Of a stretch of DNA of 64,000 nucleotides, positions 1 through 64,000 are shown one piece after another; the stretch's first letter is position 1, and each line of letters starts with the position of its first letter. The notes below the pieces were generated by a model. The model made no database searches and was not told the DNA's origin. It saw nothing but the letters and a program-made list of their open reading frames with translations. The stretch covers positions 20,418,501 through 20,482,500 of the forward strand of contig CM060196.1 in NCBI GenBank assembly GCA_030549335.1, written 5' to 3'. A program made the translations under genes and the position numbers. The DNA is from Pontederia crassipes. Its lineage: Eukaryota; Streptophyta; Magnoliopsida; Commelinales; Pontederiaceae.

Positions 1-2460
1 AATAAAAATATAATAGTCAGTTTTAAAAAAATGATAATTATCAAAAGAACATTGAGCCATATATGCTTCTTACGAAATCTCACATTATCCCTTTTTAATC
101 AATACCCTTTCCAATCGAACATGCAGGATATGTTGTCCTTTCCTAAAAACAGTAAAAGAAAAAGGGGTGATGATGAATTAAACTGAGTGAATTAAAATGA
201 CTACGTCAAGTATTAAAATCATTGCGGAAATCAACATCTTTATTTTTTAGAAATATTCAAAATCCTCTCTTCTTCAAAAAGAACTTATTCATGTAATGAT
301 CATACAAAATGAATGTCATGATTGCACATGCATGGTAAAATCATGTATATAATATAAGTTGGGGAATCATCATCAAATATGGATATCCAATGTTCTCAAT
401 GGAGAAGTCAATCACACCCCTCGTATCCCATTGACACAGGGTGATCATTCTAATTTTGTCCCTCATACATAGGACGTTGAACTGCACTTCGTATCCCATT
501 GACATAGATCTTGTTTTTTTTTTCATCCCCCGTATCCCATTAACACAGGATGGTTGTTCTAATTTCACCCCCTGTATCACTATATTGACACGAAGTGTTA
601 ACCTGCTTTTCGTATCCCATTGACACAAAGCATACCGAACCCCAAACGGTCTAGTCGGAGTTGACTAATCATTCGAGGTGAAAATACTCCGTCTTATGCG
701 AGTTTTTTACATGAAATGTACATGATGCATGAATGCATATTCACATTTGATAATTATGTTCCAACGTGCAAATAAAATATCCTTCAACATTTTTAACAAG
801 AAGATCCAACATGCAAGTAAAACAACTAATGACTCCAGAATAAATATTTCAAATTCATAACAAAATATCACATGTCATATGATGACACACATATGAAGCA
901 TACAAATAAGTATGATTATGCATGAAAAAGTTATCACAGAAAAATCGTCCCACATCAAGTGAAAAAATGTCATCACTCGAAAGAGTTTAACAATTTATAT
1001 CATTTGAGGTAAGTTCCCTCACATTGAATACCTCAAGTCTCAAGTACCTTCTGTCTGAAATCGCTCAAAGGAGAGAAATACTTATTACATTCATTTAAAC
1101 ATTATTTACAAACATAAGTTTATCACCTAAGATATTTATCACTTAGGTGTCATTTGTCTTTTAGTTCATTAATCACTTTATAATAATTCTTTAATGACAT
1201 CTTGATGCCTAGGAGTAGATTTTCTAATTTTCTTACCTAAGTTTATAATTAATGAATTATACCTATCATATAAACTAATTTTCATAAATTGATCATCATT
1301 ATAGATTTTTAGAGTACTTACCAATAGGGGAAAAAACGACAACTAGTAGCACTTTACTCAAATCTCACGGACATCTACCTATCATATCCAAATTAAGCAT
1401 ATAATAATTCAAATTAGACACTATAAAAATCTTATCAATTTATAAAATTAAGTCTTATGAATAGTTTCAGTCACTAATCATATTTTTATCACAATGAATG
1501 AAGTCCCCCGCTCTCGAAAATCGAAACCACTCCCGTCAAACGTCGAACACTACTGGTCGCCTTCTTCATTAGTATCATAATACAATTAATTAAAATTCAA
1601 TTTTATATCTGAAATCAATTTTACTGTCGCTTACCAGTACACTTTGAGGATGAGTCATCGAAATATCGTCGATGATCGAAACCCAAAATCGATGAGTTTA
1701 CAAGTAATTTGTGATTATTTTTTTCACGGACAACAACCCAATACGTCTCTCCCTCATGTGTACACCTACCACAATGTCGTGGTGAATTCGGGCGAAATCC
1801 CTCTTTGAACTCGCCAGAAAGGTTGCTGGAAATATAATAATCTCGGCCACCTATAAAAGTGGGAGTAAAACACGTTTCAAAACTTCTCAAAATGAACCTA
1901 ATCCACCTGATAATGATACACAACTCACCGGAAGGAAGATCGATGTGAATCAGAGCCGAAAATATCATCGATAAAATTTCTCATTTCCTCATGTTCGAAG
2001 CTTACTACTTCGTACACAGTGTACCGATCTTCACCTATCTCATGATAAAATGTTCGTCTCGTCATCCTCTTTCAAAACACATTTCACATGTGAAAAATGG
2101 TGGCCAAACAACGAAGAACCGGGCACCGAAATGGTAGCGACAGGTTGCATCTCGTGCAGCACTATAGCAGGTCAAGGGCGGCAGGGTGGAAGGGAGATTA
2201 TGAGTTTTCACTCTCCTCGTTTCCACGTATTTATTTTTTTTCATTTTTTTATGCTTGCCAAAAGATCAAAATGCCCCCTCATTTTAAAAGTATTTACAAA
2301 ATTTTTTTTAAACTATCAACAATAGGTATGTAAAAGGGATCCAAACTCCTCTTTTCCATCTCAATGTTTGTATGTTTGGACTAAGAGATCGAAGGACATC
2401 CTAGTCCTTAGTAGAAATTGTGATTGATGGTCATATCATGCATTAGATCTGACAGCTTTT
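1..2460. other. Gene-free repeat-like region, probably LTR remnant
   Basis: No cellular gene is visible. Composition changes from AT-rich (1-1480) to more balanced (1500-2250), as in long plant gypsy LTRs. The short open frames on both strands have no recognisable domain and low-complexity composition. A tandem repeat at 418-630 is listed separately. Assignment to an LTR rests on texture only: no primer-binding site or terminal TG/CA pair could be fixed. Confidence 0.3.
418..630. repeat. Short tandem repeat with core CGTATCCCATTGACACA
   Basis: The 17-base core CGTATCCCATTGACACA or a close variant starts near 422, 490, 531 and 610, with a weaker fifth copy near 575. Two different spacers alternate between cores, giving a higher-order unit of about 110 bp present about twice. 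On the - strand the array is open for about 95 codons, but the peptide is only the repeat read through and is not a gene. Confidence 0.75.
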
Positions 2461-2779
2461 ATCTGTGATTCATACATTTGATAACATGTTTAGATTCTAG
2501 GGTTCAATGTTGAGATTATGGATGAATCCTAGATTTGAAAGAACGGATGATTTCATATGTATTCCATGTGCTTTTGATGCCTATGTAGATCAAACCTAGA
2601 AATTTCAGGATATTTTGCATTACATTTTTCCAAAAATTTATTAAAAAATGTGCAAGACGTGAGCTCAATACGATCAGGTGGCTGTTAATAAGGGCAACAT
2701 GGTAAAAATACGGCCTATCAATATTTTTCGATACGAGTCTAATATGACTTGAAGGGCAAAAATATGATTTGACTGTATT

Positions 2780-3684
2780 CTTCTCGCATATGAGCAAAAA
2801 TCTTCTCTCACGATCGTGATCAAAAGCGGCACGACCGTGACACGAGCGTGCCAAGAATGTGGCACGGTGGTGACACCGTGACCAACACTTAAAATGGGTG
2901 TTTGTGGTACAGTCACGAGCGTGACCTCATTATCACAGTCGTGATCGATTCAAATGTTGAATATATAATATTTTTAATGTATTTTCAAAGTATTTAAGCT
3001 ATGGATTGATGTTTGATGAATGTATATGACATCCAGATATATGAAATATATGTTAAAAGTCATAATTAGGCTAAAATATGAATAATGATTGATATGAATG
3101 ATTGATGTATTGCAAAACATAATACACCTAATGTTGAAGATTATTGTCACTCATCAATGTTGAGAAACAAAGTTCTGCAACTATGTATGTACTTCAATAA
3201 GACCTAAGATCGCGAAGTAAAATTCTGCATTTGTATATGTGCTTCTTAGGGAACAAAATTTCTCATAAAAAATTGTGCATATTTTTTGAAATAAAGTCCG
3301 TCATTACTATAGTGTGCGTATTATTTGAAATAAAGTCATTCACTATTATAGCGTGTGTATTACTTGGAATAAAGTCCCTCACTATTTTTCAAGAATGTGA
3401 CTTAAATAACTAATGTGATGATGTGATATGATTCTCCAACTATGTTAAGATCAAAGATGCTATAAGATAATGTAAGAATAAAAGTGAAGTTTAACTTCAA
3501 AGTGTCATTTGATAAAGAAAGTTAAGATGATAATGAAATAAAGATGGAAGGTAAAATCCTGCACTTATGTATGTACTTCAAGGGGACGTAAGACTGATAA
3601 ATAGTGCTGCAAATTTATGCATGTACTTTTCAAGGAACAATGTCCCTCGTCATAAAGTGTGTATTCCTAAAATTGATTATGAAT
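2780..3684. repeat. LTR-like sequence with internal tandem repeats, left part
   Basis: The stretch at 2810-2945 has clustered CGTGA/TCACG words. From 3160 there are ~38-bp direct repeats carrying AATAAAGTC followed by CACTAT (near 3290, 3328, 3366). A larger repeat pairs about 3170-3250 with about 3550-3660. The same AATAAAGTC unit resumes at 10613, directly after the CACTA element, so this block and the one at 10613 were once contiguous. The texture resembles a plant Ty3/gypsy LTR; its ends were not found. Confidence 0.5.
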
Positions 3685-4195
3685 CACTACAAGAAAACAT
3701 AGGTTCTGTGATGATTTTTTATGACGAAATAATTATGTCACAATATATGATAAATTTGTGAGAAACTTGTGACAGATAATAATTTAACATTTTAGTGACG
3801 GACTTGTGACGATAATATCTGTCACAAGATCACTCATCAGAAATTCATCATATATTTATGACGATTTTGTCACCATCGTCTTAATTAAAATATTTAGTGA
3901 CCCAAAAGTGATGAATATAAAAATGACATAATATATTTGTCACATTTTGGTCACATATATTTATTTATTTTATCTATTATCACAACATTGTCACAAATAT
4001 TTTTTCTCTTTAATCCACTAATTATTTCTATTGTGTTGTAAAAGAAGTAAAGAACCCTAAATTCTACTTAGGGCAAACATCCAACACTTTTTCATCCTGA
4101 GGTATTTTTCATCTTCTTTACCTTTTCTCTTTTGCTTTTACGATCTCCTTCTCAATTTTTTTTTATTATTTGCAGACGCAACAACCCTTTTTCAT

Positions 4196-4400
4196 AGGGC
4201 TGCAATGCCTGCGGCCCTGACGCAAACATCGCGTCAGGGATGGCGGCGCTTGCGCCAAGGCTGCCCTGCATCAGGGCTGGAGAGCCCTCTCGGCAGGGCC
4301 GCTCCGGCCTTACGCAGGGCGCTGCCTGACCCTGGCGTGCATCAGGGGCCCCGACGCAGCCCTGCCAGGGCTAAGGCAGGGCTGGAGCAGCCTTGCAATT
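4196..4400. other. GC-rich cassette inside the CACTA element
   Basis: This ~200-bp island is strongly GC-rich in an AT-rich element. It is built from variants of CAGGGC and its complement GCCCTG, so it can fold extensively. A 75-codon frame crosses it, but its Ala/Arg/Pro/Gly-rich product looks like a by-product of the repeat. It may be a captured fragment or an expanded simple repeat. Confidence 0.6.
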
Positions 4401-5099
4401 TTTTTAAGAAAAATTATTCATTTAAAAAATAAAAATTTAAATGCTTTTTTAGGAAAAATAATATTAAAACCTTTCATGTTATTCCGTAGGTTCGTATATC
4501 ACTTCTTCTTCTTCTTAAAACTTTTTTTCTAATTTAATTTTTCTAGATTGTTACTTGATTGATAAGTCATCTATGAATTATTATTTCTTAAATTTTATAT
4601 CAGATATTTTACAAATTTGTTGGAATGCAATACATTATACTATTGTGCAATTAATGAGAGTGATTATAACAATAATTTGTTATTATGCTTTATTTTTAAT
4701 AATGCTCATTTGTTATATATTACTTTCTCCTTTTAAGTAACAAATTCTTATGAATGACGATGAGATGCTGATAGCTTCCTGCTGATAGGTAAGTTCATCT
4801 TGCTGTTTTTTTAAATGTCTGCAGTTCGATTTAGATATGTTTGAATTCTGCTTCTATTTTTAGTCCATGATGGTAGGACTTGGCTCCTGCAATTTATCTT
4901 GTGGTGTGTGATGACCTTTCCAAGCTTAGTCTCTAGATTTATATTCTACATAGTCGTTGTCTTTCAAATGATTGGAAAAAAGTTGTTTCCTAATGTTAAT
5001 AAAATTTAAAGGCAGATCTTTGACGAGCAGTCCATGAAATGTTTTTGTAAAGATCATATGCTAATTGGATAATTTTCTCCATGAATTTTTTTTCAGTGC

Positions 5100-5330
5100 T
5101 ATGCTGAGAAATAGGCCCTGGGTGAAGTAAGCCAGGAGCTGTTGGATACTCAGGTGAACTCTACAGTTTGGGAAATTAGTGGACACATTGTGTTGAAGCG
5201 GAAGAAGGATTGTGACGAGGCATCGGAGGATTATGCGTGGAGGTTGTTGGCCGAGGTCTCCCTCTCTGAGGCAAGATTCCAGGAAGTGAAGACCTACATT
5301 TTTTAAGCCACAGGTCTTGTGGAGTCTGAA
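5100..5330 (+). pseudogene. Coding-like fragment in CACTA, unrecognised
   Basis: After a stop near 5113 the frame reads through about 60 codons rich in Glu, Ser and Leu, starting about ALGEVSQELLDTQ, and ends at a stop near 5306. Codon use is more gene-like than the surroundings. The family was not recognised; it may be part of the element's first ORF or a captured host exon. Confidence 0.35.
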
Positions 5331-5749
5331 GAGGAGAACATCACCTGGTTCTTCGGTAAGAGTGATGGATTTCTAAGAAATCACCTACTTTTCCTATTAT
5401 TAATCTACGTGTAAGTTCTATTTATTTTTTATCATCCAGGACGATCACTTGGAGGTTATTCAAGAAGAATGATGTCAAATGTCGAGATGGATGTTGCGCC
5501 CGCGCTCACACATATATATATTAAACACATCCGAGCTTAAATCTTTTGTTGAGTAAGCTAGCATTTTTATTATTTTAAAATAAATATTTAATATAATTTA
5601 TTATTTTTTGTGTTGAAATTCGACATGCATCTAGATTATCAACAAATGAGTCATTTGTATTTGTAGAACAAGCTCAACAAGTTTATTACACGTCTTACTG
5701 ATCACTTGCTGATCACTATATGATTTTAACCCATTTTAGATGCAATTCA

Positions 5750-8700
5750 TACATATCGAGTCCCACTTTTGCCTATTTTTGGGCCAATTATACTTTGAAT
5801 GCAAACATTGTGATAACTAGTTGATATTCCTCATTTCATACTTAATTCCATGTGCATAGAGATTCTGAAATGCCAAAATCCATTAATATTTAAATTCTAT
5901 GCCAAGTTATCATTTTGAGGACAAGTTATCATTCCTAAGTGTCAAGTTATCATTATTTTGAATGAACTTATTTTCAATGGTTTTCTTGCCCCAAATCCAT
6001 CATTATCATGTATAAATCATATTTGGATAGTCACATCTCAAATTGTGCAAAGTTTTAAGTCCATTTGAACAAGTTATCATTTTTCAAGTGCCAAGTTATC
6101 GTTAGAGGGCAATTCTGTCATTTTGACATGCAAAACCATTAATTCCGCACAAGGACCTTAAGCAATCATCTTATTATTGTTCTAACTCATTGCTGGTCAA
6201 ATTTCATCACATTTGGATAATCAAAACTCAAGTTATGACAAGTTATCGTTTTTAAGTCATATAAGTTATCGTTTTTGGGGCACTCAAGTTATCACTTTTA
6301 GGAATCTCATTCATATTTGATTTCTGACCTCACTCACTTGTCACTCTAATCAATTTGATGCCTGAAATGCTTTGAACCACCCATATTAGGACATTTTCCA
6401 AGATTTTCATAAAGTTATCATTCCGGGCCCCTTAATTCATTAATTTTGATACAAGTTTTCATTCCTGCACAACACCTAATACCATTTGATATCTGAGCTA
6501 GCAACTATTATTATCCTAATTGTTATTTGTCAAAATACCATTCAAGGGATTTGATGCTTGCTGTTTGGGGATTTGTAGCAGGGAGAAAGGTGGCCAAAAA
6601 GTGAAAAAAGTAGGGGGGACCATCTACTTTTTTCTGCACCAAAAAGGAATCTACAGCTGGAATTTCAGAGGGATGGACAGGTGGCTGCAATCAGGAGGAT
6701 TAGAACATTTAGATGCTGATCAAAGGGTGGAAATGAGTGATATATAAGCTGGATTTTTCTGGAGGAGAAGGGGGCTCGTCATTCAAGGGTTTGGAGAAGG
6801 CAAGGCTGCAAAGGATTCTGGTGGAGGAGCTGCTGGCCAGGAAGCTTCAAAGAACCATGAATTGTATCTGTTTCTTACCCCATTTGATGTCAAATCTTGT
6901 AAATATGAGGAGCTAAACTCCATTTCTTCTAGGATAGGGTAGTAGTTTAGATTAGTTTTGGATGGATATGGACTGTTTTATAATTCCTGCACTGAATCAT
7001 TTCTGATTTTCAGATTTCAGAAACTTCTTTACTGATTTATGCTATGCTACTATTAGATCTAATTGTAACCAATGACTGAGAAGTATTACTTGATCTAATC
7101 ATTCTACATAAGTGAATTAAGAGTTAATGTCAGTTTTCTGATTTCATTCAATTGCAATTCTGATTTCTGATTTGGTTTTCTGATTTCTGAATTTGATTCC
7201 TATAAATATCAGAATCTGTTCTTCATTTCTAACCTGATTAATTGAGTCTTTGGGATGTTGGTATTGTCTCTATTTTGTTCAGAAATGAATCAAGATTGTT
7301 TGGGCAATCATTTGACTCAAACCAGATTTTCCATTAATTCTTGAACAGAAATCAGAAATCTGATTTTTCTGGTTTTACATTTCTGAAATCTGAAGTGTTA
7401 TAAATCTGATCTTGTCATTTGAAGACCCTACTTGTATTTATAACTGAGAAGTTATCATTTGGTCTAACCCTTGTTCAGAAATGAATCAAGAATCAATGCC
7501 AAGTTCTAGATACAAACCCAATTAGAATTCTGATTTCTATTTTCTGAAATCTGATTTTTCTGAAATCTGAATTCTGATTTTCTTGGGCTGTTTGAATCTG
7601 ATTGTCATTGGGGATTGAACTAATTGAACAACTGAGAGGTTAACATCTATCCCAATCTTGTTCAGAAATGAATTGAGAAGCTTTGACATTCCTATGATTC
7701 AAATCTGATTTGGTTTTTCCTGATTTGAATGAATTGAATGAATTGCTGATTTTTTGGTTTCCTGAATTCCAAAATCTGATTTCCTGGGCTTTGGATCTGA
7801 TTGTCATCAAGGATTGGATTAATTGAATAGTTGAGAGGCTAATATATGCCCTGATCTTATTCAGAAATGAATCAAGATCTTTGATAATTCACATTCAAAT
7901 CTGATTTTTTCCAAAATCTGATTTCTTAGTTTGATTCTAATTCTATTTTCTGATTGTTTGGAATCTGATTTGTCAATTGTTAATCCCTATTTTATTCAAA
8001 TCACTGAGAGGTGTACTTTAGGAATCCCTTGCAGTCCAGAGATGGGTCAAGGGGCATTTGACAAACTTGAATTCCATCAATCCACATTGCTGATTTTTTT
8101 TCAGAAATGTTGATTTTTGTTTTCTCATTTTTCTAACTTCTGATTTCCATTGTCAACCCTCATATTAATCCACTACTGAGAGGTAGTCTTAAGGGCTTCT
8201 TTGAGATCCAGAGATGGGCCAAGGAGCAATGGGAATTATGAACTCATGTGGCCATATGGTTTGCATTTCCAATTGAGTGTGTTTGTGTGGATTCCAATCT
8301 ATTTTGCAACCGAGAGGTTGATTTTGAATCTCCCTTGAATTCAGAGATGAATCATGGAACACAAGCACCATTATTGAGTATATTTTATCCTGGTTTGGTT
8401 GATTGGAATGATTCCATCTTTTTATGATTGTAAATGCAAGTTATCATTCCAAACTTCCTTGAATTGCAAAAAAATCAGCATTGAATCTTTCTTTTGAGCC
8501 CAATGATAACTTGATTTTCAGTGAGGACCCTCTTTTGATTCAACCTAGCTAACAATTATATAATCATATATTGCTTAGTTAGAAGCCAATTGAGCTGTGG
8601 GAACACCCATTTTCAAGTTGAATCAAAAGTTGGACATTTAATGATAACTTGTTCCATTCCATCCTTAATTAATTTAGATGAACTCCAAATCCTAGAAGAA

Positions 8701-8990
8701 CTTTCCTCATAGATAGTTAAACCTTTTTAGACTTCATTCTAGCATTTATAATTCAGTTTTGATAAATTTCCAAAACCCAAAAATCTGTTATCATTTCACT
8801 TTCTATAAAAAAAATCTGTTTTCACTATTCATTAAAAATCTGTTTTTAGCCACTTAAGTAGAACTAATCTAAATTGTTTTAGGGTGTCTTAGACTTCAAA
8901 TTCTTGTGGATACGACAACCTGAGTCTACTACAACTTACCTGTGCACTTGCAGCTAGTGAGTTGGGAGACCAAAAAATTGAAAAATTGAC
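5750..8990 (+). repeat. Nested LTR-like block (Tat/Athila-like 3' end) in CACTA
   Basis: The right part, near 8904-8953, reads CTTGTGGATACGACAACC and then TGTGCACTTGCAG. This resembles the 3' end of LTRs from Tat/Athila-type Ty3/gypsy elements (established pattern). The block is a texture of its own, holding many copies of CAAGTTATCATT and a ~180-bp degenerate array. Its left end could not be set, and no polyprotein is present, so it may be a solo LTR that inserted into the CACTA element. Confidence 0.45.
7070..8365. repeat. Degenerate ~180-bp tandem array, about 8 units
   Basis: A recurring unit contains ACTGAGAGGT, then about 20-30 bp, then TTCAGAAATGAATCAAG or its variant CCAGAGATGGGTCAAG, then CTGATTTCTGA-rich filler. 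Units begin near 7075, about 7250, 7442, 7625, 7828, 8003, 8173 and 8308. Early and late units differ most, as expected for an old array. Confidence 0.7.
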
Positions 8991-9299
8991 GTTTTCTTTA
9001 ATTTCAGCAAGTTATCATTAGAAAACCCAAATATCACTATCACTTACCCATCTACAAATCGAGAAAGGAAAGTGAGGAGGATAGGGACGAAAATGAGAAT
9101 GAGAATAATTATTACACATCTTACCCATCTACAAGTGAGGAGCATGATTCTATCTCGTTTAGTGATGATGAGGATGATGGATAAGTCGGTTTTGTATGTC
9201 TTGACTTTTTAAAAATAATTATTAATTTTTATGTGTACAGTTTTCTCAAAATATTACTCTATAATTAACTTGTTTTCTCTTTTTTTCTTGCAGAAAAAT

Positions 9300-9960
9300 G
9301 GTGACAGATGGTGCACCTAACAATCAAGCTGATCGAATGCCTATAACACTGAATTGTTATACGTTAATTTCTTTAGCATTGTGCTATTTTTTTAAGTTTT
9401 TATGCTTATATTTCATATTTGTGCATCTAATGATTTTTTTTTGTATCATATAGTTTCATTCCTAATTAATACAATTATGAATGAGTGTACATGTTGGAAA
9501 AAGGTCCCACAAGAAACTCGTGAAAGGATGTGGAATGCATTTAAGATAATATTTAATAATTAAGTTCAATAATGTGATTTGTATACAAAAACTTCTATAA
9601 TGTTTTAATGTTAATTTGATAATTTTCAGGCAAGATATGTGTGGGAGCAATCAGATATTCTCATGAATGAAACATTTATTAATAAGTGTGGTGATATCTA
9701 CTCTCCAACATTATATCATGCAAGATGTCATGTGATAAAGAGACATAGTAAGATGCATATAAGTGAAACAAAAGATTTTGAACCATCATGAATGAGAGAA
9801 GATGTTTGGAATGACATAGTTAATTTATGAATGAAAGATGAGTGGCAACAAAAAATGGAGGCCACAAAACAAAATATGCTCACCGAAAAAGAGGGTGGAA
9901 TCACAAAGCATACCACTAGTTATATATCTTTGATTACAAGTTACAACTTTTTGTATGAAG
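9300..9960 (+). pseudogene. Broken CACTA-associated Transposase_24 (Ptta/En/Spm) gene
   Basis: Fragments match the plant Ptta/En/Spm transposase-associated family by eye. Near 9490 a frame reads WKKVPQETRERMWNAFK. From 9630 a second frame reads about ARYVWEQSDILMNETF, and later MREDVWNDIVNL and MKDEWQQKMEATKQN, ending with EKEGGITKHTTSYIS. These correspond to the family's conserved W..vP..R..MW, dVW..lv..W and KqNR..ekeG..tkHt blocks. Stops (for example TGA near 9789 and 9827) and AT-rich intron-like spacers break it. An acidic tail, SFSDDEDDG, lies just upstream near 9160-9184. Confidence 0.7.
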
Positions 9961-10612
9961 AGGTGATGTCAATTCGTCAATGAAAAAATTGAATATGTTG
10001 TGTGAGGAGTTTTTGATATGTGACTACAATTTGCTAAAAATTTCATTATTAAATTTAGATAATGTTGTGGATCTAATAATTTGAATATTTTAATCACAAA
10101 TGTTTAAATTATACGAATCTTTGGCAAGTTTAGAAATGAAATTAATTACATAAAGTTTCATCACAATTTCATCAAAATAATTAATATCGTATAATCACAA
10201 TTTTGTCACAAAATATCGACGTAAACTTTGTCATAGTTCTATCACATTCATAATCGTCACAAAATGATCACAATTAATCATAACAAATTTGTCATAAAAA
10301 TCATCACAATATATATCCGTCACAAATTAGTTGTCAATAATCCGTCGTAAAGTCATCATATTTGTGACGGAATATTCATTTTATTATTATTTTACCAAAC
10401 TTTTGTGACAAATTTTTTTTTAATGTTGTGACGATCGTAATCGTCACAAATAACGTTGTGACAATAAAATTCTATCACAAACTAATTTTGTGGGTAAAAA
10501 ATCAGTGACAGATGCATAGGGTCACAAATCCATCACAATAGAGCAACTGTGACAGAATATACTTATGTTGTTACGGAATTATCCATCATAGATATCTTTT
10601 TTTCTTGTAGTG

Positions 10613-11590
10613 AATAAAGTCATTCACTATTATGATGTCTGTGTTCCTATGTATGACTTATGATATGAAATGAAAGTCAAAATGTTATTATGGGATAAAT
10701 GATTAAGAGCGAAGACAACACATGAAGGATCACGCTATAAATAAATAAAAAAAGAATGAAAGAAAATACAAAGGGTTATAAAGCAATCTCGAAGAGATGC
10801 AAAGTATGAAGACAGTCAAAAAGTAAGGATTAAGGAGTTATGAAGAAATTCCTAGAATGTATATGAAAATAAAAATGAAATAAAGTAATATGTTATGCCA
10901 TGTATGTGATGAATGGTATGAATGTATATTCCTATTGTATAGTACTTGCAGATAATGGACCTGAAGTGAAGCATATATGGCATAATGTTTATGTTTCATG
11001 AATATTATATGAATAATGAATGTAAGTATTATGTAATGTAATGTAAGGATCATCATATAGTTCATGGCATGTATGTTTACATGTTATGTTATTACGATGA
11101 TAAATGATATTATGTGTAGTATCATGTGATGAGATATCATAATGTGCACATTTAAATACTATAACTAGCAAATCATGCACTCTGGATCTGTGCATGTAAC
11201 CAAAATTAAGTGATGGATGATAGCTCAAACTCATGACGAAGAGATGCACATGCTTAAAGTCGAATAAATGTTATGATTCTAATTGAACATTGAGTCTAAT
11301 GATGTAATGAAGATTTTAGACATTTAATGTCCTATGAAGTATCAGCTATAAAATGATTATGGCGAAGTTTTTATTTATTATGATTTTCTCTAAATTATCA
11401 ATTTTTTTATTGTTAAATGATGTATGATGAACGAACTAATAAGGTGAAATTTCTTTAAATGATTAAAAGTTTTAGGGTGAATTTTTGGATCATTACAATA
11501 ATAGTAAAAGTTTTAAGGTTTGATTATTTATTAAAATTATGATTTATACTATGATGTTTATATTATTATGTAACATTATTGTGTATGTTA
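10613..11590. repeat. LTR-like sequence, right part of the split block
   Basis: It starts with AATAAAGTCATTCACTATTA, the same tandem unit seen before 3684, and so continues the block split by the CACTA insertion. AT-rich, with short ATGTAATG-type repeats near 11020-11050. No coding region was recognised; the open frames on the - strand at 10838-11249 are His/Tyr/Ile-rich and domain-free. Confidence 0.45.
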
Positions 11591-11634
11591 TATGTTAATA
11601 TAGGATGCAAGTGAATAAAAATACAAGAAATAGA

Positions 11635-12717
11635 GCAAAATTAACTATGTCACACCACACTAGCAACAAGCTTTTTAGAGAACTCATTTATTAACAAGTA
11701 TTGATATTAAGACATTAATATCCTTTTTTTTTATTTTTTTTACTTGATATTTCATTCTTTTATGTAAAGGGTGGTAAAAATAGTAACCCATCAAATGTTG
11801 CAACTATATTTTGTTTAGATACTTACGAAAAATAATAAGAAACTAGAGACAATTGAAAGACATGTATTTTTAATGATAGTTTTTCATTTAATCTTCATGA
11901 AAATGTATATTACTACGAGTATATATTTTTGTAGACTGAAATACAAGAGAATGTAAAAGTTGAACATACACTTCCCACAATAGAGATAGTAGATCAATGT
12001 TTGGGTCATGAAAAAAATGTAGTCATGTGATTGGTTTCAGTTGTGAGATTACAGCAAAAGAAATGAAAAAAATTTCTTCTAAGCATGAATTATTGGATAA
12101 GTTACTGAAGAAAACAAATTATTAAAAGGATATGTAGCTTGTATGAAAGGTCAATTGCAAAGGGAGTTCGTGCATAGTGAACAATCTAATGATGAAAATT
12201 CAACAACATCATAGATTATGAACAATCACCTCATGATAAGGTTAGTATGAATAAAAAACTTCCGATTTATGTTTTATGTGTTATTTTATTACACGTTTTT
12301 ATTCTAATAATTTGTAATTTAATTACAATCCTCTTTTGAAGCAACAATGACTATGTTTGGTTGTTTTGAATTTTTTATTGGTGAGTACACTATCTTAATT
12401 GCTTCTAAGTAAAGTTATTTTTATTTATTATCAACGGTAATTCTCATTTTGATTTTACAAATTTTTTATGTATGTTCTTTGGACTGGGAAGGAAGATGAA
12501 GGGAAGAAAAGTCTTGCTATATTTTTTTGAACATGTTCTTTAAAAGAGTTATTTTGAATTTTGTAAACATTTGAATTAAAATGTGGATGTTGCATATGAA
12601 TATTTTATAAATAATTAATTTGATACTTGATGTTTTGAATATGAATGAGTTTGAATCTTATAAAATAGAGAATTTTAAAATTTTAAAAATATATTAACGA
12701 TCATATATTTTCCATTA

Positions 12718-12778
<61 letters not shown>

Positions 12779-13105
12779 TTTATAACGACAAGAAAAGTGA
12801 CTCTTAAAAAATTTAACATAGCACATAAATAATGTCTTTAGCGACTAGTTGAGTAGTCCATATAAATTATATAGAGACCAACATACTAGTCGCTACTGAA
12901 CTTTTATGGAAGAGAATTATAGTGATTCCTAAAGAGAATAATGGTCAGTTATTCACTTTGGACGCTAAAATCTTTTGGCGATGAGATCTATAGCGAAGAG
13001 TCACGACTAATTTTTTCTTAATGTTGATGAGTATTAACATCAAGATGATAACTTTTAACGATTATATATATCTTCGTTAATAATCTAATTTATTGTAGCA
13101 TAATG
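11635..13105 (+). mobile_element. Second CACTA remnant with degraded Transposase_24 ORF
   Basis: Around 11645 a frame reads MSHHTSNKLFREL, resembling the HttGsksFar segment of Transposase_24 proteins. Near 11937 another reads TEIQENVKVEHTLP and then EIVDQCLGHEKNV, matching the later conserved block. Many stops follow. From 12838 to 13080 the sequence has AGCGACTAGT and its complement in both orientations, like CACTA subterminal repeats, different from those of the 3685-10612 element. The possible right end, ATTGTAGCA near 13100, is decayed; no left terminus was found. Confidence 0.5.
12718..12777. repeat. (AAT)n microsatellite
   Basis: About 20 uninterrupted AAT units. Confidence 0.95.
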
Positions 13106-13766
13106 AACTCATTACGTTTGAAACTAACATATAGGAACAATTTTTTACAAATATTTTATAATATATAATATTATATTATATTTATTTATTTATTTAGATA
13201 GTCATGTACATAAATTTTATGAGTTCACGTTTCGAGACATAAAATGAGTCAAACGTGATAAAAGTATTTATTTATTTATTTTTATATTATTAGAATAAAA
13301 ATATATAGATATAATAATAAAATTATTATATTAATTATTAACAATATTTTACATAGTATTATAGTATAATAATATAAACAATCAATTACTAATTAATTAA
13401 AATTAATGTAATCATTATAATTTATTTGTTGTATTATAATATAATTTAACTAATTAACTTTTTATTTTTAAAACTATATTATAATTTATATTATATTAAT
13501 ATATTAATTACGTAAAATATAATTTATATTATTTAGTTGTTAATTCATTATTATTAAGCTTATTTAAATAATTATTTAGTACACTTTAATTATTATAGTA
13601 AAACATTATCAACTAATATTTTCTGTTAATATTATTGGTTAATTTTTTTTTTACATTATCTTAAATACAATAAAATACAATATTATTTAAATATGTTATT
13701 TTATATATTATAAAAAGAATTTTTTAGTTCTTATTTTTATCCAAACATCCACTAAATTTTAGCTAT
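13106..13766. other. Very AT-rich spacer
   Basis: Extremely AT-rich with many short ATAAT/TTATT words. No gene or coherent repeat was seen. Confidence 0.6.
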
Positions 13767-13776
13767 TAATTTTTTT

Positions 13777-14248
13777 GGTTATTTCCTTTAACACCCCCTC
13801 GACTATAATCTTTTTTCACAACTAACCTTAAATTATAAACCTACAAATTTTAGTCTCCAAAAAACTTATCCAAATTTGACATATAGGTCCTTCTGTTAAA
13901 TTTTAAATAAATTTAATTATGAAATATCATTTTTACCCTTATGTTCATACTACAAAAAAATATTTTTAAAATAAAAATATCAATACAACTAAACAATAAT
14001 ATTTTTATACAATATTATATTTAAGTCAATATTTTTTATTTCTTAAATATTTTCATGTTAAAAATAAAGGGATAAAAATGACATTCACATTTATTAGAAA
14101 AAGGAATTTAACGAACTTTTGATTAAATTTGACTTTAGGACCTAAGTGTCAAATTTAGATAAGTTTGGAGACTAAATTTTTTAAATTTATAGTTTAAGGT
14201 TAGATGCGAAAAAAATTATAATTTAAGAGGTGTTAAAAGAAATAACTC
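13777..14248. mobile_element. Mutator-like MITE, 472 bp, long inverted repeats
   Basis: The ends are inverted copies over about 120 bp: the left arm starts GGTTATTTCCTTTAACACC, and the right arm, reversed, starts GAGTTATTTCTTTTAACACC. Both continue through matching CTAACCTTAAA, TTTAGTCTCC and AATTTGACA blocks. A 10-bp direct repeat TAATTTTTTT flanks it (13767-13776 and 14249-14258). Long TIRs plus a 9-11 bp duplication fit non-autonomous Mutator elements. No coding capacity. Confidence 0.85.
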
Positions 14249-14403
14249 TAATTTTTTTTTCATTGTCACATTTTTCATCCAAATATTAAATAAAAAATTT
14301 ATCTATGTAATCAATTAATTATTAAAAACTAATAAGTAATACAAACTCAATTTTAAAATTTTTAAATAAATAATTGTTCTCATTGAATGTTCCATTCTAA
14401 ATG

Positions 14404-14651
14404 GGATAAATTTATACAGTCAAAACCACTTTCCTATTACTACCATCAACTTCTCTTAGTATCTACATTGTCCTCCGTCCCTTGAGTTATTTCACCAATT
14501 ATCATTTTAAATAAACTTATTTCACCAATAGAGGTAAAAAAGGTAGTCGGCGAAATAAATTAAAGATGAAGGACAATCTCATTATAATGTGAAGTTAGAA
14601 GATAGTACTAAAAAAATATCAAAGTTGTAAGATATTTAGTGAAATTTATCC
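14404..14651. mobile_element. Foldback MITE, about 250 bp
   Basis: The ends GGATAAATTT and AAATTTATCC are inverted. The arms stay loosely complementary for about 100 bp (blocks with CTTCT, ACATTGTCCT and TTATTTCACC). The target duplication was not resolved. A related half-element lies at about 35296-35410. Confidence 0.6.
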
Positions 14652-14659
14652 TTCGCAAC

Positions 14660-16280
14660 GTTGAAATTGAATTTGACTGACCGATTCAATTAGTTCAATC
14701 ACAAATCGACTTTGAAAGAAAAAATGTGGATCGAACTAGGGCTTCCTCCTCACATTAAAAAATGTTGTTAAAAAATAATAATAATAAAGTGCTAATGCAA
14801 TATATGCATATGGATTGTCATGTCAAATTAAATGTTTGGTGGTCGTGTTTTTCGAGGAGATTCCGTGAAGCTGATCCACGTACCATTTTCTCCGGATTCT
14901 CTCTCGTGTGCATGATTTGCATGTCATGCCACAAAATCTTTTCAATACTTTTAATTTTACTTTCAATAATTGAGAAGATAACAAAGATTTGGGTCATCTT
15001 TCTTGCGAGTTGTAAACCTTTATTTTTTTTTTTTTTTGACAATTTAAGAGTTGTATACAATTGATCAGTCTTTTTCGATTCATTATTTATTGAAAGCAAT
15101 GCCCGAAATTTTTATTTTGAATTTTCTACCTAGAAATGCTTTTTCTTGTTAGTTTATTTGTCAGGCAATAATAATAATAATACTATATTTAATTGCATTG
15201 GGTTTAAAAATATTTTAAATGTCAATTAATATTTTTAAATGTTCTATGCGTTAACTCGTGTGTTGTGGATATAATTCAGGCTTTTTTTCGCTGCCAATTT
15301 TATAGCAATTTAAATATCTCATAAAATCAGATCGAAACAATTACAAATTTTAAATATTTTGATAACAACTGATCCTAAAGTTTGATGGCTTGTCTCATTA
15401 CCTAAATCGATTGGCCTAATCCATTCTGACGTTGTTGCCTCTGGCTCATATATTATATTTCATTATCCAAAAATTTGACTTTGACGTTGTTGGCAGACAC
15501 TTCTCATTGATCACTTTAATTAGGGTAATTATCTGATTAATTAATTGGATTTATTCTGACTGACATGACGTGCCATGTGCAAAGATCACTCCAAAATGAA
15601 ATCTAACTATTCAATGCCTTGAACTTAAAATTCATTTATTCAAAATGACATTAAATTAATCAAACTTGATGATAAATCAGAATTTTAATATATGATTAAT
15701 GCATAACAATTTAAATGTTTGGTATGTTAAACTATGAACTCCGCTTCTGATGTGGCAATGGAAAAAACTTAATCAAATTTTAAATCGATCAAATTCGACT
15801 CGGAGGAGCTAAAATAGAGGAATTCGAATTTCTAATAATTTATTTTACGTTTCTTTTATTATTCAGTACATTTTAGTTATACTCTTTATACAGAATATAT
15901 AAATCCTTCCCCTTTCCCCACCACCACCCCCCAAAAAAAAAAGATTAATAGGAAGTCATGCTTTACAACGTATTATGTGAAATTGGGAGCCTTTTTCCGC
16001 ATCAAATTTTAGCAATCAATCAAACCGATGGAATGGATCAATCAATCAACTTGTGTCCTGCCCACAAATCTATTACGTATATATATATATAGAGAGAGAG
16101 AGAGAAATTGATAAAGAAATATATAAACTAATAATTATGATGGAAGGGAAAAAAAAGACCTCCCCCGGCAAGAGCTGCCAGTCTGCAACTCTGAGCTGAG
16201 CCATCCATCAAAAGTAATGGATCGAGTTTCTCGGCCATTTCCTTCCATGGTACGCGTTTTGTTGTGCATGTCACGGTCCC
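14660..16280. other. Intergenic, no gene seen
   Basis: AT-rich sequence; open frames at 14762-15099 on both strands show no domain. A TA/GA microsatellite sits near 16076-16106. From 16150 the sequence becomes more GC-rich and promoter-like, but no transcript could be modelled. Confidence 0.5.
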
Positions 16281-16286
16281 CTCGTG

Positions 16287-16421
<135 letters not shown>

Positions 16422-16703
16422 CGCATGAATGCAAAAGTGATGGATATGGAGCCAAAGGGGCAAGCAAGGCATCATCAGGGGACTCTCCCGTCACCCTCGC
16501 CGTCCTCTTCCCCCCACACACACCACACCACTCCCTCCATTTTGTTAAAGTCACTGATCCATCCATATCTCGTAGCTAGAAAGAAAAATAATGGAGAAAA
16601 AGAAAATGCAGCTTGGTGCACGACTTGGTCCTGCCATGAAGCCATTAATCAATCCCCCCTCCCCCTCGCCTATTGGCAAATGATTGATTTTAATAAGATA
16701 CAT

Positions 16704-16707
<4 letters not shown>

Positions 16708-16746
<39 letters not shown>
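16708..16746. repeat. (AAT)n microsatellite
   Basis: About 13 AAT units following TTTAATAAG. Confidence 0.9.
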
Positions 16747-16748
<2 letters not shown>

Positions 16749-17616
16749 CGAGGGCATATATCAATTTTTTTGACATGGGCACTTGTTACACCAGTACCAA
16801 TTTATTATCCATTAATTGGACTAATTAATTATTGACTGAGTAGGTGGCAATTCGGGCGATATTGATTACAGTCCACGTTTGATTTATTATTATTACCAAC
16901 TTATTTATTTATTCAGGATTTAGCTGTACACGATGTACGAATTCGATGATGGCTGCTCGGATATTAAAATTTGCATATTACATCAAATTAACTTGGTGGC
17001 TTAATTTATCAAAGTTTGAGATGTTATTGGATAACGCTTCTTGCTAGCTAAGATCGAGACAGTACTATTATCTAATTTACAGGTCGTGGTCGTGGTCGTG
17101 ACATAATTGAACTGTAACTCTTCCGCACAATATCAACCTCAAACTTCAAATTGAAGCCTTGATTTTGGGACGTCCAATTGCACGTAAAACAACTAATTAA
17201 TACAAAAAATCGAAAACATTTATGAAAAAAAAAAAAGATTGAATCGTAGTGGCGTATACGCAGGACGGGAATTTGTAACATGCGGGGGATCGATGGATCA
17301 GTTGAGTGGATATATGATCACAACGAATAATGAATAATTGATTAATTAATTAGTTTTTATTTGGCGGACTCAACGCCGACGGCTCCACGACTCCATCCAT
17401 GTTGAAATCGGACTCGGCAACGACTCGTTCGTGGCATGGTTATCATTATCACATCCCCCACCTCATTTATTTATTTGTTTATTCATTTTTTCATAAATTA
17501 TTTGAGGGAGCAAGTTTAATTCAACCATCAACAATTTGGTGAAGATTGGATGATGTAAAAGATAGAGAACAAGAAATGTAGGAAACATCATCATTAAATT
17601 CATATGTACATTCATA
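16747..17616. other. Intergenic, no gene seen
   Basis: No recognisable coding, RNA or repeat feature, apart from a short GTGGTC triplication near 17085-17099. Confidence 0.5.
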
Positions 17617-18960
17617 TGTAACACTTTGAAAATTTTCAAATTTAAAAAAGTATTAAGTAAAATAAATTCAAATTTTGGGATTTCTTAAATAAATATAAAG
17701 TTTGAAAAGAAATAGAAATATAGTTAGAGGATAGATAAAAGAAGAAGATAAGATAAGATAAGATAATTTTGAATGAGAATAGAAGTGCTATTAAATAAGA
17801 GGTAGGAACAGATGATTCATAATTAGATTACAAATATATCAAAGTTATAATGAGAATAGGGATTTAAAATTTAATTTTAATCTAACTATAAATTTATGAT
17901 ATAAGGATTCTTAATGAAAGTTAAGATAAGTAATTTGAATAAAAAAATATTTAAAACATAAAATAATATTATTTTATTCTGAAAACTAAAATATAAGAAT
18001 TGTTATTATTGTTTAATTCTAAAATCCATGAATAATTATGTTTAGGAGAGATAGAATAAAGAAAAGATAGGTTTATTGAAAGATTGAATAAGACTTTTAC
18101 GGATGGTGAAATTAAGAGTTTTAAAGAAAAATATTCAAAAAATAAAATAATAATAAATTATTATTTTCAATCATAAAATCAAGAAATAATGATATTAATT
18201 AATTATTTAAACTAAATTTTTGTGAAAAATAAAGAAAAAAATATGGATAAAAAGTATGATATGGAGTTGTAATTATATTAGAATTTGAGAAAAATTTTCC
18301 TATAAATAGGACCCCAAGGGTTTCTTTCAAATCATTTTTCTCCCCTTCTCCACTTGAATTTTTTCTCCATCTTTGGAATATGTTTTCTCCCTTCTTGGTG
18401 CACGTGTGTGGTTGAAACTTTCTTAGCACAACCTTCGCCACAATCATCACCATAAAAGAAGCGTGCTCACCAAATAACTTGCATAAAGTTTTGGGTTCCA
18501 AATAGTTTTGCCTATACAGGTACATAAAATTTTGAATTCACTTTTGAATATGCTTTCTTAATGAAATAGTTAATATGATGGATAAGTTATCATCAGTATA
18601 TGTTCTCCAATGTTTTATGAATAGTTTCATATAATTTTTATGCTAAAAAATATTATAGGTCCAAGTGCCGAAAAAATACCACTAGAGTTCTGGTAGTCTG
18701 AACTTGGCCCACGTAGAGATGAACCTAGTTTGGGGTCATATGTAAGGTTAAGACTCGCGCAGCGTCGCTTAGAATTGGACTTGGATTCGGAGTGAACCGA
18801 CCCGAATTTATGGCAACCTGGCTCCGATCAAATTTGGATGTCAAATCCTCTTCTCGACGAATCAACCCGTGTTGAGTTCATACTCGTCCCGATTTAGCAT
18901 ACATCATTCTAAAAGATGACGAGGTCGACAAACTCAGTCCAAGTCACCTCAGACTCGACC
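17617..18960 (+). repeat. Ty3/gypsy-type LTR remnant with TATA box
   Basis: It starts TGTAACACTTTGAAAATTTTC, close to the TGTAACAC... start of many plant Tekay/Del LTRs (family knowledge). A TATA-like CCTATAAATAGG lies at 18299-18310, followed by a C/T-rich leader. Downstream 18660-18960 is GC-richer. No PBS or coding region follows; a small CACTA element occupies the sequence from 18970, so this is probably a solo or interrupted LTR. The 3' end was not located. Confidence 0.5.
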
Positions 18961-18969
18961 CGAATTCTG

Positions 18970-20294
18970 TAATGAGATTACAGACGGATTTATCGACGGA
19001 TCGGATCCGTCGAAAAAATGGTCGTCGTAAATTATTTTTCGACGGTCGGAGAAAATTTGTCGAAAGTATCGACGATTTTGACCGCCGAAAGTTTTGACAG
19101 TCGCGCGAAGATCCGGCCGCCAGCGGGCCAGATCCGATAGCCCGACGGTAGATCCTGTCGCCCGCGGCCAGATCCGGCCATCAGGCGCCAGATCCATCCG
19201 CACGTGACCAGATCCAAGCCGCCCTCGACTAGATCTAGCCGCCCCCCGACCACATCCGGCCAGCAGGCGGCCGATCCGGCCTTTCGCGGCAAAATTCGGC
19301 CGCCAGCAGCTAGATCCGGCCACCAGGCGGTCACATTCTGGAGAGAGAGGGGGGGGGGAGGCGCGAGGGTCACGGACGATCGTCATCTGGGAGGGAGAGG
19401 GTCGCCGGCCGGGAGGTCGTCGAGGGAGAGAGAGGGTCGTCGAGGGGGAGAGAGAAGTAGATTGGGAAGATTATATATATATATATAGAGAGAGAGAGAG
19501 ATAGATATATATATATATATAGGTGGAAAGATAGGAAAGCGGGAAAACGAAAAAAAGCGGAATAGTGAAATTTTAATTACCGATGGCTCTGATTATCGGA
19601 AAAGTAAATATTAATTATTTTTAAAATTATCGACGAATGTGACTGTCAAAAAATATTTAATTATAAAAATAAAATACTATATTTAGTTATATATAATATT
19701 TATTTTATATTTTACTTACGATTTGAGCTTTCACTAATTATTACCGACGGTCGGAACCGTCGAAAATTGCGACGGTTCGGACTGTCGCTAATTATATTAA
19801 TAAAATAATTCTCATATTATATTATTATATATTTACCGACGGTTATGACCGTCGAAAATTACGGCGGATAGATATCCATTGAAAATATCGACGTTCTTAA
19901 TCGTCAAAAAATAAAATAAAAATATAACAAATTATATAATTTAATATTTTTATTTCCGACGGTTGTATCCGTCGAAAATATCCACGTTCCTAATCGTCAA
20001 AAAATAAAATAATAATATAATAAATTACATAATTTAATATTTCCATTTTTCACGATTGTAACCGTCGGAAAATCCGTCAAAAAATATTATCCGTCGAAAA
20101 TATCAACGTTCCTAATTATAAAAAAAATAAAATAATAATATAACAAATTACATAATTTAATATTTTCATTTCCTACGGTTGTAACCGTCAGAAAATCCGC
20201 CAGAAATATTTCCGTCGAAAAATTCGTCGTAAATTGCGACGGATTTCTTTTCGTCGGAAATTGTCCGTAAAAAAATGGCAATTTTCTTGTAGTG
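18970..20294. mobile_element. Small non-autonomous CACTA element
   Basis: The right end reads ATTTTCTTGTAGTG (to 20294), the canonical CACTA terminus. CGACGG/CCGTCG words recur in both orientations at 18990-19080 and 19600-20270, as subterminal repeats. The left CACTACAAGAAA terminus is not visible near 18970, so the element is left-truncated or its left end is mutated. The centre is a GC-rich array; the frames over it (19032-19488) are repeat by-products. No transposase. Confidence 0.7.
19109..19340. repeat. GC-rich ~21-bp tandem array, about 11 units
   Basis: Units start AGATCC(GG) and run 18-21 bp, for example AGATCCGGCCGCCAGCGGGCC, then AGATCCGATAGCCCGACGGT. About eleven copies vary at the second half. 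It sits between the two subterminal blocks of the small CACTA element. Confidence 0.8.
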
Positions 20295-21037
20295 AATCGT
20301 AATCATATGTATTAATAGCCGCACACTTCTTTATTGGGCCCATCGTTGTCCTAATATTGGTCTTGCTTTTGATCCACCTTGATCCTACATGAAATGTTAT
20401 GAATGTTCATAATAAAACAAGTTGAACTAGCATTAGGACAATACATATAGATGTCCTCCGTTGTTGAAAGTAAAAGATGTAGTAAAAGAATAAAGAGAAT
20501 CGAATTGAACTGAATGAATCAAAAAAAAAGAAAAGCACAAAAAATAGAAATAACTGAATCAATAGAATTATTTTATCATATTAGTATTAAGTTTTCTTAT
20601 CCAATTGATATTATACTTATGAAAATTCTATTTTTCTGTGTAGTTGAATCGAAAAATAAGGATGAAAGTGTGGACAACAACAATATTCGTGGTGATGTAA
20701 ACTTGCACATGAAAGTTTAGTCATGAGAACTCCTTATAGTTATTTGATGTAAAGTTAATAGTAAGATAGTTGTCTTTGGAGGGCTATTAAGAAAGAATAG
20801 TTAGAAAGTATAATTCGCTTAAGATGAATAGTTATTTTGCTTTTCGCATATCATGTAACGAAAGATTCAAGAATGATGAATTGTAAATAACGTAATTCAA
20901 AATAAGCTCAAATGTCATGTGGCATTATATTCACTTTCACATCTTCTATAAAAAAATGTTTGAGAAGAATGAATGATAGGTAACATGACTCAAAATAAGT
21001 TCAAATGTCACATTATAAAATGATGAAAATATATTGT
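20295..21037. other. Intergenic, no gene seen
   Basis: AT-rich; a 68-codon frame at 20514 has no recognisable domain and is probably chance. Confidence 0.5.
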
Positions 21038-21148
21038 CATATGCACGCGCACGCGCGCACGCGCACACGCGCACGCACGCACGCACACGCACGCACACGC
21101 ACACGCACACGCGCGCGCACATGCACGCGCACACGCACATGCACACAC
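21038..21148. repeat. 111-bp perfect purine-pyrimidine alternation (CA/CG)n
   Basis: Every base from 21038 to 21148 alternates pyrimidine and purine, mainly CACG, CACA and CGCG mixtures. Such tracts can adopt Z-DNA (established). The Arg-Thr and Cys-Val frames over it are repeat artefacts. Confidence 0.95.
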
Positions 21149-21149
21149 C

Positions 21150-22630
21150 CACCCGCGCGTGGGGTCTGGAAATTACATAAGCTTTTTCTTTTTTAGTTAT
21201 GAGAAAAAAATATTATAACTATTGGTCAATCACAGTTAACAACATGGACTGCATGCATTCCTGATTCGCTAACTTGGACTTAAATTACATGTCCTTAGAG
21301 AGAAAAAAGAAACGTGGTCGAACACTCAAAACGGAAAGGCAAAATAAAGCAGGGAAAAACAATATCTGATGTTAGATATATAACAACAATGAATCTTGAT
21401 ATAACGAGGTCAATTTTAATGTAAATGATATCGCCAAAATGTTTACGTCAATATCCATCGTCAAATTTAAACATAATATATCTTTTTTCTACTTAAATTT
21501 ACACCATGATTTATTGATTTCAACGTTAACTTTAATCATTCCAAGTCATGTTTTAAAGGCGGATTAAATATTACGTAAAACATTTCTTTAATATTTCAGA
21601 TATAAGATTATTATCGATCTTAATAATAATAATTGAAATAGGTCAATTTTTTAATGGCTCTCAATTCTTTCATATCGAAATTTAATGATTGATTGCGATA
21701 TGAATTAACGAGGTAGAACAAATAATAACTTTAAATAAATTTTATTCACCGATCTTTTAATAATTCAACGGCTACAAAATATTACGTATAAGTCGTGCCT
21801 CGTCAGCTCACCAACTCCTGTCAACTTTTACTCACCCCCAATGGAAAAGTAGTAAGAAAAAAAAAAGGTGTACATAAAAGAATAAAAAGCAAAAGACGTA
21901 GGCCACGAATCCATCTTTACCACGAGAATCAATCGTACAACACTAAACAATGCATGATTAAGACATGATCTCATCAATAAAAAGTTAAATTACCAACTAA
22001 TTTTCTAGATGTATTGATTGGGATCTCGATTTTATTTGCTTTGATTTATTTTGTAAAAATTGGAAAATTGAATCACGAGTGAAATATAATTACTTCAATT
22101 CTTCTCATTGTCAAATGTCCTTCTTTTTAACTCACTTAATAACAATTACTTAGCGAACTAAATATTACTTAATAAACAATATCATCTCACTACATAAAAA
22201 ATTAAATCAACAAACATTTCTAATGGAATTAAATTATAACGTAGTGTGCATAAAAAAAGGCCAAAATATATTTTTTTAACTAAAGTCTGATTTGAAACGA
22301 TATGCTAACCGCTCTTAAAGACGCCACGTGGATATCGTAATTATTAAATTGACATCTTCCATTAATGGCGGAAACAAGTAACACGGAAACTTCGAACACA
22401 CATATAAATATATAATATTTTAATTAAATAACAAATACTAAAAAAAATGGTGGCCAACGTTTCCAAGTGTTGTCATCCCTATCCAAATTCATGCACGTAC
22501 CAATATTTATTTATCTTCACCAAATCCCCGGACTCGCGGCCGGGTTTTGACCGTCGCCCGTGGCAACGAATTTTCATTAATGATAAATTATATAAATCAA
22601 CTTAATGTTCGTTTTAAATGCCTTTTTTTT
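21150..22630. other. Intergenic, no gene seen
   Basis: AT-rich, no coherent reading frame, RNA gene or terminal repeats recognised. Confidence 0.5.
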
Positions 22631-22685
22631 GGGTTGGGTTGGGGGGGGAGGGGGGGGGGGGGGGGGGGGGGGTAGGGTGGGTGGG
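22631..22685 (+). repeat. G-run, potential G-quadruplex
   Basis: GGGTTGGGTT followed by about 30 near-continuous G residues and then GGGTGGGTGGG. The exact length may be uncertain because homopolymers are error-prone to sequence. Confidence 0.85.
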
Positions 22686-24840
22686 TTTATATGTCAACAG
22701 ATGTAACCAAATAATTGATATTTAAGAGAATTTATTCGATTCTAATATCGCAGCGATTTGTCAATCGAATCTGGCTTTAACACTGTACTTATTAAGGTTA
22801 ATTGCCATAAATATTAATCTCTAAAAAAAAGAAAGCCACCACCTCCACACACAAGCTGTCTACGACTTGTTCCACCTCCTTCCGGGACACAGCTAATTCA
22901 TTCTTCCATCTACGTTTTCAATAATACATACCTACGATTCCAAATCCACATATACAAATAAAATGAAAATATTTCTTACTTCATCTTATTCTTTATATTT
23001 TTCATCGTCAAAATTTCATCCAATTATGATGAAATAATTTATTATTAAAAAATAACTATCCATTGGGATAATAGTTTTTAAATGATAATTTTACTCCTTC
23101 ATCATTATAATTTCTATACCGTTTAAAAGTATTTTATTTTTCTGATGTTACCTCAATTCGAGCGATCATAATTGATTTTAAAAAATATGATAATATTTTG
23201 ATGAGGACCGGATGTAACATGCATATATGGCCATATCCCCAATTTGCTCCGGCCTTGATAAATATCTTTAACAAAATTTTGTTACTTTGAGTTATCGATT
23301 CATACGAATTTAAAACATATTTTAAAAGATAAATAAATAACTACAATCACTTCCATATTTTATGCGTTATTCAATCAAATCATTTTTATCATTGGACCTC
23401 AAATAGTTACACCTTCTATCGAGAATTCCGAAATAATAAAATAATGAACGAGCAATGTCAACGATAAATATGGAATGAGTTCGAAAGGAGTTGGCCAAAG
23501 CCGTTGCTTTTGTCCATAACATTGCAACGCTCGTCACCACCACATACCGTGTCCACTCTCCTACGCATCACAAGGATCAAGACGGAGGACATAACCAAAA
23601 AAATGCGGAAAGGCACATTGACACGATCCTTAAAGCACGCCAAATTATTATTATAAATATGCTATTATTACAGCCCTTTTATATTTTGTCAAATTATTTT
23701 GGTAATGAAGCCTCCTAATCATTAGGTAGCTTAATTACATATTTGCGGCGACGTGCCGACGTCAAACTTGTTAATGAAATAGGAATGCGGTCAAGAATAA
23801 ACAAATGCACAAATATGAGAATATCTTTCATATTAATGTGCAAAGAGATGTAATTAGAAAGAAAGCCTGCTAATAATCAATATTATCTTAGTGGAGATTT
23901 TACGATTGGGTCATAAAAGTAAGGTTTTATGCGGACAAAAGCTGTTTTTGTAAATTTTTAATTAAAATTGATACGAAGAATAAATAAAGGAAGAGTTAAT
24001 CGAGCGGTCCAAAATCGACGGCAATGCATTTTTTTGCATTGCGAAGGTGGATGTGAACTGTGGAAGGGAAGAATTAGTCCATTCATATCCGTAATCACGT
24101 GACTCTATTTTTATTTGTTTAAAAAATAATTAGCCATATAGGTGCATGAACCATATATTTATCGATTTCAATTTATAAATATAATGCATTTTAGTATATA
24201 AATCTCATATTTTTAAAAAAATAAATATTTTTTTTTTGTGCTCTTCCAGTTTTCTCCCCGGCCCTTATATTATTTATTATCTCAATTTTTTTTATTTATT
24301 CAATCACCATTTTGCTCTTTTTCTTTTAAAATATAAAATATAACAAATGTAACCGAAAGGAGTCAAGCCCTTTCCTCCACCGTCACCCCTCTATTATCTC
24401 AAATTATAAGAAATAATTCTAAAAATTAATCCAAATTTTTTTTATCAGATTTTAATGTTATAGCACAATTTTTATGTGTTCCATGTGTCTCGTTGTGTCA
24501 ATTTTTTTTCTCTGGTTTTGAAATTTAATCACACAAAAATATTTTTATTTTTAAAAAAAGTTTAACAGTTTGGATTGATGGAGCAATTAATGCTAATTTA
24601 CCGAGCTTTATACATCTGAGAGAGGAAAGAAAAAGAAGAAGAGAGAGAAGGACATCTAATGCTAATTTCATTAAATGTTAGAGAGAGAGAGAGAGAGTTA
24701 TTGTTTCTTTGTTTGTTTTGGGGGTGATGTGTTTGTGTGTCACCATAGTGGTAATAAATCATATTCCAGCAATAGCCCCTTCCCCCTCATTCAATGAAAA
24801 AGATGTGATTTTTGGCCCCCCTCTTTCTCTCTCCGAACTG
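22686..24840. other. Intergenic upstream of PEPCK, no gene seen
   Basis: Mostly AT-rich. A GAGA-rich patch lies at 24618-24698 and could be a GAGA-factor site cluster in the distal promoter. Frames at 23458-23718 lack domain signals. Confidence 0.5.
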
Positions 24841-24894
24841 CAACTGTACTTGAGGGTAAGAAGTTAACCAGGGTTAGGTGGAGGCTGGCACAGG

Positions 24895-25061
24895 GGGCCT
24901 TTAAAAGCGCTCCAGATCACCACTTCTTCCTCCATCCAGCCATTGCATCGTGGTTGTTCTTCACCATCCCTACCATCGCCATCGCTCTGTGATCGCCACC
25001 TGTTTGTTGCATGGTCGCTTCCTTCGTTTCCTAGCACTCTTTTCTCCCCCCCTTCAGTTTT

Positions 25062-25101
<40 letters not shown>

Positions 25102-25442
25102 CTGCTGCTCGCCCCATCTGACAGTTCGTCCAAGGTCTGCTCTGTTCTTTGATTCGTTCTTTTTCTTTTATTTCTCGACTCTAAATCGGATGTTATAATC
25201 GTTCGAACAAGAAAAATAAGTAAGAAACTGAGAAGACGATCCCACCAACACCAAAATATGAAATCGGTGGAGACGAACGAGAGAGAGAGAAAAAAATACG
25301 ATTCTCTGTCGTTGATTTGAAATCTTACAGAACGAACCGTGACAATGTTGACGACGTGACGTCCGTATCTTTTTTTTTCTGCTTTCTTTGGTTTGATGTT
25401 TTTTTTTGTTTGATTAATGGGAGCAGGAAGGCAGAGGCGATC
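24895..25442 (+). promoter_or_regulatory. PEPCK core promoter and 5' leader
   Basis: A TATA-like CCTTTAAAAG lies at 24898-24907, about 540 bp before the start codon. The following C/T-rich stretch includes (CT)n at 25066-25098, typical of plant 5' UTRs. A leader intron is plausible from about 25135 (AAG/GTCTGC) to 25427 (GAGCAG/GAAGGC), followed by a short exon reaching the ATG. These ends are predicted from motifs only. Confidence 0.5.
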
Positions 25443-28400
25443 ATGGCGGACGGCGGGGACTTCAGCTTCGCCAAAGGCCCCGGCGCCGGCGCGGCAGCGA
25501 ATAGAGCGCTGCCGAAGATCCAGACGAATGGAGGGGCGAAGAAGAAGCCGGAGAACGGCATATGCCACGACGACAGCTCGGCGCCGGTGAAGGCGCAGAC
25601 CATCGACGAGCTGCACTCCCTGCAGAAGAAGCGGTCGGCGCCCACCACCCCGATCAAGGAGGGCCAGTCGCAGGGCAACGCCGCCTTCTCCTCCATCTCC
25701 GAGGAGGAGCGCCAGAAGCTCCAGCTCCAGTCCATCAGGTATCATAATTATTATTACCATTTCTTCTCTTCATCTTCCCCCTTGTTATTTCCTTCTTAAA
25801 AAGAATCTCTTTTTTTTCTCACATATTCTCGTGATATCTCGATCAGGAAGAAATAGCAATTTACATTTTCTTTTGCTTTAGTTTTGTTATTTATATACCT
25901 TTAGTTATTATTCATTGTGCTTTTTACAACAAATCCTGAAAACAAAAACGTTTCTGGAGAATATATAAATAAAGTAATGAAAAAGAAGAAATTTTTAGCA
26001 AATCTATATGGGATGACTGCTTTTATTTTTTCTCTCTATTTCTTTTTTTATTTGGGTTTTAAGATTCACTTGGATTCTTGTGGGTCCATTAGTGCATGGA
26101 TAACAATCTTATTAACTCACAACAAAAAATGTTAAAAAAAGTTGTCGGCGGTTTATTTAGATGATATCGGTAGATCAACATTTCTTCGCGTGAAAATTCC
26201 TACAATTTTGTCAGGTCGAAAATTTTAATCTGAGATTTAACAGAAGAAAAAAAAACAATTTATTTTCTTTATTAAATGAAAATAAAATAACATGTATATA
26301 TGTTTCCTACTTGTACCATCCCGGGGATGAATTTGTAGCCCAGTGATCCGGGAAACAGAATTAAAAAAACATTAAATATGTTTTTCTATCTGACAATATT
26401 TTTTAGTTAAATTGTTACTGACAAAAGCAGAGCTCAGACCCGAGGGTACAAAATAAATAGAACCAGAGGGGGGTAGATCTATAAATATCTTTTAGGCACG
26501 TGGAATGCACGCGCGTCTTTAAGATAAGGAACGATGGACCAGGGGCCCACTTGCCTTTGGTCCAATTTGATGTGGGCCCAGCCTTGTTGAAGTAACCCGG
26601 AAGATTTGCATATTTTGTACCCTTTAGAAAATAATTTCCAGAGGGAAAATTTATTGTAGCTTACAGTAGATTGTTTTATTATATTCAAAGAAATTATGTG
26701 GATAACATTATCAAATTAGAGTAAATTTCTTTTCCCTTGTTTACTATCTCATAATAAGTTCAAATTTAAATCTTGGACCCCAACCTTATTTTATATGTCT
26801 AATTTCCATAAGAATATGTTTTGACCTTATTTGTAATGTCGAAACTGTTGCTGTCCTAACAATGCATAAGTCTGCAAGTTCCTCGTTTTAATATTGACAC
26901 TGTTTTGCTTGTGGTCAGTGCATCATTGGCATCACTGACCAGGGAAACTGGTCCAAAGCTGGTGAAAGGTGACCCGGCCAGGAAGTCTAGCGCGCCCAAG
27001 GTCAGCACTGAACACCATCCCTACATCGCACCAACCATCAGCGTCAGCGATAGCGCCCTCAAGTTCACTCATGTCCTCTACAACCTGTCGCCTGCTGGTA
27101 CGTACCTCTTTGACTCTGTTCATTGTGATGATTTCTTTCATGCTCAGTATGTGGATGTTAATTACCTGTACATCCTTTTTGAAAAGGCAAGATTTCAGCT
27201 GTCTATCACAGTTTTGGGTCACAAAATGATTGTTCTGTAAGCATTGTGAGATTAACTGTTTGTTTTAAGCCAACAGTGTCTATGACGACGCATGACTTAT
27301 CATGCGGAGCTGAACTCATTCAGGAATAGTATACGTTTCCAAGATTTCTAATTTAGGGCCTAGAAGATAATAAATATGGGGATTGCTATTTTTCAACGTC
27401 ACTTCATTAGTTGTTCTCTCTAATAGATCTGCCTTTTATCAGAGCTATATGAGCAAGCTATAAAGTATGAGAAAGGATCTTTCATTACGGCCACTGGCGC
27501 TTTGGCAACCCTGTCTGGAGCAAAGACAGGCCGCTCTCCTCGTGACAAGAGAGTCGTCAAGGATGAAACTACTGCTGATGAGCTTTGGTGGGGAAAGTAA
27601 GTCTGATCAATGTGCCTTTGTAGCCCATGTAAATAAAGGAAAAGCTTATGCATTCTTATTCATGGATGATGGTTATACCTTCATGATGCTTTTATTCATC
27701 AGACTCCCTTGACTGGTTATCGTTGTAGGGGATCGCCTAATATTGAGATGGACGAGCATACTTTTATGGTCAACAGGGAGAGGGCTGTTGATTATTTGAA
27801 CTCACTGGACAAGGTACGTCTCAAGTGTTTCCACAGTTTACATTTCTGTAATTTCTCCTTCATTATTACATGATTTGATACAGTTTGGGCCTGCACATTG
27901 ATGTGTTGATGTTTGTTGTATATTAGTGAAAATTCATTATACTAAATTTCTAGCAATAAGACCATGTCATCTTCTATCGTGTAATATTTTACTGATATTG
28001 AACGTCTTATCACATCATGTCCAACAATCATAAAAGTTGAAAACATGACCAATGATCATAATGAAATGCTAGAACAAATTTTCTCAAATTTACTGCAATT
28101 CGACATCCAATTTCTCCTGAAGGGAAAAGAATCATCAAATAATTTGTAAAAGGTGGCGATCTCACTTTGCAGAATAGTATATCCATGCAAACTGGGACTC
28201 TGGGGTTGACTAACCGTTGTCATGTACAGGTATTTGTGAATGATCAGTTCCTCAATTGGGATCCTGAGAACCGTATCAAAGTTCGCATAGTCTCAGCAAG
28301 GGCCTACCATTCCCTCTTCATGCATAACATGTAAGTAAAGACAAGTATAATATATTAAGATATGGTTCCTTCTGCAGTGCTCTAATTCACCAGGGCCTGC

Positions 28401-30408
28401 TACGTTTACCCAGATAAGTTATTCTCTTAACGATGTCTACTGTTATATCGGTATTAATTATAGTAAGCAGAGAAGACATAGGTGTAGCTCCTATTGCCCC
28501 TTAGGACAATGGAGAAGCTTAAGAATTCGGTAATTATAAAGTATAGCTATTGTACATACCATAACTGGATGGATGGCAGGTGCATCCGTCCTACGCCAGA
28601 AGAACTGGAGGATTTTGGTACTCCGGACTTCACAATATACAATGCTGGGCAGTTTCCATGTAATCGTTACACACACTATATGACATCTTCGACTAGCATA
28701 GACCTTAACCTTGCTAGGAGGGAAATGGTCATCCTTGGCACGCAGTATGCCGGGGAGATGAAGAAGGGTCTTTTCAGTGTTATGCACTACCTCATGCCTA
28801 AGAGAAATATCCTATCCCTCCATTCTGGCTGCAATATGGGCAAAGATGGTGACGTTGCGCTGTTCTTTGGACTATCAGGTAAGGTTGGACTCATCAGAAT
28901 GTGGTGCCGTCACCAGCCCATCGCATCCACATCCTAACCCCTCTGGGACCTCTACCTCCCATTCATGAGAATAGCATAACATTTGAATTTATTCAGTTTA
29001 TGTGGTTATACTAATTCTATCTTAATGCTCTTTTAGGTACTGGTAAGACTACTCTGTCTACAGACCACAACAGACTGCTCATTGGTGATGATGAACATTG
29101 TTGGAGTGATAATGGTATTTCAAATATTGAGGGTGGTTGTTACGCAAAGTGTATCGACCTTTCAAGGGAGAAGGAACCTGACATCTGGAATGCAATCAAG
29201 TTTGGAACAGGTATAATGCCGATCTAGTTTCTGTGTTCTGCAACTTTCATGCCATGTTCATCTGGTTAACACCCGGAATTGACATGCAGTACTGGAAAAT
29301 GTGGTATTTGATGAGCATGATCGAGGCGTAGATTACACAGATAAATCTGTCACAGGTAATTCCCTGAAATAATAGAACAGTAATCTTGAAAAGACCTTCA
29401 GAGAAAAGGCAGTTAATTCAAGTTGTCATTCTGTTGCAGAGAACACCCGAGCCGCTTATCCTATCGAATATATTCCTAATGCAAAAATACCATGTGTTGG
29501 CCCGCAACCTAAGAATGTCATCCTTTTGGCATGTGATGCCTTTGGGGTTCTCCCACCAGTAAGCAAGTTAACTCTGCCCCAGACCATGTATCACTTCATA
29601 AGTGGCTATACTGCTCTGGTAAGTAATATATGCTTTTGGTCCGGTTTGAATCAGAACATATATTCCTAGAGATCCTCATGCTCATACCACAACACAACAG
29701 GTGGCTGGCACTGAGGACGGCATCAAGGAGCCGCAAGCCACATTCTCGGCCTGCTTTGGGGCAGCATTCATAATGCTCCATCCAACTAAGTATGCAGCTA
29801 TGCTGGCTGACAAGATGCAGAAGTATGGTGCAACAGGATGGCTTGTGAACACTGGCTGGTCTGGTGGAAGGTAAACCTAAAAAAACAAAATGATAATTTG
29901 AAACTCCTCAATATATCTAAACATTACAACTGCTGCACTCACAGTCTATAACTGAAATATTTATCTTATTGTCCAGATATGGTGTGGGCAACCGCATCAA
30001 GCTGTCTTACACTAGGAAGATCATCGATGCCATCCATTCCGGAAGCCTTCTGGCTGTAACTTACAAGAAAACAGAGGTGTTTGGCTTAGAGATACCTACA
30101 GAGCTCGAGGGCGTGCCTTCAGAGATTTTGGATCCAGTTAACACTGTAAGTTGGCCTCACTTCTGTGCGTTCCTTCCAGTTGCCGCACTACTGATTCTTT
30201 GTAGACTTTGCACCTGAACTGAACTGAACTGAACTAAACTGTGTGGCTGTGCTCTATCTGGCAGTGGGAAAACAAGGAAGCTTACCAAGAAACCCTGCTG
30301 AAGCTGGCCGGACTGTTCAAGAAGAACTTTGAGGTGTTCGCCAACTACAAGATTGGCGAGGACAGCAGTCTGACTGAAGAGATACTGGCCGCCGGACCAA
30401 ATTTTTGA
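25443..30408 (+). CDS. PCK1: Phosphoenolpyruvate carboxykinase (ATP)
   Basis: Converts oxaloacetate plus ATP to PEP, CO2 and ADP in the cytosol; the key step of gluconeogenesis from lipid or organic acids and of some C4/CAM decarboxylation. Coding exons: 25443-25738, 26919-27097, 27443-27596, 27729-27813, 28230-28330, 28580-28878, 29037-29210, 29290-29355, 29440-29618, 29701-29870, 29977-30145, 30265-30408. All introns are GT-AG and phases agree, giving 671 aa, the usual plant length. Visible motifs: N-terminal regulatory segment KKRSAPTTP (62-70), the kind phosphorylated in plant PEPCK; substrate loop TGRSPRDKR (187-195); P-loop GLSGTGKTT (369-377); IGDDEH (387-392). Predicted Mn ligands by alignment with the E. 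coli enzyme are K334, H353 and D390. It ends ILAAGPNF. Exon 1 is much more GC-rich than the rest. No disruption seen. The symbol follows the Arabidopsis homologue. Confidence 0.97.
30212..30240 (+). repeat. (CTGAA)n run in PEPCK intron 11
   Basis: Four to five copies of CTGAA just after the 5' part of the last intron. Short and of no evident function. Confidence 0.8.
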
Positions 30409-31008
30409 GCATTGAAACAGAAATGCGAAGCTAAAGAACTTAGTATGTGGAATAAACGAGGCCAGGACCTGATCGGAGGAGGATTTTAAGTTAATGTCGC
30501 GATGTATATTTCTGTGCTTTGTCATGTTTAACAACTATTTAACCAATGCGATCGCTCATTAAAATTAGTGATATTAATCCCCTCGTCTCTCAATTCCCTT
30601 ATCCAACAGCGATACTTAATTACATAGTATAATTTTATGATTTCAAATAAATTATATACCAAATAATAAAATTCGATTTACCTTTTCAGATCATTTCGAA
30701 TGAGCATTTATGATTGGGACTAATGTGGCAGTAGCCATAATTCCGCCGCTCATTTGTTAGACCCCAATGCATCATAATTTGATTGGCATGAGTAGTGAAG
30801 TATTTCAATTATTCTGTCATGCCAATTCCCTTACCTATGAATCCAATTCATTGAACAACCAAAATAACACTCAATTCATCACTTCATCACAATTCATCTT
30901 TCAAACATACGGTTTAGCATGCTATTCAATTTTTAAGTGTACGTAACAAATCATTCACATCATAGGCATATCCTAACAAGAACAACGATGCCATGTAACA
31001 TGATAGTA
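30409..31008. other. PEPCK 3' UTR and downstream spacer
   Basis: Possible polyadenylation signals are AATAAA at 30449 and an ATTAAAA near 30561; the 3' UTR probably ends by about 30600. Beyond that nothing is recognised. Confidence 0.5.
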
Positions 31009-31328
31009 AGGAGCTGTTTGACTAAGCTTATAAGTCACTTATAAGTTGATTTAAAAAAATTTCAGCGTTTGGTAATTTAAAAATTCCACTGATAAGTACA
31101 TATCAAATTTACTTATAAGTAAAAAAATAATAAGACAGAGGGAGGGATGCTTATTTTATTTTTAAAAAATAAGTCAGTTAGTTATCTCATAATTAACTAG
31201 TTATTATTAATATAAGTAGTTTTATCCAAACGCGTAACTAATTATTTTTAAAAATAAGTTTCATTCAATATACTTATCAACACTTTAACTTATCAGTTAT
31301 TTTGTATCAGTTAAGCCAAACGGACCCT
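31009..31328. mobile_element. hAT-like MITE, about 320 bp
   Basis: The left end reads AGGAGCTGTTTGACTAAGC; the right end, reversed, reads AGGGTCCGTTTGGCTTAAC. These are similar inverted ends of the kind common in plant hAT MITEs. The inside is full of ACTTATAAGT-like palindromic words. The target duplication is not clear. Confidence 0.7.
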
Positions 31329-34062
31329 AAGAATAATAAAAAGCATGAAAATGATATACATTTTTATTATCAAGTGACCTTAATATCATTGGCTTAAAAA
31401 TAATCCAAACTAACTCGACTGATTGCAATGAGCGTAGAGCCTCTATGGCTTGGTATAAGGAGCACCCATAATTGATCGACATCTTGTTTCCACTTTTTAC
31501 AACCTTTTCATTACATACATATTTGTAGACCTCTTAATTAGGGGTCATGCACTACAATCCTCAAGCATTCCAAACATGTTTTGACTTCAATTAAGAATTA
31601 AGCATCCTAAGATTACCATCAACACATAAATTGAAACCCTTAAGATCAATTTCATAGAAGGAAGTTATTTTGAATTCTTAACACTAAGAGAGGTTTATCC
31701 TAATTTCAAACTATCCTTCAATCAACGTATGCATAAGAAATGAGAGAATTTAAAGTTTCATTCGGAATCAAATTAAAATGAGAATGGGTTCACACTATTA
31801 TATACTATTTTCATGCCTTAATTGTTGAATGCAATTAGAGATTTATTCTTCATCTTCTACTATTCATGCTCTTCAATTGACTTCCTCTCTAATGCCTTGG
31901 CCTTCTTGATTACCTCCTAGTGCACAAGGAAAAGGGAACTATGACACATGAAAATGGTGGCTGAATTATAGGGAAAAAAGAGATAAAAAAGAGAGGAATG
32001 AGTGTTCTATAACCCTACTATATTGTCAATAGACACAAATTACCCTTGTACACAAGGTATTTTCCATCATAATCATTACAAGAACAAAGAGGTATAATTG
32101 GTAAAATTTGAACCTCCTACATCGATGACTTTGGTGATATTTTATTTCCTTTTATTGTCATTTGCTAAATATGCTTCACAAATAGTTTTTTGCAACCATT
32201 TCCAAAGCTGAATACGTTCAATAAAGTTACAAACCATGGTTACGGCATTTGGATACGATTTATAATGGCCAAAATTGACAAATTTGTTGGTTCACTTTTT
32301 GTTCATGTAAAAAAAATATGTGCACCAATTTTAGTGGGTAAAAAAACTATGTTTTGAGAGAAAATAAAGGATAGTTAAAGTTGAGAGAAAACAAGAGTTT
32401 GGTTAAAAGAATAAAAGAAAGGAAGAGAAAAAAGAACATAATGTTAATTAAGATAAATTAATCAAGATGGATTAAAATAAGAGTTCAAGATTTATTTTGG
32501 GTTGGGATTAGAGTTTTAATATAGCTAAAACTTAATCCAACTAGAACGAATTCCCAATAAATTAATCCCATCTCTCCTTAAGTTTCTCTCTCCCTAAGCA
32601 ATTATCTTCTCTTTTTGTGATTTTTTTAAAAAAACCCTAGGTGTAGGTGTATGAGTGCATATAACATTCGATCACTTTTGGATATTCTTTAGAAGGTTTT
32701 CTTAAAACATTTAAGAGATATAAGACAAAGTTGAGAAAAGATAGAAGATAACAATAATGAGTTTAAGGACAATAGAGGGAGGAAGTACACAATTAAACTC
32801 ATTTGTTCTCCTTATCATGAGGACAATCGTGAGTTACATACATTAGTTGTCATTTGTGAGTTACATTTGTTCTCCTTGAGTCTCTAGTATTCACATATTA
32901 GTTGTAGAATGACAAAAAACCTAAGATGAGTCATTTTTGTAACATGAATGTAAAATACACGTATGAATTGCTAATCGGCTTTGGAACAAGCTCATCATGA
33001 GGATGACAAATTTTTCACATACATAGAGATCTTATAAAGAGTCAAAACGCTATCTTTCTAAAAAAAAGAAAATTAACATGTTTTATAGGAGGATGTATCT
33101 TGATTTTATGAGTCAAAGGAGTCTAACTCCGAAAATACAATATTCTATCCAATAATAGAAGTTGAGACTGTACATGATGTTATACCTTTGAAAGTAATGG
33201 AATAACTTAATAATAATATATCCTCAGATTTGAATAGATTAATAATAAGGGATGTGAAATTCTCATGTCTTTACCGATATTGATATAGAGAATTGTACAA
33301 ATTTTATTATTTATAAAGAAGAACTAATCTTTGGTCATTCAAAATTATGGATGATCATCATGGGATATAAAATGGATTCAACTGATTAGAATTGTATATG
33401 ATAACTTATTTAATTATTGAAAAGTAGGCGATATTAATGAAAATTCAGGAGAAAGTATCAAATTAATGACACACTTGATGGTGTGAAATGAGATTGGTTG
33501 TCAAGGATTATATTGACATATATGATAATTTTACTTATAATAATTGAATAAACATGAATATTTGAGAGCTTAATGTTTAAAAAATAATGATAAAGCGAAT
33601 AAGATTGATTGAAAAGTTATTGATGACTTAAAAAAAATCACATAATGACACAAAAGTTATCATGTGATGTGAGTTGAATTGTTTTTGTTGTGAACAAAGC
33701 AAATTATTGCATGAATTATGGACATTATGAATGGTGAGAGAAAGTTTGAAATGATGTTACTATAGGTAGGTGATATTTTACTAAATGAATTTGAAATAAA
33801 AATTGAAGACATATCTTGTATTCAATTTTTTCATGACACAAATTCAAGGATATTGAGTTAGAGTTAGGTACAATATTTGAATAAAATATTAAAATAATTT
33901 TGGAGCACTTATGATGGGAAAAATGATTTAGTAAAATTGAGTGTCCCAAAATAAGGTAAAACCATTTGGAAGATTCCTATGTGTATGTAATGGGAAACTT
34001 GATGTATGTAATATTATGATACCACTAATTTTAGCTTTTATAATATGCTTGATTAGCAGAAA
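31329..34062. other. Intergenic, no gene seen
   Basis: AT-rich. Around 33100-33950 the sequence has a stop-ridden, formerly-coding texture on the + strand, but I could not match it to a transposase or polyprotein. An LTR-leader-like C/T-rich patch lies at 32560-32640. Confidence 0.45.
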
Positions 34063-34798
34063 CCAAAATAATCATGATAAGAATAATTATAGAGTCATCT
34101 ATTATTTTTTAAATTTAAGAAGCATAATACGATTAAGATCAAGTTGATTTCTTGAGACTATTTGAATGTGGATTTCAAATATGATGCATGTGTGTATAAT
34201 TGAAAGTCCATAAGGGGGCACTCATTTTATTGGGTAATCAAGTAATATAATTGTTTTTTTTAATATAATTGTTTCTTGAAGTTACAAGAAATAAGATGTG
34301 TGCTTAACATACTAAAGATTAACTATAATGTATGTTTAGACATTCGTGATGTTTGACTTAGGTGATACCGTTAAGAACTAGGGTTTAGTATGCTCACAAA
34401 ATGAATGCATAAGTTGCAACAAACTTAATACACAAAAGGTCAACAATTTAAAGAGAAAATATGTCAAAGGCAAAATATCACTATACTAATCATATAGTAC
34501 CAAAAAGGTTGTAGTGATCATGATGCCTAACGGTAATATGGCAACTTATTTTGTCATAAAGGACCGTTTGGTACATTGTTGATTTAATTAACAATAACTT
34601 TGATTACACTAAAATAGATTATCAATATTTAAATTATCGATGATATCATATTATAGTGTTTGATAAGTACTTGTAATACAAATAATGATTTATCAAAATA
34701 CCCTTAAAATTATTTTATATTTTGATAATATATTATTAAAAATAAGCAAAAAAAAAGAAGAAAAGAAAAGTAAATATAGATAAAAGAAGATGAGGCAA
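34063..34798 (+). repeat. Direct duplication, copy 1 (partner 46054-46750)
   Basis: This ~736-bp block aligns along its length with 46054-46750 in the same orientation, roughly 90% identical by eye with small indels. Copy 1 contains the left end of a hAT-like MITE. Copy 2 has lost 17 bp there between TTTG microhomologies and diverges inside the MITE. The pair flanks about 11 kb of nested retroelements. Confidence 0.85.
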
Positions 34799-35081
34799 AA
34801 TTAAAAGATATTTATAAAAAAGATTTTGAACAATAAAAAAGATTAAGTTGCATTATACTTATTTATTAATAAAATATTTAATATTAAAATATTTGATTGA
34901 ATGAATGTTTTCGTTAAAGTTTATTTCGGTCAATTGATAATGTGGAAAGACATCTTTCTTACATGTTATCTGGATCACCAATGAGATGGTAATCAAGTGC
35001 GTCAAATGAGGATGGGCATTGAAAATTTTAAATTAGATAATCGATAATCTATCTAGATTACCTCATACCAAATGACCCTTA
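34559..35081. mobile_element. hAT-like non-autonomous element, about 520 bp
   Basis: The left end AAGGACCGTTTGGTA and the reversed right end AAGGGTCATTTGGTA are inverted repeats. The interior is AT-rich and non-coding. Only its left half is present in the second duplication copy at 46.5 kb. Confidence 0.7.
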
Positions 35082-35295
35082 AAAAATTAGGACAAAGACA
35101 TTCAACAACCATGTTGGTTTAAAGATAAAAAAAAATGATAAGTCACAAATAAGTCTTACAAATAGTGGGCTTCAATATATCATTTCTGATTAAACACTAC
35201 ATGGATAGTGTGTGTGTTAACAAGTTAATTAATCCTTTTATAAAGAAGATTACAAAGAGAAAATTAATCAAACATGTTATTTTGTTGAGATTTAG

Positions 35296-35410
35296 ATGGG
35301 TAAATTTCACTAAATGTTTTCCAACTTTATCGATTTTTTTAACTCCTTTCTTCAACTTACTTTGTAACAAGATTGCTCTTCAACTATTAACTTCTTTTAC
35401 TAACTGTCCT
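35296..35410. mobile_element. Half of a foldback MITE related to 14404-14651
   Basis: GGTAAATTTCACTAAATG and the following blocks (CCAACTTTATCG, CTTCTTCAACTTA-like, AAGATTGCTCTTC) resemble one arm of the MITE at 14.4-14.65 kb. The opposite arm is absent. Confidence 0.4.
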
Positions 35411-35499
35411 TTCACAAAGTATAGAAGGTTTATTGGTCATTTTGCTTATGTGGCGACTTTCAACTGCCCCTTCTTTTATTAGATGCTCCTTTTTTCACA

Positions 35500-35880
35500 T
35501 TGTCAATTCACACAAAGAAAGAGGGGGCCTCATTACCCCCTCTGTGAGCACTAGTGAGCTAGTGAATGGGGGACAACACCCTCATTTTTTGTGTTGCCGA
35601 TGCATGCAGGGAAGAAGGGGGAGGGGGGAGGGATTGCCCCTTGAACTTTGCGACACCCCTTTCGCAAGTTATGTGACGTTTTGTCCTCGACGATGACATG
35701 AGGGGTCGCTCTTGCATGCATGCCATCGACGATGGTGGAGGGGGCATCTCCCCATTTGCGTGTGTCGCGTGTAGGAGGCGGGCACCTCCTCCTTTGCATA
35801 TGTCGCACGTAGTAGGGAGGGTGACATCCCCTACGCTGTCATTGACCAGTGAGGGGGAAACCCCCTCTTTTTTATTTTCC
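35500..35880. repeat. GC-rich block with ~50-bp imperfect repeats
   Basis: Near-repeats of GGGGGCATCTCCCC / GCGGGCACCTCCTCC / GAGGGTGACATCCCC, each followed by TTTGC(G/A)TATGTCGC-like sequence, run from about 35735 to 35835. Frames on both strands cross it; they are repeat by-products. Origin unknown. Confidence 0.5.
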
Positions 35881-36189
35881 AATTTTGTAGGTTTTATATT
35901 ATTTTTATCATTACTTCAATATTAATTTAAAGTTTTTTATTGTTTTTATATTTTAACTATGTGCAATGAAGGCAAAAAAAAGAAGAAAACCATCTATACC
36001 CGATCATGAGAGTAGTTGTTAAAATAATTAATTGTTGGAGAAAAGTCTTAATAAAGTTGAAAGAAAAAAAATTGAAGAAGAGTAAAGTTGAGTATTTATT
36101 AAAAAGGAAAAGGAAGATCACAAGATCGACGACAGTTTGAAAGACGGGCATTTCATGAGTTCACCCGACTATAATTGACGATTCGATTC

Positions 36190-36740
36190 AGGTGACCGAT
36201 TTGGTCCAACAACTCCTGCTATTCACTCCCTCCCTATTCGTTCTGCCTTCGCTGCTCCATGTCTCTGCCTCACTGCTCTCATCTCCGCCTCCACCCTTCG
36301 CTTCTTTGGCACTCGTCGTTGCCTCCGTCGGATATGAGGAAGGCCTTCGTTGCTCTCATCTTTGCCCTTCGCTGCTAAGACATCGTCGATCGTAGTCTTC
36401 TTCTTCTCACTTCTCCACTTCATTGAACATGGACGTCATTGCCTCATCTGCCTCAGGTTCATCGGATGTGAAGAAGCCACCCCATGGAGGTCTTCTTGCC
36501 TTCCATCGGAGCAGAGGTAGACATGCTCCTTTGAGGACTGGAGAAGCGACAAGTCTTGCAACCAATAGTGATGTGAAAAGAAATTATAGAGAAAGAGGGG
36601 GGGGGGGGGGGGGGGGGGAGGGGGGAGGGAGAGAAATAGGGAGGAAAGCAGCGGAAGTGGAGAAGAGAGAGAGAGGAAGGATCTTTGTCACGAACGTGCT
36701 TTTAGAAACATCATTTGTGCATAATCATGCATTTAAGTAA
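36190..36740 (+). other. Mixed-composition region with G-run
   Basis: A C/T-rich, possibly once-coding stretch (36190-36420) is followed by a G-run at 36597-36629 (22 consecutive G, then G-rich). No recognisable protein. It precedes the gypsy LTR-like block. Confidence 0.4.
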
Positions 36741-37079
36741 CATATTAAGTTAGTTTGAATGTCCATTTAGTGATATTTGTATATAGTAATTGATATTTTG
36801 ATTAGTGCATAATGATTACTTAATTATCGATAAATTTTACAAAGTAATTATTTAGGGTTATTAGGAATAAATCATAAAATTTCTAAATATTATAATATAT
36901 GTGCTTAAATAGGATTAAGTAAACTTAATTAGGGTTAAAGTACTTAGTTATGATAAAAAAATATGATTATCCATCACTTAAGTTCCAAGTAGCTGAAGCA
37001 GACAAGTGAGAGCTGCTCAAAGGGATATTTTTCCAAATTGCCATACAACCTCAGAAAATTATGAAATAAATATATAAAC

Positions 37080-39686
37080 ATTATATTTTCACCATAGAAA
37101 AATTACCAGGGGAAGAAATTGAGCGAAATGACCTGGAAAAAATCGGGAACATCGACTGTTTCAGATGAGTTTTGATCTGAAAATTATTCTTTTGATTGAG
37201 AGAATCATTACTTCGTGATAAATGAACCGTAAATTATGAAATTTTTTATGGTTCATCCATTCGAAGTTAGCTTTCCATGGCCTCTGGAATTACCTAAAAA
37301 GGAGTTTTATAGAGGAAGTTAGGAACTTACCTTCGCAAGTCACTCATCCTGTCCCGAGTTTGATACGAGTTCTATTTGTAAATTAGGGCACATTTAGAAT
37401 AGAGTGAATTAGGGTTGAAATTTGGATATGCTTAAATAGACATTCCTAAGGTTCGGTGAGAGGTGGAATCATCCTATTTGAACTTGTATTTAGGAGAAAT
37501 GAATTTTTCATTTCATAGTGATGCTTCTGTCAGATTCCAGGACATTGACAGATTGCGACCCGAATTAACTATTTTTGTTATAATTCTATATAGCGAGTTA
37601 AATTCTCTAATTTTTAAGACAATATTAATGAAGTCTAGTTTTCAGGAAAATTATGCCTTAGTTAAATGGACAAGTATAAAGAAACATATAAATCAATATT
37701 TTAGCGACACACAGTCTACCAAGGCACAAACCTTAGGTCAGATTGTTTGGGATGTCCTGACTTACTCATTTGGAATTTGATAATGATACTTGGGGGTTGA
37801 AAACCTTAGTATATCTAGTTTCTAATTAATCCAGAATCATAAGATTTCCCCATGTGGTTAAGAAGTTATAAATTATTTATTGACAGACACACAGTGTGAA
37901 ATCCTGAAATAGCACATAGTTAAGCTTTGGGGAATTGAAAAATTCCAAGTGTGGAATAGCTTATGAATATAAATATCTGAAGCTAAAAATTGATATTAGA
38001 GTAGGTTATATGTATTTTAGGGTGCATAAGCATTCATACATCATGAGCATGCATTGCATATTACCTTACTAATGATTGGGGAGTAAACAAATATTATTGT
38101 TTGTAGGAAAACCTCAAGTTTCAAGTGAAAGGGAGGAAATCTAATAAAATATCCTTGAAGTGATAAAGTACAAGGTGAGTGGATAAATTTATAACATAGC
38201 AAAATGTTATATGTTAATTCTTTTATTTATGGTATTACCTCAAGTAAAGATTATTATTGATACGTATTTTGCGCTGTGAAAAGTATTTATGATATGTTTC
38301 AAGAATTTCATATGAGATGAAGTAATATCTTATACAAAAATATTTTTAGGGAACAATGCTTGTGAAGTGAAAATAAGTTTTATTTGATAATGATATGAGA
38401 TTATGACATGTGTAGTTTGATATTGTTAAACTCCATGTGTTCATTATCCATGTTGTTTGAAAAAAAATGTTGGGACTGCATTCGATATACATAAAGTCTT
38501 TGGGGCATATATCAGGTGTCTTTGCTCTTTGAGGTGTATATCGGGTGTCTTTGCCCTTTGAGGCTGCTCTGTGTGCATATATTGATTCATGATATGCTCC
38601 GCGTATCTGAGAATCATGATTGAGTGGCACACAATCATGATTGAAATACGTATTGATTCATGATTTGCTCTACATATCTGAGACTTTTGATTGAAAAGCT
38701 CTGCTTAACTGTATGACACACAATCATAGAAGGATACGTATTGACTCATGATATGCTCTGCATATTTGAAAATCATGATTGAGTGACACACAATCATAAT
38801 TGGGATACGTATTGATCCATGATTTGCTCTGCGTATCTGAGACTCTTGATTGTGAAGCTCTGCTTAACTGTATGACACACAATCATAGAGGGATACATAT
38901 TGTCCCATGATTTGCTCTGCATATCCATGACTCTTGATTATGAAGCTCTGCTTAACTGTATGACACATGATCATAGATGGATATATATTGACCCATGATG
39001 AGTATGTACAATGATACATGTGTGGAGTTTAAATATGAAAATTATGATATCTTGAGCTATTTTTACTTCTATGAAAGTTCATATGATTTGACAAGTTATG
39101 TTATATGTGCTATGCTTTAAATGTTTTTTCATATGAAAGAAATGTGATTATTTAAATGATATATGCACTCGTATTGTTCCCCTATGTTGTACTTTTATTC
39201 CACTCACTGAGCATATGATTGTTGCTCACAAAATCCATTTCAAATATTTTTTTTTCAGATGTTAGTAAGTTCTCGAGTTGGGTCGATTTGGAGCTTATTT
39301 TTGCTGCATATAGAGAAGAGGTCGAGCCGCTGGAGCACTTTAATCCCCCTTCATTTTTATTTTTTTGAAGCATGCATATGTAATAAATAGTTTTACATGT
39401 TGTAATTAAATTTGTGAGAATTTTTTGTAAGGTTGTATAAGACTTGATCTTGTGGGGTTATATGTGAAATGATTTGTGGAAAAAAAATATAACGACAATA
39501 TGCGAATGTTCTATCTTATAGATTTTTATTAAATTTTGATGATTATATATGTCTTTTGTATGTATTGACAAATAACATAAGATAAGTAAGGTATGAGGTT
39601 TTGCCGATTTTATTTTTGAAATTGCTAAACATAGCTAAGAGTATTATAATTGGAATTAGAACTTAGTCACGGAGTTGGGTGTGACA
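37080..39686 (+). repeat. 5' LTR of a Ty3/gypsy element
   Basis: The block ends GTTGGGTGTGACA at 39686, followed by a six-base spacer start and a tRNA-iMet primer-binding site, which places the LTR 3' boundary well. The left boundary is uncertain and may lie as far as 36740. The LTR contains tandem repeats at 38510-38999. No matching 3' LTR was found in the window. Confidence 0.65.
38510..38999. repeat. Tandem repeats within the gypsy LTR
   Basis: About five units carry GACACACAATCATAGA, GGATACGTATTGA, CCATGATTTGCTCTGC and TCTGAGACTCTTGATTG. Shorter (~80 bp) and longer (~105 bp) forms alternate, the longer including GAAGCTCTGCTTAACTGTA. An upstream pair at 38510-38560 repeats TATCAGGTGTCTTTGC / TATCGGGTGTCTTTGC. 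Confidence 0.8.
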
Positions 39687-39691
39687 TTTTT

Positions 39692-39702
39692 TGGTATCAG
39701 AG
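39692..39702 (+). other. Primer-binding site, initiator tRNA-Met type
   Basis: TGGTATCAGAG lies six bases after the LTR end and matches the usual plant retrotransposon PBS complementary to the 3' end of tRNA-iMet. The next base differs from the common form. Confidence 0.85.
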
Positions 39703-39828
39703 TTTAGGTTATAAGATTCTGTAGACAATATAACATAAGTTAAGGTTATGTGACATTATTTGCATTAGATTGATAGTTCATGCTTTTGATTTTGACTTTC
39801 TTTTTATTTTCATTTTGAAGTGGTAAAA

Positions 39829-40638
39829 ATGTCATCGCGTAGGCGTCGTGGCGATGGCCAATTTGCTATTATTGGCTTAAGTCATTTTGCTTCACCAAGC
39901 GGTCGACCTGATAGGAGTCCATCAGTTTCATCTCATGCATCAGTACAAGGTGTGACACGAGATGTGAATGATAACCCTCCCTTACATGATGATGAGATCC
40001 CAGCGGGTCCATCAAGACTTCCTCATGTTGTTGAGCAAGTCAATCTTATTGAAAATCAAAGTACTGCACAAGTTCTTGCACAAGCTTTAAGGACTATGAT
40101 GAGTGGAGTAAACCCGACCTCCCAAATTATACAAAGAAATAGGTTCTACGACAAAATTAGAAAATAAGATGCAGTTGATTTTGAAGGTACAGTTGATCCA
40201 TCAGAGGCAGAGGCATAGTTAAAGCGTATGGATAGAATATTTAATCAGATGCGGTGCTCCAATGAAGAAAATGATTATATTGCTTCCTTGTTGCAAAAAG
40301 ATGCTTTGGATTGGTGGGAGATAATTCCTGAAAGTTAAATTTTTCCGACTACTCTTGGATGGGAGGACTTTTTTTGAGAATTTCGAAAGAAGTATTTGCC
40401 CAAAGTATATACTGATAAAAAGCAAAATGAATTCTTAAATCAGACACAAGGAGCATTATCAGTTGCTGGGTATGAATTAAAGTTCACGCAACTATCAAAA
40501 TATGCATCGAGCTTGGTGTCAGATGAAAGTGACAAGTGTAGGCGATTCGAAGGAGGACTTCACTTGAACATTAGAGAAAAAGCTGAAGTGTTGGAGTTCA
40601 CTGACTACTCCAAAAGTGACAGCAACACTAAGAGTTGA
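39829..40638 (+). pseudogene. Ty3/gypsy gag, broken
   Basis: It begins MSSRRRRGDGQF. The retrotransposon gag domain follows in the same frame but with at least four stops: TAA at 40165, TAG at about 40216 (where a Trp is usual, before LKRMDRIF), TAA at about 40336, and TGA at about 40374 before EFRKKYLP. Recognisable blocks are FEGTVDPSEAE, LQKDALDWWE and the RKKYLPKVYTDKKQNEFL helix. Forms the virus-like-particle coat in active elements. Old, inactive copy. Confidence 0.85.
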
Positions 40639-40914
40639 AAAGCTTATAAAAGAAAGAAATCAAGTTAGCCAACATTTGAAAAGATCAAACTTCAACTTTA
40701 CTAAGACTGGATCAAGTAATAAAATGGCAAGATACGATGATAGTACATTTCAGTCTCATGGTAACCTTTATAATAATAGGAGACATGGAAATTAATCATA
40801 AGGTACACAAAAATATTATACCGATAAAAAAAATATGAGTACATAAGCAAGTGCAGTCAGAAGAACATATTCAGAAAATCAAAGTGGAGTTGGACAAGAC
40901 AAGAACAATATCGC

Positions 40915-41930
40915 ACAAATGCATATTGCACAACTTGTGGAAGATATCATTTTGGAAAATGATCATTATTCACAGGAGCTTGCTTTAAATATGATCAAAG
41001 GGAACACAAGATACAAGATCGTCGATTCATGAAAAACGGTAAAAGCATTCCTGCAACAGTAGCTTATCCTCCTATGAAGCCTCAAATCAAAGCTAATTCT
41101 GGTGCAAGCGTAAAAGCGAGTAATCAAAATGTTCCAAGTACATCGAAACTGACAAATCCACTAGGGAGACCACAAACTCAAGCACGTGTCTTTGCAATGA
41201 CAGAATCTGATGCTTTGGCTACTCCTGACGTAGTGATAGGTATGTTGTCTATCTTTGATAAAAGTGTACATGTTTTTATTGATCCTAGATCTACTCATTC
41301 ATTCATATCAAAAGACTTTTCCATGCATGCCGATAGAAAACATAATCCCTTAGAATGTTCCATATTAGTACATACACCCGTGGATAATCTATCATTGTCG
41401 CACAATCATATAAGGATTGTAGAGTTAAAGTTGCTAAGCAAGACATGATAGCAGATCTCATTCCTCTAAATATTCAAGACTTTGATGTCATACTTGGAAT
41501 GGATTGGTTAGCTCGTTATCATGCCACTATAAATTATTTTAAGAAAGAAGTTTACTTTGAGTCACCCGAAAAAGACAGTGTCACCTTCTGTGATAAACGT
41601 CAAATTCTTCCCTCTTGTATTATTTCTGCAATGACGGCACATAAATTAATCAAGAAAGGATGTGAAGCTTACCTTGCTTCTGTGATTGACATTAAGGTAG
41701 AAGGACAACGATTGGAAGATATTCCAATCGTATATGAATTTGTAGATATTTTCCCAGAGGATCTTCCTGGATTACCACCGCAAAGAGAGATTAAGTTCAG
41801 TATTGACCTTATTCCAGGAACAAGACTCATATCTATTGCTCCTTATCGAATGGCACCAGCAGAACTGAAAGAGTTAAAATTACAGTTACAAAAATTATTA
41901 GACAAGAGTTTCATTCGACCGAGTGTTTCT
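40915..41930 (+). pseudogene. Ty3/gypsy pol 5' part: zinc knuckle, protease, start of RT
   Basis: A degenerate CCHC knuckle (YCTTCGRYHFGK then a stop) lies near 40925-40965. The protease region follows at 41029-41448, with the active-site region reading IDPRSTHSFIS; the usual Gly is Arg, so it is presumably inactive. A frame change at 41445 leads to ILGMDWLARYHATI and then the pre-RT and RT start: VFPEDLPGLPP-like region, IDLIPGTRLIS, APYRMAPAELKELK and ending FIRPSVS. Homology stops at about 41930, where inverted copia sequence begins. RT catalytic motifs, RNase H and integrase are missing. Confidence 0.85.
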
Positions 41931-42411
41931 CTTTCAACAATTTGGAATGCAAAAACATGCATCTGACATGTTCCTCGATTATTCTATTCATTCTCCCAGT
42001 AACATTGTTTTGCTGAAAAGTTTTGGGAACTATTTTCTCAAACTTGATGCCATATGTGTTGCAGCTGTATTCGACGTCATTATCTGTCCGAATATACTCG
42101 AGCTTCTTGTCAGTTTGTCTTTCGACTTTAGCATGAACCTTCTTGAACTCTGACAACACATGATTTTTGTGTGCTATAGAAAAATCCCAAACTCTTTTAG
42201 AATGGTCATCAATAAATGTAACAAAATAAAAAAAACCACCTAAAATTTTATCCTTCATATAACAGACATCATTATGCACGAAATCAAATACGTGTGAAAT
42301 TCTAGATGAAGAAATTTTATTAAATGAAACATTAGTCTGCTTACCAGCCAAACAATGAACACATATGCCAAGTGAAGTGTCTTTCATACCGATGGGAAAA
42401 TTTGAGAACAA
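41931..42411 (-). pseudogene. Ty1/copia integrase fragment
   Basis: The - strand reads CVHCLAGKQTNVSF (end of the HHCC zinc region), then CYMKDKILGGFFYFVTFIDDHSKRVW and RTDNDVEY, the integrase core with its DD motif. PKTFQQNNVTGRMNRIIEE and VRCMFLHSKLLKE follow. Integrates cDNA in active elements. Truncated after this block at the gypsy junction, so copia RT and RNase H are missing. The CYMKDKILGG signature is shared with the fragment at 60706. Confidence 0.88.
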
Positions 42412-42838
42412 GAATAGGAGATCGCAAAGAAATCACAAAAAGATTAGAGGAGACGCACAAGAATTTACCCAAGTTCACCCTTGAGATTAGGACAACGTTC
42501 TACAAAGAGGTTCCACTATATTTTTGGTTATAATCATCTCAGATTACATCTGAAAAATAAGCTATAAATAAGTCTCTTCCAAACGGGTTCAAAACCCGAG
42601 CAAAAACAGAGAAACTCTTAATCCGCACCACATGGGTTGACTAAACAAAAGTCCAAATCCGTCTAAATTTTGGGGGCGCTGCCCCCAAACCCCCTCGCTC
42701 ATCGACAGAGGACGGTGCCCTCCGAATCCCCTTTTTGTTAGTAAGCCAGCAGTATAGGTAATTGGGTAATACTCAAATTCTCCTAAACTCACGTGGACGA
42801 ACCTCATGTGAGAAATAAGGGGTCCTGAAGTATTTACC
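42412..42838 (-). mobile_element. Copia-type solo LTR nested in the copia element
   Basis: On the - strand it starts TGTTGGTAAATACTTCAGGA, a typical Tork/TNT-type copia LTR start. It carries GGGGGCAGCGCCCCC near 42675 and ends near TTGTTCTCA. It interrupts the copia polyprotein exactly between the GAG-pre-integrase block (right) and integrase (left). GAACA occurs on both sides and may be the 5-bp target duplication. Boundaries are good to about 10 bp. Confidence 0.7.
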
Positions 42839-42839
42839 A

Positions 42840-44167
42840 ACATGAACACATACATGGTAGCAGATTTCATCGAGTTAATATTTAAAGTTCTTTCTCACTT
42901 ATGTGACCAAGCCGCTTGTGCCATCACTCAGAGGATGGCATTTCTTGAGTCACATTTATCTTCTCAGTGCAGTGTTGTGCTTCAATCTTGTAGAGAGTAC
43001 TATCTTTGTGTCCTTTCGCTTGTAGGAGTGAACCTCTTTCGAGTTTTCACACTCCACCTTTGAAGTTATTCTCATAGTGATCGTCGTCTGATTTGTCAAC
43101 TGAAATTAGGTTCGGACAGATTTCTGGTACATGCCTCACATATTTGAGTGCAATCTTGCATCATGTATTGGTCTTTACTGACCGACTTGAATATCTCCAG
43201 CGTCGCCAATTTGGGACTCCGACTTGTTCTCTATCTTTATTGACCCGAATGCTCCTTGTCAATACATCTTGGGTAACATGAAATGAACCTGTAGTGTCTA
43301 AGATCCAAACTGAATATTGACTCACAACATTAACATCATCTTCTTCCTCTTTTGCATAAGAAAGTATACATCATCTAATGTAGCCACTGCAACGTTGTTT
43401 CTACCACTGTCCTTCTTCTTCATTTCAGTATCTTCGGACCCTTCATGTGACTGATCATACTTTAATTTTCTGCACTCCTCTTGAAGTGTCTTGGCTTGTC
43501 ACAATGATAACAAGTGACTTCTTTTTTGAATTTTGACTTGCCTCTTGACCTTGATCTACGTGACTTTGAGAATTTCTCTATTTGTTTCTTCAACGATCTT
43601 TCACGATGAACGCCTCTGATTTTTTGTTGAGATTATGTTCTTACCTTCTTGTTTTTTTCATTGAATAGTTTATCTTTGATAGTTTCTAAAGATAGTTGTC
43701 CACTTGGAGCAGGGTTATTCAAAGAGATAACGAGCGTTTTTCAACTATCAGGTAATGAGCTCACCAGTAATAGTGCTTGGATCTCATCTTCAAACACGAT
43801 GAACAATTTATTAATCAATTCCTGAAACTTGCCAAGATGTTATGCAATAGAGTGATCATTAATAACACCTTATTTTGCGGTGATTTGCGATTATACATTT
43901 TTTGCAGTTTTTTTTCACACTTCATCGGGTTCATCAATATTTGTGATATGATGAAACACCTTATCGTCAACCCGGATTTGTATGACTGTCTTGGTCTTTA
44001 TCCTCCCACACTTTCTATCATTCATGTTCGTAGGCTTTGCATTGTTGTCTTCAATTGTATCATAAATGTCCCTGCAATTTAAGTAGTCCTTCATTCGAGG
44101 CTTTCAGATAAAATAATTTGTTCCTATGAGCACAGACATCCGACTAGGGGCATTATTGTCCTCCATT
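42840..44167 (-). pseudogene. Ty1/copia gag, zinc knuckle, protease and pre-integrase
   Basis: Read on the - strand from 44167: MEDNNAPS, then GTNYFI and KPRMKDYLNCRDIYDTIE (UBN2/gag domain), LLLVSSLPDS near 43745, and a CCHC knuckle, CYHCDKPRHFKR, near 43500. Protease is poorly kept. The GAG-pre-integrase block WHKRLGHISEKEL lies near 42920. Stops and shifts are many, so it is long dead. Confidence 0.8.
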
Positions 44168-44190
44168 GTAATGTGCATTTTTTTGACCAG

Positions 44191-44202
44191 ACTCCGATAC
44201 CA
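44191..44202 (-). other. Primer-binding site of the copia element
   Basis: On the - strand TGGTATCGGAGT, one base off the common iMet-type PBS, 24 bases upstream of the gag start. It fixes the LTR/internal boundary at about 44204. Confidence 0.75.
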
Positions 44203-44203
44203 C

Positions 44204-44700
44204 TGATGAAAAAAAAAGACTGAACTGATAGTTGCAAAATTATTTTCTTTTTTGCTTTTGCTGCGCACAATAATAATAGAATGTTGTCAATAATATAAAT
44301 AAATTAAATGAGACTAAAGACACAAAAGATTTATGTGAAAAATCTCTCAATGTGAGAGGAAAAAATTACGAGAGCAAGCAACAAATCTTCCATTATGAAA
44401 TAATAGTATGTTATAAAGTCTCTTCTCTAAACTACGTAGATGAATACAATAATAATCTCAAGAATCAATCTTGGATCCACATAATAAATGTCTCTCGAAA
44501 CTGAGGATAGAAGTCAGAATGATCTCATTGAAATACAAGAAATAGATGAGAAGGCTATTGAGAAGTAATGTCTGAAGTTTTGTCAAAAACGAATGAGTAC
44601 TCATTCTTGAATTAAATCCCAAAATTTCTCTTCTCTCTTTCTTTCTCTCTCTCAGTGGACACGACTGTCGTGCAAGCTTTGTTCTAGCATGTCATTGATG
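44204..44700 (-). repeat. 5' LTR of the inverted copia element (outer end uncertain)
   Basis: It lies directly outside the PBS and ends, on the - strand, in T-rich sequence ...TTTTTTTTTCATCA. A C/T-rich stretch is at 44625-44660. The outer TG terminus was not identified. Confidence 0.5.
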
Positions 44701-45410
44701 CAAATCTTTCTATAGAGTAGAAACATACGGCAAGTGTACCGATCGCACAAGTAGTAAAAAGATATCGATCACATGAGGATTTTTATCTCTAATTCTTACT
44801 ATATGAGAAATTTTTAAGAAAAATGAATTGTGAATTTAATTAGAACAAACAAGAAACATATCCAAGAAAAGGAAATATCAATTAGGAGAAATGTTAGTTT
44901 TATTGAGCGTTCCTTCACTGTTAATTAAATCAAGTAGGAAAATCACATCTGATGGAAATAATTGAAATATAAATTAGGACTCTAACCAGATGTCCTATTT
45001 GTTTTATCAATTAAATACTTTAAGAAAGTTTGACCAAATTATTCTCCAAAATATTTAAGGATTAAAATATAAAGTAATTTAATTCATTTCAAAGATTCCT
45101 CAACCGAGTAAGTCTAAGTCCACACCCCTCTAAATCTTACAGAGTAGATAGGGGAGAGATATGAGATATTAAAAATAGATTTGATTCAAACGCTACATTT
45201 GTATTCATATAGAAAAATAATTATTCATCAAAATAACAGTGGAATTCAATAACGTAAAACCAACAAAAAAAGACTATTCTATTGTCGGGGAGTTAAACAT
45301 CGTAATGTAAAAAATTAGAGTACAAAAAATAAGCAAGAAAATATAACTCTAAAATGTGACTTTAGACAAAGTAGCAACATGACTCTATAAAGTGGATGTT
45401 TTCCTTCTCA

Positions 45411-45421
45411 GCTCTGATACC
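45411..45421 (-). other. Second - strand primer-binding site
   Basis: GGTATCAGAGC on the - strand, an exact iMet-type PBS core. It implies another LTR at higher coordinates (about 45424-46000), where alternating CACGG/GTGTCATTAAT words occur, and a decayed internal region to the left (44700-45410). Confidence 0.65.
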
Positions 45422-45423
45422 CT

Positions 45424-46000
45424 TTGGAATTCAATGGGAGGTCTTTTGATAGTTGTCGTGATCAAAGGTTTGGATGTCAACACGGATCGTGTCATTAATA
45501 ACATGGGCTGTGTTGATTAATGTCGTGATTATGCAAATCACGTCTTGATGTAATAAATCCTCAGATATGAATAACACGGACTGTGTCATTAATGACACGG
45601 GCCACGTTGTCTTCTGTAATCGCCGTAGAAATCTTTTTGTCATTATCTAACATGGTCCATGTCATGGTAAAACAGACTGTTTTAATCAACACGTGACAGA
45701 ATTTCCCCGTTTTAAATCTTTTGGTGCTGACGCGATTTGGATAAAAATGGCCATGTCATCTGGACGCGAGCCGTTTTCTTCTCATATCGAGCATATATCG
45801 TGAGAATCACATAATAAAAAGGATAATAATATTTTCACGAGAAAAATAAGACAATTAATGCATGATCATCCAATTTTAACTTATTAAAGTGCAAGATAAT
45901 ATGCAAAATTGAGCATGCATCAGTCATATAGCTTGAAGGGAACATGTCCTTTTATAGCCGCATGAGATGACATCTTCATCTCGAAGACTTTGAATCGTCC
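45424..46000 (-). repeat. LTR-like remnant next to the second PBS
   Basis: Repeated phrases such as ACACGGATCGTGTCATTAAT and ACACGGACTGTGTCATTAAT occur at 45480-45600. The right boundary is unknown. No coding region. Confidence 0.4.
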
Positions 46001-46053
46001 TCCCTTTTTTTTTCTATTTGCTATTAGACACGCATAAGCAATAATCGCAAAAC

Positions 46054-46750
46054 ACAAAATAATCATGATAAAAATAATTATAGTCATTTATTATTTCTTA
46101 AATTTAAGAAGCATAGTACGATCAAGATCAAGTTGATTTCTCGAGACTATTTGAATGGGGATTTCAAATATGATGCATGCATGTATAATTGAAAGTCCAT
46201 GAGGGGGCACCAATTTTATCGGGTAATCATGTAATATAATTGTTTCTTGCAGTTACAAGGAATAAGATGCGTGCTTGACACACTAAAGATTAACTACAAT
46301 GTATGTTTAGCCATTCGCGATATTTGGCTTAAGTGATATCTTTAAGAACCACGATTCAGAATGCTCACACAACAAATGCATAAGCTGCAACAAACTTAAT
46401 ACACAAATAGTCAACAATTTAGAGAGAAAATATGTCAAGGTAAAATATCGCTATACTAATCATGTAGTAAAAAAAAGTTGTAGTGATCAAGATGCCTAAC
46501 GGTAATATGACAACTTATTTTGGTACATTGTTGATTTAATTAAGAATAATTAAATCGCACTAAAATAGATTATTAATATTTAAATTATCAATGATATCAT
46601 ATTATAGTGTTGGATAAGTACTTGTAATACAAATAATAATTTATCAAAATACTCTTAAAATTATTTTATATTTTGATAATATATTATTAAAAATAAGCAA
46701 AGAAAAAAATAGAAAAGTAAATATAGATAAAAGAAGATCGATGAGGCAAA
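46054..46750 (+). repeat. Direct duplication, copy 2 (partner 34063-34798)
   Basis: See copy 1. Alignment starts at AAAATAATCATGATAA and ends at GATGAGGCAAA. The MITE left end is partly deleted at 46514. Confidence 0.85.
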
Positions 46751-48060
46751 TTTGACAAATAATATACTATTTTATATGTTAATTATATTACATCAAATGA
46801 AAAATATATTAAAATTATAATATATTATTTCATTATATTACATAAAAATAATATGTTATTTCATTTTTTCTAGATTATAAACTTGGTTAAATACCATCAA
46901 CTTGCCGAATTTTGAAATATAACATATTATTTTATATTTTAATCATATTACATCAAATGAACAATATATCAAAGTTATAATATCTGTATCATTATAATAA
47001 GTATCGAAAGGTTAGAATTATACTATAATAATATAGTTATAAAAAATATTAATTTTTCCGTAATTACAAAGTATTTGAAAAGGGAACCAAACGCCCTATA
47101 CAATGTTTTTTGTGTTGGGAAAAAAATTTCGTAAGGTACTTTTTAAATTAGCTTACTGTAATTTTTCGAAACCGTAAAGATCTACAAAAATTCCAGACAT
47201 GGCCCATGAAATTTTGGTGAAGTTTAACCAACGGCGCTTCGTTGATTTTTCATTGATTCCAGACATGGCCAATAAAATTTTGGTGAAGTTTAACCCACGG
47301 GCGCCTCGTTGATTTTCATTGTATTGGTTGTCAATGTTATAGAAATCGAATAGAACTAGTGATCCAATCCGATTGCATGCCAAAAATGATTTTAACATTG
47401 AAACGAAGAAATTCGATTGAACCGATAAGTTGGTTGATTCGGTTCAATTCAAATTTTGAAAAAGATAAAAAAAATAAAAATAGAAAAGTAAAAAAAGAAA
47501 ACAAGGAACGAATATAACATTAAAAAGGAGGGAAAATAATGTGCATAAAATTAAATAAGAATGAAAATAAAAAAAGTCAAGTATTTAAATTGAATAACAT
47601 TAAAATAAAAAATTATCAAATGACGTAAATAAAAAAATAAAAAGAAAAATATTAAAAAAGGAATAAGAATAATTTAAAATAAAATTTATTAATATAAGAT
47701 CTATCTTCATTAAATAATAAATACTAAATCAATAATAATCTATTTATATTTATAAGTTAACCATTATTATTTATCATTATTAGAACTTTTAATAAATAAA
47801 AAATTATGTTATATTAATTTGTAATCTTATTAATAAGCTATTAGTACAATATTCATATACTATATCATATAACATATATTATACCTTTATAATAATTATA
47901 AATAATATTATTTTAGTAAAGATATGTTTAATTCGATCAAAGACCAAATAATGATTATCTCGATTAAAGACCCAATAATGAATTCAGTCCATCCGGTTAT
48001 GAAACATTGGACTGGTTGCACATGTTATATATAGCAGTGTAACGAATGATGATCAACAAA
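46751..48060. other. AT-rich intergenic region
   Basis: It holds a ~55-bp direct repeat (46762-46812 and 46920-46982, with ATTACATCAAATGA), and 47190-47258 is repeated at 47259-47321 (ATTCCAGACATGGCC...TTCGTTGATTTTCATTG). No gene. A 3' UTR of the neighbouring FRS gene may reach in from the right. Confidence 0.55.
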
Positions 48061-48319
48061 GACGGACTTCTACTTCCGTTTCTAAGCATTCATCTACAAA
48101 ATAAACAACTTTAGACATGCTTCTTGACAAAAATATTCTTTATGAAATGCTATGACAGAGCAAATTACAATCTGTTGTAGAATGCAGCAGATGACTCTAG
48201 GACTGTCCCAAATCACGTCCCAACTACATTATACAAGAGATAAGAGATCGCATTATACTGGGAACATTCTTCTTAATGCCAACTGAAATGGGACGTGGAT
48301 TCCATCCAAATCTTTCATT

Positions 48320-51300
48320 TCATTGTTCTGGCGGCCCAGCCGGAAACTGCCCCCAGCACATGGCTGGATGTGCATGCCTGGATCCAAGGAGTTCTGCATC
48401 AAATTGAAAGAAATATAAGTAATACTGCCACTGATACATGACACATTTATTGATTTCATACTGTGCGCAACTTCTTTTTTTGTGACCATGTGCTTCTGAT
48501 AAAAAAATGTTCCAATGAAACAACTATGAAATGCGAATCAACTATGAAATGCTTCAGAAGTGGAAGGAAAAATATGATTATGCAATGAAGACATACCATG
48601 TGCTACATCATCAGTGAAGTTCCCTTGATTGGCTTTGTCAAACTGCAAACTTTCAGCAACAACGCTTTCAACTGGATTTTCTAATCTATCACATTGCCCA
48701 GATATAAGAGCTGGCATTTCAGGTGGTCTAGATGGAAGAACTTGGTCCAATTGATCTATAAGCATATCTGATTGACCTTCCATGAAGGCATATGAATCAA
48801 CAGTTTTCGCAGCTCTTGCAGCAGCTATACTAAAAATGCGGCAAAGAAAATTATATCGTTTTGTGAGAGATGATTGACTGTCCACATCAAAAAATGGTTC
48901 GTTTAAATCTCTGGTCTTGGCATCTTTTCTCCATCTCTTCAAAATATACATTGGTGGAAGATCCTTGATATTCCGAGTATCAAGTACTTTTAGCACATGG
49001 CGACACTGTATTCCAACAAGTTCAAATTTTTTACAACTGCAAGTCATAGCGCCATCTAAAGAATTAAACTTGACCAAGTGTTCTCTAGGGTTCTCCTCAA
49101 GGGTAACTTTATATTCACTTATTGTCCCAACTTCACCACAACGATAAAGTACACAGTCCATGTATAATTCAAATTCTCTTTCGAACATTTTATATGCAGC
49201 TGGTGTGTAAGCATTTGCAGCTTGCCTTAACATACGCATAGAAGGAGGTTTTTTGCTTATTTGATTAGCATTGATATCAGATTGCACTTCTGCATACCGT
49301 CTCTCACCTAGTATTCTTTCATAATGCTCCAAAAAGCTCAGAAGTTCCATTTCCATACTCAAATACTTTTTTAGCTCACTATGCAAGCTCTCCTTTTGTT
49401 GTATGCTTTTGATATCTGCATGAAACGCTTGCTGCCCATATACCAATGCCCATTTCTCTTTTTCCTCAAAAAGCTTGGTCAACCATGAATTATCTTTAAG
49501 GTCATACTTCTCGCACATTGTTTTCCATGTAGTCAAGAATTCTTCCTCATCTTCACAATCAAAAAGGCATCTACTAAAGTCATATCCTAGAGTTCTTGAA
49601 CCATGAAATGCCTGACTTAGTTGTTCAGCAGCATTTTGGTAAATATGCCACACACAAAAACGATGATTCGTTCCTGGCCAAATTGCAGCTACTGCATCGC
49701 TGATTCCTTCAGCGCGGTCTGTTAAAAGTGTCTTTGGCTGTTTTCCACCCATGGCATTCTTGAAGGTCTCAAACAACCACATCAAAGATTCTGTACTTTC
49801 ATCATAGAGTAGTGCAGAGCCAAAAATAATAGTTTGCCTATGATGGTTAACACCTGTAAATAATGCAAAAGGCCTGCCATAATCAAGAATCTTGTACGTA
49901 GTATCAAAGCATACAACATCACCAAAATAATTGAAATCCATCATCGACTGTGCATCAACCCAGAAAAAGTTGGTCATGTTATCATCCTCATCAACTTGTA
50001 TGGCATAGAAGAATGATGGGTTGACATCTTGCATCTTTTGCAGGTACTCCAATGTAGCTCCAGCATCACCTAAGGCCGGAGCCTTTACACGCTTGGACCG
50101 CAAATAGTTTTTGTTATCTAAAGGTAGTTGGTGACATCTTAGGTCCTTGTTGGCAGAATCATCTGCAGACCCATCAGCAATGTCTACACCATCATCTAGT
50201 GCACTTTCTGCATTAAAAGGTGCAACGACATCAGAAGAAGAAGGGGCAGACAACTGATGGTTATGGCACGTCACAAATTCTGTCACGGTGTATTTGCCGC
50301 TAGGTGCAATTCTGATGATCATGCATGCAGGACAACCAGTTCTAGTTTCTGGTCGGGGTTTCTTCACCCTATGTGCACCTTTCTTCTTCTCACGGAAACC
50401 TTCCCTGGAACACACAAACATTCGTCTAGTGATAACGTTTTCTGCATTCACTGTCATGCTTGCTCTCCTAACACTGAATCCCATCCTTGCCGCATACATG
50501 CTGTAAAATTCATACGCTTCATCCTCAGTTTCAAAATCTGGTGTCCTCACTGTATCATCCACCAAAACTGCTCGTTCAAGTCGACATTTACGTCTTAGCT
50601 TCTTGGCTTTCAACATATGGATTGTAGACACTGTTGCAAGTTGGTGATTGTGGTTTGGCACAAATTCTGTCACTCGATATTTTCCATTAGGTGTGAGCCT
50701 GATAGTCATGCATGCTGGGCAACCGATTCTTGTTTCCGGTCGTGGACACTTTGCTTCCTTTGCTCCTTTTTTCTTCTCCCGGAAGCCTTCTCTGGAGCAC
50801 ACAAAAGTCCTCCTCGTAATGATATTCTTTGACGTAGTCCACAAAGTTGACCTTCTAACAAAGAATCCCACACTTTCTGCATATGTATTATAGAAGTCAT
50901 ATGCATCATTTTCAGTATCAAAAAGCATATCGATCTTAGGCACCAACTTCTCAATACTAGGGTCCATCATTGTTGTCGGATCAGAGTTTGCTACACCAGA
51001 CATACCTCTCTGGTCATCCAAAAGACAGTTGCAAATTAGTCATGAAAGGAAATTAGATAACACAGAAACTACAATTACAAAACATTCCTGATGAATTAAT
51101 ATCATTCAGCCACCATGCTTGCATTAAACGTAATGGTAACAGGAAACAGTTGAGTCATAAAGGAAGAACTGCACGCACCACTTCACTGTTGTGCAAAGAC
51201 GAACTGTCCTGCTTCAACGATGCAGGCTGTTGAGCAGCATGCGGTGGAGTTGGAGACCATATAACAACGGGAGCTGGCCACACGTGGAGTAGCTGTTGTT

Positions 51301-51403
51301 CCGAGGCCGGAATCCACTCAACATACAAAGGCCTGACTGACTGGACTGTCTGAGAGGAGGATGTTGTGTTAGGGACCACAACAGGATTTTTATTGCCCTT
51401 CAT
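48320..51403 (-). CDS. FAR1-RELATED SEQUENCE protein (FRS5-like), domesticated MULE transposase
   Basis: A nuclear DNA-binding regulator of the FHY3/FAR1 family (light and developmental transcription in known members). The main exon, 51009-48597, has two FAR1 zinc-binding domains at about 50920-50640 and 50510-50255, both with VCSREGFREKKKGA and CPACM. Next come a MULE transposase core at 49930-49630 (VVCFDTTY, LLTDRAEGISDAV, HRFCVWHIY) and a SWIM finger near 49045 (CSCKKFELVGIQCRH). The last exon, 48393-48320, follows an intron with phase-matched GT-AG ends and finishes AGPPEQ. An upstream exon, 51403-51179 (MKGNKNPVV...HNSEV), joins in phase and gives 903 aa. If it is not used, translation starts at ATG 51003, giving 826 aa. 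Intron retention at the 3' end would stop at 48538. No breaks in the main exon. The family is certain; the exact subgroup and first exon are inferred. Confidence 0.9.
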
Positions 51404-52582
51404 GCTGGGAACTCCGTTGACTCATCAAGGATGTTACCGGGCAATCCCTCATGGGCCGATGTGCAGAAATCAAAATTCTTTGTTATCCACTATACCTGAG
51501 AAAAAGTAACTATCATAAACTTGAGAAAACTATCTCCGCCAATCAACCAACTTTTCCCAGCTCTTACACACCAAAATTATGTATTTCCGAATCTTAGCAC
51601 TCAATGCCTTATCAAGAAGCCAACTTTCCTCTCAATTTTAGTAGAATGATAAAGAAAGAAAGGAAATGAATTCGTAACGTAAGCCTGGAAGATACGACTA
51701 CAAGAAAACATTGAAAGAATAATCAGAGGAAGCCTAATTCCTTACATTTTCTTTTTGCTGGCAACTTTAAACATGCCAACTATTTCCAATATCTGCCCTA
51801 AAAAGAGGGCCAATTCCCAACAAAAAGATTGCTCTTTTTTTCTATTTCCCAGAGGAAATGACAGTAAGGAAGCACAGAGGCGGATCGATCTGAAAGGGAA
51901 ACGGAAGGAAAGAGATGCAGGAATCGAAGGATAAGAAAGAAATGGCCCTCGAAGGAGATCGTCAGACAGCGGAGCGCCAAGGAACAAACGGAACCACGAG
52001 TGAAAGAAATAAGAACAAGGATGGGGAGAGGGGAAGTAAGACCTGTCGATTGGCCTTGTTTCGCTTGGCACCTTGTCGTCGACGTCGCCGTCCGGTGGCC
52101 GAGCAGCTGGTGGTGGAGTTGGTCGTCTTCCTTTTTGCTTTGGGCGTTGGAGTGGTGGTCAGTGTTCGGGTCCGTCCATTGGTTTGGCGACCGAGTCGAA
52201 CCCAATTTATCGGGTTGACCCCTCTCTTTTCTTTCTTTATAAAAAAAGGGGAAATTTTTAATTAATTGCCACCTTCATCCATTTCTCGTCTTACATTTGC
52301 CAATTTTATATTTCGCCCGCCGTATGGAAAAAAAGGGATAAAATATGGTAAAGAAATCTGAACAGTCCAATGTCGGATGCCTTTCTGCGTTAGACGGCCG
52401 CGATTCGAAGTTACAATTGCAAATCTTGGGTGGATTCCGTTCGAGTTAAATTAAAAATTTGGGAGTGCAATCTTCTAACTGGGACGGAAGGATTTGGAGG
52501 ATTTTAACACTTCGGCGGCGCCGGCGAACGGAGAGTGGAATAGGAAGAGGAGGAACTGAGCGGCGGGCCACCGGCCGCCGCG
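51404..52582. promoter_or_regulatory. Divergent (head-to-head) promoter region, FRS / DUS
   Basis: The two start codons are 1.18 kb apart on opposite strands. 51800-52200 is GC-rich and probably the 5' leader of the - strand gene; a possible donor CAG/GTCTTAC lies near 52040. 52440-52580 is GC-rich and would be the leader of the + strand gene. The region between, about 52200-52440, is the likely shared promoter. No clear TATA box in either direction. Confidence 0.5.
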
Positions 52583-57137
<4,555 letters not shown>

Positions 57138-58167
57138 ATGAGGCCTTGTTCTTTGCAACCTTCTGAGAGTGACAAAGGATATGTTGTTGACTAACTATAT
57201 TCCAGGTAATATTAGCTATGGCTGTCATGATTTTTGAGTAAAAAAAAAAAATCTTAAATTTTGACTTCCTTGTTCCACAAAACATCAATTGTATTGCATA
57301 TCTGTCTTTGCAAGTACTATTTTTCGTGGTTGCATTATGAAGTGCTAATTTCTTATACTTAGATGTCTTCTTATCCATTATATATGCACAGTGGTATGAT
57401 TTTATTAGTTGGCTAAATGTGATTCTAGTGAGTTTCTTACTGGTTTACTTTTTAGTACTTTTAGAGATGGTGATGGGCTATAACTAATGCTTCTTGTAAG
57501 GACATGATGTTGTTTGATTCAATTTCTGAAGAGGAATTGGTTTTTTACTTTTTCACACGGTAATATATAAGGGAATAAGTTCCTCTGGAAAAAGAGAATA
57601 GCACTTCTTGGTCACAGCAGAGAAAGTTTGTGCAATTTTGAGTTGAAATTGTTAGAAAAATGCCACTAGATAAGTGTTTTAAACACCTGGTTAAGAATGA
57701 CCTAACTGAGAATCTTTTAAATAAGGTTTGGATACTTTAATTAAACACCTGATTAACTCTGTACATTCGTTCTTCTAACCCTATAATTAAAATTTTTTTA
57801 ATAAATGGATAATTGACCCATTGCCAACATCCTATCTTTCTTTCAGAAAAAGAAGGTTGGGATAGTTTTTGTTGGACTTCTAGATCTTTTACTAATGAAT
57901 GGGTAAAATCATTTCTTTTTTGAAGGGTAAAAATATCATGGTCAGAACTCCCAATACAAACGAAGAATTTTGATTCATTGCTTATTTTTTTCTTCCATTT
58001 CTCTTTCTATCTCCCTCTGTTTTTGCCTACATATAAAGTGTGAATTTATTGGCTCCTAAAAAACATAATTTATTGGCTCATCCAGATCTCAGTTTTGAAG
58101 TTAATAAATATATGCAAATGGATCAATTATCCTCTATAGACAATCTTTGTCCCCAAGCTTTCCTTTC
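57138..58167. other. DUS 3' UTR and spacer
   Basis: The 3' UTR probably covers the first few hundred bases. Nothing else is recognised before the SINE. Confidence 0.5.
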
Positions 58168-58183
58168 TGTTTCATTAGAAATA

Positions 58184-58355
58184 CAATAACAACAAAGCCT
58201 TATCCCACTAGGTGGGGTCGGCTACATGGATCATACGACGCTTCGTTGATCCATGTTCATGAGATTCGACAGGGTTTTACGCTGGCTGTCGGGGCCTAAC
58301 ACAACCCTCCTCCTTTATCCGGGCTTGGGACCGGCTATAAAACATAGGCGGAGTT
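58184..58355 (-). mobile_element. SINE with TTG-repeat tail, copy 1
   Basis: On the - strand it starts AACTCCGCCTATG and ends CTAGTGGGATAAGGC, then TTTGTTGTTATTG. A perfect 16-bp target duplication TGTTTCATTAGAAATA flanks it (58168-58183 and 58356-58371). The 3' end matches the plant Au-SINE/RTE-type tail (family knowledge). No clear pol III B box is seen, so a 5'-truncated RTE LINE is an alternative. Confidence 0.88.
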
Positions 58356-58371
58356 TGTTTCATTAGAAATA

Positions 58372-58919
58372 TTAGTTGTTATTTGACCATCATCCATCAG
58401 TCCATCTTGTCTACGAATTCTTGTCCTCTTGGGTAGTGGTGATAAGAATCTGTACAGTAACTAATTATTTTTTTTTAAATTTTTTTGCTTATTCCCTTGT
58501 TTAAAGTAAACTTAACCTTTTATAGTTAATGCCAACGTTGCCAAACACGTAAAATGGACTTGACAAGGGAGGGTAGAAAAAACACGTAATCGTGAAGACA
58601 TTAGCACGACATAGCCGATTCTACTAGATTAACTAATGAATATATTTATTTATTTATTTGTACGGAAAAAGTAAGATAAGAAAAAAGTTTGTATTAAAAC
58701 ATAGACATTAATCAAGTTAGCAAACAAAACATTAATAGAACATGTCATCAAAACATGAATAATAATGCATAACTATTAAAACAATTGCATTTTCTTCAAT
58801 AAAATATTAATGAAACAAATCATCAAAGTTTCCACGTTGATAACAGGATTCATGTTGTTAACAGAATTAAAATCACAATTAAGGTTATAAATTTATAAAA
58901 ATTAATATTTTAAGGACCA
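58372..58919. other. Spacer, no gene seen
   Basis: AT-rich; no recognisable feature. Confidence 0.5.
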
Positions 58920-58935
58920 TAAATCGCACTAAAAA

Positions 58936-59036
58936 TGGCTGCTAGAGAAACTGGTGCTCTTCAGGCTGCCAAAAATTTGTTAGAAAAGCAAGTCGAGGAA
59001 CTTACATGGCGCCTTCAACTGGAAAAACGCATTAGG
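58936..59036 (+). pseudogene. Orphan myosin XI exon
   Basis: The frame (its A of ATG supplied by the target duplication) reads [14 protein letters not shown], then [15 protein letters not shown], the neck/coiled-coil start of plant class XI myosins. It stops at CGCATTAGG/GTGAGT, a good splice donor kept from the parent gene. No motor domain, IQ exons or tail are nearby. The parental gene is not in this window. Confidence 0.88.
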
Positions 59037-59710
59037 GTGAGTATATTATATCTTGCTATAGTTGGAATAAGTACATCACTCCTCTTTCTTGTACAAAAAG
59101 CAGGGGAGACAGAGTAGTTTTTTGGAAGATGTCCCACCTTATTTGCTTTTTCTCCCATGTTTTTTAGAGCATTACCCTCCATCCATACTTGTAAAATTTT
59201 ATGACTTTTTGGTATTAATACAAAGAGGATGATCACCCAACCTCTCCTAGTCATCCTTTTCCCCCTCAATAGACGAATCTCAAGATTATTGATCTTTACG
59301 TCATCTTCGCCATCACTACTGCAGTCATTCAGGTATTGGGCACCGAGCTAGTGCTTTATTTATTTATTTTTTTCTTTCCAGTTCTTGTGTTTGTGTCACA
59401 AACAACTAAAGACGGCAGCAAAAGTGGTATTTTTATGGGAAGGCATAATGGTATTTTCCTTTAATTTTTGAGTTTTCCTTGCAACTAAAGACTAAGTTCT
59501 GTTGTTCATCTAAGACCACCCTGAAATTTGGCTCTTCTCAGTGTATTTGTTTTTAGCAAACCTGGTGATCTGTATTAAAAATGCTGTGGAGCAGCTGATT
59601 TCAAGTCAGAATTGACTGATTGATCTTAGTTTTGGTCGATTCCAAGCTGATAAACTAAACGACCCTCTTCAATCAACTGGATCAGAATGCTTAACTGGAT
59701 CAGAATGCTT

Positions 59711-59907
59711 AACTCCGCCTATGTTTTATAGCCGGTCCCAAGCCCGGATAAAGGAGGAGGGTTGTGTTAGGCCCCGACAGCCAGCGTAAAACTCTGTTGA
59801 ATCTCATGAACATGGATCAACGAATATATTGAGCGGAATGGCGTCGTATGATCCATGTAGCCGACCCCACCTAGTGGGATAAGGCTTTGTTGTTGTTGTT
59901 GTTGTTG
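59711..59907 (+). mobile_element. SINE with TTG-repeat tail, copy 2
   Basis: Starts at AACTCCGCCTATG like copy 1 and ends GGGATAAGGC, then TTTG(TTG)n. Very similar to copy 1 but with about 18 extra bases near 59823-59840. An 18-bp tandem duplication (AACTGGATCAGAATGCTT) lies just before it at 59675-59710. It forms the 3' end of the larger retro-insertion. Confidence 0.88.
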
Positions 59908-60005
59908 TAAATCGCACTAAAAAAAGAAACCATAAGTTCATAAAAAATGAGCAGATCGTGGACCCTGTCTGGAGGCAGTTTGCGAATAAGAACTTGGATC
60001 TTCTG

Positions 60006-60334
60006 CGGGTCTGTTTGGATTGAAGTGAGATGAAGGTAAGGAGGGGTAGGGGAAGGGAAAAATTTTCCCCCAGTTTGGATAAGATTTTAAGAGAGGGAAA
60101 TGGAGGGGAGATTCTCCTTCATTCCCCTCCATCCGTGTTAATTTTTTTCAACCCTGATTTGAGGTGTAGATGAGGGAAAAATCTAAACATTTTATTATCA
60201 GTTTTACCTTCCCTTCCCCTTCCTTCTCCTCCTATAACCATATCCAAGCAGGGTTAATCTTTTTTCATTCATTTCCCTCCCTCCCTTCCCTGTTTTTCCT
60301 TTCCCTTAATGATCCATTATCCAAACAAGACCTT
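60006..60334. mobile_element. hAT-like MITE, about 330 bp
   Basis: The left end GGGTCTGTTTGGATTG and the reversed right end AAGGTCTTGTTTGGATAA are inverted. The interior has complementary runs of GGGGAAGGGAAAAA and CCCTTCCC types. The target duplication is not clear. Confidence 0.65.
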
Positions 60335-60705
60335 AGGGTACGCCAAGCGGGTGTGGAAGCCTGAAGGCCCCCTCTTCCTCTGTGTGTGTGAGAGAGAGCT
60401 CTTCGAGCAGTGAAAGCAGTGAGCAACTCCCATGCACAGTGGCTCCCTGCTCATGAGCAAGGAGAGAGAAGGTAGCAACCGATCAATAAATGTGGCGGTT
60501 GCAATCCAAATAGCAGGTTTGCGATAGTGGTAAGAAATGAACACGAGTGCATAACAAATTAGGGCATTAGTTTTTCTTTTGTGAGGCTCATCCCCTCAGG
60601 TGTCCCTCATGGGTTAGCTGTCCACCATGAGCATGTCCACCAATCCTATCAAAGCACACGATTTTACTGCATGCCAATAAAAAAAAAAACCCAAGCTAGG
60701 GTTGA
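60335..60705. other. Spacer, no gene seen
   Basis: No coding, RNA or terminal-repeat signal recognised. Confidence 0.5.
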
Positions 60706-60967
60706 GCACGTGGCTGCAGACTAGAGTTACATTTAATAGGACTTCTTCATCTAGAAGTTCACACGTACTTGATTTGGTGCATACTGATATCTGCTATATG
60801 AAGGATAAAATTCTAGGTGGTGCTATTTATTTTGTTACATTTATTGATGACCATTCTAGAAGAGTCTGGGCCTTTCCTATAGCACACAAAAATCAGGTGT
60901 TGACAGAGTTCAAGAAGTTTCATGCCAAAGTCGAAAGAGAAACTGGCAAGAATGTCACAAGGCTTTA
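60706..60967 (+). pseudogene. Ty1/copia integrase fragment, second copy
   Basis: The frame reads QTRVTFNRTSSSRSSHVLDL, then CYMKDKILGGAIYFVTFIDDHSRRVW, KNQVLTEFKKFHAKVERETGK and a stop. Better preserved than the inverted copy at 41931-42411 and sharing its unusual CYMKDKILGG. Both ends are truncated. Confidence 0.88.
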
Positions 60968-61166
60968 AAATCACACTTTTACTCCAATTTGGATACTATA
61001 AGGGTCGTGAAATCAGTATTACATGCTTGAGAAGTCATATTCATGCCGTTACAAAGCTGTTATGGATCGTTACGAAGGTTGATTGCGAGATTTCTTCTGC
61101 TTTTCTTGAGGATCGATCATTATGAAGTATTTTAAAGTTGACATAGTTTTGACAATTATGGTTGGC

Positions 61167-61552
61167 TAGGGACCCAGTGAACTCGAAGACACGACCCGAC
61201 CTCAACTCGAAGGGGGATTGGGTCATGTACAGGTTGGGATTTTGCAACCTGAGTCGACCTAGACCCAACACGATGATCCCATAATTTTTTATTCATTTTT
61301 AATCATGTATTTGATTTAAAATTTTAAAAATATTGAAATAAAATATTTTTAGTATGAAAATAATATTTAAATATCGAAAAACTTATTTTTATGCTTTGAA
61401 GTAAATATTAAATAATCTTTTTTATATTAAAAATGTAAAAAAGTAAGAAAAGAATTAAAAAATAGAGTGTTGGACGGGTGATGGGACCCAACCCGAATTT
61501 GCAACTCCAAAGGGCGTCGACCCGACTCGACCAACTTGGCTCGTGAACACCC
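61167..61552. mobile_element. Small DNA transposon, 386 bp, with 11-bp direct repeats
   Basis: TTATGGTTGGC occurs at 61156-61166 and 61553-61563, just outside. Imperfect inverted ends AGTGAACTCG and, reversed, TGTTCACGAG are visible, with CGACCCGAC-type repeats internally. It resembles plant hAT-type non-autonomous elements. hAT duplications are 8 bp, so three bases may match by chance. Confidence 0.65.
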
Positions 61553-61563
61553 TTATGGTTGGC

Positions 61564-63349
61564 CCTCTCAAGTGAAAAAAATATGTAGTTGGCTTTATGC
61601 ACTAGGTGTGCTTTTTTTTGAAAGACAAAAAAAGATGCGAGTAGCAAGCTAGTAATAATACCAAATCACTGTTGTACTTTTTGTCTCTCTTATATAGTTC
61701 AGTGTCAGAAATTTCCTTTAGCTTGCCAAGTTTAACAATCCAGTTGGGTCAGTGATATCCCAAGTGTTAAAACTGTTTGGAAGACTTGATAACAAAGCCA
61801 AAATCCATTTGTAGTATGGGTACTTAATGATATAAATGGCCAAAGAGCTAGAAAGGGCCAGTTAAAACCGATATTTGCAAAATACATCATATAAATAAAA
61901 ACTTGTTTGTGTGATTGGCCCTCTGAGGCGGAAGTCGATTGATTTGTTCATCGCATAATTGTTTGTGCACTTTTACCACCTTGCTAATGAAGGTCAAGAA
62001 GTATACTTTTAACTGCTCGAAGGCAGATCTATAGGCTTGGTAGTTAACAAAGGATCAATGGCCAGTCTTTAATACTGTTAACAACATCACTGTGGATAAA
62101 ACATGCCATCAATTTAGTCATTATAATTATGTTCTTGTTGCTTGTTGTACCTTTGTTTGAACAATGGAAACTGATGTTAGAATTTCATGTGATATCAGTA
62201 GAATGTGTGTTGCAATTTTAAAAGTATCACATCAAAACAATTAAGAAGCATCCAACAAATTATCTCATTTTATTTTGCCATTAAAGGTAGAGTTGAAGCT
62301 GGTCTTGTGAGTTCTTTCTGAACTTTCTTATGGGATCAAAACCGTCCGTGTATTGGGAGTACAAGTTTGAGAACTGCTACCAGGAAATTATATCTAACAG
62401 TCAAAGTCATGGGGAAAATGAGCTATGCTACTAACAAGAAAGCAATTGCTGATTTTTCTGTTCTTTAATTTTTCTATTCATGATCATTTGATTAGCATCC
62501 TCATTCAAGAGGACATCTGCAAATGGTACAAAAGCTAAAAGACGGGTCTCACGATCTTCTATTGTCTTTTGCAGGTTGATAAGCGTCCACTAGGCAACGT
62601 TGTATTTTATTTACCCAAAGTACCAAACAACGCAAGTGAGGAGCTACAAACCATTCGTTGGATCGTTTTGATTTATACCATAATTGACACCAAATTTCGG
62701 TTGCTAGATGTAAAATCAGTCATGGAAGCAATAAGGTGAATTTTAGCAGCATATTTCTGAGTGTTTAAGACATTTAAAGTTACTTATTCATGACCTGGTA
62801 CAGACTGATTCTGAACATCCAACTTGAACACGAGAAGGATTGATTGTTGTAATCGTTCAAGGCATTTGTGTGTGTATATCAGGAAACTATTTGATGTTTC
62901 AGAGATATACAAATCACAGGCCCCTTTAGTATATATTTTTTGAGAGCAGATAGGATGACTACCATTTTGGTAGACATACAAATTTATTAATGATAAAAAG
63001 AGATTACATCGTGATTACAACAAAAGTAGTTGAATGATGAATTCTCTCTCCACCACTACTTGCACCGATCATATGTTACATAATTCTACAGCTTTTGTGA
63101 CAATATTATTCGTGTAGTAATTTTCCCACTTAGTTCGTGGGTCAAACCTACTCTTCTCAAAAAAAAGTACCCATTCCTGAAGATGATTGCATTTTTTTAT
63201 GATCAGATTGTCCATATTTGCTCCGCCTCGAGACATACCATTGTTGGTTTCCCATCATATTACCACTCCGAAATGAGCTCCAAAATGTTTCTACTGATGA
63301 TACATTAAGTTATTGACTTCCGGTGATTGTCCATACTTCTCTTGTTATC
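61564..63349. other. Intergenic, no gene confirmed
   Basis: A possible exon-like frame runs from about 62575 (after TTTTGCAG) to 62737, reading VDKRPLGNVVFYLPKVPNN... and ending at TGA. I do not recognise it. Otherwise AT-rich sequence. Confidence 0.4.
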
Positions 63350-64000
63350 TCACACTAAAAAATAAGTGCTTAATATTCTCACTAGCATTATTGCACAAAA
63401 CACAAATGATGTCTACCTCAGGCTGTCAATGGGATCTATAAGATTTGGTGAGGAGTCACTCACATTGTAGAAGCCAAAGCTGAGCTCTTTCATATAATTG
63501 CATAGTCCGATTTCAAGTCAACATAAGTTGCACTTAACATTTCATATACTTTCAGGGCTGAAAAATCATACTCAACTATCCTTTATATTATCTTTAGGAG
63601 CATATCCATTCAATTTATCAAGTAAGTCAACAAAATCATCTATTCGTTGTTCTGACAAATTACTTGTGAAAGATGGCAGCCAAGTCCCATTGTGACCTCC
63701 CGATGTAGACCAATATTTTGCCACCTTAATGTCTTTATCCTTTGCTATGGCATACAACCTAGGCAATAATTGTGCTAGTGATTCATAGCCAGCCCAGGGA
63801 TCTTTCCAAAAATGAAGCTCTCTTCCATTACCTAACCTCAACGAAATGCATGGTCTAATCTTAGGTAATGTAGCCATCACCCCTTTCCAAAAAGACGAGC
63901 ATCCACTTGGTGTCGCAATTTGTTATTTCCAAGATAGAACTCTCCCATGACATGGAAGATAACAGATGATCATATGTCATTTGAATCGCTCAAGCACATT
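63350..64000 (-). pseudogene. LINE (L1-type) ORF2 3' end, decayed
   Basis: The - strand reads SSFWKGVMATLPKIRPCIS, then RLGNGRELHFWKDPWAG and LAQLLPRLYAIAKDKD. This is the region after the reverse transcriptase in plant L1 ORF2. Further along, near 63380-63420, CVLCNNASENIKHLFF matches the zf-RVT zinc-binding motif. Stops and shifts are present. The RT part would lie beyond the window's right edge. Confidence 0.8.

Follow-up and report, generated by a model that had tools for sequence, protein, structure and literature searches.

A SINE-tailed insertion in Pontederia crassipes joins partly spliced pieces of a myosin XI gene and DAD1, probably through two template changes

Introduction

A close precedent for the insertion described here comes from Magnaporthe grisea, where the accessible sections of Gogvadze et al. 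2007 (PMC2104539) report a tripartite chimera of WEIRD, Mg-SINE and the MGL LINE with perfect 14-bp target duplications, attributed to a double template switch, and give GCC*A/U as the consensus of Magnaporthe switch sites. The same sections describe two new mouse chimeras with 15- and 16-bp duplications in addition to two earlier human ones. Human LINE-1/mRNA chimeras are catalogued in PMC13174262, in the available part of which 15 of 17 genes today lack an intronic LINE-1. Chimeric ends are on record for the Arabidopsis Sadhu elements, where the extracts at hand raise possible transduction or template switching (PMC2848041), and the accessible text on Drosophila R2 reports template jumps to U12 snRNA and tRNA (PMC3414825). 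Partial texts further describe L1-like retrocopies in dicots (PMC4838847), Au SINEs within wheat introns (PMC5787218) and the pairing of (TTG)n-tailed SINEs of the tobacco TS type with RTE-clade LINEs (PMC3747384). Among the titles and abstract openings listed for open-licence papers, we found no plant SINE chimera with gene pre-mRNAs.

The insertion resembles the Magnaporthe chimera, as presented in those sections of PMC2104539, in the direct fusion of three transcripts, the target duplications, the probable use of SINE RNA as a template and a GCC at a switch site. In Magnaporthe the LINE starts and is joined by a SINE and by a noncoding RNA that is highly expressed, whereas here the SINE would have started and the partners are fragments of protein-gene pre-mRNAs. 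As in the human LINE-1 chimeras, mRNA pieces lie 5′ of the retroelement, but the human cases in the available part of PMC13174262 involve mostly first exons and many joints at splice sites, suggesting trans-splicing, while the joints here fall inside introns, in an exon 1 and at the SINE end. The Sadhu elements are also plant non-LTR elements with chimeric ends, yet their extra sequences measure 19 bp and 150 bp and have no identified gene source in the extracts of PMC2848041. The likeness to R2, as described in the accessible part of PMC3414825, lies in an enzyme that, at the 5′ end of its own RNA, moves on to another RNA; R2 differs in its small stable acceptor RNAs, its single jumps and its autonomy. 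For a plant, the locus offers a well-anatomised candidate double template switch whose two gene sources and empty site are identified.

Results and discussion

Layout of the insertion

We analysed a 64,000-nucleotide stretch of the Pontederia crassipes genome (the window, on contig C14) and searched for sources of the insert in the window's own assembly (1.13 Gb, 43 contigs). A 16-bp duplication, TAAATCGCACTAAAAA, is found at 58920–58935 and again, identically, at 59908–59923, and is extendable on neither side. The 972 bp between both 16-mers open with TG and a 99-bp myosin exon followed by an intact splice donor (GTGAGT at 59037), and close with a SINE whose (TTG)n tail abuts the second 16-mer at 59908; this outline agrees with a preliminary description of the locus. 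With up to two mismatches allowed, the 16-mer had three matches in the window, against a mean of 0.11 per shuffle (100 shuffles), and the third match, at 46551–46566 with one mismatch, is located in another repeat. A direct repeat pair was observed at 34043–34823 and 46034–46823 (80–94% alike by piece), the second copy of which holds the 15/16 match at 46551.

All pieces lie in sense orientation on the forward strand and are fused directly, and their three source loci are unlinked. After the 5′ target-site duplication come two bases, TG (58936–58937), the end of an upstream myosin exon closing in ...AAAATG, which are joined to the next exon (58938–59036, 99 nt, 33 amino acids) although an intron separates the two in the matching C12 and C11 loci. 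Of the myosin intron that follows, the first 235 nt (59037–59271) are present up to joint 1, where the final 13 nt of DAD1 exon 1 begin (59272–59284), succeeded by DAD1 exon 2 (59285–59332, 48 nt) and the first 379 nt of DAD1 intron 2 (59333–59711), which end at joint 2. The full-length SINE, 196 nt including its tail and with family matches in the genome, occupies 59712–59907 and is followed by the 3′ target-site duplication (59908–59923).

The preliminary description had read this layout as the 5′ transduction of a single myosin pre-mRNA holding an intronic SINE. This did not hold, as 59272–59711 is DAD1 sequence from another contig rather than myosin intron, and a source locus contiguous with the SINE was not found. 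In the assembly search with the 776 bp upstream of the SINE, the full stretch was matched only in the window, and no second locus carrying the pieces together was found (20 of 20 candidates scored). A locus in which the exon, its intron and the SINE are contiguous was likewise not found, the myosin similarity stopping at 59271. The insert does not have the make-up of a processed pseudogene, with two introns partly retained and a (TTG)n tail instead of poly(A); it has that of a chimeric retrogene, in which different transcripts are fused directly, a single duplication pair encloses the whole and there was one insertion.

The myosin and DAD1 pieces

The myosin piece (58937–59271) matches loci at C12:74936798–74937140 (minus strand, 94%) and C11:16563411–16563741 (plus strand, 95%), and the similarity ends at 59271 in both. 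The protein of the C12 parent has Pfam Myosin_head and IQ domains and its closest solved relatives are myosin V; we take it, and the insert, to belong to class XI. In C12 a 340-nt intron separates the exon ending ...AAAATG from the next, and it is absent from the insert, where TG runs directly into GCTGCTAGAG. The four A before TG may be exon or target (microhomology), such that the upstream junction, which looks copied from RNA, is read from two bases plus four ambiguous ones. The next intron, 855 nt long in C12, was kept for 235 nt and cut off at joint 1. Differences from C12 amount to 9 substitutions over 344 aligned columns, which include 10 gap positions; in 331 gap-free columns, private changes number 4 in the insert, 5 in C12 and 8 in C11, and C12 is the closer myosin by shared sites (8 vs. 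5 for C11).

No SINE is present at the place of the joint in the C12 myosin. In the C11 myosin, a SINE tail fragment without the SINE 5′ part lies about 150 bp beyond the joint place, in the same intron, and a later intron has a full SINE copy. Before the C11 fragment (L004:1962–2034), a 5′-truncated tail, stands an inverted (CAA)n that looks like the tail copied back. Window positions 59072–59271 comprise an old repeat of the myosin intron, up to about 200 bp long, which occurs also at L012, L013, L016, L018, L019 and L020 and whose similarity stops near joint 1. Joint 1 may be the 3′ end of this repeat, L012 and L013 matching to within a few bases of it.

The DAD1 piece (59274–59711) matches C9:2201067–2201503 (minus strand) at 95%, and the 13 bases of exon 1 match that locus at 13 of 13 positions. 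The C9 gene encodes a 115-amino-acid protein of the DAD family (Pfam PF02109; an NCBIfam search of DAD1 gave nothing useful), and the stretch was found otherwise only there. DAD1 itself was found only on C9, its four genome matches being the three exons of that gene and the insert. Exons 1 and 2 are separated in C9 by an 87-nt GT-AG intron and are joined exactly in the insert; judged by the 13 exon-1 bases, the DAD1 piece must certainly have been copied from an RNA from which the upstream intron was gone. Intron 2 was kept for 379 of its 1108 nt, and the A at 59711 may belong to it or to the SINE. Compared with the spliced C9 gene, the piece has 18 substitutions and 3 gap positions over 441, and no SINE is present at the joint position in C9 intron 2.

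The proposal of an unspliced template therefore stood in part: the following intron was retained in both genes, but the upstream intron had been removed in both. An incompletely spliced RNA template, priming at the SINE tail and mobilisation of a host exon, all put forward in the preliminary description, were supported.

The empty site

The right flank of the insertion matches C13:34954893–34955405 at 92% over its full length, and when 601 bases of the C13 site are aligned with the two window flanks put together, 544 of 598 positions agree. A single copy of the 16-mer, TAAATCCCACTAAAAA (15/16), stands there with nothing between the flanks, giving within the same genome the empty site that had been sought in a relative. 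One copy with nothing between indicates one insertion. Judged by their similarity, the C13 site and the window's C14 site are presumably homeologous, and on the alignment the insertion would postdate the parting of these two related target sites and would have brought all three pieces together. The differences within the parts (4/331 in the myosin piece, 18 in the DAD1 piece and 2 in the SINE) appear to fit a single event without proving that the parts are equally old, and dating from private changes is coarse.

Other SINE chimeras in the genome

Within a survey of SINE copies on C1, one of the 27 tailed copies (L037, C1:1738086–1739600, minus strand) has a 1,490-bp extension, consisting mostly of bromodomain-gene pre-mRNA, within a 17-bp duplication. 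The gene source lies at C9:66587493–66588626 (98.8% over 1172 aligned positions), a related C10 locus reaching 95%, and the bromodomain stretch is unspliced, its upstream intron having been kept. Six shared bases, TTCTGT, link the gene stretch to a 79-bp stretch that stands directly before a SINE at C11:46978663; a related place on C4 is without the SINE. The gene source and the SINE-flank source are thus different loci, and the C9 gene has no SINE at the joint. In its first 34 nt the terminal SINE of L037 does not have the base changes of the C11 SINE, and therefore C11 is a source by its flank only. L037 also contains a second SINE, which neither related locus has and which probably inserted later, nested within it. 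The SINE from C11:46978742 on (L076) appears by eye to differ from its family chiefly in C-to-T and G-to-A changes, such as methylation decay would leave.

Two further SINE-tailed copies, on C3 (L025, 18307.6–18310.3 kb) and C5 (L026, 54125.3–54127.8 kb), have a common 5′ sequence of 2.3–2.4 kb, each with its own 15-bp duplication; native versions of this sequence are found on C9, C10 and C15. The joint lies 23 bp before a different, 5′-truncated SINE of C9's own, and C10 and C15 have no SINE there. Across 2253 gap-free columns, C3 and C5 have three common changes not found in C9, C10 or C15, and private changes number 6 in C5, 0 in C3 and 8 in C9; 51 columns set C3, C5 and C9 apart from C10 and C15, which differ from each other in 13 more. 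The C5 copy was apparently made from C3, which would be a 5′ transduction and with which these data agree, an unseen common parent being the alternative. At the 5′ ends of both copies we noted a short repeated stretch beside the duplication.

Origin of the insertion

We consider it likely that the insert arose in a single round of target-primed reverse transcription of the LINE type, with SINE RNA as the first template and two changes of template after it. Both gene pieces carry exon–exon junctions and so were copied from RNA. From the tail and the duplication we infer the involvement of a LINE enzyme, which judged by the (TTG)n tail was probably of RTE type. The enzyme would nick the target, start on the 3′ tail of the SINE RNA and copy it to its 5′ end, then jump to a DAD1 RNA whose end lay within intron 2. 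After copying through exon 2 into exon 1, a second jump would lead to a myosin XI RNA ending within an intron. Synthesis would run back through the exon and into the end of the one before it, and the product would then be joined to the target, perhaps aided by the four matching A. The acceptor RNAs look like nascent or broken nuclear transcripts, with the upstream intron removed, the 3′ end in the next intron and no poly(A). Acceptors of this kind, spliced upstream and ending in an intron, suggest an enzyme that uses nascent nuclear RNA, although partial splicing is no general rule, since L037 kept its upstream intron. The DAD1 sequence immediately upstream of joint 1 that was left uncopied ends in GCC, which recalls the Magnaporthe GCC*A/U switch sites, but the triplet alone has a chance of 1 in 64 and a single joint proves nothing; the base that follows is G in DAD1 where the consensus in the accessible sections of PMC2104539 has A/U.

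The DAD1 donor may be a copy now lost and possibly SINE-bearing, which would leave one jump instead of two; such a loss is possible because the DAD1 piece, the myosin piece and the SINE all differ from their nearest sources. A partly spliced transcript of a DAD1 copy or allele with the SINE in intron 2 would then have been primed at the SINE tail and needed a single jump to myosin RNA. The SINE at the joint is full-length, like an ordinary intronic insertion, the DAD1 part is 4–5% diverged from the sole DAD1 gene found, and a genome with duplicated segments (the C11 and C12 myosins, the C13 and C14 target sites) may once have had a further DAD1 copy, since lost. We nevertheless judge this account unlikely. 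The C9 DAD1 has no SINE at that position, and host parents of all three chimeras are without this SINE at the joint; the hosts of the two other chimeras are 98–99% alike to their copies, so that a separate lost copy would be needed for each, which supports template jumping over the lost-allele account. Ligation or trans-splicing of the RNAs before reverse transcription would be expected to give the same DNA, and these are routes proposed for the human LINE-1 chimeras in the available part of PMC13174262. With neither joint at a splice site, joint 2 at the SINE 5′ end and six bases shared at the L037 joint, as template switching can give, we find such prior joining of the RNAs improbable.

Plants fill DNA breaks with copied pieces, and such a patchwork could be imagined to come from filler DNA at a repaired break or from a segmental duplication. 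The spliced junctions, the 16-bp target duplication, the tail abutting it and the exact empty site argue against both, making them very improbable. Least credible, to the point of being virtually discarded, is the myosin XI pre-mRNA with an intronic SINE: the exon, donor, intron start and SINE tail that it predicts are present and the C11 myosin carries two downstream SINE pieces, but the 440 bp of partly spliced DAD1 that intervene refute it, C12, the closer myosin, has no SINE there, and the C11 fragment is without the SINE 5′ part. The lack of a SINE at the joint in the parental locus was the very observation that had been named as telling against it.

With SINE-primed reverse transcription and two template changes as the preferred reading, the insertion would exemplify how exons from unrelated genes can be joined in one step, splice sites included, and suggests that mobile elements may shuffle gene pieces in plants this way. 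A wider proposal, which we hold with rather more doubt than belief, is that reverse transcription primed on SINEs in this plant habitually makes one or two jumps, from the SINE 5′ end onto nascent host pre-mRNAs, building multi-gene exon patchworks that can be mobilised again (C3 to C5) as plant 5′ transductions. If true, exon shuffling would have an engine in a non-coding element about 190 bp long, which would sample intron-containing RNA at the chromatin.

The SINE family and the C1 survey

Among 40 scored of 1444 candidates, the SINE had 36 other near full-length places in the genome at 93–99% and two partial ones; genome matches to its first 34 nt were given as 2129 forward and 2129 reverse. 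It differs by two substitutions from the majority of the four nearest copies compared, and at one of the two the derived state may be that of the L005/L007 pair. The (TTG)n 3′ end is as in the (TTG)n-tailed SINEs with an RTE-clade partner (tobacco TS type). The name Au SINE was rejected on account of this tail, as Au-like SINEs end in a T tract according to the available text of PMC3747384. Searches of the window with ARAGORN and Rfam found nothing; a diverged tRNA-like promoter could escape both. In five other copies the duplication lies at most 4 bp from the SINE start, compared with 776 bp upstream in the window insert. A SINE of the same family lies 1.4 kb away in opposite orientation (58180–58360, minus strand) with its own exact 16-nt duplication.

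The survey covered 30 consecutive SINE copies of those listed on C1, where 70 further places are on the list, and 27 of the 30 are tailed (L029, L031 and L035 have no tail), with an upstream reach of about 5.5 kb for L030, L032, L037, L043, L054 and L057 and 1.5 kb for the rest. The duplication was within 5 nt of the SINE start in 17 of the 27 tailed copies and displaced in three (by 12 bp in L042, 43 bp in L040 and 1490 bp in L037); a clear duplication was absent within this reach in seven (L030, L032, L038, L043, L050, L054 and L057). As a chance control, the 3′ flanks of the 27 SINEs were compared with the upstream stretches of other copies, and an exact match of at least 12 nt occurred in 4 of 702 pairs; three of the four were 20 nt long, for which the TA-repeat flank of L050 probably accounts. 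By eye, L042 (C1:2766896) has the SINE's own first bases repeated, and the 43-bp 5′ extension of L040 (C1:2346250) contains target sequence copied from a little way upstream.
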